Source of the DNA: Gracilariopsis chorda
Taxonomy: Eukaryota; Rhodophyta; Florideophyceae; Gracilariales; Gracilariaceae
Reading direction: 5' to 3'
Assembly: GCA_003194525.1 (NCBI GenBank)
Contig: NBIV01000247.1
Span: forward strand, 62,001 to 126,000
Length of the DNA stretch: 64,000 nt
Part shown: positions 1 through 64,000 of the stretch, one piece after another
Numbering within the stretch: position 1 is the stretch's first letter
How the letters are laid out: each line of letters begins with the position of its first letter
Program-made: the position numbers and the translations under genes
Notes under the pieces: model-generated
What the model was told of the DNA's origin: nothing
The model's input: only the letters and a program-made list of their open reading frames with translations
The model's database searches: none

Positions 1-22
1 CAAAGTTTGGAATGAATCTTCT

Positions 23-928
23 TTAGTACCCGGCTAGGCCAAGGAAGCTTTGAAGTTCCGTTGTAGACGAGGGGCTTGGGGCCTTCTGTATGGCCGTGAT
101 TTTCTCTGGGTCTAAATGAACTCGGGTCTTGTCCACAATGTGTCCTAATAGCTTGAATGTGGACTGGGCGAAACTAAACTTTGCCACTTTCACTCTCAAA
201 CCATTGTTTCGGATGCGAGCGAACACACTCTGACAACGTGTCAGATGGTCGTCTATACATTTTGAATATATCACGACATCATCTAAGTATACCCAAGCAT
301 ACTTGAATCCTCTAAGGACAACATCCATCATCCGCTGAAATGTAGCTGGCGCGTTCATAAGCCCGAAGGGCATTACTTCGAACTTGTACGTTCCAAATCT
401 ACAAACAAAGGTGGTGGCGTCCTTATAATCCTCCGATACCCGGACCTGCCAATATCCGGAAGAAAGGTCTAGTGTGGTGAAGATGTTGGCCCCTACCAGG
501 TCGTCAAATATCTCTTCAATCTTCTGGAGAGGCCATCTATCAGCCTTCATCCGGGCATTGATCGTTCGGTAGTCCATACAGAATCGTCGTTTTACATCTT
601 TCTTAGTGGCTATGACGATCGGGAAGGACCATGCTGAGGTGGCGGGCGTAATGATATTTATTATCAACATATTATCAACTTCTGATTTGACGAGGTCGGT
701 ATGGCGTGGTGAGAGGCACCTTGCAGGGTAGTGGACTGGGCTATTATCTTTGGGCTCAAAAGAGTGCTTCACTGGCTCGTCCAAAGGATGCAAGTCATTC
801 AGGGACCAGGCCACGAGATCTTCATCACTTAGCATCTCCATGAATTCCTTTTGAATCTTTGTCGGTAAATGTCTCAATTTTGCTGCGAGAAGTAGAGATT
901 TCTCATCAACATCGTCGTTGTCTCGCAT
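23..928 (-). CDS. Element A reverse transcriptase (partial)
   Basis: Ty3/Gypsy RT palm and fingers. Recognisable blocks in order are FCMDYRTINARMKADRWPLQ, DLSSGYWQVRV, FGLMNAPATFQRMMD and the catalytic YLDDVVIYS box, then LLGHIVD and FLGLAGY at the start of the connection domain. The YLDD motif supplies two of the metal-binding aspartates. RNase H and integrase would lie beyond the left edge of the window. Confidence 0.9.
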   Translation of the reverse strand: MRDNDDVDEKSLLLAAKLRHLPTKIQKEFMEMLSDEDLVAWSLNDLHPLDEPVKHSFEPKDNSPVHYPARCLSPRHTDLVKSEVDNMLIINIITPATSAWSFPIVIATKKDVKRRFCMDYRTINARMKADRWPLQKIEEIFDDLVGANIFTTLDLSSGYWQVRVSEDYKDATTFVCRFGTYKFEVMPFGLMNAPATFQRMMDVVLRGFKYAWVYLDDVVIYSKCIDDHLTRCQSVFARIRNNGLRVKVAKFSFAQSTFKLLGHIVDKTRVHLDPEKITAIQKAPSPSSTTELQSFLGLAGY

Positions 929-1015
929 GGTTGTGATCTCCTTGTCGTGACCGTATTCCTCTTCTTCTGAATCCTCTTTGATGAGATCAGGAAGTTTTTC
1001 AGCTTCTTCTGCAGT

Positions 1016-1489
1016 TCAGAGATCCGGCTCAAACGCTTCGACGTCTTTCACGGAGAGTGCCAGGTCATCTTTCTCTTCTTCTGAGCTCGATGAGAACGGA
1101 ACAAGGTTCAAGTCGGAAGTGAAATTCTCACTATCAGTCTCGGATTCTAATAACTTAGGGATTCTCTGATCATATTCTAGTTCTAAAACAGATGTTACCC
1201 CGTCGATAGTAATAGAATCGGTTTGATTACCAAGATCGATGCAAGCCATTATTTCCTCTATCACTGGGCAACCAACTATGACATCAAACGGGAGGTCATC
1301 TACAACGACAAAGTTCAATGTGACTTTTGAATCTACAAAGACAACAGGGACATCGCGAAGGACCCCTCGAACTGTGGAAGACGTCCCATTGGCGACCTTA
1401 ATCTTTCTTTCACTAGGTTCTGGAGAGAGGGTCATCCGTTCACATAGTTTCGTGGATAAAAGGTTGAGTACGGCTCCAGAGTCGAACAA
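1016..1489 (-). CDS. Element A retropepsin-like aspartic protease
   Basis: The segment carries the retropepsin-type active-site motif near its start (MFDSGAVLNLLS, D-S-G-A) and a second conserved core near the middle (FDVIVGCPVI, resembling the hydrophobic-hydrophobic-G motif). In LTR elements this enzyme processes Gag and Pol. It sits between gag and RT, as expected for Ty3/Gypsy. The C-terminal acidic, serine-rich stretch is a linker to the RT part. Confidence 0.65.
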   Translation of the reverse strand: MFDSGAVLNLLSTKLCERMTLSPEPSERKIKVANGTSSTVRGVLRDVPVVFVDSKVTLNFVVVDDLPFDVIVGCPVIEEIMACIDLGNQTDSITIDGVTSVLELEYDQRIPKLLESETDSENFTSDLNLVPFSSSSEEEKDDLALSVKDVEAFEPDL

Positions 1490-1585
1490 CTTCCTAATTT
1501 CGTGTCTGGCCTCCTCGGCGTCTCCACGTAGTAACTGGCTGAATTTGAGTGCGCAAGAGGCATTTGCGAGATCGATTAAAACATT

Positions 1586-2838
1586 TTACCTTCCAACGTG
1601 TTCTGGAATTGATTGTTTAGCTCGTGTAACAGTCTTCCTTTTCGCTCCTTTCTTTTGCAAAGTTGCTTTTCTACGTTTCGTGTATACCGGCGGGCCGGTG
1701 GGGTCTATTATACGTTTAGAATTTGCAGATGGAAGTTGGTCGTTCGGGTTTAGCAGTGAACCAATATCAACCCTTGAGCTTCTTGGTTTCTTTGGAAGTG
1801 CTTGGCCATCTGGGCCACGTTTCGTTGTCACCACAGGATCCACTTCTTGTTCTTCGGTGAGTGCGGTGACCTGTGCGGCAGTGGCCTCTGCATCCTGTAG
1901 GGGAATCCTCTTTCTTAGAGGTTCCTCTGTCTTAGATGCGACGTTTGCTTCTGCAAGTCGAACGTGTTTCTCTTTCTCAATACGTGACCGGGACCAACAC
2001 GTAGCCTCAGAATGTCCAAGCTTATGACAGCGCCCACATCGTGAGTCCCGGTGTGGGTTTGCGGGGCACCTGATGGCGCCATGTCCTAGCTTCTGGCAGA
2101 AAGAACAAAGTCTCACATTTCCGTCAACACTTTGGTCACTCTGCTTCTTTTGTACCAGTAGTGTGAAACGTGCAAGCTTGTCCGTCAAGTCATCCACTTT
2201 GGACTCCAGGCTCTTCACCGTCTGCTCTGGTCGGCGAAGAATCCGCCTTCTATCAGATCTTTCCGTACCAAGTGGCGTTCTGGTATTGAAGGAAGAGTTT
2301 AGAGTCTCTCGGCAAGTGACAAAGTCTCTGATTGTTGGCTTCAGAGAGTTGTAGTCAGTAACACTACGAAGAAGAACGAACTGTGTCATGCCCATATGTT
2401 AGGTCACTGCATTCCTTAGCAGTCCAAACTTGGCTTCCATATTGAATCCAGCTTTGTTGAAGCAGGTATCCATCTCTTGAAAAGAGGCGAATGTATCAAC
2501 AGGGCGTAATCTGCACATCATTGCTCTTCGGATGTATTCTTGAGGCTCGACATTCTCGATAAACTCTTTGAAGAACCCGCTTTTCACGGCCTCGTAGTCA
2601 TCTGCTGCGGGAAGCAATACGCCATCCGTGGCATAGGTGTATAGTAGTAGACAAAGGCTTTTTTTTCGAGATGACAGAGAGGATCAGTCACCTTTTCATT
2701 TTCAGGCTTACCTCTCATCAACACATTCTCGAAGTACAAAGAGAACTTCGAAACCTCAATGCTTTCACCATCAAACATTAGTTTGGTGGCCATACTATTC
2801 AAAGCATTATCACTCCTCGAGATTATCATGTTGCGCAA
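1586..2838 (-). pseudogene. Element A gag region with CCHC zinc knuckles
   Basis: Nucleocapsid/capsid part of element A. Two zinc knuckles are visible near plus-strand positions 2000-2110 (CSFCQKLGHGAIRC and CGRCHKLGHSEATC, both C-x2-C-x4-H-x4-C), followed by a basic tail (TKRRKATLQKKGAKRKT). In this family such knuckles bind genomic RNA during packaging. The protease follows directly downstream on the minus strand. The plus-strand open frame at 1239-2027 is an antisense shadow. Confidence 0.75.
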
Positions 2839-4826
2839 GGAAAGAGGATGTCGGGGGTGCGCGTTGTTAAGCGAAAGGTGGAGGCAATGCGGTCGAAGAA
2901 GCCACCGAGTTTTCGGGGGTGCAATGTTCTTTCTTGCCTCTCTCCAAATCGGTGAAGCTGCAAGCGTGAGAGGTGCGCATCTATGCGGGCGCTATGCCCA
3001 ACTTCCATGCTAGAAGCTGGGCAGCGCCCAAAAAGAAAGTTGCAACTAAAAAAATAAACTTCAACCAACTCGTGTGCACCACAGGCACATTACAGCTAGA
3101 TTAGAGGAATTCCTCCATTTTGGGCACCGAAATTAGAGGATTCTTTCCCTTTCGCAGCCTAAAGAGGCGGAATTTCTCGTTAGCACAGCGTGACTTTGCC
3201 TCTGTGGCGAAGCGCACACGTTTGGACACTCACACACATAGCACTCACCGGCAGCTTAATGCAAAGTCACCCAGGAACCCCGCCATGATCGCCGGCGGTT
3301 CCCGGGCATCTGTTCTGTCATCAAAGGTTATGGGCCCAGACGCTGTGTTGTGGGTTCGAGTCCCGCCGGGTACCATCTGTGAAATGTGTTTGTATGATGC
3401 GCGTACACCTCCCACGATCTCCTCCGCATTCTCTGGCTTCTCCACGCCTGTGACTGGGGGGGCGTGTGGTGTATATGTGCGTTTTCATAGGGGTTACTGC
3501 CAAGTTTCCGTCTCACGAATTCCTTTTCTTCGCACTCGCTCGTGCGTTCGCGTCGCTGAAACCGTTAACCAAGGCGCTGTCGTGCATCTCGCTTCCCTAC
3601 CGCACGCACGATTTGCTGCTGTCACATAGCGACGCTGGGCTGCGCTTCATCACCTTCGCGCCGTCGCACCATATCAGTGTACTGCTGCCGCCTTCCATGT
3701 TCACGAATCTGCGCGTGAGGCGCGACAGTCTGCAAATCAGGCTCAACCTTTCTGCGTTTCCCGGCCGTCAGCGACGACGGAAACAAAGTGGTGGCGAGTA
3801 CGTACCGCTGGGGGCGCCTTTGGGTATGGCAGAATCGCAACGCCAAATGCCGGTTGGCTTGCGTGATACGTACGGTGGGACATTCGTACCAGGTGTGATG
3901 TAGTGCCGATGGTTGGCGTGTGAAGCGCTGCTCGGGGATGAACGAGGCGTGGTGGTACACGGCGAATACGGCGAGCAATGCGCGTTGTTACAGCACGTGC
4001 GTGTGTTGATGTGGCTGCTGTTTGGGTAGGAGGAGGATATGCTTGTGAAGTGGTTCATGGTAGCGAACGGGGAGCGTGTGCAGTGGAGCGCGTGGAGATG
4101 GGGGCAGCACTTTGGCAGCCATGGCTGTGAGCCGCTTGTGATGTGTGCACCGTACGTGTGGGAGGGGCCTTGGTTGTCCCATGGCGATCATAGGTGACTG
4201 ACCACGTTCGACTTCGATGATGACTGCGATTACGACTGTAGTGAACGAGCGGCGGCGCTTGCCGTCGTCGCTGCCGAGACGCTCCACGTGCGGCGCGTTG
4301 GAGCGTAGCATTTGTGTATTCTTCTATTTATCTATGTCTATCACGCATTTACAAGTTCTCAATAGATATTTCATCTAAGTGTAGAACTGCTTTCGAGTCC
4401 ATATCCATATCCACATTACTGGCGGTGGCACATTTCGTCAACCAAACGCCGCTATCCTTTGCAACGTCAAAGCCGTATTCCACCCGGCAACCACAATTCG
4501 CGAACCCTCTGCAATCGCGTCGAGCTGCCACCCGCTGCCATGCTGCTCTCGGCAGCGACGGCGCTGCTTATGATCGTTATCATTACCGGCGCGCTTGCGA
4601 TGCGACGATCGCTCTCTGTGCCCTGTGCGCGCAATGCAGTACCCGACAAGTGTCGGAGGAAGATGACTGGGGCGTCGACGAGCTTTGTGATGAAGATGTT
4701 GAACGCGCTGCCACCTCGTAGCGATCTCTCTTTCGTCAGAAGTTCAGTGCCGTTCTGCCCACCCCACCTCTTTTCTTTCTTTTGTGAGGCCATAAATAAG
4801 GTTATGACGTGGATACGGTTGCTCAT
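2839..4826. other. Non-coding stretch between elements A and B
   Basis: No recognised gene. Several 60-170-codon open frames occur on both strands, but none resembles a known family and they overlap each other in conflicting frames. The only structured signal is the tRNA-like 3' half near 3297-3375. Element B interrupts the right end at 4826/10406, so this stretch continues at 10406. Confidence 0.5.
3297..3375 (+). tRNA. tRNA-like sequence, probably a remnant or SINE head
   Basis: An exact Pol III B box (GGTTCGAGTCC at 3353-3363) sits in a good T-arm (stem GTGGG/CCCGC), followed by CGGGTACC and then A. The sequence at 3297 (GGTTCCCG) pairs with CGGGTACC with one mismatch, giving a nearly complete acceptor stem about 78 nt apart. 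I could not build a convincing D arm or anticodon arm and see no A box, so this is a decayed tRNA, an unusually split or intron-bearing tRNA, or the head of a tRNA-derived SINE. Confidence 0.3.
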
Positions 4827-5191
4827 TGTAACGACTCAAGGAGATAGATCCCTCTTCGTCAACCGCTGATCGTCCTCGAGCTCCCTTCGAACCACAGAAA
4901 ACCCGTCGGCTCTTTCGCCCTGCTAGTCGTTGCCACTAGAGAGCGATGCCTTTATAGCCCGAGCACAAAGGCCCGGTTGTTTTTCACTAGTCACGTCAAG
5001 CCAAATCGGTGTCGCCCGATTACAGCACTGTCGAACGCACTCGAAGGGTTGCGTGCTAGTTCACAATGAAAGGTAGATATGTAGCGTCTGTGTCAAGGTT
5101 GTTTGGCGGATGCCCAAGCTTTGACCAAATTGCCTGCATCCCACAGATAGTTTGGACACAACAAAAGTCTAAAATGCAACCAGTGGTTACA
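4827..5191 (-). repeat. Element B 3' LTR
   Basis: 365-bp LTR matching 10041-10405 end to end, with TG...CA termini and TCAT immediately to its left. Because the element is on the minus strand this is its 3' LTR. I see no strong polypurine tract beside its inner end, only a weak purine-rich stretch. Confidence 0.88.
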
Positions 5192-5227
5192 GTGCCCCTA
5201 GATGTGCTTCCGTCCAAGGGGAAACAT

Positions 5228-5938
5228 CTATTCAAATGAGCAAAGGTTGCTTGCCTCTATCTTGAGTAAACGCTTGCCGCTTGTATTTAGGAAATCCTCC
5301 AACATCGCGGGTAGATCTTCATTGACCTGTTTAAGCGGTTCCCAAGTAAAGTCAACAACATCAGGGAGTCCCTCCCATTCAACGCGGATCCGCATGGCAC
5401 CATCGTCCTTGCGAATATCGCATAGTGCCCGTGCGTCCTGGTACGTAGTCTCACTGTGTCGGGCTGCATCCAACAACTTCGGTACTACCTCCTTCCCATC
5501 CAGTGCTGCTCTGTATAAGATGATCCGGCGGGCATGGACTACCTCGACCTTACTAGCTATCAAGTTCTCCACTTCGAAGACCCAATCAGATCGGACTGCA
5601 ATAATCTGTCTCGGCCCGCGCCAGATGAACTTGAGCTTGTGTCCCTTCTGTGTTGCGCGATGCAAGAGCACGAAGTCCCCAACACAGAAGTTGACCGGTC
5701 GAATGTTAGTGCGTTCGTTATGAACTTTGATGTGGCGTTCACGTTGCTTTTTGCATCTGTCCACTACATCACGATGCATGTCCTGCAGGGTAGATTGTAG
5801 GGCATCGATGCCGATTACTTGGCACGCGCGTAGCTCGTCACCCGTCCGCGCAAGCTTATAGGTGGGCATGGGCATGGCGCGAAGGAGTGGGCGTTTTGGA
5901 ATGTGTCCTTTAAACACTTCCAAGGGCGTACGGTACAC
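5228..5938 (-). CDS. Element B integrase C-terminus with chromodomain
   Basis: C-terminal integrase region with the GPY/F-like patch FCVGDFVLLHRATQKG and the downstream WRGPRQI. It is followed by a chromodomain (IRVEWEGLPDVVDFTWEP and the helix NEDLPAMLEDFL). Chromodomains in this Gypsy branch (chromoviruses) are known to steer integration to particular chromatin. It sits at the end of pol, next to the 3' LTR. Confidence 0.78.
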   Translation of the reverse strand: MYRTPLEVFKGHIPKRPLLRAMPMPTYKLARTGDELRACQVIGIDALQSTLQDMHRDVVDRCKKQRERHIKVHNERTNIRPVNFCVGDFVLLHRATQKGHKLKFIWRGPRQIIAVRSDWVFEVENLIASKVEVVHARRIILYRAALDGKEVVPKLLDAARHSETTYQDARALCDIRKDDGAMRIRVEWEGLPDVVDFTWEPLKQVNEDLPAMLEDFLNTSGKRLLKIEASNLCSFE

Positions 5939-5968
5939 TCCACTGACCTCTTTGTCTCGGAGGCCGAG

Positions 5969-6880
5969 TCACTTTACCGGGGCATGATTGAGGACACTTT
6001 GCACAAATTCTGTCACGGCTGGCCAATCTTGCGGGGCTAGACGCCATTCGCATAGTGCCTTGCAAGCACGCAAAACCTCCCTGCAGATTCTCTCCGCAGA
6101 ACCGTTCGCCGACGGAGAGTAAGCGGTGGTAAAATGATGTGACACGTGAAATTCGTCAGTCAGCGCCTTCAACAGCTGATTTTTGAAATGACTCGCTTGG
6201 TCGCTGGTCAAGCAATCCATGGTCCCAAAACAACCCAACCACACAATCAGCGCGTCTGCGGCGGCTTCGCTGGTTGCCTCCTCCGTTGGCCAAAGCCAAA
6301 CATAGGAGGAGTGGTCGTCCCAGATCAGCAGTATATACTGCTTCTCGCCGACACCTTTCCCCATATAGAGAAAGTCAAGATGAACCACCTCTTTGGGTTT
6401 CTCACCATGTAGCCCTTGCGCGAGCGGTTTATGGATCATGTCGCCAGCCTTAGGTACTAAACAGTGAAGGCAACCGCGTGCTAGCTCTTCAGCATCCCTA
6501 TCCATTTTCGCCCAGTAGAAGTTCTCACGCAAAACGCTCTTGTTTGCGTCCATTCCCCGATGGCCCATTGCACCACAGTGTGAAACGACTAGGATCTTAA
6601 GCTGTAGCTCGAGATCCTTCGCCGGTATCCAGATCCTACCATGCTTCTTGTAAAGTCCGTCATTGCTGTCAAGCATTATTCCAGACTTGCTCTCCGCCGT
6701 ATCCGTCTGCGACTTGCGTATCACGTCAATGTCCGGCCACACAATATCATCAGCGGATGGTATGATCTGTTCTGCAGACTCGAGGAAGAGACTGCATACA
6801 GAATTGAGAGTCTTCTCACGCCGATACCCGCGCGCCCACCGCGTCAATATATCAGCGAATACGTTGGAAGTTCCACTCAC
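5969..6880 (-). CDS. Element B integrase
   Basis: DDE-type retroviral integrase. The zinc-binding H-H-C-C part is seen around VVSHCGAMGHRG...CLHC, followed by the core with LDFLYMGKGV (first catalytic Asp), LTSDQASHFKNQ (second Asp) and SPSANGSAERICREVL (the glutamate of the N-G-x-x-E motif). This enzyme inserts the element's cDNA into the host chromosome. It continues into the chromodomain-bearing C-terminal part. Confidence 0.82.
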   Translation of the reverse strand: MSGTSNVFADILTRWARGYRREKTLNSVCSLFLESAEQIIPSADDIVWPDIDVIRKSQTDTAESKSGIMLDSNDGLYKKHGRIWIPAKDLELQLKILVVSHCGAMGHRGMDANKSVLRENFYWAKMDRDAEELARGCLHCLVPKAGDMIHKPLAQGLHGEKPKEVVHLDFLYMGKGVGEKQYILLIWDDHSSYVWLWPTEEATSEAAADALIVWLGCFGTMDCLTSDQASHFKNQLLKALTDEFHVSHHFTTAYSPSANGSAERICREVLRACKALCEWRLAPQDWPAVTEFVQSVLNHAPVK

Positions 6881-6906
6881 GTGTTCGATGACGTAGTCGA
6901 ACGGAA

Positions 6907-8223
6907 CTAAAACAAAGCCCAGCGCTGCACCTTAGAGACAATGTGCCGTCCTAGTGCCGGCTCCAGCGCCAATGGTGCGAATACGAACAGCAGATTTCTA
7001 TGATCTGTGTAAACGTGGGTATTAGGGCCGTTCAGGAATAGGTAATCCAGCTTATCAAAAGTTTGGAATATCGCAAACCCTTCCTTCTCGAAGGTACTGC
7101 ATCCCCATTCAGCACCCTTAAAGGCACCGCCCAGGAATCCAAGCAGCTCATGCTTCTGCTCGCTCACTGGCATGTCCAGCTGACTCTTGTGGGTCTGTGT
7201 CACCACCGCTGACCAATAACGGTCTGAAGCGTCTGTATACACACAAATATCCATGTTCTTTTTGGGGTATGATAGCCTTACCGAGTTGCGCAGGGTTTCC
7301 TGTAATTCTAGGAATGTTCTTTCCTGGTTAGCGCCCCAGGACAGGCTGCTTAACGGCATGTTTCGTATCGATCGTTTCGTTGTTCTCCCAGAACGTTTGT
7401 AGGCTTCCTCAAGGACTTGCTTCAACGGTACGCATCTCGTTGCGAAGTCAGGGATTGCCAGAGACATCCATCTACAACAGTAAATGAATTCAGATAGTTC
7501 TTCGGCCGTCTTTGGCGGCTCCATGTCTTTCAAACCGTCCAGCCTGGCCGGGTCCATCTCATACCCGTCCTTAGACACTATACGTCCACACCATTTTAAA
7601 CTCTTAGAGAAAAAAAAGGACTTGCGCACGGACAAGAAGAGGTGGTGCTTAGTACAAATGCTGAAAAAGGTCTCGAGGATATCGAGTAGCTTGTCCTCAT
7701 CTTGGGCATGAAGGTTGAAATCATCGAGCCAAGCTTTCATATTATCCCGCAGCTCGCGAAATAGAGGCTCCACTGAGCTCTGGAAATAGGATGTTGCATT
7801 CGCTAGTCCAGGTAGAACACGTTTCGAAGCAAAGACCCTCTTCGGGGTTACGATCCCACACGCAGTGTGTGACTCCGGGTCCAATGGCAGTTGCAAATAT
7901 CCAGATACGAAGTCCATGCATGCAAAACAAATGCTGCCCGCAAACTCGTTGACCTCCGAATCAATGTGGGGCATCGGCCACGATTCCTTCACTGTAGCAG
8001 CATTAACCGGACGAAGATCGATCGCCATTCTGTACTTCGCCTTCGATCCGGGTTTTGGGACCAGTAGAGGGGCTGCTTGCCACTCTGCTGTGGGCAGGTC
8101 AAAGCAAAATCCCATCTCAACGAGCGTGTCGACATAATTGTCGAGAAACGCACGCTGCTCAAGGGAGTAGCGCCTCGCCTTAACTATAATTGGGCGTTTG
8201 CCTGGCTCCAGGCGTACCTTCAT
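6907..8223 (-). CDS. Element B reverse transcriptase-RNase H
   Basis: RT blocks are visible in order: AAPLLVPKPGSKAKYRMAID, DFVSGYLQLPLD, a variant active site WLDDFNLHA in place of YxDD-hydrophobic, then KWCGRIVSKDG. RNase H follows with VYTDASDRYWSAVVTQ (first catalytic aspartate), FEKEGFAIF and VYTDHRNLLFVF. The aspartate pair is kept but the leading aromatic is tryptophan. From memory, this WLDD variety occurs in a Gypsy lineage of oomycetes and other protists. Confidence 0.85.
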   Translation of the reverse strand: MKVRLEPGKRPIIVKARRYSLEQRAFLDNYVDTLVEMGFCFDLPTAEWQAAPLLVPKPGSKAKYRMAIDLRPVNAATVKESWPMPHIDSEVNEFAGSICFACMDFVSGYLQLPLDPESHTACGIVTPKRVFASKRVLPGLANATSYFQSSVEPLFRELRDNMKAWLDDFNLHAQDEDKLLDILETFFSICTKHHLFLSVRKSFFFSKSLKWCGRIVSKDGYEMDPARLDGLKDMEPPKTAEELSEFIYCCRWMSLAIPDFATRCVPLKQVLEEAYKRSGRTTKRSIRNMPLSSLSWGANQERTFLELQETLRNSVRLSYPKKNMDICVYTDASDRYWSAVVTQTHKSQLDMPVSEQKHELLGFLGGAFKGAEWGCSTFEKEGFAIFQTFDKLDYLFLNGPNTHVYTDHRNLLFVFAPLALEPALGRHIVSKVQRWALF

Positions 8224-8789
8224 AGGCTTAACATCGGCTGGCGAGGATTTTCCCAGCCGAAGTCGAAAACCTGCTTGTATTTCTTGAACAAGCGTGTAAG
8301 CCTGCTCGCACCACTTGTCGAGAGGCCATTGGCCCGCGCCTCCTCGACCTTTCCATCTAGTGCCGCTTCTAGATACTCTTTCGGGTCCTCGCCCAAGTCA
8401 ACATACACTGTCACTATCCTCCAGCATGTCCTCTTCTGCTCCCCCAGTGCTATGGTAAGTGCTGCCATGCTCAAAAGCTCTGGACTGCAGAATGCTGTGG
8501 ATCGCGCCTTCTATGGGATTTTGGGCGTCGGACTGCGCCTCCCGAGGAGTTCGGGTATTTTTAGCACTCCATCATGTCGATCGCACGCGGCCGCCATCAA
8601 AGTGCGATTGTCTAGTCCAATGGATGACAGCACTTCTCTCCCGATTATTGCGTACTTCGTGTCACTGTCGCTCACCAGCCATTCCATGCCGCGCATCATC
8701 ATTTTTGTGCCATGACGTATGCGTAGCATGACTTTGGACGTCACTTTGCCGCTGCAACGTAGAGGCGCTGCCTCCAGACTGTCGTTGCT

Positions 8790-9989
8790 TTACTCTAGCG
8801 TCTCGTCAAGTTCGATGACTTGGAGGCTCGCGTCCACCTCTAGAATAAGGGTGAGCAAGCTTGGTGGAATCACATAGATATCGGATCCTTGATCAGCAAG
8901 AACAATTCCTTCCACCGCACCAGTACAGAACGTAGCAGAGAAAAGAGAAGAATTCTCTTCGATTTCTGCTCCACTGACGGTCCCAATGTTGCCTTTGTAC
9001 TTGTCCCCTTTGCGCATTTTTTCGGCCCCCTTGCGGGCCTTTTTCGCCTCGTGGTACTCGGCGACAAGTTTCTTCTTATCCTCGTCTGACGTGCTCGGGC
9101 ACTCGTTCATGTAATGGTGCCCGTCACAGACTGGATTCAGACAGCTTGGTCTGTCTCTTTTCGGCTTCTCTTTTCCAGCATTGCTTTTTCCATTTGAGCC
9201 TGAACCACTCGCGCCCTTCTTTTTACGCCGATCCTTGTTAGCACGGTCAGGCTTGGGGCCCTCCTTGTGCTCCAAGTCATCATCAGAATCAGAGAAGTTG
9301 CTGCGAGCCTTGAAGCCCTTCGCTGCTTCGTGACGGTCGATTTGCTTCGCCTCCTTCACGAGCTCGCGCATGAAGACCTTGTAGTTCTTCTTGAAGCCCT
9401 CCTTCTTACGGAGTTTGATGGTCAAAAGCATACGTTTTCGGAGCTGCTCGTGTGTCACACGTTTAATAACATGCTTGACAGCAAGCTGTGGCTGTTTCTC
9501 GATAAATTCGGAATAACCCAGGTTCTCAAGTGTAGTGCTGTACTTCAGTCCCAGCCGCAGGACTTGCATATCCAGGCTGTTGCTTTTCGTATTCTTGTCC
9601 ATCCTGACATACTTCAAGTCTCTCTCAATCTGGGCTAAGTCGTACTCTTCAGGATTCACCCGAGCTTGTTCCTCCACGCACTGGCGTAGATGCTGCTCTG
9701 TGATGTCCTCAACGCTCTCTACTGGGACCCAACAAGCTGTCACAAACATGTCTAGGACTGGCTTAGTAATAGAGTTCCGGTAGGTCGTCAACGGAACCTG
9801 AATGCCTGATTCTGCATTTTTCTCGGCTATCTTCCTCTCATATACTTCCCGTTTCTGCTTAAAAAGGACAAAGTCCTCTGTGCTGATATCCTTCAAACGC
9901 GGGGCTTCGACCGACTCAATGATTGTTTTACGCACTGTATCAGTTGCCGTCTCCGGCCCTGACCCAGCGACATTCTCCGAGTTCGACAT
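8790..9989 (-). CDS. Element B Gag with zinc-knuckle-like motif
   Basis: A single open frame of about 400 codons starting just inside the 5' LTR. The N-terminal two-thirds are helical and charged, as in capsid proteins. A basic stretch (RRKKKGASGSGSNGK) precedes a cysteine/histidine cluster (CLNPVCDGHHYMNEC) that looks like a variant zinc knuckle. Near the C-terminus LADQGSDIYVIP may be the beginning of the aspartic protease (D-Q-G-S in place of D-T/S-G), which continues downstream. The assignment rests on position and motif, not on a recognised capsid fold. Confidence 0.65.
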   Translation of the reverse strand: MSNSENVAGSGPETATDTVRKTIIESVEAPRLKDISTEDFVLFKQKREVYERKIAEKNAESGIQVPLTTYRNSITKPVLDMFVTACWVPVESVEDITEQHLRQCVEEQARVNPEEYDLAQIERDLKYVRMDKNTKSNSLDMQVLRLGLKYSTTLENLGYSEFIEKQPQLAVKHVIKRVTHEQLRKRMLLTIKLRKKEGFKKNYKVFMRELVKEAKQIDRHEAAKGFKARSNFSDSDDDLEHKEGPKPDRANKDRRKKKGASGSGSNGKSNAGKEKPKRDRPSCLNPVCDGHHYMNECPSTSDEDKKKLVAEYHEAKKARKGAEKMRKGDKYKGNIGTVSGAEIEENSSLFSATFCTGAVEGIVLADQGSDIYVIPPSLLTLILEVDASLQVIELDETLE

Positions 9990-10040
9990 CTTCGGCTCCG
10001 AACGAATAACTTACCTAGAGCACTTTCGCGAAGTAATTAC

Positions 10041-10405
10041 TGTAACGACTCAAGGGGATAGCTCCCTCTTCGTCAACCGCTGATCGTCCTCGAGCTCCCT
10101 TCGAACCACAGAAAACCCGTCGGCTCTGTCGCCCTGCTAGTCTTTGCCACTAGAAAGCGATGCCGTTATAGCCCGAGCCCAAAGGCCAGGTTGTTTTTCA
10201 CTAATCACGTCAAGCCAAATCGGTGTCGCCCGATTACAGAACTGTCGAACGCACCCGAGGGGTTGCGTGCTAGTTCACAATTAAAGGTAGATATGTAGCG
10301 TCTGTGTCAAGGTTGTTTGGCGGATGCCCAAGCTTTGACCAAATCGCCTGCATCCCACAGATAGTTTGGACACAACAAAAGTCTAAAATGCAACCAGTGG
10401 TTACA
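10041..10405 (-). repeat. Element B 5' LTR
   Basis: 365-bp partner of the LTR at 4827-5191, followed by TCAT. The element's leader begins at 10040 going left. No TGG-type tRNA primer site is evident at that position, unlike elements C and D. Confidence 0.88.
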
Positions 10406-11299
10406 TCATGTTCACAAAAAGTTTTCAACGTGTGCATTTTACCACATACACAGCGAAAATTGGATTTCAATTAGTTTCAACTTTTTATCTTGGCTGATCA
10501 AATGCACGAGCTTGCAGCCACCGCCCTCGCCTATGGTTGGCAGTTGCAGATATTCAATACAATAATATGTGTTGGAATACTTTTTTACAACATACAAGTA
10601 ACTTTCAAGAACGTTCAAAATGTTACTTTAAAAAAGAGACGCCCGCACACGGCTGAAATGAAAAAAAATAAAAAAGCGCTTCATATGTATGAATGATACA
10701 AGTGAGGGATGCGTGTGGAAAGCCAGGCGTGCGGGGAGGCGGTCATGCGCCTCAAGGCGGCGTGTTGTGTGTCTTTGTGCAATTTCTGATACATTATTGC
10801 GCAACTCATCTGGCAGCGCAGCCACGTGTATACCAGTGCCACTGCAGGCCGCTATACCATCGCTGTCATTGAAATTCACCAACGTCTTTCTACCGTGTGA
10901 ATGTACCGTTGGTACATGCTAGAACTCGCTTTCTCCTCCCCCCTCCAACACCGCTCCCAACATCGACGCTGCCTGTCCGCAACGCCCTCGTAACGACTAC
11001 AATCACCACAAACACTGTGAACAACTCACAAAGAAAGTCCTTTCAAATGATTTTCTACTTGTGCTTTGCCACACCAAAATCTCCAACCACTTGCAACGCC
11101 AATCAACTATTTGTTCTTGTGGTTTATTATGCGCCCTCAATGCTGAATTGCTGCCCTGTGGGTAGTTTTATCGTCTAACAACACCACTCTTTATACGCAA
11201 AGCCGCTCTTTGCGTCAGCTGCGCGAGTGCCTGCACTCCATCATGTTCGTATTGCATTTTTTATTGTTCACCCTGCTAATTGACGCTTCAAAAATCAAG
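10406..11299. other. Non-coding stretch between B and C'
   Basis: Continuation of the sequence interrupted by element B. No recognised gene. Short open frames on both strands (for example 10490-10696 plus and 10628-10882 minus) have no visible family features. The sequence changes to element C' close to 11300. Confidence 0.45.
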
Positions 11300-11370
11300 T
11301 ACCCCGCCAACTGGCGGTTCGCCCGGCCTCCCGTGATGATGGGAACAACGGCGCCCCTCTGGGGTATGAC

Positions 11371-11766
11371 TTGCCGGTGAAAACCGTGACGCCACACAAC
11401 CTCTTGAGGGATATTTTCCCGCATCAGCAGCGGCCACTAGGACAGCGCACGGCAACGCCAGAGACATCGCCGACAACCCGGATAGGGGGAATTATACCGC
11501 ACAGCGGAGGGCCCAGGCAAGGGAATACGACCACCACCCGGCACGGCCGGCAGGTCTACGAACGAGAGTTCGTAGTACACCGACTTGTCGGACACACCTG
11601 GGACCAGGATGGTATTCTACAACACCGCGTCCGCTGGTACGGGTATGACCCCAGTGGGGATACGTGGGAACCAATCGAACACCTCCCACGGTTGCAGGTC
11701 GTGCGATACCACCGTCAAACGGGAACTGCAGCTCCAGCAACGCTGGTAAATGCCCAAGTTGGGTAA
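11371..11766 (+). CDS. C' integrase tail with chromodomain
   Basis: A basic, proline/threonine-rich linker leads into a chromodomain: EFVVHRLVGHTWDQDG, then RVRWYGYDPSGDTWEP, ending IEHLPRLQVVRYH. It is closely similar to the minus-strand segment at 16142-16594 of element C, showing that the two elements are one family. Confidence 0.75.
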   Translation: MPVKTVTPHNLLRDIFPHQQRPLGQRTATPETSPTTRIGGIIPHSGGPRQGNTTTTRHGRQVYEREFVVHRLVGHTWDQDGILQHRVRWYGYDPSGDTWEPIEHLPRLQVVRYHRQTGTAAPATLVNAQVG

Positions 11767-12022
11767 CATTGCCACGCGAGCGGAGGGCGATAGGAAAGGA
11801 TGACAAGGCAAGGTCCGTCGAAGACGGGGAACTCAAACGAGAATCACCGTTCTAAACGGGAAAGTTTATTCAAGGGGGCAGCTAGCTCCCCACAACACTA
11901 TACTACAATAGCTGGCTATGCCAGGAGAGACGAACCGGAGACGGCCCACGCGCTTTTATCACCCATTTTCGTCTGGGTGTTCTCCGCGTCCGCGGTCGTT
12001 TTCCCTTCTTAGGAGGGGGATA

Positions 12023-12849
12023 TGAAGTGCAACGCCCTCAGGGAGGGATTCCAGGTACTTGATTATTTTCCCGATATTATCGGTTGTGTAGTGTGTATAT
12101 GAGCTACGCCCCATTATGGTGGATATGAACACGTGGGACACGGTTTTGGGCCAACTGGTGGTCTGCCACGGTAGTGGATGTTGCCACGAAATGTGGAGTA
12201 TTTTAATTAATATTATTTATTATTTTCACACCCATTTCTGTGAAGCTAGTACTTAGTGCGACGGCGCACTGCCGTCGCACCAGTAAACCTTCCCCAACAA
12301 GGGACCCCAACCTGGGGAATTGGCTCTAGTTGTTACCGCTTGCGCGCGTGCTCTACTCCTACTTGGAGGGAAACGCCGTGAACCACGGGACATGGAAACC
12401 CCTTGCACATCTAAAGAAGCCCATTCTTGGGAGTATAATTGTTCCAGTCACATTGGTGTTTCGCCCTTTATAGGGAGTCCTGTCCACCGGCATTGCCGTA
12501 TCTGTTTGTCGCTCTCGCGACTCACTTCGTCCTCTCTTCCTCCTCTTCGCCTTTCCTTTTTCCCCTTTTCAGGGTAGCACCTCCTGCTATCCGCGGCCCT
12601 CGTGTGCACATTCGCTTACACACCCCCACTTACGTGGAACCATAACTTTACTGAGGATCACACCCCGCTCACGCGCATACCGATTCTTCGCCTTCACCTC
12701 CCTGCGCGAGTCGCGACAGGTGTCCCTGGTCTTACAAACCGGCTTCACCGTGACACCTCTGGGAGGACTCTACCCAACTGGGTTCACCTCGTGAGAGGAA
12801 GATCCCGAACGTCTTTCGGTGTTTTTCCTCTTTGGGGCATTGCACCACA
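12023..12849 (+). repeat. C' 3' LTR (inverted relative to the LTR at 13223-14048)
   Basis: 827-bp LTR beginning TGAAGTGCAACGCC and ending GGCATTGCACCACA. The ends form a short imperfect inverted repeat, typical of LTRs. A GC-rich hairpin (GTGCGACGGC and its complement) lies near 12258-12282. It is in opposite orientation to the neighbouring C LTR across a 373-bp spacer, so the two together form a large inverted repeat. Confidence 0.85.
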
Positions 12850-13222
12850 GTCATCAAAGAGATTGCTACGATTGTGAAACGGGCCGGTGCTATCTTGTTT
12901 TCAAACGAGTTGGGCAAAGCAGAAACAGTGAATCAAGCGGTAGACGTAGTGTCACATTGGTTCAGGCCTCACAGCTGCCTGTTTCTTATCGACGACATCT
13001 GGCGTGTGAAGTGTATTGATTCAAGCACATTGACTGCACTCGCAGAAATGGTGAGCTATCGTAGTCGTCTCATGTTCACAACTAGGGACAAGCACTTAAT
13101 GGGCCTGTGTGATGAGGTGATTGAGTTCCCAGTGCAATACACGTATGGGGAGAAGGCACGAAGAATGTTACTGACTCACGCTGGTTTCGATTGGAAGCAG
13201 AAGCTGGACGACCCTTGGCTTC
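12850..13222 (+). pseudogene. NB-ARC (STAND ATPase) gene fragment
   Basis: About 124 codons of host coding sequence between two LTRs. It shows the NB-ARC Walker B region (CLFLIDDIW), the following helix (TALAEMV) and the RNBS-B/sensor motif SRLMFTTRDKHLMG, then a region like the NB-ARC lid (YGEKARRMLL). These are hallmark blocks of APAF-1/R-protein type STAND ATPases, which act as nucleotide-driven signalling switches. The P-loop would lie upstream and is missing. C' abuts on the left and element C interrupts on the right: the first bases right of C at 36552 repeat GCTTC, and the frame stays open to a stop near 36657. It is a disrupted host gene. Confidence 0.75.
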
Positions 13223-14048
13223 TGTGGTGCAATGCCCCAAAGAGGAAAACACCGAAAGACGTTCGGCATCTTCCTCTCACGAGGTGAACCCAGTTGGGTA
13301 GAGCCCTCCCAGAAGTGTCACGGCGAAGCCGGTTTGTAAGACCCGGGACACCTTTCAAGACTCGCCCAGGGAAGTGAGGGCGAAAAATAGGTATCGGCGT
13401 GAGCGGGGTGTGATCCTCAGTAAAGTTATGGTTCCACGTAAGTGGGGGTGTGTAAGCGAATGCGCACACGAGGGCCGCGGATAGCGGGAGGTGCTACCCT
13501 GAAAAGGGGAAAAAGGAAAGGCGAAGAGGAGGAAGAGAGGACGAAGTGAGTCGCGAGAGCGACAAACAGATACGGCAATGCCGGTGGACAGGACTCCCTA
13601 TAAAGGGCGAAACACCAATGTGATTGGAACAATTATACTCCCAAGAATGGGCTTCTTTAGATGTGCAAGGGGTTTCCATGTCCCGTGGTTCACGGCGTTT
13701 CCCTCCAAGTAGGAGTAGAGCACGCGCGCAAGCGGTAACAACTAGAGCCAATTCCCCAGGTTGGGGTCCCTTGTTGGGGAAGGTTTACTGGTGCGACGGC
13801 AGTGCGCCGTCGCACTAAGTACTAGCTTCACAGAAATGGGTGTGAAAATAATAAATAATATTAACTAAAATACTCCACATTTCGTGGCAACATCCACTAC
13901 CGTGGCAGACCGCCAATTGGCCCAAAACCGTGTCCCATGTGTCCATATCCACCATAGTGGGGCGTAGTTCATATACACACTACACAACCGATAATATCGG
14001 GAAAATAATCAAGTACCTGGAATCCCTCCCTGAGGGCGTTGCACTTCA
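13223..14048 (-). repeat. Element C 3' LTR
   Basis: 826-bp LTR (plus strand TGTGGTGCAATGCC...GGCGTTGCACTTCA). Over most of its length it is far more similar to the inverted C' LTR at 12023-12849 (about 2% difference in the inner ~600 bp by eye) than to its own partner at 35720-36551. Confidence 0.87.
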
Positions 14049-14064
14049 TATCCCCCTCCTAAGA
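14049..14064 (-). promoter_or_regulatory. Polypurine tract of element C
   Basis: On the minus strand AGGAGGGGGATA directly precedes the 3' LTR, the position of the plus-strand primer in LTR retroelements. The same run is present before the C' LTR (12009-12022), and a shorter version (AGGAGGGGACA) before the D 3' LTR. Confidence 0.65.
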
Positions 14065-14104
14065 AGGGAAAACGACCACGGACACGGAGAACTCCCAGAC
14101 AAAA

Positions 14105-15950
14105 ATGGGTGATAAAAGCGCGTGCGCCGTCTCCGGTCCTCTGGCAAATTCCTCTGCATCAGAGTCACTAGCCCCTGATATCGCAGCCGTTGTTTCCTCA
14201 TCCTGCTTCCGAACCTCCTCGTCACCGAGCGCACCAAAACAACCAACAACAACCACCCTCCAGGAGGGAGAAATGAGTGACGACAACGAAATCAACAACC
14301 GTCAACCACCGAGGTCTCTCGGACGATACACCACCGGTTTCCGGTCAGTTCCCCTGCCTCAGGGGCGTTCAACCTCCGGTACAACCGGGAAATTTGGCAG
14401 TCACGACCGACCATCCCTTCGCACTACCACCTTCGGTGTGGTCTTCCGGAATGGCTCCGGTGATGAACTGGCCGATTTATAACACCCTGGTGGGGCTCGA
14501 GCCGATTAATTGCAATCAGGCGTCGCGCTTGCGCCTTGCTCCGTGATTTCACCCGGTCGCTGTCCTCAATGAGGGGTTGGTCACCGCTTACGTGGATGGC
14601 TTAGACAACCTTCCGGGGGATTTGCCCAGGGCAGTCACCACATCGTGGGATTGGCGTCACCGGATCGCGATCCCGCGTCACCACCTCTGAAGGAATTCGG
14701 GCGAGACCGTCGCTGCGGCGTAGACTGCAATGGCGCGGATGGCGTACCAGGGGCAAAGCCAGGCTCCCTTCGATGTAACGGTCCCTCCGCAGTTTGGCTT
14801 CGACGTGAGCCACTTCCGCACTCGCGGGGAGATTGAGCACGGCGAGAACCTGTTTCGCCTCGACGCCCTCGGTTGGAGGAATTTTTCCGCAGCGTGGCAG
14901 GAAGCCCTTTGTTGGAAGCGGCCGATCATTCGGGCGGAGTTCCGCTATCTTTCCGGGCAATACTGGTCAAACTTCCTCCAGAACTTCATCCACTATGAGC
15001 GGCGCTGGCGATCCCGATTCGGGTATTTCATCCCGTACCAGAACGTGGAGATAGAGCGGATTGCACAGCCTCACCGACCAGGTCGATATGTAGCACTCCC
15101 CGAGTGGTGGCGCTTCCATGAAGCCTTCCGGTGGTGCTACATAGAACTCCAGCCAGTACTTACGTACCTCGCCTCGCTGCTACTGCAGGATCCCCGGTCG
15201 GGGTTGTGTTCCGTATTGATTACGGAGTGGGCAGCCCGCACTGTGGCTGATATCCTCAACGGGGCGTACGACTAGTTTCGTCTCTGCTTCCTCCCACCGC
15301 GTGTGCGGGCAGCGATCTGCAATTCGGATCTTCGCATTCCCCTTGGGGACCAGGCCAACAATGAAAAGGTCCTCCGATTACTTGGGTACATCAACAGTGT
15401 TAGCTGGAGTGAGGTCCCGCTGGAGCAAAGCGGTCGTCTGGATGGTGGCAGTGGTAACACCGGTGGTCCGGGACTGGGTAGAAACACCGCCCTTGCGGGG
15501 GATTTTGTCTACTTGGACCCCTGGGAGTTCCAGGAAATTTCCTCCGAGGAGGCACGCGAACTCCGCGATGCACCCCGGCGTATGTCGGAAGATCACCCCT
15601 TGGGGTACGTCGATTCTGACCACTACTACCGCGCATACGGCGGGGATGACTCAATGGTTGACAATGAAACGGAAGAAACCGGGGAGATGGGCTTAGAGGA
15701 TGTCGGCGCTAGCGCGGAAGCTTCCCCAGAGGGAGTACCTCTCGGCGAGCCTGCTGCTGACCCTTGGGCGGCAAGTACCGGACCTTCTATCCCCAGCGGA
15801 GTGACGGCGAATGAAAGCGAGATCATCGCGCGATTTCTCCAGGGTGCCGGTCTGAGGGCTGCCGAGGTATCGGGGGATGTCACCACCATGGCGGACGCGT
15901 TGGCCTACCGCCTTGCTTGGGGCTACGCCCCGGACGATGGGGGTGAGTGA
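14105..15950 (+). pseudogene. Antisense gene of element C, unknown function
   Basis: Coding-like sequence on the strand opposite to gag-pol, between the chromodomain and the 3' LTR. The N-terminal part is low-complexity (S/T/P-rich). The central part has a conserved core: KRPIIRAEFRYL, then RSRFGYFIPYQNVEIERI, then GRYVALPEWW, CYIELQPVLTY and DPRSGLCSV. The C-terminal part has LRIPLGDQAN, VPLEQSGR and TTALAGDF-like blocks and an acidic, glycine-rich tail. The same blocks recur in the same order in element D (23234-25113). I do not recognise the fold. It is interrupted in this copy. Conservation between two diverged elements suggests it was once selected. Confidence 0.6.
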
Positions 15951-16141
15951 AACCTCTCGTCCAGTTTCCTGGTTCTTCTTTTCCTGGCTATGCCAGTTAG
16001 CGTAGTGTAATATTGTGGGGAGCTAGCTGCTCCCTTGAATAAACTTTCCCGTTTAGAACGGTGCTCCTCGGTTGAGTTCCCCGTCTTCGACGGAACTTGC
16101 CTTGTTATCCTTTCCTTTCGCACTCCGCTCGCGCGGCAACG

Positions 16142-16594
16142 TTACCCAACTTCGGCATTAACCAGCGTGGCTGGGGCTGCAGTTCCCGTTTGATGGTGGT
16201 ATCGCAGGACCTGCGACCGTGGGAGGTGTTCAATTGGCTCCCACGTATCCCCACTGGGGTCGTACCCGTACCAGAGGACGCGGTATTGTAGAATACCATC
16301 CTGGTCCCAGGTGTGTCCGACAAGTCGGTCTACTACGAACTCTCGTTCGTAGACCTGCCGGCCGTGCCGGGTGGTGGTTGTCCTCCCTTGGGAGGGTTGC
16401 CCGCGGTGCGGTATAATGTCCCTTATCACGGTGTTCGGCGACAACTCCGGCGTTGCCGTGCGTTGTGGTAGCTGCCGCTGCTCGTAGGGGAGGATATCCC
16501 TCAAGAGGGTGTTTGGCGTCATGGTTTTCACCGCCAAGTCACTCCCCAATGGGGGAGGGTCGTTTCGACTTTCGCGGTATTGCGGGCGAACCAC
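16142..16594 (-). CDS. Element C chromodomain segment
   Basis: About 150 codons ending pol: a basic T/R-rich linker followed by a chromodomain (EFVVDRLVGHTWDQDG, RVLWYGYDPSGDTWEP, IEHLPRSQVLRYH). Nearly the same sequence is found in C' at 11371-11766. It probably directs integration to chromatin, as in other chromoviruses. Confidence 0.78.
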   Translation of the reverse strand: MVRPQYRESRNDPPPLGSDLAVKTMTPNTLLRDILPYEQRQLPQRTATPELSPNTVIRDIIPHRGQPSQGRTTTTRHGRQVYEREFVVDRLVGHTWDQDGILQYRVLWYGYDPSGDTWEPIEHLPRSQVLRYHHQTGTAAPATLVNAEVG

Positions 16595-18314
16595 CAGTCG
16601 GTGGGGAACTTGGGCTCTGCCTTCGCGGTTGAGCTCACGAACTGCGAGTTTGCGGGAAGATTACTGCCCCTGCGGAATCGGCGTTTCCACGATTCCCTGG
16701 GGGGTGTGTGCGACGCGGTGATTGGATGGCAAACCGCCTCCCTGCCAGGCGCACGAGCGCTCTGCACCATACGTTCCGGCGATGCCGTGGTGTCCCCAGC
16801 TACTGACGGGTTGCCTGGGGCTAACTCCGGTACACCGGTATTTTGGTCAAAATTCTACTTTGGGGGGTGCCGGGCAGGTGAAGATGACACCCTTTTCAGG
16901 GGCTTGGCCACTAAGTGCGGTGCACCATCTCCATGGGGAGGGGCAGCGTCCGGTACGACCGGTTTCAAGCGTGCAATGGCGCGCGTTTTTCCTGAGTTCC
17001 TCGGTTCTTCGCCGCAGCGTTGCGGAAGTTGGCGCAGATTATTCCCCGGAGGGGGGGCTTCGATTCCGTCGACGACGGGAGGCGTTTCGGGCGCTTGCGC
17101 ACCAGGGCCTGAAGCTTCGACTGCACCTTGGCTGCCTTTTTCCCCAGGAGGGGTGTGGGTATTTCCCAGCGGCGCTGGCGTATCTGGGCCCCTCTTCTAC
17201 GCGGGGCGCGGGTCTGCTGGACCTAATCGGACCGCTTCCGCGGGGGCTTCCCCCAGTGGCGGCTTCGATGCATCGCTCTGCTCAGGGGATTGGGGGCGAT
17301 CGCCACCATACTCCCGTATCGGGGATCCTTCCCTCACAGGGGTGTGCGGTAGTTGCGCTTCAACTTCCCGTGTAGCACAGTATATTTCCCACGTTTGTGG
17401 CAATGCCTCTGGGGATGGATCGGGCGATTGCATTTCCGCTGCTGCGGTTTCGTGGGGGAGCTTCTTGTTTTCCCGTGACGGACGCTATAATTGCTGCTTT
17501 GGCGGGGCCTGCGCGTCTGGTTCCTGTTGCGCAGCGCTGCCCGAGAACGGTGGATTAGTGTCGTGTGACATACTCCGTGCTCCACGGTCAGTGTTCCGTA
17601 TGTTACATGTTTCCCGTTGCGACGGCGATATCGTTCCTCGAAAACGAGTGTTCTCCTCCCCCTCTTTAGACGGAGCGGCGGGGTAAGGTACAACATTCCC
17701 CACCTGGCGGGTATAAATTTGCGCCAGGGGGGTGGGCGTGGTAGGGACGGAGGCTGAGAGGCCCGAATTACCTGGCTCAGCCGTTGAGTCCGACAGGGTC
17801 GGTAGGTCTGAGACTCCCCGGGTGGTGTGTGGTAGTACCGTAGGCCTAGTACTCCCGGAGGATTCCGGTGTTGCAGAGTCCGTTGAAACGGGGTTGCCTG
17901 GATCCAGGACTACCTCTGACGAGGGAGGAGGCGCAAGGACAACACGATCACGGGAGATCCGTTCGTGCATGTCGCCCATCTCTACCACGACAGTGTCGGT
18001 GTTCACAGAGATGACCTTGAATGGTCCATCCGCCACAGGCGAGAGTTTATGGCGCTTCTCCCTTCCGGGTTGTAGTACTCCTTCCTGATGAAGACGTAGT
18101 TATTCGCCCGAATCGGGGACGGTTTCCCTTGCAAGCGAGTATCAAAATCCCGCTTGTACGCTGCTTGCGCACATGCCATTGACTCCCGCGCGGCGGGGAC
18201 GAGCTTGGAAAGCCATTGCTTCCATTGCTGCTGGTAGATACCCACTGATGGGAAATTGTCCAAGGTAGCTTGGGATTCCATGGCCACAGGCGGGGGTGTT
18301 CTGGATAGAACCAA
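16595..18314 (-). pseudogene. Element C integrase C-terminus and long linker
   Basis: After the integrase core the minus strand shows an integrase C-terminal part (FIRKEYYNPEGR, GPFKVISVNTDTVVVEMGD), then a long proline/serine/threonine-rich linker, then the chromodomain. The equivalent in D is at 25500-27290. The long plus-strand open frame at 16580-17686 is an antisense shadow of this low-complexity linker. Confidence 0.5.
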
Positions 18315-18362
18315 CTCAAATGGCGAAACTCTGGTAGTCCGGTGTACCTGCGTGTTTTACGT

Positions 18363-20951
18363 TTACGTTAACGCATCAGCGTACATGTCCCAGTTCTTAG
18401 GGTGGTCTGCGAAGTAGAAACGTATCGCCGCCAGTAACGTCCGGTTAAACTGTTCAACTTGCCCATTACATTGATGGTGGTAGGTAGTCGTGAACAAGTT
18501 CTTGAAATCCAGGATGCGACAAACCTCCTGGAAGAACTTGCTCGCGAACTGTTTCCCGTTATCGAGGAGCACCTCGACAGGGGGACCGTAGACAAAAATC
18601 CAGTGCATCACCAGATCCTGGGCCACCGTGAGAGCGGTTATCCTCCGAAGAGGGACAGTTCGTACCAACTTGGAAAAGCGGTCGGTAATGAAAAGTAGAA
18701 ACTTGTATCCACGTTTTGTGGTGAGTAGTGGTCCGAGAATATCGATGGCGATAAACTAGAGCGGCGCATTCGCGGGGAATAGTTTCATCTTCTTCGCATT
18801 TTTGCGGAGTTTCACGCGATTCTTCGTGCATTCGCTACAAAACCGCTCGGTTGCGTAGCAATCCCCCGCCATGGTGGGCCAATAGAAATCCCTTCGCAGG
18901 GTTAGGTAGAGTTTCCTCCCACCTGGGTGACCTCCAATGGGGGCATAGTGTGATACATGTAACACCCATGACTGCAGGGAATGAGGTACTACAATCTGTG
19001 GGCGGGCTTGGAACTTCCTTACGAGGTAGCCTTTGTCATTTACCCCGAAAGGGAGATCTTCACCACCGTTGATACGAGCACGAACCCTCGTACAGAATGG
19101 GTCGCCGAATTGTTCTCGGATCATTTCTTCCGATGATACCGGTACAATGTTCCCCTGTAACGGGTTGTCAAATTCATCTCTCGATGTGAGTAGTTCTTCA
19201 AAGTCAGCATCCTCGTCACAGTTTTCCGGCCAAGCGTCAACGGCACATTCCGGATCATCCGGGTCCATCGCCATGAAACATGGGACTTCGTCATCCTCTG
19301 TTGGGAGTGCTTCCCCACTTGTGGGTAACCGCGACAGAGCATCGCCTTGGGTGTTCTGCGCGCCCTTTTTATAAATGACTTGAAAATCATATTCCGCGAG
19401 GCGGAGTCTCCAGCGCATGAGGCGTCCTGACCGGTCGGAGATATTCATTAAGCATCTCAACGAGGAGTGATCCGTGTACACGGCGAAGTGAACTCCCATA
19501 AGATAGAGGCACAGAGTGGCCATCGCCCATACGACGGCGAGGCACTCTTTCTGCGATACAGAGTAGTTCCGCTCATGAACATTGAGCGAGCGTGACCAAT
19601 AACCAATTGGATGTCGTTCCCCCTTAGGGGTGGTTTGAAAATGAGCACACCTGACCTGGTAGTCACTCGATTCCGTATCTACGGAGTATGGCAACCCAAG
19701 TTTTGGGGGATGTAGGATTGGTGCTGATGTGACAGCCTCTTTCAAGGAGTCAAAGGCCTCCGATTGCTCGGGCGTAAATGTTCCCAGTTTTGGGGGGTTT
19801 CCTTTGCGCAGTAGAGCGTTGAGAGGAGCCGCAATGTCCGAAAAGTTTGGGATAAAACGTTGATAGACGTTGACCAGCCCCAAAAAGGAGCACTGTTCCG
19901 TTCGAGTACGGGGCTTTTTCGCCTCAACGAGGGATTTGACTCGATCTTTCTCGATCGCTAACCGTCTACGACGGATAATATGACCCAGATATTTCACAGT
20001 ATCTGTGAGAAACTCGCATTTCCTCAACTTGAGGGTAATTCCCGCATCGCAGAGTACGGTCAGTACGTCTCGGACGTGAGTGAGGTGGTCGTCCAACGAG
20101 TTGGAGAAGATGATTATATCATCAAGGTAGACCAAACAACTCCGCCACTTAAAGCGGTTAAGTAGAATATCTACTGCACGCTGGAAGGTGGTGGGGGCGC
20201 TGGTCAGCCCAAATGGCATCTGCTTGAAGCGGTAGGTCCCTGCGTGGCAGGTGAATGCGGTTTTATCGCGATCCTCTTGTCTAACAGGTACCTGCCAATA
20301 TCCCCAATTGGCATCGAGGGCCCTGAAAACGGTGGCGTCTCCAAGGGAGTCAATGCACTCGTCCATAAGAAGAATGGGGTAGGTGTCCCTAACATTCACG
20401 GCATTGAGCCGGCGGTAGTCGACAAAGAACCTCCAGGTTCCGTCTGCCTTCAAAGCCAGTACAACTGGAGACGCCCAGGGTGATTGGGCGGGCTCAATCA
20501 CACCTGCAGGGAGCATCTTGTCCACTTGGGACTGCTCCTCTTCCCGAGTATTCGGACCTGCCCTGTAAGGGGGTTGCAAAACCGGTCGCGCACCGGGGAT
20601 TACATCAATCTGGTGTTCGGTTTCGTTAATCTCGCCAAGCGAGCCATCCCACATAGTGGTGAATTCCCGGAACATATTACGGAGTTCGTCGCGGTGCGAC
20701 TCTGGCACATGGCTGAAGTCCAGCGCTTCAAGTGCCTTTTCCGGGTCCATCCGATCGTTGCTCGATGGAGCATTGTCCTGTGGAACAGGTGTGCTTCGCA
20801 ATTCCGAGTTACTCGGTGTGTTCGACGCTGAAGTAGCGGTTTCCTCCCCCTCCTTAGACTTGACGTCTTTGGACGGCGGGGCGAACTCCTCAGAAGAGGT
20901 GGAAACTCCGAGTACATCGGCGGCTGTCATCTTCATTTGCAGCATTCCCAT
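18363..20951 (-). CDS. Element C pol: RT, RNase H and integrase core
   Basis: A long Pol segment. RT blocks: ASPVVLALKADGTWRFFVDY, DANWGYWQVPV, FGLTSAPTTFQRAVD and the catalytic YLDDIIIFS. RNase H blocks: GYWSRSLN, SQKECLAVVWA, VYTDHSSLRCLM and DALSRLP. Integrase zinc finger: HYAPIGGHPGGRKLY with CSECTKNR. The integrase core follows (FVYGPPVEVLLDNGKQFAS, NGQVEQFNRTL). This is a typical Ty3/Gypsy arrangement. Confidence 0.88.
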
Positions 20952-21844
20952 AGGATGGGGGTTACACTCCCAATTACTTGGTGGTTTACCAGATACTGGG
21001 GGTGTTTGCCAAGTTTGACAACCAATATCCGGAAAGGGACATCCGGGGAAATGGAAACAATTCCATTAGCCAGCGCCAGCTGGGATTTCTCGTACAACGA
21101 GGCGAGGGGTTGTATAACCCGAAGACCGTGCTGACGGGAACTTACCTGCACCCAGACTTTGGACTCAGGCGGTGTAGAAACCGAGGCAGCGACGCGGAGC
21201 TTGGTGGACTCGCCGGACGCGGGCGGTGGTTCCTGCACAGCAGGGAGCGGAACTTGTTTCCGAGAGGACCTCTTTAGTGGGCGGCAAACAATCGGAACCG
21301 ACGATCCGTCGTCCAGTTCTACACGCCTGAGGCGGGGCCTCATTGCGTCGACAAATCTGTCGCAGTAATCACATCCCAGCATGACTGGTGCTGCCAACGA
21401 ACGGCAAGCGATGAAGTCCAACTTCACCACAGAGGTGCCAAGTCTCACGAAGAGGTCCACTGTGCTCACCGTTTGTAACGGATTGTTGTTCGCATCCGAA
21501 ATGTCGGGGACCGCGTCAGACTGGATACAAGACCCCACAAGCGGGGGTAACAATGATTCCACAACAAAGTTGGGGCCTGCACCTGTATCTAGGACGGTGA
21601 GAAACCTCACCATAAACTGGGGATCAAGGCCAAGGTCAGCATAGAACTTGTAATTGCGCTTGGCCAAGACCAAGACTCTACCGGGAATCCGGGGATTTTT
21701 ACTCCGTATCCACGGGCGACGCAACACAAAGAGGTGCGCAGAGTCCGCCTCAGCGGTGTCTTTCCTCCAGATGACTTTCATAAGGGAGCGAGGCGAGGAC
21801 GCCTCAGGCGTCAACAGCCTCGTTCTTGAGGACGTTTCTCCCAA
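20933..21844 (-). CDS. Element C aspartic protease region
   Basis: Contains the retropepsin motif VLDTGAGPNFV and the later core APVMLGCDYCDRFVD (hydrophobic-L-G-C-D). A proline-rich linker to RT follows. It lies between the gag zinc knuckle and RT. In this family it matures Gag-Pol. Confidence 0.78.
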   Translation of the reverse strand: MGETSSRTRLLTPEASSPRSLMKVIWRKDTAEADSAHLFVLRRPWIRSKNPRIPGRVLVLAKRNYKFYADLGLDPQFMVRFLTVLDTGAGPNFVVESLLPPLVGSCIQSDAVPDISDANNNPLQTVSTVDLFVRLGTSVVKLDFIACRSLAAPVMLGCDYCDRFVDAMRPRLRRVELDDGSSVPIVCRPLKRSSRKQVPLPAVQEPPPASGESTKLRVAASVSTPPESKVWVQVSSRQHGLRVIQPLASLYEKSQLALANGIVSISPDVPFRILVVKLGKHPQYLVNHQVIGSVTPILWECCK

Positions 21845-21861
21845 AGGGGAGACTCCCCCAG

Positions 21862-22311
21862 TTAGTTTTCCGCCTTCGGCGGTGGGTTTGTTTCCTCGAC
21901 AACTAGTGCTTCATTCCGTTGACGGGGGTGGTTTCTATCCGCATAAGCGGGAGTTGCAACAGATGGTTGCACGATCTCCCGAATCGGGGTGTTTGAAGCT
22001 TGCCGCGCTCGCGGGGTATGTGGTAGGGCATGGGAAAAGTCCGTTTCAGCACGGAGGTAGGACAATGTCGGGACGGAACGTTTCTCCTCTGGAGTGAGGG
22101 CCTCATAATTTGCCACCACCTTGGCCATATCCTTCAGTGAACGAATACACTGAGGTGAGGTATGGCCATGGGCACAGCACAGGTGGCAACTGAGAGCCAA
22201 CACCGCGATACGCGGATTATTATTCCGAATGTCGGTGAGACGAACCGCAGGGCGGGTATCAGTCCACCCAGGCCGTTGAAAACGGGAGTGACCGTTTGAA
22301 AACGGGAGTCG
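21862..22311 (-). pseudogene. Element C gag, C-terminal part left of nested D
   Basis: Nucleocapsid part of C Gag with one zinc knuckle (CHLCCAHGHTSPQC) and a proline/arginine-rich tail. Its upstream half lies on the other side of element D, which inserted here (duplication TTGGG at 22312-22316 and 33927-33931). Confidence 0.72.
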
Positions 22312-22316
22312 TTGGG

Positions 22317-23198
22317 TGTAGTGCAATACCCACTAGCGGGACAACACACAAAGACGTTCAAATTCTTCCCCTCGATAGGGTAGCACAGTGAACGGAGCCT
22401 CTCCGGATGAGCACGACGGATTGTGGTTGTAAAGCCGAGGCTCACCCTCACGCCAAGCGGGGAGAGTGGGTAGAATTGCCACTAATGGTATGATAATCCT
22501 CCAATGGAGTACGAGTCCACGGAAGTGGGAGTGGGGTCACGGGGCACCGGCACGAGAGACACACGTCAGCGGTGACGAGCAACCACACAAAGGGGTAGAA
22601 ACCACGAGAGTGGGGTAAGGGAAATACGGGGGATGCCCGACTGGGGGCGACGGGGGGGGCTTGGGCCAACGGAGCCACAGGGGGAAAGAAAGGGGAACCC
22701 TGTACAGGGGTGAGTACACTGCGGTGGTGAAGTTGATAACAAACGCCTAAGGCGGTGGTGCTCCTGTTGACGCAGGGGGGATAAGCCAACCGTGGTAACG
22801 CGGCTTTACCTCCGAAGAGTGTAGAAGACTTGCGAAAGCGGAGAAGGCTTAGAGCCAAGAACCCCGGGTTGGGGAAGTTTACTCAGTGTCAGGGCGGGGT
22901 CGCCGGGCCACTATATAGTGTATTAATCTGCCTACTGTAGCCTAGATAAATAATAAATAATAAACATAAATGAACTAAATGTCCATACTGTGGTGCCAAC
23001 CTCCTCTTGACTATCCGTGTCACACGTTGTCCACTCACGCTTTGGGCGGCACACGGCGCATGCACACGTGTGAACTTGGTGCACAGTGCGGATCTACTGA
23101 GGGCTGAGACACCCACTAATGGCGGTAATAATCAGAAACACACGAAAGCTGCAAAAACACCAAGTCCATGGAACCTCCCTCAAGAGTGTTGTACTTCA
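22317..23198 (-). repeat. Element D 3' LTR
   Basis: 882-bp LTR beginning TGTAGTGCAATAC on the plus strand and ending TTGTACTTCA, preceded by TTGGG. The termini are related to those of the C LTR, but the bodies are largely different. Confidence 0.87.
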
Positions 23199-23213
23199 TG
23201 TCCCCCTCCTGAG
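23199..23213 (-). promoter_or_regulatory. Polypurine tract of element D
   Basis: Minus-strand AGGAGGGGACA immediately upstream of the 3' LTR, matching the position and composition of the C-family tract. Confidence 0.6.
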
Positions 23214-23233
23214 GTGCGAGTACGACATCAAAG

Positions 23234-25113
23234 ATGGCAACGGAAGCACCGGGCTGCGTGCATAAATGTAAGTCCGGCTCGCCGGTTCTCCATCCCACTC
23301 AGGGTGACGAGCACATAGCTGCGAACAGCAAATCTGCAAAGCAACTATCACGAGGTTCTTCCAACAACATACACGCTTTCGCGGCCTTCTTCTCCGATTC
23401 CTCGGCTTCCTTCATCTACGATAAAAAAAAAACAACAGCAACAACGACAACAACAACAACGGCAACGCCGGCAACAAAAACAACGGCAACGCCGGCAACA
23501 ACACACTGTTACAGCACTTCTCCGGATTTCATTCCGTGCCTCTACTGCAGAGCAGTCTCTCAACTCAGTCGCAACAAACAGCCGCAAATGCGAGTGTGGC
23601 TCCCGCGGGAGGGTATCCAATGGCAGAGTGGCTGTCGTACGACATGCTGGTCGGGCTGCAGCCTTCGCAACGTGCGATGACTCTCCGGCTGGCGCCGTGG
23701 TTCCACCCGACTGCGGTGTTCAATGATGCGCTTCTGGCGATGTATACCGATGGAAACGGGATGCTCCCGGGTGACGTTCCGGCAATTGTGAAAACTTCGT
23801 GGGATTGGCGCAATCGTGTAGCGATACCCGTGCACACGGTAATCCGACGGGGTTGGGAATCAACAGCTTCCGCGCACGCGGCGTTGGTCCTACTTGGTCA
23901 TCAACGGCTTCGCCGGGCTCCCTTTGAGTATCCCATCCCCGATGGTATGGGCTCCGGCATCAGATTGTATCGCAACCAAGGTGAAATGGGGTACTTCGAC
24001 CACCTTGCGGGTTTAGAAACATACTCGTGGAGAAGCAACCCCGTGGCGCGCCAAGACGCGGTGTACTGGACACGACCGATCATTCGGGCTGAATTCTGCT
24101 ATATGCATCGCTTGGCGAGGGCCAACGTCTTGTCGATGATACGCTTTGAGCGGCGAGCACGGTCCCGACTCGGGTATTTGATTCCGTATCAGAACGTAGA
24201 AGTCGAACGCATCCGCGTGGTCAACCGACGGGGTCGGTACGTTCCAATTCCACCGTGGTGGTCGCATCTCGAAGCGTGCCGAGGATGCTACATCGAGGTG
24301 CCTCCCGTGATCACGTATTACGGCTCATACCTCATCGACGATCCTCAGTCCGGGCTCTGGTCTGTGGTGGTCACCGACTGGGCAGTCCGCACAGCGGTTT
24401 TCATACTTTGGGAGGTTTATGACCAGTACAAACTTTGGTTCATCCCGTTGCGGGTCCGTGCCGCTATCCGAGCGCTGGAATTACGAATCCCACTAGGTGG
24501 TGAGGCAAACGCTGACGAAGGAGCGGGACTCCTCGATTTCATCGACCACGTTGACTGGGCTTCGGTTCCTCTAGAGCAGAGTGGGCGTAATACCAGTAGC
24601 AGGATACAGGAAATGTCCCCAGGGCGTCGAACTACGCTGGCGGGTGACTTCATCTACTTCAACCCTTGAGAGGGGCATGAGATCTTTGCGGATGAAGCGA
24701 ACGAGCTCCGGTTTGCACCGAGATATATCCCCGAGGGGCATCCGACCGGTTTTTTTGACGCCGATGAGTACTACAACGTCTACGACGGTGAGGATCCGAT
24801 GTTCGACAACGAGCCCAACGAAGGTGCCGGTCACGCCGAGGCGGAGGGAGAACCCTATGGTATTAGTGCTCTCGTAGCCGTCCCTGCGGGTCAGCCGTCC
24901 GATCTGTCGGTCGTTCTTCCCACTGGTCTGTCATCTACGCCGGGTGAGGCGAACGTCGCCCAGGCGGGCCAGGCCGCCGTGATCTCTCAGTTCCTCCACC
25001 AAGTGAGGATGGGAGGTAACGAGGCCGGTGGCGATGTCACCGCGATACGGGATGCTCTGATCGCCCGAATCCAGGGAAATAACCACGAAGATGGGGGCGG
25101 TTGCAACCCGTAA
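23234..25113 (+). pseudogene. Antisense gene of element D, unknown function
   Basis: Opposite-strand coding region between chromodomain and 3' LTR. The best-preserved stretch is about 377 codons (23536-24669). Blocks: MLVGLQPSQRAMTLRLAPWF, KTSWDWRNRVAIP, TRPIIRAEFCYM, RSRLGYLIPYQNVEVERI, GRYVPIPPWW, CYIEVPPVITY, DPQSGLWSVVVTDWA, LRIPLGGEAN, VPLEQSGR and TTLAGDFIYF. The tail is acidic and alanine/glycine-rich. The same blocks are found in order in element C (14105-15950). There are no zinc fingers, membrane segments or known catalytic motifs, and I do not recognise the family. Promoter position would be in or near the 3' LTR, read in antisense. It is broken in this copy. Confidence 0.65.
23421..23507 (+). 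repeat. CAA/CAACGG microsatellite
   Basis: A poly-A run followed by (CAA)n and (GGCAACGCC) repeats near the start of the antisense gene of element D, encoding a threonine/alanine-rich stretch if translated. Confidence 0.8.
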
Positions 25114-25319
25114 GGGGGGGTGTTCCCTCACCATGGGGGCGCAGCCTTTTGACGTAGTGTAGTCCTCCGAATAGTCGTTGTTCCATCGATCTTATCGAAA
25201 AAAATCCAAGTTGACTTGTGTTCCTTCTTCTTTCTTTTCTTTCTTTCCTTCCACCGCAGTGGCTTGCTTATCCCACTTGGGCGTTTATCAGCGATGCAAA
25301 GATTCCGGTTCGCGTTCTG

Positions 25320-25500
25320 CGATGATATGACACCACTTTCAAACGTGGGAGGTGCTCTATCGGCTCATCCGAATCATATTCGGGCCCGAAACCGTACCAG
25401 CATACGCGGTACTGGATGTAACCATCCGGATGGTAAGAATGTTCCACAATGTGGCCAAAAACAAACTCCTGTTTGTAGACTTACCGGCCTCGCTGTGTTC
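25320..25500 (-). pseudogene. Element D chromodomain
   Basis: On the minus strand a chromodomain equivalent to those of C and C' is visible (EFVFGHIVEH, YRVCWYGFGPEYD, PIEHLPRLKVVSYH). It ends the pol region. Confidence 0.6.
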
Positions 25501-25761
25501 GCATTATCACGTCCTGCACGGCAAGCTCTACCACCACTGGTGGGTGTTGGACAGTCTTGCCCGGAAGGGGCATGGCTTGGTACTGCGTGTCCATGCCCTG
25601 AGAGGGGTCATTAACCGGTTCCCGTGTAGGTTCATCTGCTTTGCGGGCCTGGAGGTCCTCGGCACGGCCGGTTGCGTCGACCACTTGACGGTGCGAATCG
25701 GGACCCTTGCTGTGGGTTAAAGTATCCCGTTTCGCGGTTTCTTCACTACTTGAGGGGGCGT

Positions 25762-27024
25762 CTATTGACGACACCTTTTGAGGGGCTTCAACGCATTGGG
25801 AAGATGAGCATCTGGGTCTCGAACCACAGGTTTGTGTGTAGATATCCGTCTTGACGGGGGCGCTCCAGACCACGAAGTCGGTTGCACCACGGTGCGTCGT
25901 ACAGTACGCGTCGGCTCGCCTCGGGCGGTGATTGGTGCCTTTGCCGTCCGTACGGTGTCGGGGTCACGTGCCGTTTGCAACGGATGGTCGAGGGATTTCC
26001 GCGCCGTGTTGCGTTCCGCCTCCTCACGTGAGGGCGGTTCCAACGGCGCTGCCGGTGTGTTGTCTCGCTTCGGCGACGAATTAATTCTGTCCTTGTCGTG
26101 CTTTCCTTCCGGAGTGACCGGTGCGACTTCGGCGACACTGTCGGAATCAACCGAGACCCTCGGAGTGAGTTCGCCACTGCGCAATTGTCCTAAACCAGAA
26201 TCCAGCTTGCTGGTCGTTTTTGCTACGTCCTGTTCGGTGTGCTTGCCTGGCCTGGCCGGTGTGTTATGCCGTGCAGTGGGAGTTACCACGTCCATTGTAG
26301 TCGGCTCAGAGGATCCCGCGAGGGCCGGATCTGCATTATCCAGCGTAGCTGTTGTTGATGAACCGTGACCCACGGACTGGGGATCAACGCTCGACGGCAC
26401 AGCCGGTTCAGTATCGCGAAGGCGATTAGTTTCCTGCGACGATTTCACTTTGACGAGAGACTTCCCACTGCGTGGTGCATTTTGACGACTAGAATCTCGG
26501 TGGGGAGTGCGATCTGGCGCAGATGCGGTAGAACTTCCTCGGGAGGGTACAACGGTAGCTGTAGCGCGCAAATGCGAAGATGGCACGTCAGTAGACGGAA
26601 CTCTCGGTCCACTATTATCCTTTTCGATGTGTCCGGAGGTCCGTTCACCATGGTTGTCATGACGCGACGAAGCGGGTTTAGGCTCTCGACGAGAGTTAGA
26701 GTCCTCCTCCCCCTCCTTAGACGGAGCGGCATGAGGAGTGGTAGAAGCGTCCAAACTGCGGGGATAGACACCGCGCGGTGGCGTTAGAGAAGAAAGGCCA
26801 TTCGGGCCTGCGTCTGATAAGGACGGTATATCTGAGAGTCCCCTTGAAGGGTGTGGCAACACGGAAGGCCTGTTAACCACAGATTTGGGTTGTTCCACTA
26901 GTGTTTGTAGGTTCTCATTTTGGTAAGCAACCTCTACGGAGGGTGAAGGTGCCATAAAAACGCGATCGCGGGACATCCGCTCATGATCGTCGTTCATTTC
27001 CACCGCTAAGGTGTCGTTACCCAC
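25762..27024 (-). CDS. Element D pol linker, low complexity
   Basis: About 420 codons of proline/serine/threonine/arginine-rich sequence after the integrase C-terminal patch (NDTLAVEMNDDHERMSRDRV). It corresponds to the linker of element C but is longer. No folded domain is seen. Confidence 0.55.
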   Translation of the reverse strand: MGNDTLAVEMNDDHERMSRDRVFMAPSPSVEVAYQNENLQTLVEQPKSVVNRPSVLPHPSRGLSDIPSLSDAGPNGLSSLTPPRGVYPRSLDASTTPHAAPSKEGEEDSNSRREPKPASSRHDNHGERTSGHIEKDNSGPRVPSTDVPSSHLRATATVVPSRGSSTASAPDRTPHRDSSRQNAPRSGKSLVKVKSSQETNRLRDTEPAVPSSVDPQSVGHGSSTTATLDNADPALAGSSEPTTMDVVTPTARHNTPARPGKHTEQDVAKTTSKLDSGLGQLRSGELTPRVSVDSDSVAEVAPVTPEGKHDKDRINSSPKRDNTPAAPLEPPSREEAERNTARKSLDHPLQTARDPDTVRTAKAPITARGEPTRTVRRTVVQPTSWSGAPPSRRISTHKPVVRDPDAHLPNALKPLKRCRQ

Positions 27025-27294
27025 TGATATGACCTTTTAGGGACCGTCAGCGACGGGTGAGAGCTTATGCCGTTTCTCCTTATCAGGGTTCCAGTGCTCC
27101 TTATGGACGAAGACGTAGTAACCCTCCGTAATTGGCGGTGCTGTACCTCATACACGATAGTCAAAATCACGCTTGTAAGCGGCCTGTGCTCGTGCCATGG
27201 AGCTCCGGGCGACCAGAATTAGCTTCGTAAGCCACACTTTCCATCGTTGGCGATAATCCTTCACGGAAGGGACTTTTGCCAGCGTACGCTGGGC

Positions 27295-27960
27295 TTACAA
27301 CGCTACGGCGGGCGGATGATGCGAAAGTACCAATTCAAATGGAGTCAAACCCGTTGTAAGGTGTACCTTTGTGTTATACGCAAACTTCAAGGCGTCAGTG
27401 TACAGGTCCCTTGTTTTGGGGTGATCAGCAACGTGAGAACGGAGAGAGGCTAACAGCATTCGGTTAAACCGCTTGACTTGCCCATTACGCTGGGGGTGGT
27501 AGGTCGTTGTGAACAGATTTTTGATATCCAGAATCTGACACTCGTCCTCAAAGAATCGCGATGCGAATTGCTTTCTGTTATCGGATAGAATGTTAACCGG
27601 TGGTCCGTAGACAAATAACCAATGGGTGACGAAGGCTTGCGCCACCACTAAAGCGGTTATCTTCCGTAAAGGTACGGTGCGAACCAACTTGAAGAAACGA
27701 TCCGTGATAACGTGTAAAAACTTATGTCCACGCTTTGTGGTGAGCAGTGGTCCCAAGAGCTCAATTGCGACAAACTCGAGAGGGTCCCGTGCTGGGAATA
27801 AACTTCGTTGAGTGCGTCCGGAGTTTGACCCGGTTTTTGGCACACTCCGTGCATGACCGCACAGTTTCGTAGCAGTCCACAGCCATGGCTGGCCAAGAGT
27901 AACTCCGTCCCAATGTGAGGTAAAGTTTCCGTCCACCGGCGTGTCCACCAAGTTTCGCAT
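27295..27960 (-). CDS. Element D integrase core
   Basis: DDE integrase core: ELLGPLLTTKRGHKFLHVIT, FVYGPPVNILSDNRKQFAS (second catalytic Asp) and TTTYHPQRNGQVKRFNRMLL (the N-G-x-x-E position reads K here, with E expected). It is followed by the helix region DLYTDALKFAYNT. Confidence 0.78.
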   Translation of the reverse strand: MRNLVDTPVDGNFTSHWDGVTLGQPWLWTATKLCGHARSVPKTGSNSGRTQRSLFPARDPLEFVAIELLGPLLTTKRGHKFLHVITDRFFKLVRTVPLRKITALVVAQAFVTHWLFVYGPPVNILSDNRKQFASRFFEDECQILDIKNLFTTTYHPQRNGQVKRFNRMLLASLRSHVADHPKTRDLYTDALKFAYNTKVHLTTGLTPFELVLSHHPPAVAL

Positions 27961-29620
27961 AGTGCGACAAGTGCAACACTCTAGATTTTAGAGTATGCGG
28001 TATCACTACCTGTGGGGTTGTTCGAACCGTCCTGAGGAGGTATCCAACATCATTCACCTCGAAAGGGAGTTGTGCACCGCCATTAAGTCGGGCGCGAATC
28101 TGAGTACAGAAAGGATCACCTTGTTGTTCTCTGACCATCTCCTCCGGGGGGATTGGCATGAAATTACCGGGTGGGGGTTTCTGAGCATCGACCAAGACGA
28201 ATAGTGCGCCCAGTTCATCATCCGATTCCGGTTCGTCATCCGAGTTATCGGGTTCACGGTCCGGGTTCTCCGGGTCTCCACCGTCGACGACGAAGCAAGG
28301 AATGTCCTCGTCCCAAGCGAGTAGAGTTTCACTATCTGTGGGTAAACGCGACAGCGCGTCCGCCTGAGCGTTCTTTTTGCCCTTCTTGTAGATCACCTCG
28401 AAGTCGAATTCCGCCAGGCGGAGCCTCCAACGCATTAAGCGACCTGACGGTTCAGAGACTGCCATGAGCCATCGTAATGACGAGTGATTCGTGTAAACGG
28501 TGAAGTGCACACCCATAAGATAGGGGTGGAGAGTGGAGAGTGCCCACACAACTGCAAGACACTCTTTCTCCGAGACGGAGTAATTCCGCTCGTGAACATT
28601 CAGTGAGCGTGACCAGTACCCAATAGGGGTTCGTTCTCCTTCTGGAGTTGTCTGAAAGAGAGCGCATTCTACTTGGTAGTCACTAGCATCCGTTTATACG
28701 GTAAACGGTAGTCCGGGTTTCGGTAACGATAAGATGGGTGCTGATGTTACAGCCTCCTTGAGGGAGATAGACGCCTCCGTCTCGACGGACGTAAAGGGTT
28801 CCAATTTTGGTGGTAGGCCTTTCCGCAAGAGCGCGTTCAAGGGTGCTGAGATGTCCGCAAAATTCAGGATAAACCGTGGATAGACGTTCACTAATCCTAG
28901 AAAGACGCGTAGGTCCGTTTGAGTGGCGGGTTCCTTTGCTTGACGGAGCGACTTAACTCGAGCTTCCTCGATCATCACACGCCCAGGGCGGATTATGTCG
29001 CCCAGATACTTCAATGCATCTGTAAAGAACTCCCATTTCCTCAACTTGAGAGTAACTCCAGCTTCACGTAGCGTGGTCATGATATCTCTCACGTGTGTGA
29101 GGTGGTCATCCAGATTCTCTGAGAATACTATGATATCGTCCAGATAGACGAGGCATGTACGCCATTTGAAGCGAGCCAGTATTATGTCGATAGCACGCTG
29201 GAAAGTAGCGGGAGCATTGGTCAAATGAAAAGACATCCATTTCAAACGGTAGAGTCTGGAGTGACAGACAAAAGCAGTCTTGTCGCGGTCCTGTTCCCTG
29301 ACGGGCACCTGCCAGTATCCCCAATTGGCGTCTAGAGCCGTGAAAACGGTAGCATTTCCGAGTGAATCGATGTACTCATCCATTCGTGGGATCGGATACA
29401 CATCCTTGATGGTTACGGCTTTCAGTCGACGGTATTCGATGCAAAAGCGCCAGGATCCATCCGGTTTCGGAGCCAGTACCACTGGGGATGACCACGGCGA
29501 CTGAGCAGGTTCTATTACTACAGCTCGTTGCATCTTTTCCACTTGGAATTTTTCCTCTTCTCGAGCTTTAGGGCCTGCCCTATAGGGGTGCTGAGCGATC
29601 GGCCTGGTATCAGGTAGCAA
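27761..29620 (-). pseudogene. Element D reverse transcriptase and RNase H
   Basis: RT blocks SSPVVLAPKPDGSWRFCIEY, DANWGYWQVPVREQDRDKTA, PATFQRAIDIILARF and the catalytic YLDDIIVFSENLDDHLTH. RNase H blocks are VYTNHSSLRWLM and DALSRLP. The integrase zinc finger HYAKLGGHAGGRKLY with CTECAKNR follows. It is clearly related to element C. The region is broken. Confidence 0.82.
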
Positions 29621-29632
29621 GTCAATCCGGTG

Positions 29633-30640
29633 CTACGTTGCCGTAATGTCCCCTAGGGAGCCATCCCACATCGTGGTGAAATTCCGTAGCATCTCTTGCA
29701 GACGCTCACGGTGCGATTCCGGCACATGACGGAGGTCGAGTTCCTCGAGTTCTTTCACGGGATCAATCGGGTCGTAACTCGTGGGAACGGGCTTACCATC
29801 CGAGCATTTCGGCATTTCGACGGCAATGTCCTCCCCCTTCTTAGAGTGAACAAGACCGAGGACATCGGCGGTGGTCATTCTCGTGGGAACCATCGCGGTG
29901 GGGTGGGGCAGTACCGAACCAATGACTTGGTTTTTCACCAGTGACTGGGGCGTAGAGCCTAGATTCGCCACCAGCACGTTGAACTGTTTGTAGGGCTCAA
30001 TTTGAGCTACTCCATTCTCCACGGCGAGTTGATACCCATCATATAGGGATGAAAGAGGTTGAATTACTCGTAAACCATGTTGACGGGAAGTGACTCGTAC
30101 CCAAACTTGGGATTCCGGTGGGGGTTGGACAGAAGCGGCAACGCGGAGCTTTGTAGAGTCCCGGTAAGCCGGTGGAGGTTCCTGCACCGCAGGTAATGGA
30201 ACGTGCTTCTTCGAGGCGCATTGTAGAGGACGACGTACGATCGGAACGAAGGAGCCGTCTTCCATTTCCACACCTCTTAGACGGGGCCTGCTGGCATCGA
30301 CGAATCTGTCGCAGAAGTGGCATCTCAAGATCAAAGGGGCGGCAAGTTTCCGAAAAACAATAAAGAGTTTCAAAAGAAAGGAGCCAAGGCGCACGACCAG
30401 GTCGATTATCCCAACCGTTCATAACGGGTCATCATTCGCATCCGCGACATCCGGTATCACGCCATGGCAGATCTGAGACTGCAACGAAAGTGACAGGGGT
30501 GACTTAACGATGAAGTTCGGGCCTGCAGCTGTGTCCAAAACAGTGAGAACTCGCACCATTAACTGGATGGAAAGGTCAAGGTCAGCATATACCTTGTAGT
30601 TTCTCTTGGCCGTTACCAAAACTCTGTCCGGGAACCGGTT
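29633..30640 (-). pseudogene. Element D aspartic protease region
   Basis: Contains VLDTAAGPNFIV (retropepsin active-site region, with T-A-A in place of T-G-A) and the same downstream linker as C (PLPAVQEPPPAYR, RQHGLRVIQPLSSLY). It sits between gag and RT. Confidence 0.65.
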
Positions 30641-30990
30641 GTTTCAAAAACGTTTCCACGGTCGACGCAGAACAGCAAAGTGTTCAGATATCGCGTCTGC
30701 GACGGCCTGTTTCCTAGTAAGGATTTTGACCGGGGAGCGAGGCAGTGACGCCTCGGGCGCCTTCAACCTCAACTCTGAGGGCGCCTCTCCCGTACGGGAG
30801 ACTCCCGAAATCAGTTTTCCTGAGCCCGTTCCGCCTGAGGCGGGGTCTCAGAGTCCTGAACCACTAGCAGTGGAGCACTAGCGGGGGTGTCTTGTCGAGC
30901 AAGACGGGGGTTAGTGACCTGCTAAGGAGGGGAAAGCAACGCGTGTCGCGGGTTCGTATTTGGTATATTCCGGGGGAAGTCTGTCTTCGC

Positions 30991-32924
30991 TCATACGTAC
31001 GATGCAATCGGAACGGTCGGCTTCTCCGCTGGAGTAAGGGCTTCATAATTACTGATCACTGGGGTTACTTCTCTCAAAGTGAGGATGCAGTCCGGTGAAA
31101 TGTGACCGTGTTCGTAACATATGTGGCATATGACTCCAGAGCGTGGGGGCGGCTGACCGGAATGAGCATCCGTGTGTCTCACTGCTGGGCGGGTATCCCT
31201 CCATCTGGGACGACTCTGCCGGGGGGCACCATTCACATAGGGAATGCGAGGTCCGTGAACACGGGGTCCGTCAACATACAGCAGGGAATGCTCCTGAGCT
31301 GTGTTATAGGACGCATCCGTCGTGGAGGGCAGTTCCGTGGTCGGAATAGACTGAGCACCGGCCTGAGCGAGGTACACGTTATCGTAGTCCCTTGAAGGGC
31401 GTCCACTCGCTGCTAGTGATAAAGATTGTGGTCTGGCTTCCATCATCAACGCCTTGGCTGAACGAGAATTTGATGCACAGATACGAGCTCGAAGTGCATC
31501 ACCTTCCGCTTGCGCATGTTGAATCAACTCCAGGTAAGTGGTGTTACGACGATCCTCCCGATATCGGGCCGCCAGCGTACGGATTGCGGGTTCCAATCCA
31601 TCGATGTACATGGTGCAGCGCTCTCCAGAGGAGTAAACATTGCCACACCTGTGGAAAGCCTTATTAAGGCGTACCAAGAATTCGGTTTCCGTCTCTCCAG
31701 ATTTCTGGCGGGTATCGCGTAAAGCGAGAATAGCCGCTTGAATAGCGTTGTTCGTAGCGTAGGATCGCAAGAGGTACTGAACCGCTTCCGGTCAGCACGT
31801 TACACCTCCTTCGGAGGCTCGGGAAGAACCTCTTCCAGAGTTGTATTGATCTTCGGCGAGGCCACGTATAAAACACGGTAGAGCAATAAACGCCTGTCCT
31901 TCGTTCATACCAAGTATGTTTGCTTCGGGAACGAGCCTTCCGAGGAAGTCTAACACCAATATGGGATCTTCTCCAGAAAAGGAGTGGTTACGAAGGGAAA
32001 GCTGCATACGCGTTATACAGTCCTTCACCGTACCTGGACCACTGGGTGTACGATCCCATGGGGAGTCCTTAAGCCGATAATATCGGTACGATACCAACCT
32101 CTTGTAGAGGGGATTAGTACATTTGAGTTCCCTCAATCTTGAGTGTTTCCTCCCCCTCCTCCGGGGGCGAATCACACCTTGGGTGGAAGAAGACCGTTTA
32201 GAATGGGACAGGCGTCGGCGACGATCATCGTCCGACGAAGAATCCGACGCCACCAAACCATCAGAATGGTGAGAATCCTTTGAAGACAGGGAGGAATCCG
32301 ACGAGTCGGGATCGTGCTTGGGCTGCTTCTTACGAGTGCGACGGGTAGAATCTTTCTTCTCGCGCTTCGCTTTTTGCGAGACAGCAGCGGCCTCACCCGG
32401 GACGTCGTCATCCATCAAGATAGTTTGCTCCAACGTCCTCAGATGGGCACTGAAACGATCAAATCGAGTTTTCACATTCTCAACATAGTTGGCAGGACCA
32501 CCAAAACATTCCAACACAGTGTTGACATCCGCCCTTAAAAGCCGAATTTCCTCAGCCCAATCCTTCATAGAAGAGGTATCAAACCTGGCGCGCAGGACTT
32601 CAAACTTCTCCACGAGGGTATTGTGTGCTTCATGCACCTCATCAAGCTGCGCTTGGACACTAGGGGGGCGTCGGTATCGGGTTCTCCCCTCTGGGATGCA
32701 GCTACATCGGCAGAAGCTGGGTCGACACCAGAGTTGGGAGCGCCCTTCAACGCCTTAGGCGGAGGTTTCTGGGATCTCGACGAGTCTTGGCCTTTCGACT
32801 TGCCTTTCAAAGTGGCACGTCGAGGGTGGCCAGCGGGGACCTTCGAGATCTCTGCCTGTTCCACGTCACGGACGGAACGCCTCAGCGTAACAGCGAGTTC
32901 GTCGAAAGATGGTCGCCGAGACAT
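30991..32924 (-). pseudogene. Element D gag
   Basis: Starts at 32924 (MSRRPSFDE). Parts are an N-terminal charged region, coiled-coil-like helices, a serine/basic middle (SDSSLSSKDSHHSDG), a capsid-like part (VKDCITRMQLSL, RCTMYIDGLEPAIRTL) and a zinc knuckle (CHICYEHGHISPDC). It is closely parallel to element C's gag. Confidence 0.75.
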
Positions 32925-33015
32925 GCGTAGACCAAAAACTCCCAGGAAGTGGTAAGAAACCAAAAGTTGGGTAGCGAATCTGCACCGAGAGTAGATACAA
33001 AACCAAAGTGTAAAG

Positions 33016-33035
33016 GATTCTAGGTCGGGAGACCA
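33016..33035 (-). promoter_or_regulatory. Primer-binding site of element D
   Basis: Minus-strand leader starts GAG then TGGTCTCCCGACC, three nucleotides inside the 5' LTR. It is identical to the site of element C. Confidence 0.75.
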
Positions 33036-33038
33036 CTC

Positions 33039-33926
33039 TGTAGTGCAATACGCACGAGCGGGACAACACACGAAGACGTTCGAAATCTTCCCCTCGATAG
33101 GGTAGCACAGCGAACGGAGCCTCTCTGGATGAACACGACGGAGTCTGGTTGTAAAGCCGAGGCTCACCCTCACGCCAAGCGGGGAGAGTGGGTAGAATCG
33201 CTACTAATGGTATGATAATACTCCAATGGAGTACAAGTCCACGGAAGTGGGAGTGGGTTCGCGGGACACCGGCATGAGAAACACACGTCAGCGGTGACGA
33301 GGAACCACACAAACGGGTAAAAACCACGAGAGTGTGGTAAGGGAAATAGGGGGGACACCCGATTGGGGGCGACGGGCGGGGGGGGGCTTGGGCCAGCGGA
33401 GCCACACGGGGAAAGAAAGGGGAACCCTGTACAGGGGTGAGTACACTGCGGTGGTGAAGTTGACAACAAACACCAAAGGCGGTGGTGCTCCTGTTGAAGC
33501 AGGGGGAATAAGCCAACTGTGGTAACGCGTCTTTACCTCCGAAGAGTGTAGAAAACTCGCAAAATCGGAAAAGGCTTAGAGCCAAGAACCCCTGGTTGGG
33601 GAAGTTTACTCAGTGTCAGGGCGGGGTCGCCGAGCCACTATATAGTGTAGTAATCTGCCTACTGTAGCGTAGATAAATTATAAATAATAAATATAAATTA
33701 AATAAATGGCCACACTGTGGTGCCAACCTCCTCTTGACTACCCGTGTCACACGTTGTCCACTCACGCCTTGGGCGGCACACGGCGCATGCACACGTGTGG
33801 ACGTAATGCACAGTGCGGATCCGCTGAGGGCTGAGACACCCGCTAATGGCGGTAATAATCAGAAACACGCAAAAGCGGCAAAAACACCAAGTCCATGGAA
33901 ACCTCCCTCAAGAGGGTTGCACTTCA
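33039..33926 (-). repeat. Element D 5' LTR
   Basis: 888-bp LTR matching 22317-23198, followed by TTGGG. The primer-binding site lies just inside (33016-33035). Confidence 0.87.
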
Positions 33927-33931
33927 TTGGG

Positions 33932-35614
33932 GTTGAACCCGACCGTTACCACCGTATAAAACGGGGTCTTTTGCTCAAGTATCACAGGTCATCTCCGTCG
34001 TTGACCGCAAATCACTGGTGGGTATCGACACACCATCCCCCTGCACTAAATGCACGGTATCAAATCCCTGTCCAGGGTTCCCATCCGCAGTGAGCGGTAG
34101 TGAGGAAGCTTCGCTTTCCAGCAACAACGCCTTGGCGGATTTAGGCCGATTGTTCGGAGTTCTTGCACGAAGTGCATCCCCTTCCACTCGAGCGTGTTGG
34201 ACAAGCTCGAGGTAGGTGATCCTCCGCTTATCCTGCCGATAACGGGTAACTAGACTCCGGATTGCCGGGTCAAGACCATCGATGAACATGGTGCAGCGCT
34301 CCCCAGCGGGGTATACATTACCACATCTGTGGAAAGCCTTGTTAAGGCGCACCGAGTAATCGGTCTCGGTCTCTCCAGCACGCTGGCGTGTATCTTGCAA
34401 AGCGAGGATAGCCTGCGGAATAGCGGTGTTTGTCGCGTAGGAACGCAGTAGATACTGCACAGCCTCCGGCCAACATGTAACTCCTCTCTCGGAGGCGCGA
34501 AATGATCCTCTGACAGAGGTGTATTGGTCCTTCGCCACACCCCGTAAGAAATACGGTACAGCCAAATAGGCTTGTCCCTCATTCATACCGAGGATATTGG
34601 CCTCCGCTACAAAGAGGGATAAGAAATCCAGTACCAGGACTGGATCCTCTCCAATAAAATACTGGTTGCAGAGCGAGAGCTGTATTCGCTTAATGCAGTC
34701 TTGCACCTTTCCCGTAGCACGGGGCGTACGTCCAAGTGACAAATCTTCGAACCGGTAGTACCAGTATGATAAAAGCCTCCGGTAATCCGGGTTTGTCTGT
34801 TTCAATTCCCGGAGACTGGGGTGTCTTCTCCCCTTTCAGTGGGCGCGGACCACACCTTCGGTGGCCGATGACCGCTTTGAGCGAGAGGAGTAGCCTCGCC
34901 TCTCGTCCTCCGAGTCGGAGTCCGAGGAGCTCGAGCAATTCGAAGAATTTCGGGATGAATCCGACGATGTCGAAAAGTCCGAGTCCGAGTATTTTCGGTG
35001 GTGTTTCCCCTTATGAGGGCTTTTTTTTCCAGCATGCTGGTGATTTTGAGAGGCAGTCGGTACTGGATCATCCGAGGATGGTTTGTCCATGAGAACAAAC
35101 TGCTCCAGTATCTCCAAGCGAGCACCAATCCAATCAAATTGGGACTCAACTTCTTCGATGAAGGTGGCGGGTTGCCCCAAACTCTCCAACACGGAGTTAA
35201 CATCAGACCGTAAAATACGGAGGTCCTCGGCAACCTCTTTCACCGGGGTTGCCATGACCTCCTCTTGGAGTGATTTGAATTCCCCTACAAGGGTGTCGTG
35301 GGCGGTCCACAGGGTGCGGACCTGGGAATCCAGGGATGTCGGGGGGGGGGGTGTTGTCGAACGTTCCACCGGAGTTTGATACCGCGACAGCGGGAGTCGA
35401 TCCATCATTCCCCTGCGGGGGTGACGACGAGGGCAAAAGAGTGTTCCGGGGTTCCCGGGGTTTGGTTTGAATTCCTCGAAGAGGGCCCACCAGCGAAGCT
35501 GGAGCCGGTCCGCTTCGGAATGCGGGATACGAACCGAACTTTGGGGGCTTCTCTACCATCGTGGGAACGACTGTGGGTGACCGCACGCTCCGCATCGGAG
35601 GGCTGCCTCGACAT
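33932..35614 (-). pseudogene. Element C gag, N-terminal part right of nested D
   Basis: Starts near 35614 (MSRQPSDAE, as in D's MSRRPSFDE). It has a serine/basic middle region and a capsid-like region (YRRLLSYWYYRFEDLS, VQDCIKRIQLSL, RCTMFIDGLDPAIRSL). The last block is typical of retrotransposon Gag (UBN2/Retrotrans_gag type). It is cut on the left by element D. Confidence 0.72.
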
Positions 35615-35696
35615 GAGGAGGTACCAATACGACGGTAACGATTCCGGAACTTCCGGGAAGTGGAAGACAAACCTCGAAAGAGGGAAAACAAACACC

Positions 35697-35716
35697 GATT
35701 CTAGGTCGGGAGACCA
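35697..35716 (-). promoter_or_regulatory. Primer-binding site of element C
   Basis: On the minus strand the leader begins AAG then TGGTCTCCCGACC, three nucleotides after the 5' LTR. It starts with TGG, complementary to the CCA end of a tRNA. The same 20-base sequence occurs at the equivalent place in element D (33016-33035), so both elements prime from the same tRNA. Confidence 0.75.
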
Positions 35717-35719
35717 CTT

Positions 35720-36551
35720 TGTGGTGCAATGCCCCAAAGAGGAAAAACACCGAAAGACGTTCGGGATCTTCCTCACACGAGGAGAACCCAGTTGAGTAGA
35801 GCCCTCCCAGAGGTGTCACGGCGAAGCTGGTTTGTAAGACCAGAGACACCTGTCGCGACTCGCGCAGGGAGGTGAACGCGAAGAATCAGTATCCGCCTGA
35901 GCAGGGTGTGATCCTCAGTAGGGGTAGGTTTCCACGGAAGTGGGGATGCCTTAGCGGGTGCACACAGGAGGGCCGCAGATAGCGGGATGTACTACCCTGA
36001 AAGGAGGAAAGGAGGAAAGGATGAAGAATGGGCGAGGGTGAGTCGTGAGAGCGACAACCAAATACGGTAATGCCGGTCGACAGCACTCCCTATACAGGGC
36101 AAAAAAACTAATGTGATTGGAACAATTATACTCCCAAAGATGGATCTCTTTAGGTGTTCAAGGGGGTTAGAGGTCTTGTGGTTCACGGCGTTTCCTTCCA
36201 AGGAGGAGTTGAGAACGCGCGGAAGCGGCAAAACCTAGAGCCAGTTCCCCAGGTTGGGGTCCCTTGTTGGGGAAGCTTTACTGGTGCGACGGCAGTGCGT
36301 CATCGCACCAAGTACTGACTTCCCAGAAATGGGTGTAAAAATAATAAATACAATTAACTAAAATTATTAGAAATACTCCACATTTTGTGGCAACATCCAC
36401 TACTATGGCCAACCGCCAATTGGCCCAAAACCGTTTCTCACGTGTCCATATCCACCATTGTGGGGCGTAGTTCATATACAAACTACACAACCAATAATAT
36501 CGGGAAAACAATCAAGTACCTGGAATCCCTCCCTGAGGGCGTTGCACTTCA
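35720..36551 (-). repeat. Element C 5' LTR
   Basis: 832-bp LTR with the same termini as 13223-14048, followed by GCTTC. The tRNA primer-binding site lies just inside it at 35697-35716. Confidence 0.87.
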
Positions 36552-36619
36552 GCTTCACACTCTGAGTATCATAAATGAAAACATTCGTGTTACAATTGTA
36601 AAAATCCGGTTTTATGTTG

Positions 36620-37937
36620 TCAGGGACATGCCCTATCGCAATACGGCCGTTGCATGAATGTGCGATGGCCAAAACTCTTCCATCTCACCATAAACGACCT
36701 GCGCTTTTCCCAACGGCAAACGACCCATTCAACTACTCGATCATCGTCAGCTTCCAAACCGACAGCTACGCGTTCCTTTTCTGCACATAACGCAGCACAC
36801 GTTACTGCGCAGTCGTGCTCCAATGAGCGAACAAATGTAATGTCGTCCCTTCGGTTTTCCATACATCAATCGTGTGATCGTCGGAAGCAACTATCAACGT
36901 GCTTCCATCCTCACACACTCTCATACACCGCCGAAAACCATTGTGCGAAACATTTGACGAGATTCTTACCTTTTTCTGCACATCCAGCACTTCCACACTT
37001 CCATTCTTCAAGAACAGCACCATTTTGCATCCATCTTTGCTCATTGCACACTTCATAATAAACTCCTCGCGCCTTGTGCTCCATATCATCCATCCTTCTT
37101 CATTTTCATCTTTCTCACACTTCAAAACATCACAAAACCTCCCATCCGTCTGTACGGGAATCACGGAAACATCAGGTCTAACACGTGCACAGCTTGGTAA
37201 AATTTCCATGATCCAGCCTTGTTCTACTTTACCTCCAGCTTGCGTCAAAAGATCAGTCTCGCATCGTATCCATGGCTTTTCTGCGTGTTCCTTAACTTGT
37301 CTCAGGTACTCTTGTATTTCGTCCCTTTCAATGCTTCCCACCAGCCTTCCACACAGTTGAAACCATATTTATCGTTCATTACGTAACACGAACGAACTCG
37401 ACAGCCTCACAGTTTCCTTAAAAAGCCTAATGCTTCAATCATACTCGATCCACTTCTTACCTCTTCCTCGTCACGTTCACTATTTCTCTTCTCCAACGCT
37501 CCTATCACTTCTGAGTAGTCATTCATCGTGTGCCTCCTACCTCCACATCGCATTTGCTGTACTGTCCACCCTGGATCTAGAACCAGCGCTTTCGCTTCCA
37601 TTACCATATTCCCCTCAAGTAATTGTGGCACTATATTCTGGTACACATACATGTCCTCCTTCTCACGCACTCTCCACCACTCACGACACCAATCTACCTC
37701 ATTTTCTTCACATTCAACCCTCATTGAATTATTGAGCAGCCGTTTTTGTAACTCTTCCTTCCTTCCATTTGCCTTGATCGCAAAGTGATCATTTACAAGA
37801 TAGTGAAGTCTCACCCCAATCTCTTCTCTTCCCTTTTTTTGCCTCACATCTTGCTTAACTAGTCCCATATCACTCAGAATCTCCATTGCATCCTGAGTTT
37901 CTGATTCTCCATCCATACCCCATGACCGTTGTAGCAT
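36620..37937 (-). pseudogene. NB-ARC/WD40 STAND protein, C-terminal half, decayed
   Basis: Minus-strand remnant of an APAF-1-like protein. It starts in the winged-helix region after NB-ARC (AMEILSDMGLVKQDV, VRLHYLVNDHFAI). Next comes the helical linker typical of NB-ARC/WD40 proteins (YVYQNIVPQLLEGNMVMEAK, VLDPGWTVQQMR), then at least two WD40-type repeats ending DHTIDVWKT. The P-loop and NB-ARC core are absent. Frame is lost at about three places (near 37410, 37370 and 36830), so this is a pseudogene. A separate NB-ARC core piece on the plus strand (12850-13222) converges on it once element C is discounted. It has coding-like AT-balanced composition, unlike the GC-rich retroelements. Confidence 0.7.
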
Positions 37938-40416
37938 TTTTACAGGAGCAAACTGCTGTTATTCAATAATAAAAAACGAGTCCACCTTATCCTCCACTGA
38001 CATTCCTTTCCCAGAGCCCATTTTTTCCCAGTGCTGCCTTTCTACAGACAAGACAGGAGGTGTGCTGCAAAATCGCCAAGACAGGGGACTCAGAATGAGA
38101 AAAGCTCAGGGAGGTTAAGAGGAAGTTCAACTTGAAACGCGCAAGTATGTCCCACCAGAAACGGTTGCCTCGAAGGGGCAGTGGCGAATTCTCGGCGTGG
38201 GAGTAGAGCAACGTCGGCAAAAAGGCGCCTTTGTAAACGAAGTTGGCGATGTACACCGCCATTGGTTGAAGCAAACTGGTGAGCGTTGTGCACTTGGGTG
38301 TTCGCCACGACTGTGACAGCATGCACATGTGCCGCATGTTGCACGTGTGGCCAGTGTGTGTGATACACAGCGGTTGCACTGGTGTGTGGTGTGTGCCAAC
38401 TGTGCGTCGTAGTTGCTACTGTTGTGGTGCGGTAGTCTACAGTGCAACGCCGACGCAGTGGACGGAAGGCGACGGGCGACACCAGCGCCAAGGAGGTGCG
38501 CTCGAGAAGAAGGATATTTTAAATCGATGAATCTTTGTAAGCGTTCGGCAGCTACCCCTTTTTCGCCTCTTATATTGTGCATGTGCCATCTACGGGAAAG
38601 CAGACGAACAAGCAGGGAGATTTATTTTAGGTGAATTTGCACCACTTACGCCAGCGCTAACCGCCGGCCTCTGCGTACATCTCTGCAATAAATATACTGC
38701 TACGTACACAGCTCCTTCACCTCGAAAAAGGGAGAGGGCAGTTTTTGGGCATCACAAGTTTCTCTATAGAGAAGAGCTTTGTAGCGTAGCGAAGAGACGC
38801 TCGCGCCTCAAAAAGGTCCGTGCCCTACTATCCAAACATTTTAACCGTACCCTCGCCCCGTGCACTATCTTGATCGTACAAGATACGACGCGCGGACCAA
38901 AGCAGCGCTGACGCTGATTGCACGTTGGCACGCGCATTGTGCTTTTCTTATTAGGTAATTATTTAATTAGACGTTTATCGACAAGTGTGCTGCTGACTGC
39001 ATGAAAGGCATCATTCACACCCGCCACCGCCCCGACAACTTGCGTCACAACATAAAATACCACAGCAGCCCTGATTTGCAACATTAACGAAGGCGAGCAA
39101 CCAATTTTTGGGTCTCTATTTAGTCGTTGATTTTGCTAAGTTCCTAACGTTATTGCATTCTCCTTCTTTTTTACAGTTTTTCAAACCAAAATGGTCTGCA
39201 CGCTGTGTCACAAAACGGGACTAAATTGTCGCAACAAGAGCACTAGAGGCAGGAGAGACGTGCGCGATATATGAAGCTGCAACTAGTGCGGTTGTGATAA
39301 GAGTGGCTGCCAACAACTCAGCTTTAATGTACAGTGCTCGTGCTGACGTCATTTGACGTGTTGCTCTTTAACGCTGCTTATTGCATTGCATGCGCCTGCA
39401 AGCGTGCGTGAGAAGCACATTAAACTGCAGTGGCGCCACGCCGAAAGCGGCAGGGGGGAAGGAACACCCCTCCGTTTGCGCGTCCGTTTGCTCAGACAGC
39501 GACCATGTCGCGTACTGTGTTCGTGCCACGGCGTGTGCGCGTGTGTAACACACACTTTGTATGACTGCGCACCTGTGTGGAAGGGCAAGCGTGATGTTCG
39601 CCGAAGTGTGACAGATTGCTCATTCAATATAGCAGCTCACACTGGCAGCTTGTTAGTGCATCAAAGTAGCCCAACACTGCGCATTGAAGTTTCTAAACCT
39701 CCTGTTTACTGCATTACACATAACGAAGAGTAGCAGACGAGTACACGTACTGATAAGCACTCAATCCGCTGAGCAGCTTTCATCGGGTGGATGTCTCCCC
39801 ACAGACGTTGTCGGGCGTGCAGGCGGAGATGAAGACGGCAGCTGATGTAGGTACCATTGTGAGGGACGAAGGCGGTATTTGGGGTGACGTGGCGATGGTC
39901 GGGTCGGAGATGACGTTGACGGCGGGGCAAAGCAGTCGGATTGTACAGCTGTGAACGTACAGCTTACAAGTATGTGCGACGCGGATTGCTGCTTTGACAA
40001 CAGTACATGTTGAAAGCTGCATTTGTATGAAGGGGGTATTTGTGACTGCGTGTGTTGGCACAATGGTACCTCTTTTGTGGGTTCAGAACCGTTTAGTTTC
40101 ATAGGTGCATTTAGGGGTATGTTTTTTGAATCCCATCTGTACCCATGTGGTAAGATATGTTTAAATGAAATGAAGAGCATCACTTAAAATTACAAATAAT
40201 TTGGGAATTGAAAAGGGAATGCGTCGTGCGCAGAGAGGCTAGTTTGACGCAAAGGCAAACAACAAAGCCAAAGTTCAACATCGGTCACGAATTGTTGATC
40301 AACGACGACGTGGTCTGTTGGCATCTCTTTCGAGTCCCAACAGTTGCGCTCTTTATGTATCCTAAATACTCACAATAGTGTAACAATAAAGTTTGTGGCT
40401 GAGCTTGTGTGGCTTG
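37938..40416. other. Intergenic stretch without recognisable gene
   Basis: No coding sequence that I can support. The frames at 38090-38582 (minus) and 39353-39733 (plus) are composition-driven, with GT/AC-rich tracts and no domain. Short runs of TG/CA repeats and A/T-rich segments near 38940-39180 are seen. It ends at the Tc1/mariner remnant. Confidence 0.5.
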
Positions 40417-40418
40417 TA

Positions 40419-41801
40419 CAGTGCACGAAACGCAGTCAAGCACACCCAGACACAAGCTTCTATTGCAGGGATCGGCATGATTTTGCAGTATACCGTTGTG
40501 GTACACACTGCACTTTGGTTAGTTAATCACAGCCGCAAACTCTTTTTGTCATATATAAGAACTACAGCTGTGCTATCAATAGAACACCTTGCAAAACTTC
40601 TCTAAACCCACGAAATACTATGGAACACATGTATCAAAATTGGCGGAATTTTCTGCCAATTCAAACTTCTTGCCTAGCAATACTTAGTATTAGTCACAGC
40701 AAACACTGTGTTGCTTGTCTATTTCAACTAAGGACCCTAAATATGGAGAGAGGAAAGTACTTGTCTCATTTTGATAAAGGACAGATATCCGCACTCTGCC
40801 ATGAAGGAATCTCTTTACGCCAAATTGCAGACCACGTAAAACGCTCCCTCGGAGCTTTACGAAGCGTCTTAAATTCAAAAAAGAAGCCATATCAGCCCAC
40901 CATTGCCATGGAGTTTCGACAACTATCCCCACAGCAACATCGCACTTTGTTACGGGAGGCACGCAAGGGCAACTCGAGTGCATCAGGTTTGAAAAGGGAC
41001 CTCAATCTGATTGTATCTGTTCGCCAAGTGCAGCAGCTACTCAGAAAAGACAAAAGCCTTAAATATTCCAAAATGATACAGCGCCCAAAAATGACCGAAG
41101 ATCATAAGGTAGCACGGCTACAATGTGCATGACGCAACATATGTAAAGGGGTTTTTTTTGGAATAAAGTTTTGTTCTCATATGAAAAGAAGTTTAACCTT
41201 GACGGTCCAGATGGTCTTTCATATTACTGGCATGATTTGAGAACAGAACCGCAACGTCTATCATTCCGTGTTGGAGGTGGTAACTCGGTGATGGTTTGGA
41301 CTGCGATATCATTGTATGGTGTCAGTGACTTATTATTTTTATCGGGCACTCAGGATTCTAAGAATTATTGCGATACCCTAGAGCTTGGACTACTACCTTG
41401 GACTGCAGAAATATTTGGACCTATGTCAACAAGGGTGTTTCAACAGGACGGTGCATCCATTCATCGTTCTGCTTTCACAAAGAACTGGCTACTTCAACAT
41501 CATGTCCGGTTTCTATCCTGGTCTGCAAAGTCTCAAGACCTTAATATAATTGAGAATGGCTAGGAAGGTTTACGCAAATGGTAAGCAGTTCGACAACGAC
41601 GAGGATCTTAAGGACTCCATTCTAAATATATGGCGCAGTTTCACTGCAGACTACATCCAGAAACTGTATCGATCTATTTCTAGACGCTGGTTAGCTGTGA
41701 TGGACAAACGTGGTGGTACTACAAAGTACTAGTGCAATAAAGGCGTGCACTTTTATTACATGTGTCATAACTTATTTCGCGTGCTTAAACCTGTTTCGCT
41801 G
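40419..41801 (+). mobile_element. Tc1/mariner-type DNA transposon, decayed
   Basis: About 1.38 kb between TA dinucleotides (40417-40418 and 41802-41803). The ends read CAGTGCACGAAAC on the left and, reverse-complemented, CAGCGAAACAGG on the right. They then share an AAGCAC block, with about 15 of 21 matches after a 4-nt gap. Size, TA target and transposase type fit Tc1/mariner. The ends are tentative because the inverted repeats are imperfect. Confidence 0.55.
40743..41732 (+). pseudogene. Tc1/mariner transposase, inactive
   Basis: I chose the start at 40743 (MERGKYLSHFDKGQ). An N-terminal helix-turn-helix follows (QISALCHEGISLRQIADHVK), then the DDE domain: KKFNLDGPDGLSYYWHDLR, GGGNSVMVWTAIS, FQQDGASIH (second catalytic Asp), DLNIIEN (third acidic residue) and MARKVYANGKQF. 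The first catalytic aspartate appears lost: FSYEKKF where the family has FSDEKKF. There is a stop at about 41130 with a frame change before 41171. A few codons around IEN-(LWG) are missing near 41560, shifting the frame. It is therefore a dead copy. Confidence 0.8.
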
Positions 41802-41803
41802 TA

Positions 41804-43112
41804 TGATTCTAGATTGTACTCCATATGAAACGGAACTGCGTCAAACAAATACCACTGTCGTGTTGGGCACCCGTTTTGCCCTTATGCAAGCATGACTAGT
41901 GTCATGCTTGCACCTTTGAAACGCCTTTAAGGGGAGTCGGGTGGGTGTGCTTAAAGGAGTTTCGCGCACTGTAGTACAATTATTCTTTACAGCACGCAAG
42001 CGCACGTTGTGGCTGCGTGTGGTGCTTAGTGTCCACGCCGCGCAAAGGCGTTGGCTCTTATAAGATAACGATGGCATACGCAGCCAGTTAGTTGCCGCTG
42101 TGCAGCAAGTGAACAGCAGCTTTGCATCGTTTTTATTGCTGCCGTTTGCGTTTTGGACCTTTTACCTTCACCGCCTTGACTGCTGCACTTTTCGTTCCAT
42201 ATTTCATCCGCACTTCGTCGCCCTTCCCTTTTCGCATGTCGTTGCACGCTGCACTGCAACGGAGACAAATGCTTGCCAATGTCCCCCTACCCGTTTCTGT
42301 GCCCGTCTCTTTACCCAACCTCTTCATATCCATCCCCCACTCCCGCCAGTACGTCCACTGTCCCACAATAGCCCACTATCCTTCCTTCCTTCTTTATGAC
42401 TGCCCTTTTACACTGCCGCTCCTTGTCCACTTTCATCCTGCGCCGTTATTTTACTGGTTACGTAGCTCCTGTTTCAAATTGAACGCCCGCTATTGCGACC
42501 ACAAAGCATATCAATGAATCGTTCGTATGAGCAACTCCCAAGCACCCATCTAATCCACATAATTTTGCAAACTATGACCTCAAAACGGAAAACACTATAA
42601 AAGATCTGCTACAAGAACGCTGCTTGCAAGTACCTTACCCTTTGTGCCTATCAAACTCTGCCAATGAAATCAGTGCTCTTTGTACTGCATGTGCTTAATT
42701 GGCTAAGAATCGTGTCGTGGTCAGCTGCCAGATTTGTCAGAGGCGCGATTTTTAGACATTGACACCAACGCTTATCGTATCACTTGACGCCAACTTGCGT
42801 CTCCAGCCTACCACTCGGCGGTCAATTTGCTCCTCTCGCGCTCCGATATTCGCCATCGGAGTTGACATTACCATACATAATACATTTTACAATGCATGAT
42901 AATGATATCTTGCAAGGTACAGACTGTGCGTTCAACCACAAGAAATGCTACTGTACTTCAATATGTATGGGTTATATCCACAATCGAGTGCGGATATCGG
43001 GGCACGAGACGGGAAATAATAGGCCCGAGCCGAAGGCGAGGCACTTTAGTTGCCGTCGAGTGACACGGTAACGCACGAGAATTGTGCATATAAGGTACTT
43101 ATCGAACGCTGA
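41804..43112. other. Intergenic stretch without recognisable gene
   Basis: Pyrimidine-rich segments around 42120-42440 create open frames on both strands but no domain is visible. Nothing further can be supported. Confidence 0.45.
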
Positions 43113-43319
43113 TTGCCACTGTATACCATGCTGATATACCACAACGGAACAATTGAATTTTGCTATATCACCGTGACTATGGATGATACTCTCGCGGCTG
43201 TGAAAATACCGCTTGCTAAGGTACGCTTGTGTGGTCAAGTATGCAATATGTTTACTGAGTTTGGTATTGAGGACGAAAGCTCTGTTACACAGACGGTTAA
43301 CCGTCAAGAATCGAACTGA
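43113..43319 (+). CDS. Small open frame, unrecognised
   Basis: 68 codons with balanced composition (MDDTLAAVKIPLAKVRLCGQ near the middle). It lies just upstream of the captured host-gene fragments and may be another such fragment. I do not recognise it, and it could be chance. Confidence 0.2.
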   Translation: MPLYTMLIYHNGTIEFCYITVTMDDTLAAVKIPLAKVRLCGQVCNMFTEFGIEDESSVTQTVNRQESN

Positions 43320-43560
43320 TCAAGGTGAACATCTCCAGAGCGATGATTTAACGCTAATGGAAAGAGCAGTGTTCTGCGCATGCTTGCTGGACTGTAGCCG
43401 CTGCAAGCAGGTACAGTCACACTGCCTGCTTGCACAGACATATTCTACCTTTCTCAGCGCCCGTATATGTATGCGGGTACTTTGCGAGAGCAACTCATGT
43501 ATGCAAGATTACCTGGAGTTTTAATTGGCGAACAAATGCGTTTTTGACGAGTAGGCCGCT

Positions 43561-43812
43561 GTGGCAAGCTTATCTAGCGTGGAGCTCGGCCATCTGGTGG
43601 CCCGTTGTGGGGTTATTAACGGAGAAATGGCGTGGGATGATGTTTTGAGTGGAGGAGAACGTAATCGGTTAGCTGTGGCTCGTTTTCTGTATCATAAGCC
43701 AAAGTTTGCAGTTTCGGACGAATGCACCGCTGCTATATCAACAGAAAGAGAAGCTGCCCTGTATCAGGCAATGGCAGATGCCAAGATTACTCTCCTTTCA
43801 GCAGCTCACAGA
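43561..43812 (+). pseudogene. ABCD-type (peroxisomal) ABC transporter fragment
   Basis: About 84 codons of an ABC nucleotide-binding domain: signature [18 protein letters not shown], Walker B with D-loop region [13 protein letters not shown], and H-loop SAAHR. The spacing and the wording W-x-DVLSGGE...ARxxYHKPK...DECT match the ABCD subfamily, which moves very-long-chain acyl-CoA into peroxisomes. Walker A and the membrane domain are absent, and the Walker B position reads V-S-D-E where L-L-D-E is usual. The fragment ends abruptly at the H-loop, where the SF3B1 piece begins with no spacer. Confidence 0.8.
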
Positions 43813-44150
43813 TACTGTACTGCCTTCAATGATGAACGGGTATCGAATTCCGGAATTACATACACAAAATGGAATCCTTAAGTCCTTGTCTTCCCTGTTT
43901 CAGTACATTCGAGATATTGTCGGAAACTACATATACGAATGGAATCTTGAAGCCCTTGTCTTCCCTGTTTCAGTACATTCGAGATATGCTAGGAGACTAC
44001 ATACATGCAGTGACTCCAATGCTAGAAGATTCATTGATTGATCGTGATCTTGTACACAGAAAAACCGCATGTACGGCAGTCGGGCATCTTGCTCTCGGTG
44101 TTCGTGGGCTTGAACTTGAAGACGCCCTTGTTCATCTCAATTCGTCTTGC
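43813..44150 (+). pseudogene. SF3B1 HEAT-repeat fragment (splicing factor 3B subunit 1)
   Basis: The sequence continues from the ABC fragment, in another frame, into [20 protein letters not shown], then [15 protein letters not shown], then [20 protein letters not shown] and HRKTACTAVGHLALGV. These correspond in order to the SF3B1 HEAT region (human: [40 protein letters not shown]). A 70-bp internal tandem duplication starting near 43870 and 43940 breaks the frame. Homology ends near 44150. It is a gene fragment, not the cell's working copy. Confidence 0.82.
43866..44005 (+). repeat. 70-bp tandem duplication inside the SF3B1 fragment
   Basis: Two adjacent copies (about 43866-43935 and 43936-44005), both containing CTTGTCTTCCCTGTTTCAG and CATTCGAGATAT. 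The offset is 70 bp, so the frame is shifted in the second copy. Several substitutions separate the copies, so the duplication is not recent. Confidence 0.85.
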
Positions 44151-44280
44151 ATTGAATGCTAGGCAAGGTCAATGTCTAGTATACACCTGCTTTCGTATTT
44201 GCTCATTCCAAAAGAAGGGACTTCTTGAGCGTAGCTCAGGCGCGGAAGCTGAAGGCATTTACGGTTTACACGACAATAAA

Positions 44281-44940
44281 TCATCTGCTCAAGAGTTTGC
44301 CCTTCTTTTGCTGATTGGCATGCAACATGTTTCTATGTTCTCTCTTGGCTTGTTGCAAATGAGAACGGATGAATATAGACCTATCAGAGTTGTAGTTCTC
44401 TGAAGAAAAGAAGTACAAAGTATTCATGTCTACAAAAAGCTCATCTAAAACATTGAAGTTCAAGTCATGTATCTCGAACGTCGGGGATTTTGCACCTATT
44501 TTCCATATGGGAAGAAGCACAAATCTTAGCGAATCATCAAGCACTAAAATAACCACTGCAGTGTGCCAGTCTTTTTCGCTGTATGACTTCCATTCTTTGT
44601 AACTCAAGTCAAAATAATTCTTCCTGTTCATGCGACCAACTACATAGAACCACCCAACACAAAGTTCAGTCAGAATTTGATCAATGTTTAGCTGAAAGGT
44701 TGTATGGTATTGGAAAAACATGTTCTTTACTAACGTTCCATTGATTGATTTAAATCGGGCGGCTATAGAAGATGTACGCATACCATTGTTGATGTTTTTG
44801 AAGAAGACATGGAGACTAAACGGTTTTAATGGAGCAGCACTACACCAATTTGTAATTGATTCTGCAAAGGTATCAACGTCCTTTTGTGAGTTTGACGTCA
44901 TAAACTGCATCTTTGGGAACAGTGCCATTGGCTTTTGCAT
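44281..44940 (-). CDS. Orphan open frame, 219 codons, unrecognised
   Basis: An AT-rich reading frame with many aromatic residues (LCVGWFYVVGRMNRKNYFDL, WHTAVVILVLDDSLRFVLLP) that looks protein-coding and globular, with a basic C-terminus. No motif is recognised. It lies between the captured SF3B1 fragment and the decayed gene at 45.2-46.0 kb. Its upstream end may continue by splicing, because the start lacks a clear context. Confidence 0.35.
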   Translation of the reverse strand: MQKPMALFPKMQFMTSNSQKDVDTFAESITNWCSAAPLKPFSLHVFFKNINNGMRTSSIAARFKSINGTLVKNMFFQYHTTFQLNIDQILTELCVGWFYVVGRMNRKNYFDLSYKEWKSYSEKDWHTAVVILVLDDSLRFVLLPIWKIGAKSPTFEIHDLNFNVLDELFVDMNTLYFFSSENYNSDRSIFIRSHLQQAKREHRNMLHANQQKKGKLLSR

Positions 44941-45180
44941 CTTTTTGAGGGGCGATTGCGGGAGGTCGGAGGAAGACTAGTCTCGACAGCGAGGGAATAG
45001 AGGTACCGGTAGAAGTCGGTAGCAAGCGAAAGCTCGTGCTGGGAGTTTCGGGAGCCATACCTTCACCCTTAGATGCAGAATCCAAACCTTCGACACCATC
45101 AGCACACACAGAGCGGGCTTAAGAAAAGTGACTGAGCCAGGCTGCACTACAGCTTTCTGGAGTGATGTATTTGGAGGGCC

Positions 45181-46050
45181 ATGTACGACATGATGCACCG
45201 ACTCCGCTACGGTCTAGTGTTGTCGGCGTTGGGCACTTACGGCCCGAGAATTCTGAAGACCATCGAAGAAGATGAGGAGTGATTGCCGAGTGACCACCCG
45301 TTGCGGATGTCGCAGGCGACCATGGCGAACAATTTGGGCCATGAGCACTCGAAGCCGCCTCTCCAAACGCGGCTGACGTGGGGCATTGCGGACATCGATC
45401 GCTCTGGCACTTCAAAATTCATACCGGAATCGGTCGGCTGCGCTGTTCTGGACGAGTAGTTCTACCTACGCAAGGAGGCGCAGCAACACATTCTGAACAC
45501 GTGCAAATAGGTGGCAACGGACAGGCGGCTGGTTGCGTCCGACGCGGATGCGGTGGAGTGCTGGCTGCGGGAGTAAAAGCAATGGCGCAGGCAGTAGTCG
45601 GGCGAAGAAGACGGGCTCAAGACGTTTGACATGAAGCAGCAACTGCTGGAGGATGTGCCAGAAATTGGGCATTCTACAATGGCAAATGCAAGACAGTCGT
45701 ACAAACGATATTTTCAGACGCAGTTGATCGCACTGTCCTAGGCGCTACATGCAGTGGTGTTCTCGGAGATTTGTGTCACAACGCGCAGCAAGATTACTGT
45801 GACGGCCAAGTACAAGCGGCCGGTGTACGAAGAGTTCCATTGGGTGAACCGCAGAATCCAGCTGCGCCATCTTCACTCGCACTCACCTAAGTTACCCGCG
45901 CGCCACACCCAACTACTGCTTTCACCCCCTCCGCTCTCATATGCCTCAAACTCAAATATGTCTCTACTTGATGCCCACAAATCCTTTTATCCCTCTTCAG
46001 TACAGGCCACACTCCTCACCCAGACATCAATTTCGTTAGCTTCGAAATAG
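45181..46050 (+). pseudogene. Decayed protein gene, family unknown
   Basis: One frame keeps strong coding character over about 290 codons (MMHRLRYGLVLSALGTYGPR, KTIEEDEE, RKEAQQHILNTCK, DGLKTFDMKQQLLEDVP, YKRYFQTQLIALS). It is interrupted by a TGA at 45280, TAG at 45457, 45508, 45595 and 45739, and TAA at 45574. Several stops sit where Gln or Glu would suit the local sequence, consistent with C-to-T decay of CAG codons. I do not recognise the protein. Confidence 0.45.
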
Positions 46051-46230
46051 CTCACACATCTTCCGTTCTGTGCATTCCATACGCAACCAGTTCCATCCTA
46101 CGGCCGCTTGTGCCAAATCTTGCAGAACCATCAGAAGCGAAACTTCTGCCACAGCCCTGTTACCTGAAAACATGGGCGTTAGTGGGGTTCATGTCGAAAC
46201 CCGTTTTTAAACCCTACTTTACAAGGGAAT

Positions 46231-46743
46231 TTAGTTTTCTGGTTTGGAACTGAACCTCTGAGAATCACAACTGTTACATCCAACACATATCCAGAGCGAT
46301 TCACCTCTATCGATGACACAGAAAAGATAGTTCACGTCTGTGACAGTACTGACATTTTTGCACATATCACAAACAACTAACCAATGCTCGGATGCCGGGA
46401 ATGAGCACATGCAACACCGGCCCTCACCAAAAGCGTAGTCAACAGAAGAGCAAAATGGGCCTTTTGTTTCCCTATTGCTTGCCAGTTCGCCGAATGAACG
46501 TCCAGTTTGAAGCTGCAAACTTGTTAGAAACGTTGCAAAATGCGATCGCTTTGCGCTTTCGGTAAGATTAGATTTTGCTTCATCAGAACCAAAAGATGTG
46601 GTCAGATCTTCTTCATGTGACCTGCTTCGTTTCCGGTTCTTAGCATTGGAGCTAGACATGTTTGCACCGTCAATCTCAGTTTTGGTACGGATGAAGAATG
46701 TCAAGAGGTTTCCAAACAAAGCGACGAAGTAAGACTTGAACAC
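46231..46743 (-). CDS. Cysteine-rich small protein, possible zinc-binding module
   Basis: 170 codons. A basic nuclear-type stretch (NAKNRKRSRSHEED) follows an internal Met. The C-terminal third has CCMC, CDMC and CVGCNSC pairs, spaced like a cross-brace zinc module. It lies just outside the left inverted repeat of the MULE, so it is probably not part of that element unless the element's ends are misplaced. Unrecognised. Confidence 0.35.
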   Translation of the reverse strand: MFKSYFVALFGNLLTFFIRTKTEIDGANMSSSNAKNRKRSRSHEEDLTTSFGSDEAKSNLTESAKRSHFATFLTSLQLQTGRSFGELASNRETKGPFCSSVDYAFGEGRCCMCSFPASEHWLVVCDMCKNVSTVTDVNYLFCVIDRGESLWICVGCNSCDSQRFSSKPEN

Positions 46744-46847
46744 TCTAACAATGATTGGATCATTTGGTACGATTGAGCTACTTGTAGCTGTTTACATATG
46801 ATGTATTGAATCAGATTTTGCGTTCATTGCGTTGTCTACAAAAGAAT

Positions 46848-47029
46848 GGCAAGAGCCGAATCGACAAGACGTAGCTGACGTAGGACCTGCAGCCAACCCG
46901 GTAGTGGTGTCCAACATGTGCGACTCAGCTCTTAGGGGCATATAGACACATAGAGCACCCTGTAATGCACAGCCTATGATAGCGTGGGGTTCAAGATCTG
47001 CTGACCTGTAGCTCAACGACTGGGACACA
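46848..47029 (+). repeat. MULE left terminal inverted repeat
   Basis: 182 bp whose reverse complement matches 51522-51702 with about 17 differences and one indel. It contains GACGTAGCTGACGTAGGACC-like sequence near the outer end. Confidence 0.85.
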
Positions 47030-47543
47030 GATACTCCACTCACTGAGCAAAAAGTCCCCGCATCGTCGAAGAGAATCGGAATGGCGCGCACTATACTATT
47101 CCAAAACCCCTCCCCATCACGTCTAAGTTGCATCTCTCCCTGTCTCTGTCACTCTTTCCGATGCTTTTCGTTTATTGACGCTAATCTATCATCTGATGTG
47201 AAGCGCACATCGCACTCAGTTGAAAGTTCTATCTCGTTATAAGTACGTTGTTCAACTCTGCTGTCAACATTTATTGTATCTGTAACAATGTTTTACTTAC
47301 CTCCTAGCGTCTTTCGTGCTTTTCGAAGATTTGCAGAGCTTTTTCTACCGCCTCATTGATTTCTGTCCTTGATGGTTCTGCGGCTCCGGAAGATTGCCTT
47401 TGCGAGTTATCTTTAACATCATCGCCATTAGTTGCGCTCTTTTTTTGCAGTGAACCGTTCCGTGAAGCTTTTCTTGCGCTTTAATATCCGTACATTAGCC
47501 TTGTTTGGAGGTTTGATTACGGGAATACGCCCATAGGCCCATT

Positions 47544-48362
47544 CTATACCTCCGAAGTCTTGTTCAGGATTGTTACAATGTTCATATGTCTTGAAGCTTT
47601 TGAGAGGTAGAACTTGTCCTTCATTGTAGTTCTGGAAGGCCGTTCGAAGAACTTGCACACACGCACAAAGTCCTCCTCCGTTTCCCCAGCCATGAACCCC
47701 ATGACGTATATAAGCGTAAAGCCATCATTAGCGCTTCCGTTTATCGTAAACAGAGGAAAGCCGTAACGATTGTCAATTGCTTTACAATCAACTGATATTC
47801 CTGGGACCACCCCAAACCTTTTATAATCTTCAATCCATTCTTTTAAAGCCCAGCAGGCGGAGTTCATCCGACCTTGTGCATCGTAGGTAAAGGAGAATTC
47901 GTTCTGAAGGTCCTCTTCATGAAGAGACATGAGTCTCTCTAGAACTTTGGTGCACTCTAAATCCTTCGGATTTGCAACAGACCTGTTGTAGCCTACGATT
48001 TGACGGACAAAATGCACGTTGATAGGGACCCCATACTTGTCGGACAGATATCGAACAGTGTCCGCGAGGTTCATATGCCAGTTATTTGGCATTTGCACGG
48101 CTTCTGACTGCATCTTTGGAGATAGATGCCTAATCCCTCCATTACCTTTTGCAGGAAAGTGATTGTGCGTTGCATTTTGGAATTCAGCTACGTAGCAACT
48201 ACCATCCTCTTTCTGTTGAGGGCTGAGCGTCTTTATCGTCAAGGAAAAGTCGCAAAGCTGCTTCTCATGTCGTTGACGGCATTTCAGTATGCATTTCTTC
48301 AGCACACGATTGCAAACGACTCCCACTGCGACAATCAACCTCCATGGGTTTGTTGCCGACAA
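47544..48362 (-). CDS. MULE transposase (partial catalytic domain)
   Basis: 272 codons. The N-terminal part resembles a DNA-binding region with cysteines and histidines (CILKCRQRHEKQLCDFSLTI, CYVAEFQNATHNHFP), as in WRKY-GCM1/FAR1-type zinc fingers. The catalytic part begins GISVDCKAIDNRYGFPLFTI, giving the first catalytic Asp, then NDGFTLIYVMGFMAGETEED, the expected Mutator block ending in the conserved E-x2-E-x-F. The second Asp, the final Glu and the C-terminal zinc motif are not visible downstream (47428-47658 is another frame without them), so the domain looks truncated. Confidence 0.72.
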   Translation of the reverse strand: MSATNPWRLIVAVGVVCNRVLKKCILKCRQRHEKQLCDFSLTIKTLSPQQKEDGSCYVAEFQNATHNHFPAKGNGGIRHLSPKMQSEAVQMPNNWHMNLADTVRYLSDKYGVPINVHFVRQIVGYNRSVANPKDLECTKVLERLMSLHEEDLQNEFSFTYDAQGRMNSACWALKEWIEDYKRFGVVPGISVDCKAIDNRYGFPLFTINGSANDGFTLIYVMGFMAGETEEDFVRVCKFFERPSRTTMKDKFYLSKASRHMNIVTILNKTSEV

Positions 48363-49227
48363 AGATAGATGTACGGCATTTAAGACTGAATCCCAGACAC
48401 TCAGAAATATACCTTACTTCCTTTAAAACATCCTGCCCGGGTGCGTTCATCTGCACACTTCGAAAATACGCGATGACAGCTGCCTTGAAAACCTCATCTA
48501 CATCCAATTCTTCGTTTGCTTCCTCTCTTACAGGAGACAGCTCCTCATCGGAAGAGCTCGTGTTGACGGCGTATCCACTCTCTTCGCCATTGTGAACAAC
48601 AGTTTCATTGAAGCTGGTTTTCTCATCGTTTGGGATGGCCAACAAATCGTAGGGGACGTCCTCGTCTTCGTCCATTGACATAAACTGTTCAATGAGCTCA
48701 GAGCCGCCAACCTCCTCACCGTTATTCATATCTTCCATCATATGATCGGCTTCTTCTGCCTGACCTCTGGAAATAGTGCTAAGAACTTTGCTCCATTCGA
48801 CGCTGTCAAACTCCAGGAACGGCTTTATCTGTGAAGGTGTCTCGTGGTTTTCGTCGCATAAATTGTCATGAAACGATTCGTCATTTCTATTGGCAACGTC
48901 ACTGACGTTACTGACCTTAATGTCTTCATTTTTGACGCCATATACCTTTATCTGCGATGAATCTGTATTTCCGTGATCTGTAAACTTCTGTTCACTATCC
49001 CCGTCAACTTTTTGCATTTCCCTGACGGTGGTTCGTGACATGGGACGCAGTGTGGGTTTTGGTTTCAATTTCCTGAGAGAAACATGTTCCATCTTAAGTA
49101 GATTGTGGTCATGGATTATTATTGGGGGTGGTACATGGGCATGAATCAATTGAAGATGCTTTCCTGACATGAGGATGGGGTTCTGACGAACTGTGATCTC
49201 GTCACAAAAGACAGTGGTGCTGTTCAC
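48265..49227 (-). CDS. MULE acidic N-terminal segment of transposase
   Basis: 320 codons, strongly acidic (EEADHMMEDMNNGEEVGGSE, SMDEDEDVPYD). It ends in a segment overlapping the start of the transposase frame at 48265-48362, where a short intron or a frame change must link the two. No folded domain is recognised. It is probably the N-terminal part of the transposase protein. Confidence 0.5.
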   Translation of the reverse strand: MNSTTVFCDEITVRQNPILMSGKHLQLIHAHVPPPIIIHDHNLLKMEHVSLRKLKPKPTLRPMSRTTVREMQKVDGDSEQKFTDHGNTDSSQIKVYGVKNEDIKVSNVSDVANRNDESFHDNLCDENHETPSQIKPFLEFDSVEWSKVLSTISRGQAEEADHMMEDMNNGEEVGGSELIEQFMSMDEDEDVPYDLLAIPNDEKTSFNETVVHNGEESGYAVNTSSSDEELSPVREEANEELDVDEVFKAAVIAYFRSVQMNAPGQDVLKEVRYISECLGFSLKCRTSIFVGNKPMEVDCRSGSRLQSCAEEMHTEMPSTT

Positions 49228-49392
49228 ACTACTGACAACCGGAGTGAAGGGGAAGCATTTCTCGTAAAGGGAATCCCAATGTTAATGGCCATGCCCTCTT
49301 ACTTTCGTTCGAAAACCCTGAAAGTAATTCAACAGTTTCTCCTTCATCGCAAAACAATGCTTTACGTTCGTCTCTTCATTTTCATACGGCGG

Positions 49393-49875
49393 TTAGTGGG
49401 AATGATTGAAGTTTAAGAGGGTATTCCAACTCACGGATGTTATGCTCCGCAATGAAAGCACTATACTTGAAGGACAAAATTTGTGCCGCCAACAACGAAA
49501 TCTTGCAGTCAGGATACGGGTTCGCCTTGGGTCTTTCTTCACTGGTTTCTGAATGTAGCACATGTAATGAAGACCGTATGGGAACCATTTCTCGCGATTG
49601 ATAGTATAGACAATTTGGATCATGTCTTCCACCTCCCCGGCATATTTGAAACGCTCTTGACTAGGATCTCGTCGAAGAATATCCCCTAGAGACATTGTAA
49701 AAAATCCATCCATGATTTCATTCATGATCTCTTTCACTTCAAACGGCGCACTTTTGACTTCTATCGGAACTCTAAATCGTACCTTTGTTTCCGATATTCT
49801 CCGAGGCATTTGCGGCATATTAGAGTTCTCATACTCAATCCTTCTCCGTACCTCTTCTTTTGATATTCTTTGCAT
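49393..49875 (-). CDS. MULE internal coding segment, unrecognised
   Basis: 160 codons, rich in charged residues, with FRVPIEVKSAPFEVKEIMNE and MIQIVYTINREKWFPYGLHY in the middle. The composition is coding-like. It lies between protease and transposase on the same strand and could be an exon of either. Confidence 0.4.
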   Translation of the reverse strand: MQRISKEEVRRRIEYENSNMPQMPRRISETKVRFRVPIEVKSAPFEVKEIMNEIMDGFFTMSLGDILRRDPSQERFKYAGEVEDMIQIVYTINREKWFPYGLHYMCYIQKPVKKDPRRTRILTARFRCWRHKFCPSSIVLSLRSITSVSWNTLLNFNHSH

Positions 49876-50248
49876 TCTGTCCCTTTATAAGAAGAGCAGT
49901 AGTATCATTGATATTAACCTCGATCAGGGTCTTAGCAACATACTGAAATTCATTGATGCCACTTTCTCTATCGCGATCCATCTCCTTATGCTGCCCATCC
50001 CCTGCAGCACTGTCTTCCCCAATATCTACTTCAGATTCTCCTGCATACTTTCCCTCTTCAGCAGTGCTCCAAGTGTCATCATCAGTGAGCCTATTCTCCT
50101 GTTGATCCTGCCCATGATCCACACACTCACTGGCGTAGCCCAATTTATGAAGCTTCTTCACACGCACAGGAGGCAGGAAGTCCGAACGTCGTAAAAGTGA
50201 ATATCGAATCTTCTTCAGACTAGTTCGACATTCCTCCCTCAGATTAAA

Positions 50249-51208
50249 TTAGTGATCACGGTGATGAGCTCTATACGAAGAAACTTGGGTTTCACTCACG
50301 GTAACAACTTCATAAAAGATAGAAGCCAAGAATACCTGTAGTATTCTACTCTTCAATGCGGCCCAGCGATACGGATGAGTAAGACTTCTATTAGAACTGC
50401 TTCTGTACGTCTGTGTAGGAGCAAATCCCCGTTCGGTAGCAAATTCAGCTGCGAGGGATATCAAATAGCAACCACAGCTATAACCGTCTCTTTGACGCTT
50501 GTATCCTAAATTATCCAACATGTAGTGTCTCTTGGACACAGCAGCAATGCCCTTCCCATTGAATATAGAATACTCGAATACCTCTTTGAAGATCTTCATA
50601 CCTTCATTCGGAACAGCGGAGCGCAGACTATTTCCAAAGAACACCGTTGACTTTTCTCTTCGCCCACGAGAAGATCCAATACATCGTTTTCCAACAAAAA
50701 CTCCCCACTGGTTTCTACTAATACAGACAGGAATTACAACTGTATGAATTTTGCTATCATCGCCAGTGAAGTTTTTCAAGAAGTCGTTTCTCATTTCGTT
50801 AAGAAAGTCAGCGTGACTTTTATCATTCTTTTCCGAACGCCTTTAGTAGTTATATAGCGATGCACCCACGGTATCTGGACAAATGCAAGCACCAGGTTTC
50901 GGCTTCATGTCCATCAAAGTGGCGTTTATAAGATCAGAGCACATTTGTGACTCTGGAAGAGAGCTGTGAGCCGCTGAGATGGGGGTGTAGTAAGACATTT
51001 CAGCCTTCACGATTGGATAAATATTGCTGTGGATGATAGAGCAACCACGTATAGAATCCGTTACATTCATGCCAGTGTTCAAAGCTAGGTTTGAGTAGAA
51101 ATCTCGGCACAACTTTGAGGCATGGGGGTTATCATTGGAAGATAGAACAGTGTTCAAGACAGCGTCATCAAATAAAGAGCAAGATTCATCTGTATTACAA
51201 AACATCAT
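50249..51208 (-). CDS. Ulp1/SENP-like C48 cysteine protease of the MULE
   Basis: Two open segments (51208-50843 and 50794-50249) probably joined by a short intron. The second carries the C48 catalytic layout: ISRNQWGVFVGKR (the W-x-hydrophobic strand where the catalytic His normally sits; here N-Q-W replaces H-W), TVFFGNSL (a candidate position for the Asp, with N here), and QRDGYSCGCYLISLA (oxyanion Gln and nucleophile Cys). Such SUMO-protease-like genes are known passengers of some MULEs. If His and Asp are truly replaced, it may be inactive. Confidence 0.65.
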
Positions 51209-51521
51209 GCGTTAGAGATCTTCATGCATCATGATCACTAATTTGCAAGCAAAACGTACTTGAACCAAGAACCATTGATAGAAGTAAGATTGCAAGCTTT
51301 ACAGAACAAGAAAAAAGAATACAATACGACAAAATGGTCGCAAAGGAAAGGCAATACAAGAATATCGGGGAGTGATAGAATACAACAAGACAGGAGAAGT
51401 AGCAAAAACCGAAAGACGCGATACCAGAAAGAAGCGATGACGGCAGCCATTCACGTCGTTTGGAAATCAGCGTGCTCTTGACGTCGTCGAGATGAGATAT
51501 TGACATGTTTTACGCCATCAT

Positions 51522-51702
51522 TGTGACCAGTCATTGAGCTACAAGTCAGCAGATCTTGAACCCCACACTTTCATAGGCTGTGCAATACACGGTGCTCTAT
51601 GTGCCGATATGCCCCTAAAAGCTGAGTCACACATTTTGGACCCCACTACCAGATTGGCTGCAGGTCCTACGTCAGCTACGTCGTGTCGATTCGGCTCTTG
51701 CC
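51522..51702 (-). repeat. MULE right terminal inverted repeat
   Basis: 181 bp, inverted partner of 46848-47029, followed by ACAAAAGTAT. Confidence 0.85.
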
Positions 51703-51712
51703 ACAAAAGTAT

Positions 51713-52691
51713 TGGCTCGTGTTCAGTTTAAATGTTGTGGGGCGTTACCCAAAGCTTTGAAGCGAATGTGATTGCAAGCGATGTATGTACGGCGAGGATG
51801 TAAATAATCAGGAGGCTCTCATATGTTGTCGTGCAGCAGCAGCGCAATGGCTGCTTCCCGCTGCTTAAGAGATCAAAACCATCAAAACGGTAGTTCACGA
51901 TAGTGGCTTGCCCCTCCCCAACGCGTTTTGCTGTAAACAAAACATGCCTCCCGCACAGCAGCTACACCGGCACACTGGCTCACTACTTTCGCGCCCTCGT
52001 GCCATCCTTATTCGCGCGTTGCGGTGGTCCTTTGCGAAGAACATAACACGCACATCACCGTCCTCACGATCACGTTCGTTACAAAATCCATCACATGGCA
52101 ATGGTCACAGCTGTTCAATATCAGTACACTCGCAGCTTGGCCCTGCGCTTGGCACTTTGAAGGTGCCATCGGCTGTCTCTTTGCGACTTTCATCCCCATG
52201 TGTGCGAGACTCTCATCGCGCGCGCCGCTTTGCTCGATATGATGCCAGACCCTTTCTGAAATCAGCAAGTGTACTTTTGCATATGTATCAACAAAGTTGG
52301 TGACGCCGAGCATCATGAGGTTGTGCAGAAACACCAAGCACGACTTGGGAGGCCAGAAAAGTGGATGGCGAAGGGCGGACGTGATGATGATGATGAGACA
52401 GGAAAAGGTGAATGCGATGTGGCCACAGTTTCATTGTCATTACATGTCATTGCCATGACGATCCGTATATCTCGAGACTGGTGAGCAGCGAAGGAAGGTG
52501 CGAGCGTGAATGTGCCGACATCATAGGCACCTATAAAGACACTTTAGTAGAAGAGGCTTGATATTAAAGACAGATGCCCCGAGTAGTCCAAAAGGAGACG
52601 CGCCAAACACAAAGTTTCCAAGCCTCATATAGCATGCACTGCTTAACAGATGGATGCGCGTCCTTAAAGAATGAAGCCGGGCTGACACGCT
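51713..52691. other. Stretch without recognisable gene right of the MULE
   Basis: Open frames such as 52008-52337 (minus) and 51908-52303 (plus) oppose each other and show no domain. The tandem-repeat region begins at about 52693. Confidence 0.45.
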
Positions 52692-52692
52692 C

Positions 52693-53359
52693 CTTATAGT
52701 AGTGTTACTTGTAAGTATGGGCTAGGACAGCGATTTAGGCGGTATCGGCTTGGGCATGGTACTGACACAGAACGTTGACCTTATAGTAGTGTTGCATGTA
52801 AGTGTGGGTTTGCGCTTGGTTTTTGGGGGTGTGGGCAAGCGCTTGGTTCTGACGCAAAACGTTGAACGAGTGGTGGAATCGCTGTATGTACGTTTTTCAT
52901 GCCTTCAGTGGATGACGAAGCGCTGTGCGCCGGTTATGAAACAAACGCTTGAGCTCAAAAAACCTGGCTAAATATTATAGAATGCTTGGTTCGGCTAAAA
53001 ACCAAGCGCATACATCAAAAAATTAGGATTTGACATCGCCGTTTGCGCTTGGTTTTAGGCATATATGGCACGTGTTGCGTGCATGTCGTGTAAGTAGCGT
53101 AGTTGAGGGCATATTTAAAGGTTTAGCGCGCCAATACAGGGTGCCCCAGCGCTTGGTTTTAGCCATGATTTGTCAGAGCCTTGTAGGAAGGTCCTGAAAG
53201 TGCGCGCGCGCGCATAGGTGCGTGTCGGAGGCTTTGGAAGCATGGTTTCTGAGCTGGTTTGGCAAGGTTTGGTCGCATGCTCCATGTGCTTGGTTTTAGC
53301 CAGCTTTTCACAGACCAAGCGCGTGGGATGTTTTTTGGCTCATTTGTAGAATGTGGGCA
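52693..53359. repeat. Degenerate repeat region, partial units
   Basis: Two partial copies of the 454-bp unit (starting with CTTATAGTAGTGTTACTTG at 52693 and a related start at 52780), followed by scattered GCTTGGTTTT motifs at about 52980, 53040, 53150 and 53285, some paired with AACCAAGC nearby. Confidence 0.7.
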
Positions 53360-53733
53360 GGCGCTTGGTTTTGGACTGGCTTGTAGAAACCAAGCAACAC
53401 GTCAATATTTCGCACATTGTACAAATGTACGAAAGCGCTTGGTTTTGGACACAGTTGCCCAAAGCAAACATTTCGGGCATGTTTACGCACATTGTGCAAA
53501 TGATCGAAAGCGCTTGGTTTTGAGCACATTCACGCAACCTAGCAGTGCGGGGTTTTTTCGCACATCGTAGAAATATGTGAAAGAGCTTTGTTTTAGGCCG
53601 TTTAGGTGAGAGACCAAGCAAAGCGTGGATTTTTTTGCACATTGTACAAGACTACAAAAGCGCATGGTTTTTGCAACATTTGCTAAAACCATGCTATGCA
53701 GGCATGTTAACGCATATTGTGCAAAAGAGCGAA
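53360..53733. repeat. 73-77-bp tandem repeat with GCGCTTGGTTTT core
   Basis: Five diverged units starting at 53360, 53434, 53509, 53582 and 53659. Each opens with AGCGCTTGG-like sequence and ends with GCACATTGTNCAAA-like sequence. Several units also contain ACCAAGC, the inverse of the core, so single units could form hairpins. Confidence 0.8.
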
Positions 53734-53737
53734 AGCG

Positions 53738-54645
53738 CTTATAGTAGTGTTACTTGTAAGTATGGGCTAGGACAGCATTTTAGGGGGTGTCGGCTTGGGC
53801 ATGGTACTGACACAGAACGTTGACCTAGTGGTGGAAACGCTGTATGCCCGTGTATGTGCATTTTTGACCCCTTGTGTGGAGAACGTTGTCCTGTAGGCAC
53901 TGTATGATACATTCCGGACGGCTGAAAAATGTGGACGCAGATTATACAGGACAGCGTTTTGCAAAAACGTTGTCCTGGGTTCAAAAAATTTATATTTTGC
54001 ACCCCCCCTAGGACATGGTTTTGGAAGGATTTGGCACGTGCCTGGTGCGTGCACCACAAAAGCGGGTTTTCGAGGTACGTAAAGGCATTCTCCGTGCCAA
54101 AATGAACGTGCTCTCGGACAACGTTCTTCGCGTATTGCGTCAGACGCGTGCAAGTGGTTATGCTTGTGTAAGTGAAGCGCAAATGCTCAATCTTATAGTA
54201 GTGTTACTTGTAAGTATGGGCTAGAACAGCGTTTTAGGGGGTGTCGGCTTCGGCATGGTACTGACACAGAACGTTGACCTAGTGGTGGAAACGCTGTATG
54301 CGCGTGTATATGCATTTTTGACCCCTTGTGTGGAGAACGTTGTCCTGTAGGCACTGTATGATACATTCCGGACGGCTGAAAAATGTGGACGCAGATTATA
54401 CAGAACAGCGTTTTGCAAAAACGTTGTCCTGGGTTCAAAAAATTAATATTTTGCACCCCCCCTAGGACATGGTTTTGGAAGGATTTGGCACGTGCCTGGT
54501 GCGTGCACCACAAAAGCGGGTTTTCGAGGTACGTAAAGGCATTCTCTGTGCCAAAATGAACGTGCTCTAGGACAACTTTTTTCGCGTATTCCGTCAGACG
54601 CGTGCAAGTGGTTATGCTTGTGTAAGTGAAGCGCAAATGCTCAAT
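53738..54645. repeat. 454-bp tandem duplication
   Basis: Copy 1 is 53738-54191 and copy 2 is 54192-54645, with only a few percent difference. Both begin CTTATAGTAGTGTTACTTG and end AATGCTCAAT. A minus-strand frame of about 147 codons remains open in both copies, but the differences change amino acids freely, so I do not call it a gene. Confidence 0.9.
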
Positions 54646-54794
54646 CTGAGCTGCGTTTTTCTTCGCTCCCGAGACATATGAGGCTTCGCAGAGCGGTCGT
54701 AGCACTTTTGTGTTTGTTGAGGGGGGTAAGATTGGATTTTTCATGTTGGATATGTGGTTTTAGCGTTCATTACGCTTCGGAAGGGAAGCGGTTC

Positions 54795-55019
54795 TAAGGT
54801 AGCGGGGTTTTTAGAATAGAGTTTAGGGGTGTTACAGCGGCTTTGAAAGTTTACGGTTACATGGTGTCCTAAGGTAGCGGGGTTTTTAGAATAGAGTTTA
54901 GGGGTTTTACAGCAGCTTTGAAAGTTTACGGTTTTATAGTGTCCTAAGGTAGCGGGGTTTTTAGAATAGAGTTTAGGGGTTTTACAGCGGCTTTGAAAGT
55001 TTACGATTTTATAGTGTCC
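54795..55019. repeat. 75-bp satellite, three units
   Basis: Units at 54795, 54870 and 54945, nearly identical, each containing GGTAGCGGGGTTTTTAGAAT and TTTAGGGG. The G/T-rich motif resembles the degenerate tract at 62577-62680. Confidence 0.92.
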
Positions 55020-55142
55020 TATGTATTAGGGGTTTTTTGGGTTTTTTAATGGATTCTTATCACGCAGAGTTCTTTGGGGGCTTTAGGGGAACTTGCTTAG
55101 GCTTTTGGGTGTTTTCACAATTAGCTGTACAGATTAGAATAG

Positions 55143-55295
55143 GGTTTTCACGTCTATAGCTATAGAGACCAATGTTTTTCTGGATTTACGAATGGGGGAT
55201 GGTTTCGTGGACATTAGGTTTTCAGGTTTTCAGGTTTTGTAGGATTATAGGATTCTATAGATATAGGAGGATTTCAGGATTTACGAGGTTTTCAG
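55143..55295 (+). repeat. 153-bp direct repeat, left copy
   Basis: Matches 62424-62576 with about two differences in 153. It contains TCTATAGCTATAGA (a palindromic stretch), the half-site GAATGGGGGA at 55190-55199 and a run of GGTTTTCA repeats. It lies 1.4 kb upstream of the tyrosine recombinase. Confidence 0.93.
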
Positions 55296-55518
55296 GTTTT
55301 CTGTGGTTTTGCGCGGTTTTCAAAGGGTTTTCAGTGGAGTTTCAGGATTGCGATGGTTTTGCGGTGGGGTTTTATGGATAGAGTGGTTTGACGGTGGTTT
55401 TACGGTGGTTTTTCAGTTTACGGGTGGTTTTACGCGGGTAACAGTGGGGTTTCCACCCACGGCAACCGGCCGCTGCCACCTGGCATCAGCCACCCACCCA
55501 GGCTGGGACCTTGGGGTG
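55296..55518. repeat. G/T-rich degenerate repeats
   Basis: Irregular repetition of GGTTTTNCGGTGG-like words (GGTGGTTTTACGGTGG and similar) continuing from the direct repeat. No gene. Confidence 0.55.
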
Positions 55519-55597
55519 TGACACGTATTACACACAAGTGACACGCACCACACGCACATGACACGCACCACACGCAGTGACACGCAGCACACGTACG
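55519..55597. repeat. 20-bp tandem repeat, four units
   Basis: Units TGACACGCACCACACGCA(C/G) start at 55519, 55539, 55559 and 55578 with minor variation. Confidence 0.85.
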
Positions 55598-55681
55598 CGA
55601 TTGCAGCTGGCGCTCTACAACGCATTACACCGCCACTAATTGCTTTAAGAAGAGCAAAGCTGAGGTGGTTTGCGAAGTGAA

Positions 55682-55818
55682 AATCGCTGCGGTAGCGCAG
55701 TGGGTACTGGCCATGCCCACTGCGCTACCACACCGGTGATCATGGGTTCGATTCTCCACACACGCACATTCTGCAGCATGCACTGGCCATGCACGCTGCG
55801 CAATGTGTGCGTGTGTGG
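55682..55818 (+). other. tRNA-like double hairpin with Pol III boxes (SINE-like)
   Basis: An A box (TAGCGCAGTGGG at about 55693) and a B box (GGTTCGATTCT at about 55745) lie 52 bp apart. The A box is inside a perfect 14-bp inverted repeat (55691-55704 with 55716-55729). The B box is followed by a second hairpin with arms of about 27 bp, 24 matching (55756-55782 with 55790-55818), and the two loops share CTGGCCATG. This is not a normal cloverleaf. A tRNA-derived SINE or inverted-repeat relic fits best. Confidence 0.5.
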
Positions 55819-55990
55819 GGGGGGAATGTTTTTTTCCCGTTGCCTTTTTCTACTCTAGGTTGGTTTTAGGAAGAAACTAGTTTAATTAAATACATTAGTA
55901 CGTTCTACAGGTCTCTACGGACCGGGAACGATAGTCTATTATGTTGTAGGTGTGGATTGTCTAGGGTACAGGCTACACTGAGGTTCATCG

Positions 55991-56015
55991 GAATGGGGGA
56001 AGCGTTCCCCCACTT
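55991..56015. promoter_or_regulatory. Palindrome P1, candidate recombinase site
   Basis: 25 bp: left arm GAATGGGGGAA, core GCG, right arm TTCCCCCACTT. Arms match in 9 of 11 positions. It is the same design as P2 and P3 and lies 661 bp upstream of the tyrosine recombinase start. The left arm shares GAATGGGGGA with both 153-bp direct repeats. Confidence 0.6.
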
Positions 56016-56200
56016 CAAGCTATCACTAAACTGCGCTGGTGACAAACGTGTCACTTGAATGAGAAAAGAAGGTATGTAAAAAAACGATACTGCAAGTACA
56101 TGCGTACATCGAGATTTTGACCGTAGAGCAATGTACATCGTGCTGTCATGTGATGGAAGGGGTTTACAGGTAACGCCAGCGTAGAAACATATTACCTAAA

Positions 56201-56239
56201 GTACAGTGCGCTGCCTTTTTTATTGACAGCGCACTGTAC
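56201..56239. other. Hairpin with 13-bp perfect arms
   Basis: Arms GTACAGTGCGCTG (56201-56213) and its exact complement (56227-56239) surround a T-rich 13-bp loop. It could be a transcript hairpin, a terminator-like structure or a protein-binding site upstream of the recombinase gene. Confidence 0.6.
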
Positions 56240-56675
56240 ATTACATAACACCGCGCTCTATGAAATTACACAGTCCATGTGGCACGTGCACCATCGTGTG
56301 GCCTAGACCACATAGTACGCCTTTTGCCTTACCTTTAGAGCTGACGGTGAAGGGTGGAAGGCCGAAAGGGGTGCCCAGGGGTTGTAGAGCGTGTGTTTGA
56401 GTGACCTGTGTGGCTGTGTAGAGAAGACAGTTGCGCACGTGGTGTCGATAAAGCGTGACGTACGCCTGCGCAAAGGAGTCACGACGCATCGCTGGTGTAC
56501 CCACCTCCTTGGTAATCCCAGACGTGAGGGGAGGGATTTTAGTTTTGAAGCATTACCAAACCGGGTCTTGAAGTGAACAGAGCTGCAGTCATTCCGTTTC
56601 ATCACCGCTATCCGAATAGGTGCATACGAAAACAACACACCGTCGCCAGTTTGTTCCGTATTCATCGCCGTCAGC

Positions 56676-59327
56676 TTGATACACAACATGAAGAGCGTTC
56701 TCTTCCATCACCTCGAATCCAACGATTCCTCACGCCGTGGGCTCGCAAAACCAATCCGATCCGTGTACCGGAAGAAAGCTACATCCTCCGACACTGCCAC
56801 TTTGTCGCACGAACGACCACGGACTGCAAAAGGCAGTACGAACAGCTCCTCTGCACTTCGCACCCACCAACCACCGCAGGGTCCGACAGCCGCGCAGGGC
56901 GTGACAAAAAAGCGAGGCTTTGCGGCGCCTTTAAACTCTCCCGTACACCACCGTCAAGCACTGCAGAGTGTTGCATCCAAAGCTCAGAGTACCTCCACAC
57001 ATGCAAAGAAAGGCAATGCGGTTCCAAAGGGCAACTCCCATCCGCAATCCGAAAGCCCAACCCGCATCCTGATCCCAAGTATGAAAGCCCGAAAGGCAAA
57101 TGCTGCAAGTGCGAGGGCAGGTGCTCCAAGGAATGTACGACGCTCCACTCATACCGCAGAAGTGGTCACTGGGAACCCCGTAGTACCCGTTGGCGTCGTC
57201 GTTGAGAACGTCGAGGAGTTCTCTACGGAAGAAGTTGGAAAGCAGGTATCGGATGACGAACAGGAGGTGGAAACTGTTGAGGAAGCTGGCATCGACGTTG
57301 TTCAGGTAGTTACAGAGACCCCAGAGGAAGGAAGTGGTTTAGACAACACGGAAGCGGTGTTGGATGTCGACGGACTTGATACTGAGCGGGTTTTGGACGA
57401 AGAAGAACACGAGGAGGAGGTCAGTCAAGATGTTACAGCCAGAGGGGATGAGGGTGTTGAAGCAACACAGGTCGATCTTCGAGAGTTGTTGCAAAGACAG
57501 GAGCGCACTTTGAAGAATAGGAACAACGAATTGTTCCATGAAAGGGCTGACATATTTCAAAGCCCACGTAACCGGGGTAACGCTGCGGCACTGCTCAGCA
57601 TACATTCACTTCAAGCCACGATCGGTGACCATAGCAACAAGCCTGATACTCCAGAGGGGTTGTGGAAAGGTTTGGTGGATCTTGCAGTAGCGCGCGACCC
57701 TGGCTTCTTTTCCAGTGACGACGCTCGTATGAAAAACTCGAATCGGTGTGTGGGAAAGGGTTCTGCCGCGTATTCCGGACTCAAAGTCAACCGGTACAAC
57801 TGCCTTGACCTGAACGAAAGCTATACGCTTCGATATCGCACAAAGGAGCTGATGAATATGGCAACCGGATCCAGTTTCAAGCTGTTGCAGTCGATTGTGG
57901 GCCAGTTCCTGCGGTGGTGTATTAGTTCCAAGCGATTGGGCCGCTACGATGGGTGGAAGGAAAGGGCACTTTTCAGACAACTGGCCAAAGAAGACCTCGT
58001 CCAAGTGTTTGTGAACCATTTCATTACCACCTCTTCGTCCTCAACTGTGGCATCGAAATGCAACGCTCTTCACATTGTCACAAAATATGCGACGCTTAAG
58101 TTCAATGACGATGCAACCCGTCTTCGGATCGCGAGAGTGGCTTTGTATCTAACAACCACCTTCAATGCGGCAAAGTGCAAGTACAGGGAGGACGCCAGAC
58201 AGAAGCAGGATGCCGATCGCCGCGTCAAAGAGCACCGCATCGTAACCGAAAGCCACACCAAGAAGGGTATTCGTTTGGCAAGGGCCGTTCTGGAAGACAT
58301 CATAGACTCTTACTTTGGAAGGGCGGAGAAGAAGGGGCCCGAGTCCGCGGAGAGGATGTTGGCAAAGACGAGTGGACTTATCCAAAAGTGGTGCCTTAAC
58401 TTCCTGGGCTTACTGACTCTCAGCGGTGGTGGCCAGAGACCTCAGGCGTACGCACGGTTGCAGTGTCCGCCCCGAAAGGTTTTAGAAGCAGTGTACGGAG
58501 ACGATGAGCTCACCCAGGAAGTTGTCAATGTGAAGACGTTCAGAGAGAAGACCGCTCGTGCTCTCGACATACCGGATGTTGCATTCCCAGTCATCGTGCT
58601 TCCATACATTACGTTTCACGTGGACGTGATAAGGCCGATACTAATCAACCGCCGGCACGTTAAGCCATCTGCTGTTTTCCGAATGAATGAGCCGCTTCTT
58701 CTCCATACTCGAACAGTAGAGTACATGACTCCCAGCAATGTGAGTCACTCCATCCGTGCTTTCATGCGAGGTGTAGACCCAAAGCTCACCAACGTCACGG
58801 CAATGACACTGCGCGCAAGTTACGCCACATCCATGCTTCACAGCTACCGGCAAGGAATGTTTAAGGACAGCAAGTTGTCGGAGGACGAGTTCTTGGGGTT
58901 AGTAGCGAAGCACATGAACACGTCAGTTGAGCAGTTGCGAGGTACGTACATGGCTGCATACTCCAAGGACTTCACGCAGACGATGAAGCTCTTCACGAAG
59001 CACTTCAGCATAGTTATGAACGAAAAGAATGACGAGAACGAAAGTTGTGTTGAGACAGAGGAAGGTGAAAACGAGGATGATAAAGAAGTGGTGGTTGGGG
59101 ACTCGCGTTGGAAGAGACGACGCGCTGAGCAACGTCGTAGAATACCAAAGGGTCTATTCCACTATGACAGCGAAAGCGATGCGGAATTACCCTCCCCCAA
59201 GCGAAAGGTAAGGAGAAAGACCAACGAGACATTAGTGTTCGGTAGTGGAGGTTCCTCGAACAGTGGTTTCGATGGTGAAGACGACGCTGAAAACGTATTC
59301 CCTGACGAAGAAGAGGACGATGGGTAG
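56676..59327 (+). CDS. Tyrosine recombinase, Crypton-like
   Basis: 883 codons, one frame. Residues 1-170 are basic and low-complexity, and about 175-265 strongly acidic. A helical core-binding region follows near 395-490 (LLQSIVGQFLRWCISSKRLG). The catalytic domain shows R587 in LSGGGQRPQAY (box I Arg), the second Arg at 713 in MTLRASYAT (box II H-x-x-R, with Met replacing His), then KHMNTSVEQLRGTY giving the probable nucleophile Tyr758. The C-terminal 95 residues are acidic then basic (KRRRAEQRRR, a likely nuclear signal). In eukaryotes this class cuts and rejoins DNA through a 3'-phosphotyrosine. No RT or RNase H is near, so Crypton fits better than DIRS/Ngaro. The start at 56676 is the first Met of the frame; a later Met is possible. 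Confidence 0.78.
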   Translation: MIHNMKSVLFHHLESNDSSRRGLAKPIRSVYRKKATSSDTATLSHERPRTAKGSTNSSSALRTHQPPQGPTAAQGVTKKRGFAAPLNSPVHHRQALQSVASKAQSTSTHAKKGNAVPKGNSHPQSESPTRILIPSMKARKANAASARAGAPRNVRRSTHTAEVVTGNPVVPVGVVVENVEEFSTEEVGKQVSDDEQEVETVEEAGIDVVQVVTETPEEGSGLDNTEAVLDVDGLDTERVLDEEEHEEEVSQDVTARGDEGVEATQVDLRELLQRQERTLKNRNNELFHERADIFQSPRNRGNAAALLSIHSLQATIGDHSNKPDTPEGLWKGLVDLAVARDPGFFSSDDARMKNSNRCVGKGSAAYSGLKVNRYNCLDLNESYTLRYRTKELMNMATGSSFKLLQSIVGQFLRWCISSKRLGRYDGWKERALFRQLAKEDLVQVFVNHFITTSSSSTVASKCNALHIVTKYATLKFNDDATRLRIARVALYLTTTFNAAKCKYREDARQKQDADRRVKEHRIVTESHTKKGIRLARAVLEDIIDSYFGRAEKKGPESAERMLAKTSGLIQKWCLNFLGLLTLSGGGQRPQAYARLQCPPRKVLEAVYGDDELTQEVVNVKTFREKTARALDIPDVAFPVIVLPYITFHVDVIRPILINRRHVKPSAVFRMNEPLLLHTRTVEYMTPSNVSHSIRAFMRGVDPKLTNVTAMTLRASYATSMLHSYRQGMFKDSKLSEDEFLGLVAKHMNTSVEQLRGTYMAAYSKDFTQTMKLFTKHFSIVMNEKNDENESCVETEEGENEDDKEVVVGDSRWKRRRAEQRRRIPKGLFHYDSESDAELPSPKRKVRRKTNETLVFGSGGSSNSGFDGEDDAENVFPDEEEDDG

Positions 59328-59388
59328 ATGTGGCATTGCAAGTATGGGAATAGAGCTTGGGAATGACGCGCAGTACGCTTAGAACAGC

Positions 59389-59694
59389 TTATCCGTCGTC
59401 AATGACGCGTGCGGAAAGTAAATGAGACAGCATGGTTGATTTGGAGAGATAGGATGTGCCAGCATTGTTGAGCGCAGTAATGAGTACTTCTATGCACTCT
59501 ACAGAAGTGCATGAATGGAAGTGGTCGTGAGCAAATACTTTCATAGGCAGTGAGTTGCGCTCAGCAACGGGATGTTGTTGGATGATTGAGCAAACGGTGG
59601 CAGAAGAAATAAAGTCTCGCACTGCAGGGGGTGTAGCCTGCGTCTCCATCTGGGCCCTGTGCTCACGGTATACATACTGCACTCTGGCCAACAT
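59389..59694 (-). CDS. 101-codon open frame, possible last exon of partner gene
   Basis: Small minus-strand frame (SLPMKVFAHDHFHSCTSVEC near the middle) between the recombinase and the spliced partner gene. It has coding-like composition and no known motif. It could be an additional small gene or untranslated sequence of the partner gene, whose stop codon is at 59859. Confidence 0.3.
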   Translation of the reverse strand: MLARVQYVYREHRAQMETQATPPAVRDFISSATVCSIIQQHPVAERNSLPMKVFAHDHFHSCTSVECIEVLITALNNAGTSYLSKSTMLSHLLSARVIDDG

Positions 59695-59858
59695 TACAGT
59701 CCACCCTTACAAACTTATAACATGGTGCAGAACATTCTGTAGGTCCCCAGCAGACATACAGAAGATATAACGGATTGTATGTCGTGGTCACGTGGTCAAG
59801 ATGTCATGACGTCCACTCTTTCGCAGTCTTGCATTAATCACCCTTTGTCATTTTTCAT

Positions 59859-61472
59859 TTACTCTGAACGTTCGTATTCGCTCTCCTCTGAATCCGTGTC
59901 AGTACTCGACTGACTTGAACTTAAAGAATCCCTTTCTTCGTAATCGCTCCCTTCCTCCATATCCGCCTCCCATACTTGTCCGAGACACAGTGGGAACGGC
60001 AAAGGCTTCCCCATTACAAACTGAAAGTAGTCGTAAGGCACATCATCGACGAAGCATTGTTCCTTCCCATGGATTCCCATCGAACTCACTCCATCTTCAA
60101 CAACATCATCTTCACTAACCGTCGTCTTGTTCACGTTTGGTAAGCGAAAAATGGGCGTTTTACGATAGGCGTCCAGCACCCCTTCCCTCCCCAACTGAAG
60201 GCTTGAAGCTGATTGAACTATTTGTAGCCGCAACTCTGTGTTCATTGAAACGTTAATTGCAGATGGAATCGTCCCCACTATGCCCAACTCTTCTTGTTCG
60301 TCGTTACTGAAAAAGTCATTCCATTGTATGTAACTTACAGTAGATTTGTAGTCTGGCTCAAGGAAATCCGTGAAATTGGAGTACTCGTCGAGCTCTTCCG
60401 ATTGGTAGGATGCCAATCTGCGCAAGAACACCATCTTCTCGTCTTCGGGTAGAGTCACACGTACAGCATGGATAAATACAACCACATCATCTGTTGAGTG
60501 AGCTCCTATACGAACGACGCATGTACTACGAAGGACAATACTACATCCAATCCTTAGAAAGAACGTTTGCACGCGCTTGCTGTTCACACCCGCCATGACC
60601 GGGGGTACCCACTCGTAGTAGTTACCTTTCTGCCCTTGCCTTGCACTGTGACCACGAACTACCTCCTCGGTTACAGTTAGATATATTCCTAGGTTCTCCA
60701 GCTTCTCTGGAAATAGTCCAATTGACCTACTTGGAAGCAGAGTATACGAAATGAACAAGGCCTCTTTGCGACATCCGTTCTCGCTCATGATTGTGTTGTT
60801 CCAGCAGTAGCTTTTCAAGGTCTGACCTTCTGTTGGAAACTTACCGGCTTTAGAATAAATGGTGCTGCGCCTGCGACACAAGGTAACTGATTCAATCGGA
60901 GCGTCTATGACGCGCAAGAAATCCTGCATTCCACATAGAGGCGGTAGGATAACACAGTATCGGAAACCACTCCATGTGTATACCTCGCTACCTGCAGCTC
61001 GTTTACGAGACTCCTCCGGTTTTACCTCCTTCTCATCACATCGCTTGCCTCTCTGACAAACGGTAGACAAAACATATTAGTGTGCGATGATCATGGATTC
61101 TAGTGTCTCGCACCTGCCTTTACCGCGGTGGTCTGTGAGGCGGACGAGCTTTGCGGTTGACTGTGGTCCCAAGTACGCTTTTTCCATCCGGAAAGGGGTA
61201 TGAAGGGTAGATAGACCGCTTATGACGTCAAACTTCGTGGGCTCTAGGTACTCCAGAATTTCTCCATATTCGCAGACGGTGAGGTTATGCATGCCCATTG
61301 AAAACCCAAACCCTTGCTGTAGACCACGGAACGATGAACGCAATATGTTCGTCTCTTTGCACGCATCCGTGTTCTTTTCATTCTCATTCCAGTTCACAAA
61401 GATTTCCAGAGGTTTCCTCTTCGTCCCTATGAAGTTCACCCTTTCCTCCCTACTCTTCGATTTCCTTCCCAT
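59859..61472 (-). CDS. Recombinase-convergent partner gene, one intron, unknown function
   Basis: Two coding segments: 61472 to about 61123 and about 61050 to 59859. They are linked by a 60-75-nt intron with GT donor (GTAAAG at 61123 or GTGCGA at 61113), AG acceptor near 61050 and an ACTAAT branch-type sequence. Two donor/acceptor pairings keep frame, and I cannot choose between them. The protein is about 510 residues: basic N-terminus (GRKSKSREER), a beta-rich middle (RTSTCVVRIG-type strands; VQTFFLRIGCSIVLR, DDVVVFIHAVRVTLP), acidic segments (NDEQEELG) and a very acidic tail (DTDSEESEYERSE). I do not recognise a family. It faces the recombinase tail-to-tail inside the same pair of direct repeats, so it is plausibly a second protein of that element. 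Confidence 0.6.
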
Positions 61473-61845
61473 GATACCCCAGGTGTGTAGATCTGAGACG
61501 GAACAGGGAAAGTTGAACTTCGTGGTGCCTTGATAGTTCTCAGTTGGCTGAAGGCGTCTTGTTTAAGTTCATTGCAGATGTGTTCTTTACGCGCAGGATA
61601 GGGAAACAGAAAGTTAGACTTCTACGTATGTAGTGTGACTTTTCTCTCGGTTTAGAAGTTCACTTCGCGTTCGAGTGTTAGAGACGACGTTTCGGCGTAG
61701 GTTGATGTGGCGTTTTAGTTTTGTTGCTGCCGTGGTTCGGGAGTGTTGCCATAGAGCTGCGCGGAGGTGGAGATTGTTGGGAGAACTAAATGTGGTGGTG
61801 GTTGTAGCCATCGTTGATCATAATCTGGTTCGAAAGGGTGGTTTT

Positions 61846-61870
61846 AAATGGGGGAAAGATTCCCCCATTT
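61846..61870. promoter_or_regulatory. Palindrome P2, candidate recombinase site
   Basis: Perfect inverted repeat: arm AAATGGGGGAA, core AGA, then the exact complement of the arm. 374 bp upstream of the partner gene start. Confidence 0.7.
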
Positions 61871-62322
61871 CGGTAACAGTCGGTGTTTCAAAATGTGGTG
61901 CCCCAAATTACACTGGGGGCGACGCGCGGTGTAGATGCTATGCTGTAGGATGGATGACGGTTCAAGTGACCACTCGTGACCTATATGGTGGTGAGCTATG
62001 CACGTACAGAGACAACTTTTCTCCCCGATGGCGAGCGACTGGCCACAGATTCTGACACGTCACATTGGCATACAGGGCATACAGTGCACGGAGTTTCATT
62101 GGTCATGAACATCCGACATCCGCTGTCAGTACCGTTACTTGTGTAACAGCCTGGACACGTCCTCAGAGGTCCGATGGTGTGCAGTCCGTAAGGCCTGTGC
62201 TACTTTTTAATATTCTGTGATACAAATTGCGGACAGGAGACACGCCCGCATGGTTCACCGATGAGTACGTTGCATGCTGCGCGCGACCGTGACTGGCGAT
62301 TTTTACGGGAGGGTATGGGGAA

Positions 62323-62347
62323 AAGTGGGGGAATCTTTCCCCCACTT
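62323..62347. promoter_or_regulatory. Palindrome P3, candidate recombinase site
   Basis: Perfect inverted repeat: arm AAGTGGGGGAA, core TCT (the complement of P2's core), then the exact complement of the arm. It lies 77 bp left of the right direct repeat. Confidence 0.7.
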
Positions 62348-62423
62348 GCGCACTCATCAAGATTTCCTATTATTTGTACCTGCGCCGTATAGCGGGGCTT
62401 CATAGCTTCCAGGGGTTTTTAGC

Positions 62424-62576
62424 GGTTTTCACGTCTATAGCTATAGAGACCAATTTTTTTTTGGATTTACGAATGGGGGATGGTTTCGTGGACATTAGGT
62501 TTTCAGGTTTTCAGGTTTTGTAGGATTATAGGATTCTATAGATATAGGAGGATTTCAGGATTTACGAGGTTTTCAG
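62424..62576 (+). repeat. 153-bp direct repeat, right copy
   Basis: Partner of 55143-55295 with about two differences, separated by exactly 7281 bp start to start. The half-site GAATGGGGGA is at 62471-62480. Confidence 0.93.
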
Positions 62577-62680
62577 ATTTAGGGGTTTTTAGGGGATTTT
62601 AGCGGTTTTTTGGGGATTTTAGGGGTTTTTCAGGGGATTTTAGGGGTTTTTAGGGGTTTTTTCCTTTTTAGGGGGTTGAG
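62577..62680. repeat. TTTTAGGGG-like degenerate tract
   Basis: About ten irregular units of TTTTAGGGG/GGGGATTTTAG. It resembles degenerate telomere-type repeats and could form G-quadruplexes. A similar motif occurs in the 75-bp satellite at 54795-55019, on the other side of the recombinase element. Confidence 0.7.
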
Positions 62681-63105
62681 GGTGTGCGGCGTCGCGCAGG
62701 GAGCATAAGGGGGAGAGAGAGACGGCTGAAGGACTTAGAGTCCTCGGAAAGGGAGGGGGAGCAGCAGGGAAGGGGGGGAAGAAGGGAAAGAGGGAAAGGT
62801 TGGCAGAGCGCTTTCGTCTTTACGACTCCTCAGTGCCTTGGTTGTTGGGGTGAGGAGGGAAGGAGATGGCCAGAGGGGAGTCTGGCACTCCTTATATATC
62901 CTCCAGATACCCTAGCACTGCTCTATCCTTTTCTACGCTGCATCCAGCAGTTTCTACGCAGGTTTCTACGGAGGGGGATCCAGGAGGATCCGTTACGTCT
63001 ATCTGTAAACATCATGACCGTTTGTCACGTAACCACCACGTTATTGGCAACAAGACCGTTACAACAAGGCGTGTAGGCTGTGACAACTTGTCCGTTACGA
63101 AACTG
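62681..63105. other. Stretch between G-rich tract and RT, no gene seen
   Basis: Purine-rich (GGGA/AAGG) around 62700-62800. The plus frame at 62684-63076 is composition-driven. The 11-bp word TCATGACCGTT occurs at about 63013 and 63107. Confidence 0.4.
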
Positions 63106-64000
63106 TCATGACCGTTGAATCTGGGTGGCCCGTTTTTGATTTTTCCAAAAATCGTGCCAATACGACGTGTATAATTGAATCTGACGGTTTCGGCGGGCCC
63201 GAGTGTTGGCCCTGTAGACGTTCCGCATTCCTGCACGGCCATGCGCACGCTGTTTAAAGTCTGCAGACTTTAAACAGGGTACCGCACTGATGACATGGCG
63301 GCTGACACTGTCGCCCTTCTTGAAAAAGAGCGTACGTGGCCACTTCTCTCGAATTCCATGACGTGGCAGCTGACACTCAATCCAGGCTTGGAACTGGCGC
63401 CAATACTTCTTCATCTGTGGATGGAATCTGCACTTCACGAGGGATCCTAGGTCAGGAGGCTCCCGTTCCGCGCGTTCGAGATACTTTGCCCTGTCACGGT
63501 AGCTTACATAATCCAGCGCAGCGCGTAGATACTTTCCAGTGTATCCTCGATGCGCCAACATTCTGAACAAGTGAGCCACCTTGGCCTTCCACGTGCGTTC
63601 ATCGGTGGTGTTCCGTAAATAGCGAATCAGTTCGCCCTTAACTACACCGGTGAACGTGTGCGTGGGATGGTTGGACTTGCCATGGAGGTACAGGAACTTG
63701 GAGATAGGCTTAGTGTACACCTTAACGTCCACGAGATTGTGGAAGAAGAATCTCCGCCCTTTGTATATCTCCAGGTCCAGATAGACTGCCTTCTTTTCAC
63801 TGATATCCCATGTCATGCGTAGGTTCGAACATGTGTTCAGTCGTTGCATGAGCAGGTCGGCAGCCTCTCTGTTCCGCAGTATCACGAGACCATCATCAAT
63901 GTAGCGACGGTTGATGATGACACTGCTGACAAAGTCCTTGAAGATCCTTCGGAACTTATAGAACAGGTATAGATTGGCAAAGGCAGGAGCTACGGCTGTT
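63106..64000 (-). CDS. Penelope-like reverse transcriptase (partial, C-terminal part)
   Basis: Minus-strand frame entering from the right edge. The part upstream of 63885 reads APAFANLYLFYKFRRIF and RRYIDDGLVILRNRE, giving the RT catalytic Y-I-D-D box. Then come VYLDLEIYKGRRFFF, VYTKPISKFLYLHGKSNHP and VKGELIRYLRNTTDERTW. The K-P...Y-L-H...S-x-H-P and R-x-x-R blocks after the palm are characteristic of Penelope-like elements and related RTs, where they form the thumb. The C-terminus is basic and shows no GIY-YIG endonuclease, so it may be an endonuclease-free type or a truncated copy. The frame ends with a stop at 63106. Confidence 0.65.
   Translation of the reverse strand, partial: TAVAPAFANLYLFYKFRRIFKDFVSSVIINRRYIDDGLVILRNREAADLLMQRLNTCSNLRMTWDISEKKAVYLDLEIYKGRRFFFHNLVDVKVYTKPISKFLYLHGKSNHPTHTFTGVVKGELIRYLRNTTDERTWKAKVAHLFRMLAHRGYTGKYLRAALDYVSYRDRAKYLERAEREPPDLGSLVKCRFHPQMKKYWRQFQAWIECQLPRHGIREKWPRTLFFKKGDSVSRHVISAVPCLKSADFKQRAHGRAGMRNVYRANTRARRNRQIQLYTSYWHDFWKNQKRATQIQRS
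63250..63277. other. Perfect 28-bp palindrome inside the RT frame
   Basis: Arms CTGTTTAAAGTCTG and its exact complement with no spacer. It lies within the C-terminal coding part of the Penelope-like RT. Confidence 0.8.

Follow-up and report, generated by a model that had tools for sequence, protein, structure and literature searches.

A family of telomere-targeting tyrosine recombinase (YR) DNA transposons is most probably present in this red alga, judging from its sequence; members of the family would recombine at a GGGTTTT core and be trimmed and healed at chromosome ends. In the window (the whole 64,000-nucleotide stretch of DNA analysed), we observe two copies of the putative element. By comparison with their relatives both are cut short, each running on into telomere-like DNA. 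The features of this region, in window coordinates, are the following.

55127–55148, plus strand: left target junction, ...GTACAGATTAGAATA-GGGTTTT
55142–62412, plus strand: element copy 1, 7,271 bp with GGGTTTT included; its left end is complete, and it lacks the right part present in C140 and C182
55143–55299, plus strand: left repeat, the G-rich left end of element copy 1
55993–56015, no strand: imperfect palindrome ATGGGGGAA-GCG-TTCCCCCACTT, an element-linked motif
56688–59327, plus strand: tyrosine recombinase, 879 amino acids from ATG with no internal stop (883 codons from TTG at 56676)
59859–61475, minus strand: gene 2 of the element family, encoding an unknown protein and divided into two ORFs by an in-frame stop at codon 132 of 538
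61846–61870, no strand: palindrome AAATGGGGGAA-AGA-TTCCCCCATTT
62323–62347, no strand: palindrome AAGTGGGGGAA-TCT-TTCCCCCACTT
62413–62423, plus strand: telomere-like GGGTTTTTAGC, which directly follows the break at the right of copy 1
62424–62576, plus strand: right repeat, what is left of the truncated left end of a second copy (GGTTTT core 62424–62429, 147-bp body 62430–62576)
62577–62680, plus strand: telomere-like array following the second truncation (the copy 2 stump)

The repeat pair of the window (55143–55299 and 62424–62580) is 157 nt long and 98% identical, with a start-to-start distance of 7,281 bp and exactly two differences within 153 bp, in agreement with a preliminary description of this DNA. 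That description also had the repeats frame a single unit, which the other occurrences of the repeat contradict. The 153-bp repeat has 23 matches in the 91-Mb genome, at 74–100% identity and far beyond chance, on 20 contigs, 17 of which hold a single repeat and three of which hold two. Eight copies could be followed to the right over 7 kb or more; three of them have another repeat downstream and five do not. Besides the window, this second repeat is seen in C182 and C299. The spacings of the three pairs are all unlike (7,281, 12,858 and 7,580 bp). In C140, C173, C343, C422 and C474, the left repeat is present and the right repeat absent, which rules out long terminal direct repeats as the ends of the element. 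The preliminary description had itself raised two objections to a framed unit, namely varying content between the repeats and a G-rich satellite of which the repeat would be a part. The former is seen, in that single-repeat loci exist and the content between pairs differs; the latter is not, the repeat being no ordinary array member but preceding a recombinase gene in 16 of 23 cases. On these sequence comparisons, the 153-bp repeat marks only the left end of the members of a transposon family and does not bound a unit on both sides.

The truncation of copy 1 is visible in its alignment with C140, which shows 97.0% identity across 7,292 columns and continues beyond the copy 1 breakpoint. Copy 1 ends 11 bp short of the right repeat, at a point where C140 proceeds toward gene 3, reading ...cttccagcataggc instead of the telomere-like sequence. 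Several family copies are cut on their right side at variable points and then pass directly into AGGGG-T(4-9) repeats. The longer copies, of about 12–13 kb, contain the recombinase, the opposed gene 2, a gene 3 (a C48/Ulp1 peptidase in C140) and, in C182 and C343, a small ORF, gene 4. Measured from one left end to the next, the C182 copy has at most 12,858 bp and C104, a sibling, has 11,647 bp. The mobile tyrosine-recombinase element proposed earlier is borne out; it is multicopy and exceeds a single-gene Crypton in length. The right end of the complete element was sought in C182, C343, C140, C345 and C104, and no end sequence common between families was found.

The start of the family copies is sharply defined, in most cases as GGG(G)TTTT/CACG, and the flanks to the left of it are unrelated. 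Of 24 left ends, 21 carry the GGG(G)TTTT motif, which also occurs in an element-free site. This paralogous empty site (C299 5972–5933, minus strand) is the same as the window flank through GGGTTTT and then reads TAGGGGGTTTC, so that its junction is GGGTTTT/TAGGGGG. In the tandem junctions of C182 and C104, GGGTTTT lies between the copies. Most left junctions have just one or two telomere-type repeats and no long array, unlike the expectation for random insertion into a long telomere, and four of them (C173, the second copy in C182, C422 and C247 right) lie on host or element sequence that is visibly broken. Among the junctions examined the left side is fixed, and at none is a complete insertion into telomere repeats seen with both of its flanks.

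The AGGGG-T(4-9) arrays run to the end of 12 contigs, with the G strand 5' to 3' outward in all 12; such arrays are also present inside contigs. From these contig ends we infer that the array is the telomere. Young copies lie near contig ends and are mostly oriented outward; on contigs of at least 50 kb, they face the nearest end on 12 of 12. The farther contig end is faced by two of the 20 young repeats (C474, on a 34 kb contig, and C565, on a 14 kb contig) and by two of the three old ones (C105 and C152). Since assemblies break at dispersed repeats, which hence tend to fall at contig ends, location near these ends is weak evidence, and orientation is stronger. Information on red algal telomere sequences is reported to be largely lacking or incomplete (PMC7046594), and neither the AGGGG-T(4-9) repeat nor the element is given in the accessible parts of TeloBase (PMC10767889) and of the Gracilaria sex chromosome paper (PMC12502185).

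The 883-codon ORF of the preliminary description (56676–59327) is present, and its identity as a YR is supported. R308, K345, R433 and Y478 of the YR piece (588, 625, 713 and 758 of the 883-codon ORF), which we take from the motif to be catalytic, are invariant in all 16 sequences, while the His of the HxxR motif is replaced by a nearly invariant methionine (M430 of the YR piece). The structure model is Cre/Xer-like, with a predicted tyrosine recombinase fold. A Foldseek search of this model gave no match passing E 0.001, Pfam gave none for the window YR, and a YR profile run against PDB sequences gave a single weak match (E 0.021). In viral contigs, 23 stretches fit a search pattern and none was confirmed as a YR relative. 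The dN/dS of the YR core is 1.04 for C140 versus C247, so that this pair looks unconstrained; between subfamilies, the core is under purifying selection.

Gene 2 lies tail-to-tail with the recombinase gene, and is thus convergent, as previously described, but not spliced. In C140, which is 97% identical to the window over the whole element, gene 2 is one continuous ORF; the window gene aligns with it over 538 codons including the stop, with no internal gaps and one in-frame stop, and is therefore damaged rather than intron-containing. Gene 2 has related loci and proteins. Pfam returned no match for the C182 protein and weak, sub-cut-off ones for the C140 protein and the longer piece in the window, and the structure model (mean pLDDT 29) is too poor for use. 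The C48 peptidase domain of gene 3 is found by Pfam in the C140 copy only, the C182 copy having no Pfam match. As a recombination site the palindrome is only a lead; its arms are separated by a spacer of 3, the usual YR spacers being 6–8 bp (PMC3212892). Rfam gave no matches at gathering scores in window 48000–64000.

According to the mechanism we propose, the YR would insert an excised, probably circular, element into telomeric or telomere-like repeats by recombination at a GGGTTTT core. The polarity of insertion would thereby be set by that of the telomere. The outward end of the element would then be trimmed by chromosome-end loss and the break healed by telomerase, and a later copy would insert into the telomere repeats thus added. 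In the window, copy 1 would have been trimmed at 62412 and healed in a first round; in a second, copy 2 would have landed there, been trimmed to 147 bp and been healed again. A bolder proposal, which we put forward only tentatively, is that of a DNA-only recombinase element attaching to freshly healed or critically short ends and building outward-pointing stacks, as a recombinase-driven analogue of Terminons and HeT-A. The one or two repeats at most junctions, together with the four junctions on broken sequence, would fit such docking on the first telomerase-added repeats.

The location near contig ends, the common polarity and the neighbouring repeats common to ends (for example window 54192–54888, with C299 and C343) could also be explained by a subtelomeric block that is not self-moving and spreads by end-to-end recombination, in the manner of yeast Y' elements or of segmental duplication. 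We consider this unlikely given the exact left boundary, the purifying selection on the YR core between subfamilies and the otherwise matching site without the element. The unrelated left flanks among copies rule out Y'-type spread as the sole cause; end-to-end exchange may have copied the right part of some loci.

Very improbable, in our judgement, is a partly visible YR retroelement of the kind represented by DIRS, Ngaro or TATE, bearing split direct repeats, even though a YR, a telomere-repeat target and head-to-tail clusters are found together in TATE (PMC6681497). Neither reverse transcriptase (RT) nor RNase H matched any of the 12 stop-to-stop ORFs that reach 120 aa or more in C182 1–13830 (Pfam, E 0.1), split direct repeats were not seen, and gene 3 of C140 encodes a C48 peptidase; with no RT in the C182 copy, the split-repeat retroelement was rejected. 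We give slightly less credence still to a two-gene element of 7.4 kb that ends in 153-bp direct repeats and was formed by integration of a single-repeat circle or by duplication of a host repeat. The window layout and the second downstream repeats of C182 and C299 fit such an element, but it is opposed by the unequal pair spacings, by the loci with one repeat and by C140, which at 97% identity lacks the right repeat and continues past the copy 1 breakpoint. The two-gene architecture of the preliminary description is a truncation accident.

The telomere-targeting DNA transposon favoured here is Crypton-like in content, a likeness drawn from its genes. It shares with Cryptons a YR without RT and the C48 (Ulp1) peptidase described in some oomycete CryptonF and some CryptonS elements; in Cryptons, short direct repeats at the ends are taken as the recombination core (PMC3212892). 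It differs from them in its size of about 12–13 kb, its up to four ORFs, its telomere-type target and the M for H in HxxR. TATE of Leishmania braziliensis is described as a YR element forming tandem clusters at a fixed position in the telomeric hexamer GGG^TTA (PMC6681497). The YR and tandem copies are common to both, and the algal element, with its fixed left junction, would likewise use a telomere-repeat site; however, TATE belongs to the retroelements and has Gag-like and RT/RH ORFs, whereas in the algal element no RT was found and a C48 peptidase gene and gene 2 are present. In majaniviruses and related endogenous nimaviruses of crustaceans, a YR family is linked to insertion into the (TAACC/GGTTA)n telomere motif, and these YRs are reported as not close to those of Cryptons (PMC10871703). 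The resemblance to the algal element would lie in a YR tied to telomere-motif insertion; the majanivirus genomes are giant dsDNA molecules of 278–401 kb. Terminons, Penelope-like retroelements at rotifer telomeres, are reported to have a fixed inner end, an outer end that is cut off at short stretches of telomere repeat, and head-to-tail stacks (PMC6431247). The algal element resembles them in its inner end fixed at telomere repeats, its truncated outer end and its stacks, but in Terminons the 3' end of an RNA is attached by means of RT, whereas the algal element is a YR DNA element.

YR-linked telomere targeting was previously described in the kinetoplastid retroelement TATE and in crustacean viral elements, and would now be joined by that of an RT-less, C48-carrying, Crypton-like red algal element; its presence in all of these suggests that the niche may have arisen more than once. 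The AGGGG-T(4-9) sequence is a candidate telomere repeat for a red alga, and the element copies would constitute a natural record of chromosome-end breakage, healing and re-insertion.

Two direct repeats of 157 nt (98% identity), spaced 7,281 bp start to start, enclose three ORFs in the window. Over 153 bp they differ at two positions, in agreement with the preliminary description.

55143-55299, first direct repeat (C247 left)
56676-59327, plus strand, 883-codon ORF between the repeats
59859-61070, minus strand, ORF between the repeats
61077-61472, minus strand, ORF between the repeats
62424-62580, second direct repeat (C247 right)

A search of the genome (91.3 Mb, 1,081 contigs; C247, the parent contig of the window, has 127,209 bp) located the 153-bp repeat in 23 places on 20 contigs, with a tyrosine recombinase (YR) gene after it in 16.

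Repeat with recombinase gene (16): C247 left, C140, C173, C182 first, C299 twice, C343, C422, C474, C479, C138, C70, C584, C353, C435, C565
Stumps, with a G-rich array directly after the repeat (4): C247 right, C182 second, C345, C9
Older repeats, read at the repeat and its flank only (3): C105 (87%), C152 (86%), C38 (74%)

Among the eight copies readable for at least 7 kb rightwards (C247, C140, C173, C182, C299 first, C343, C422, and C474), a second repeat lies downstream in three, all at different spacings, and is absent from five. The 153-bp repeat is therefore the left end of the element and not a terminal repeat, and the earlier view of long terminal direct repeats is abandoned. Fifteen homologs of the recombinase were found, three of them from Gracilaria domingensis (48-51% identity), which suggests a red alga close to Gracilaria as the host.

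The window copy (55142-62412) is 97.0% identical to that in C140, which goes on past 62412 as ...cttccagcataggc..., while the window reads ...cttccag-GGGTTTTTAGC-GGTTTT-CACG.... Judged by this alignment, the window copy is truncated on the right. Gene 2, the convergent gene once described as spliced, has a single in-frame stop relative to C140, at codon 132 of 538 (stop included), with no internal gaps; on this comparison it is damaged, not spliced. Farther right, C140 matches C182 and C343 piecewise at 66-74%, through gene 3. Gene 3 of C140 matches PF02902, the domain of C48 (Ulp1) peptidases, at 22.0 bits (cut-off 20.7); a Pfam search with gene 3 of C182 gave no match. C182 and C343 have an extra small ORF, and visual inspection showed one at the end of C584 too. 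The distance from one left end to the next is 12,858 bp in C182 and 11,647 bp for the sibling family in C104. Between C247/C140 and C182/C173/C422, recombinase DNA is about 91-92% identical and gene 2 about 66%, as if each module had followed its own course in the two subfamilies.

Sequences left of the element boundary are unrelated among copies, except for shared subtelomeric pieces. GGG(G)TTTT directly precedes the element body in 21 of 24 junctions, comprising 22 repeats and two of the sibling family (C565, where the contig start cuts the repeat, was left out). The exceptions are C247 right and C38, with GGTTTT, and C345, with GGTGTTTT. The G run is preceded by A in 16 junctions and by TTA in eight. 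In C299, a paralogous site lacking the element reads GTACAGATTAGAATAGGGTTTT-TAGGGGGTTTC, where its window counterpart reads GTACAGATTAGAATAGGGTTTT-CACGTC (95% identity across 209 bp). At the level of sequence, the left end is fixed at GGGTTTT in a telomere-type context.

Exact matches to TTTTAGGGGTTTTTAGGGG number 450 in the genome, 277 on the forward and 173 on the reverse strand, against 0 and 2 for the reversed-pattern control. In the four arrays counted (C173, C345, C140, and C182), the commonest unit is G4 followed by T5 or T6; T4-T9 are frequent, T runs are sometimes longer, and GGGGAT occurs as a variant. Arrays at contig ends were seen on 12 contigs, all with the G strand outward; among the matches listed, arrays or short runs also lie inside C3, C5, C10, C58, C96, C117, C151, C269, and C898. 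Copies of the 153-bp repeat with at least 89% identity are oriented toward the closer contig end in 18 of 20 places; among contigs of at least 50 kb, this holds for all 12. Both exceptions (C474, C565) are on short contigs. Closeness to contig ends is partly expected, since repeats break assemblies. At the level of sequence, young copies mostly point outward, right truncation into telomere-like repeats occurs at variable points, and the recombinase is conserved.

The palindromic pattern ATGGGGGAANNNTTCCCCCAT has 22 genome sites (reversed-pattern control, 0): 16 on eight contigs with a recombinase match, one on C105, the site of an old left end, and five on C379 and C406, two contigs listed with neither feature. 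C182 has three sites, one of which (13970) falls immediately to the left of the element rather than in it. The window has three palindromes, all outside the recombinase and gene 2, one fitting the pattern exactly. A regulator or the recombinase may bind there.

Several neighboring features were also observed. The ORF at 63106-63885 (minus strand) and its counterpart in C343 (L032 7126-7746, plus strand) look like the C-terminal portion of a reverse transcriptase of the Penelope-like kind; a Pfam search gave no match, and RVT_1 in one weak relative, P0021, stayed below the cut-off with E 0.01. C343 has four related stretches (~65%). Both ORFs lie beyond a telomere-like array with their 3' side facing it, and telomere-attached Penelope elements likewise turn their 3' side toward the telomere array. 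The ORF at 50249-50794 (minus strand) contains a QRDGYSCG..YL stretch, which we take to resemble a C48 peptidase active site; its Pfam search gave no match. In several places a subtelomeric repeat (53738-54037 and 54192-54491; also C343 and C299) has CTTATAGTAGTGTTACTTG as its start, with unrelated sequence before it, and may mark another fixed-end element. Another family has two recombinase-like genes (L076, C458:2500-8500; C243; C702). The two share a strand in C702, whereas in C458 and C243 they stand tail-to-tail. The 603-aa YR of this family has GGQRPQ and TY; on visual inspection its 512-aa relative (C458) seems to have lost the Arg, HxxR, and Tyr motifs, as if active and inactive partners travelled together.

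We found no report of the element in the open-licence literature on telomeric YR elements, red-algal Cryptons, or red-algal telomeres. TATE inserts at a fixed position, GGG^TTA (PMC6681497), and majaniviruses have telomere-specific YRs (PMC10871703); the proposed working of our element is like that of both. It stacks like Terminons (PMC6431247) and resembles C48-bearing Cryptons (PMC3212892) in look, being a candidate member of the Cryptons.

A telomere-like piece lies between an apparently broken flank and the element in three cases, each judged against related unbroken sequence (C173 with C343, the second C182 copy with C343, and C422 with C479); C247 right, compared with C140, is a fourth case. 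We propose that the element would be excised, either in circular form or as some other kind of free DNA, and that its YR would recombine at the GGGTTTT core within telomere repeats. Erosion of the chromosome end, healing by telomerase, and a new insertion into the healed end would follow. Just one or two telomere repeats are kept at the junctions, which this mechanism does not account for; either docking on the first repeats or shrinkage of interstitial arrays may be responsible. On the reading of erosion, healing, and insertion, the window would be the record of two such rounds.
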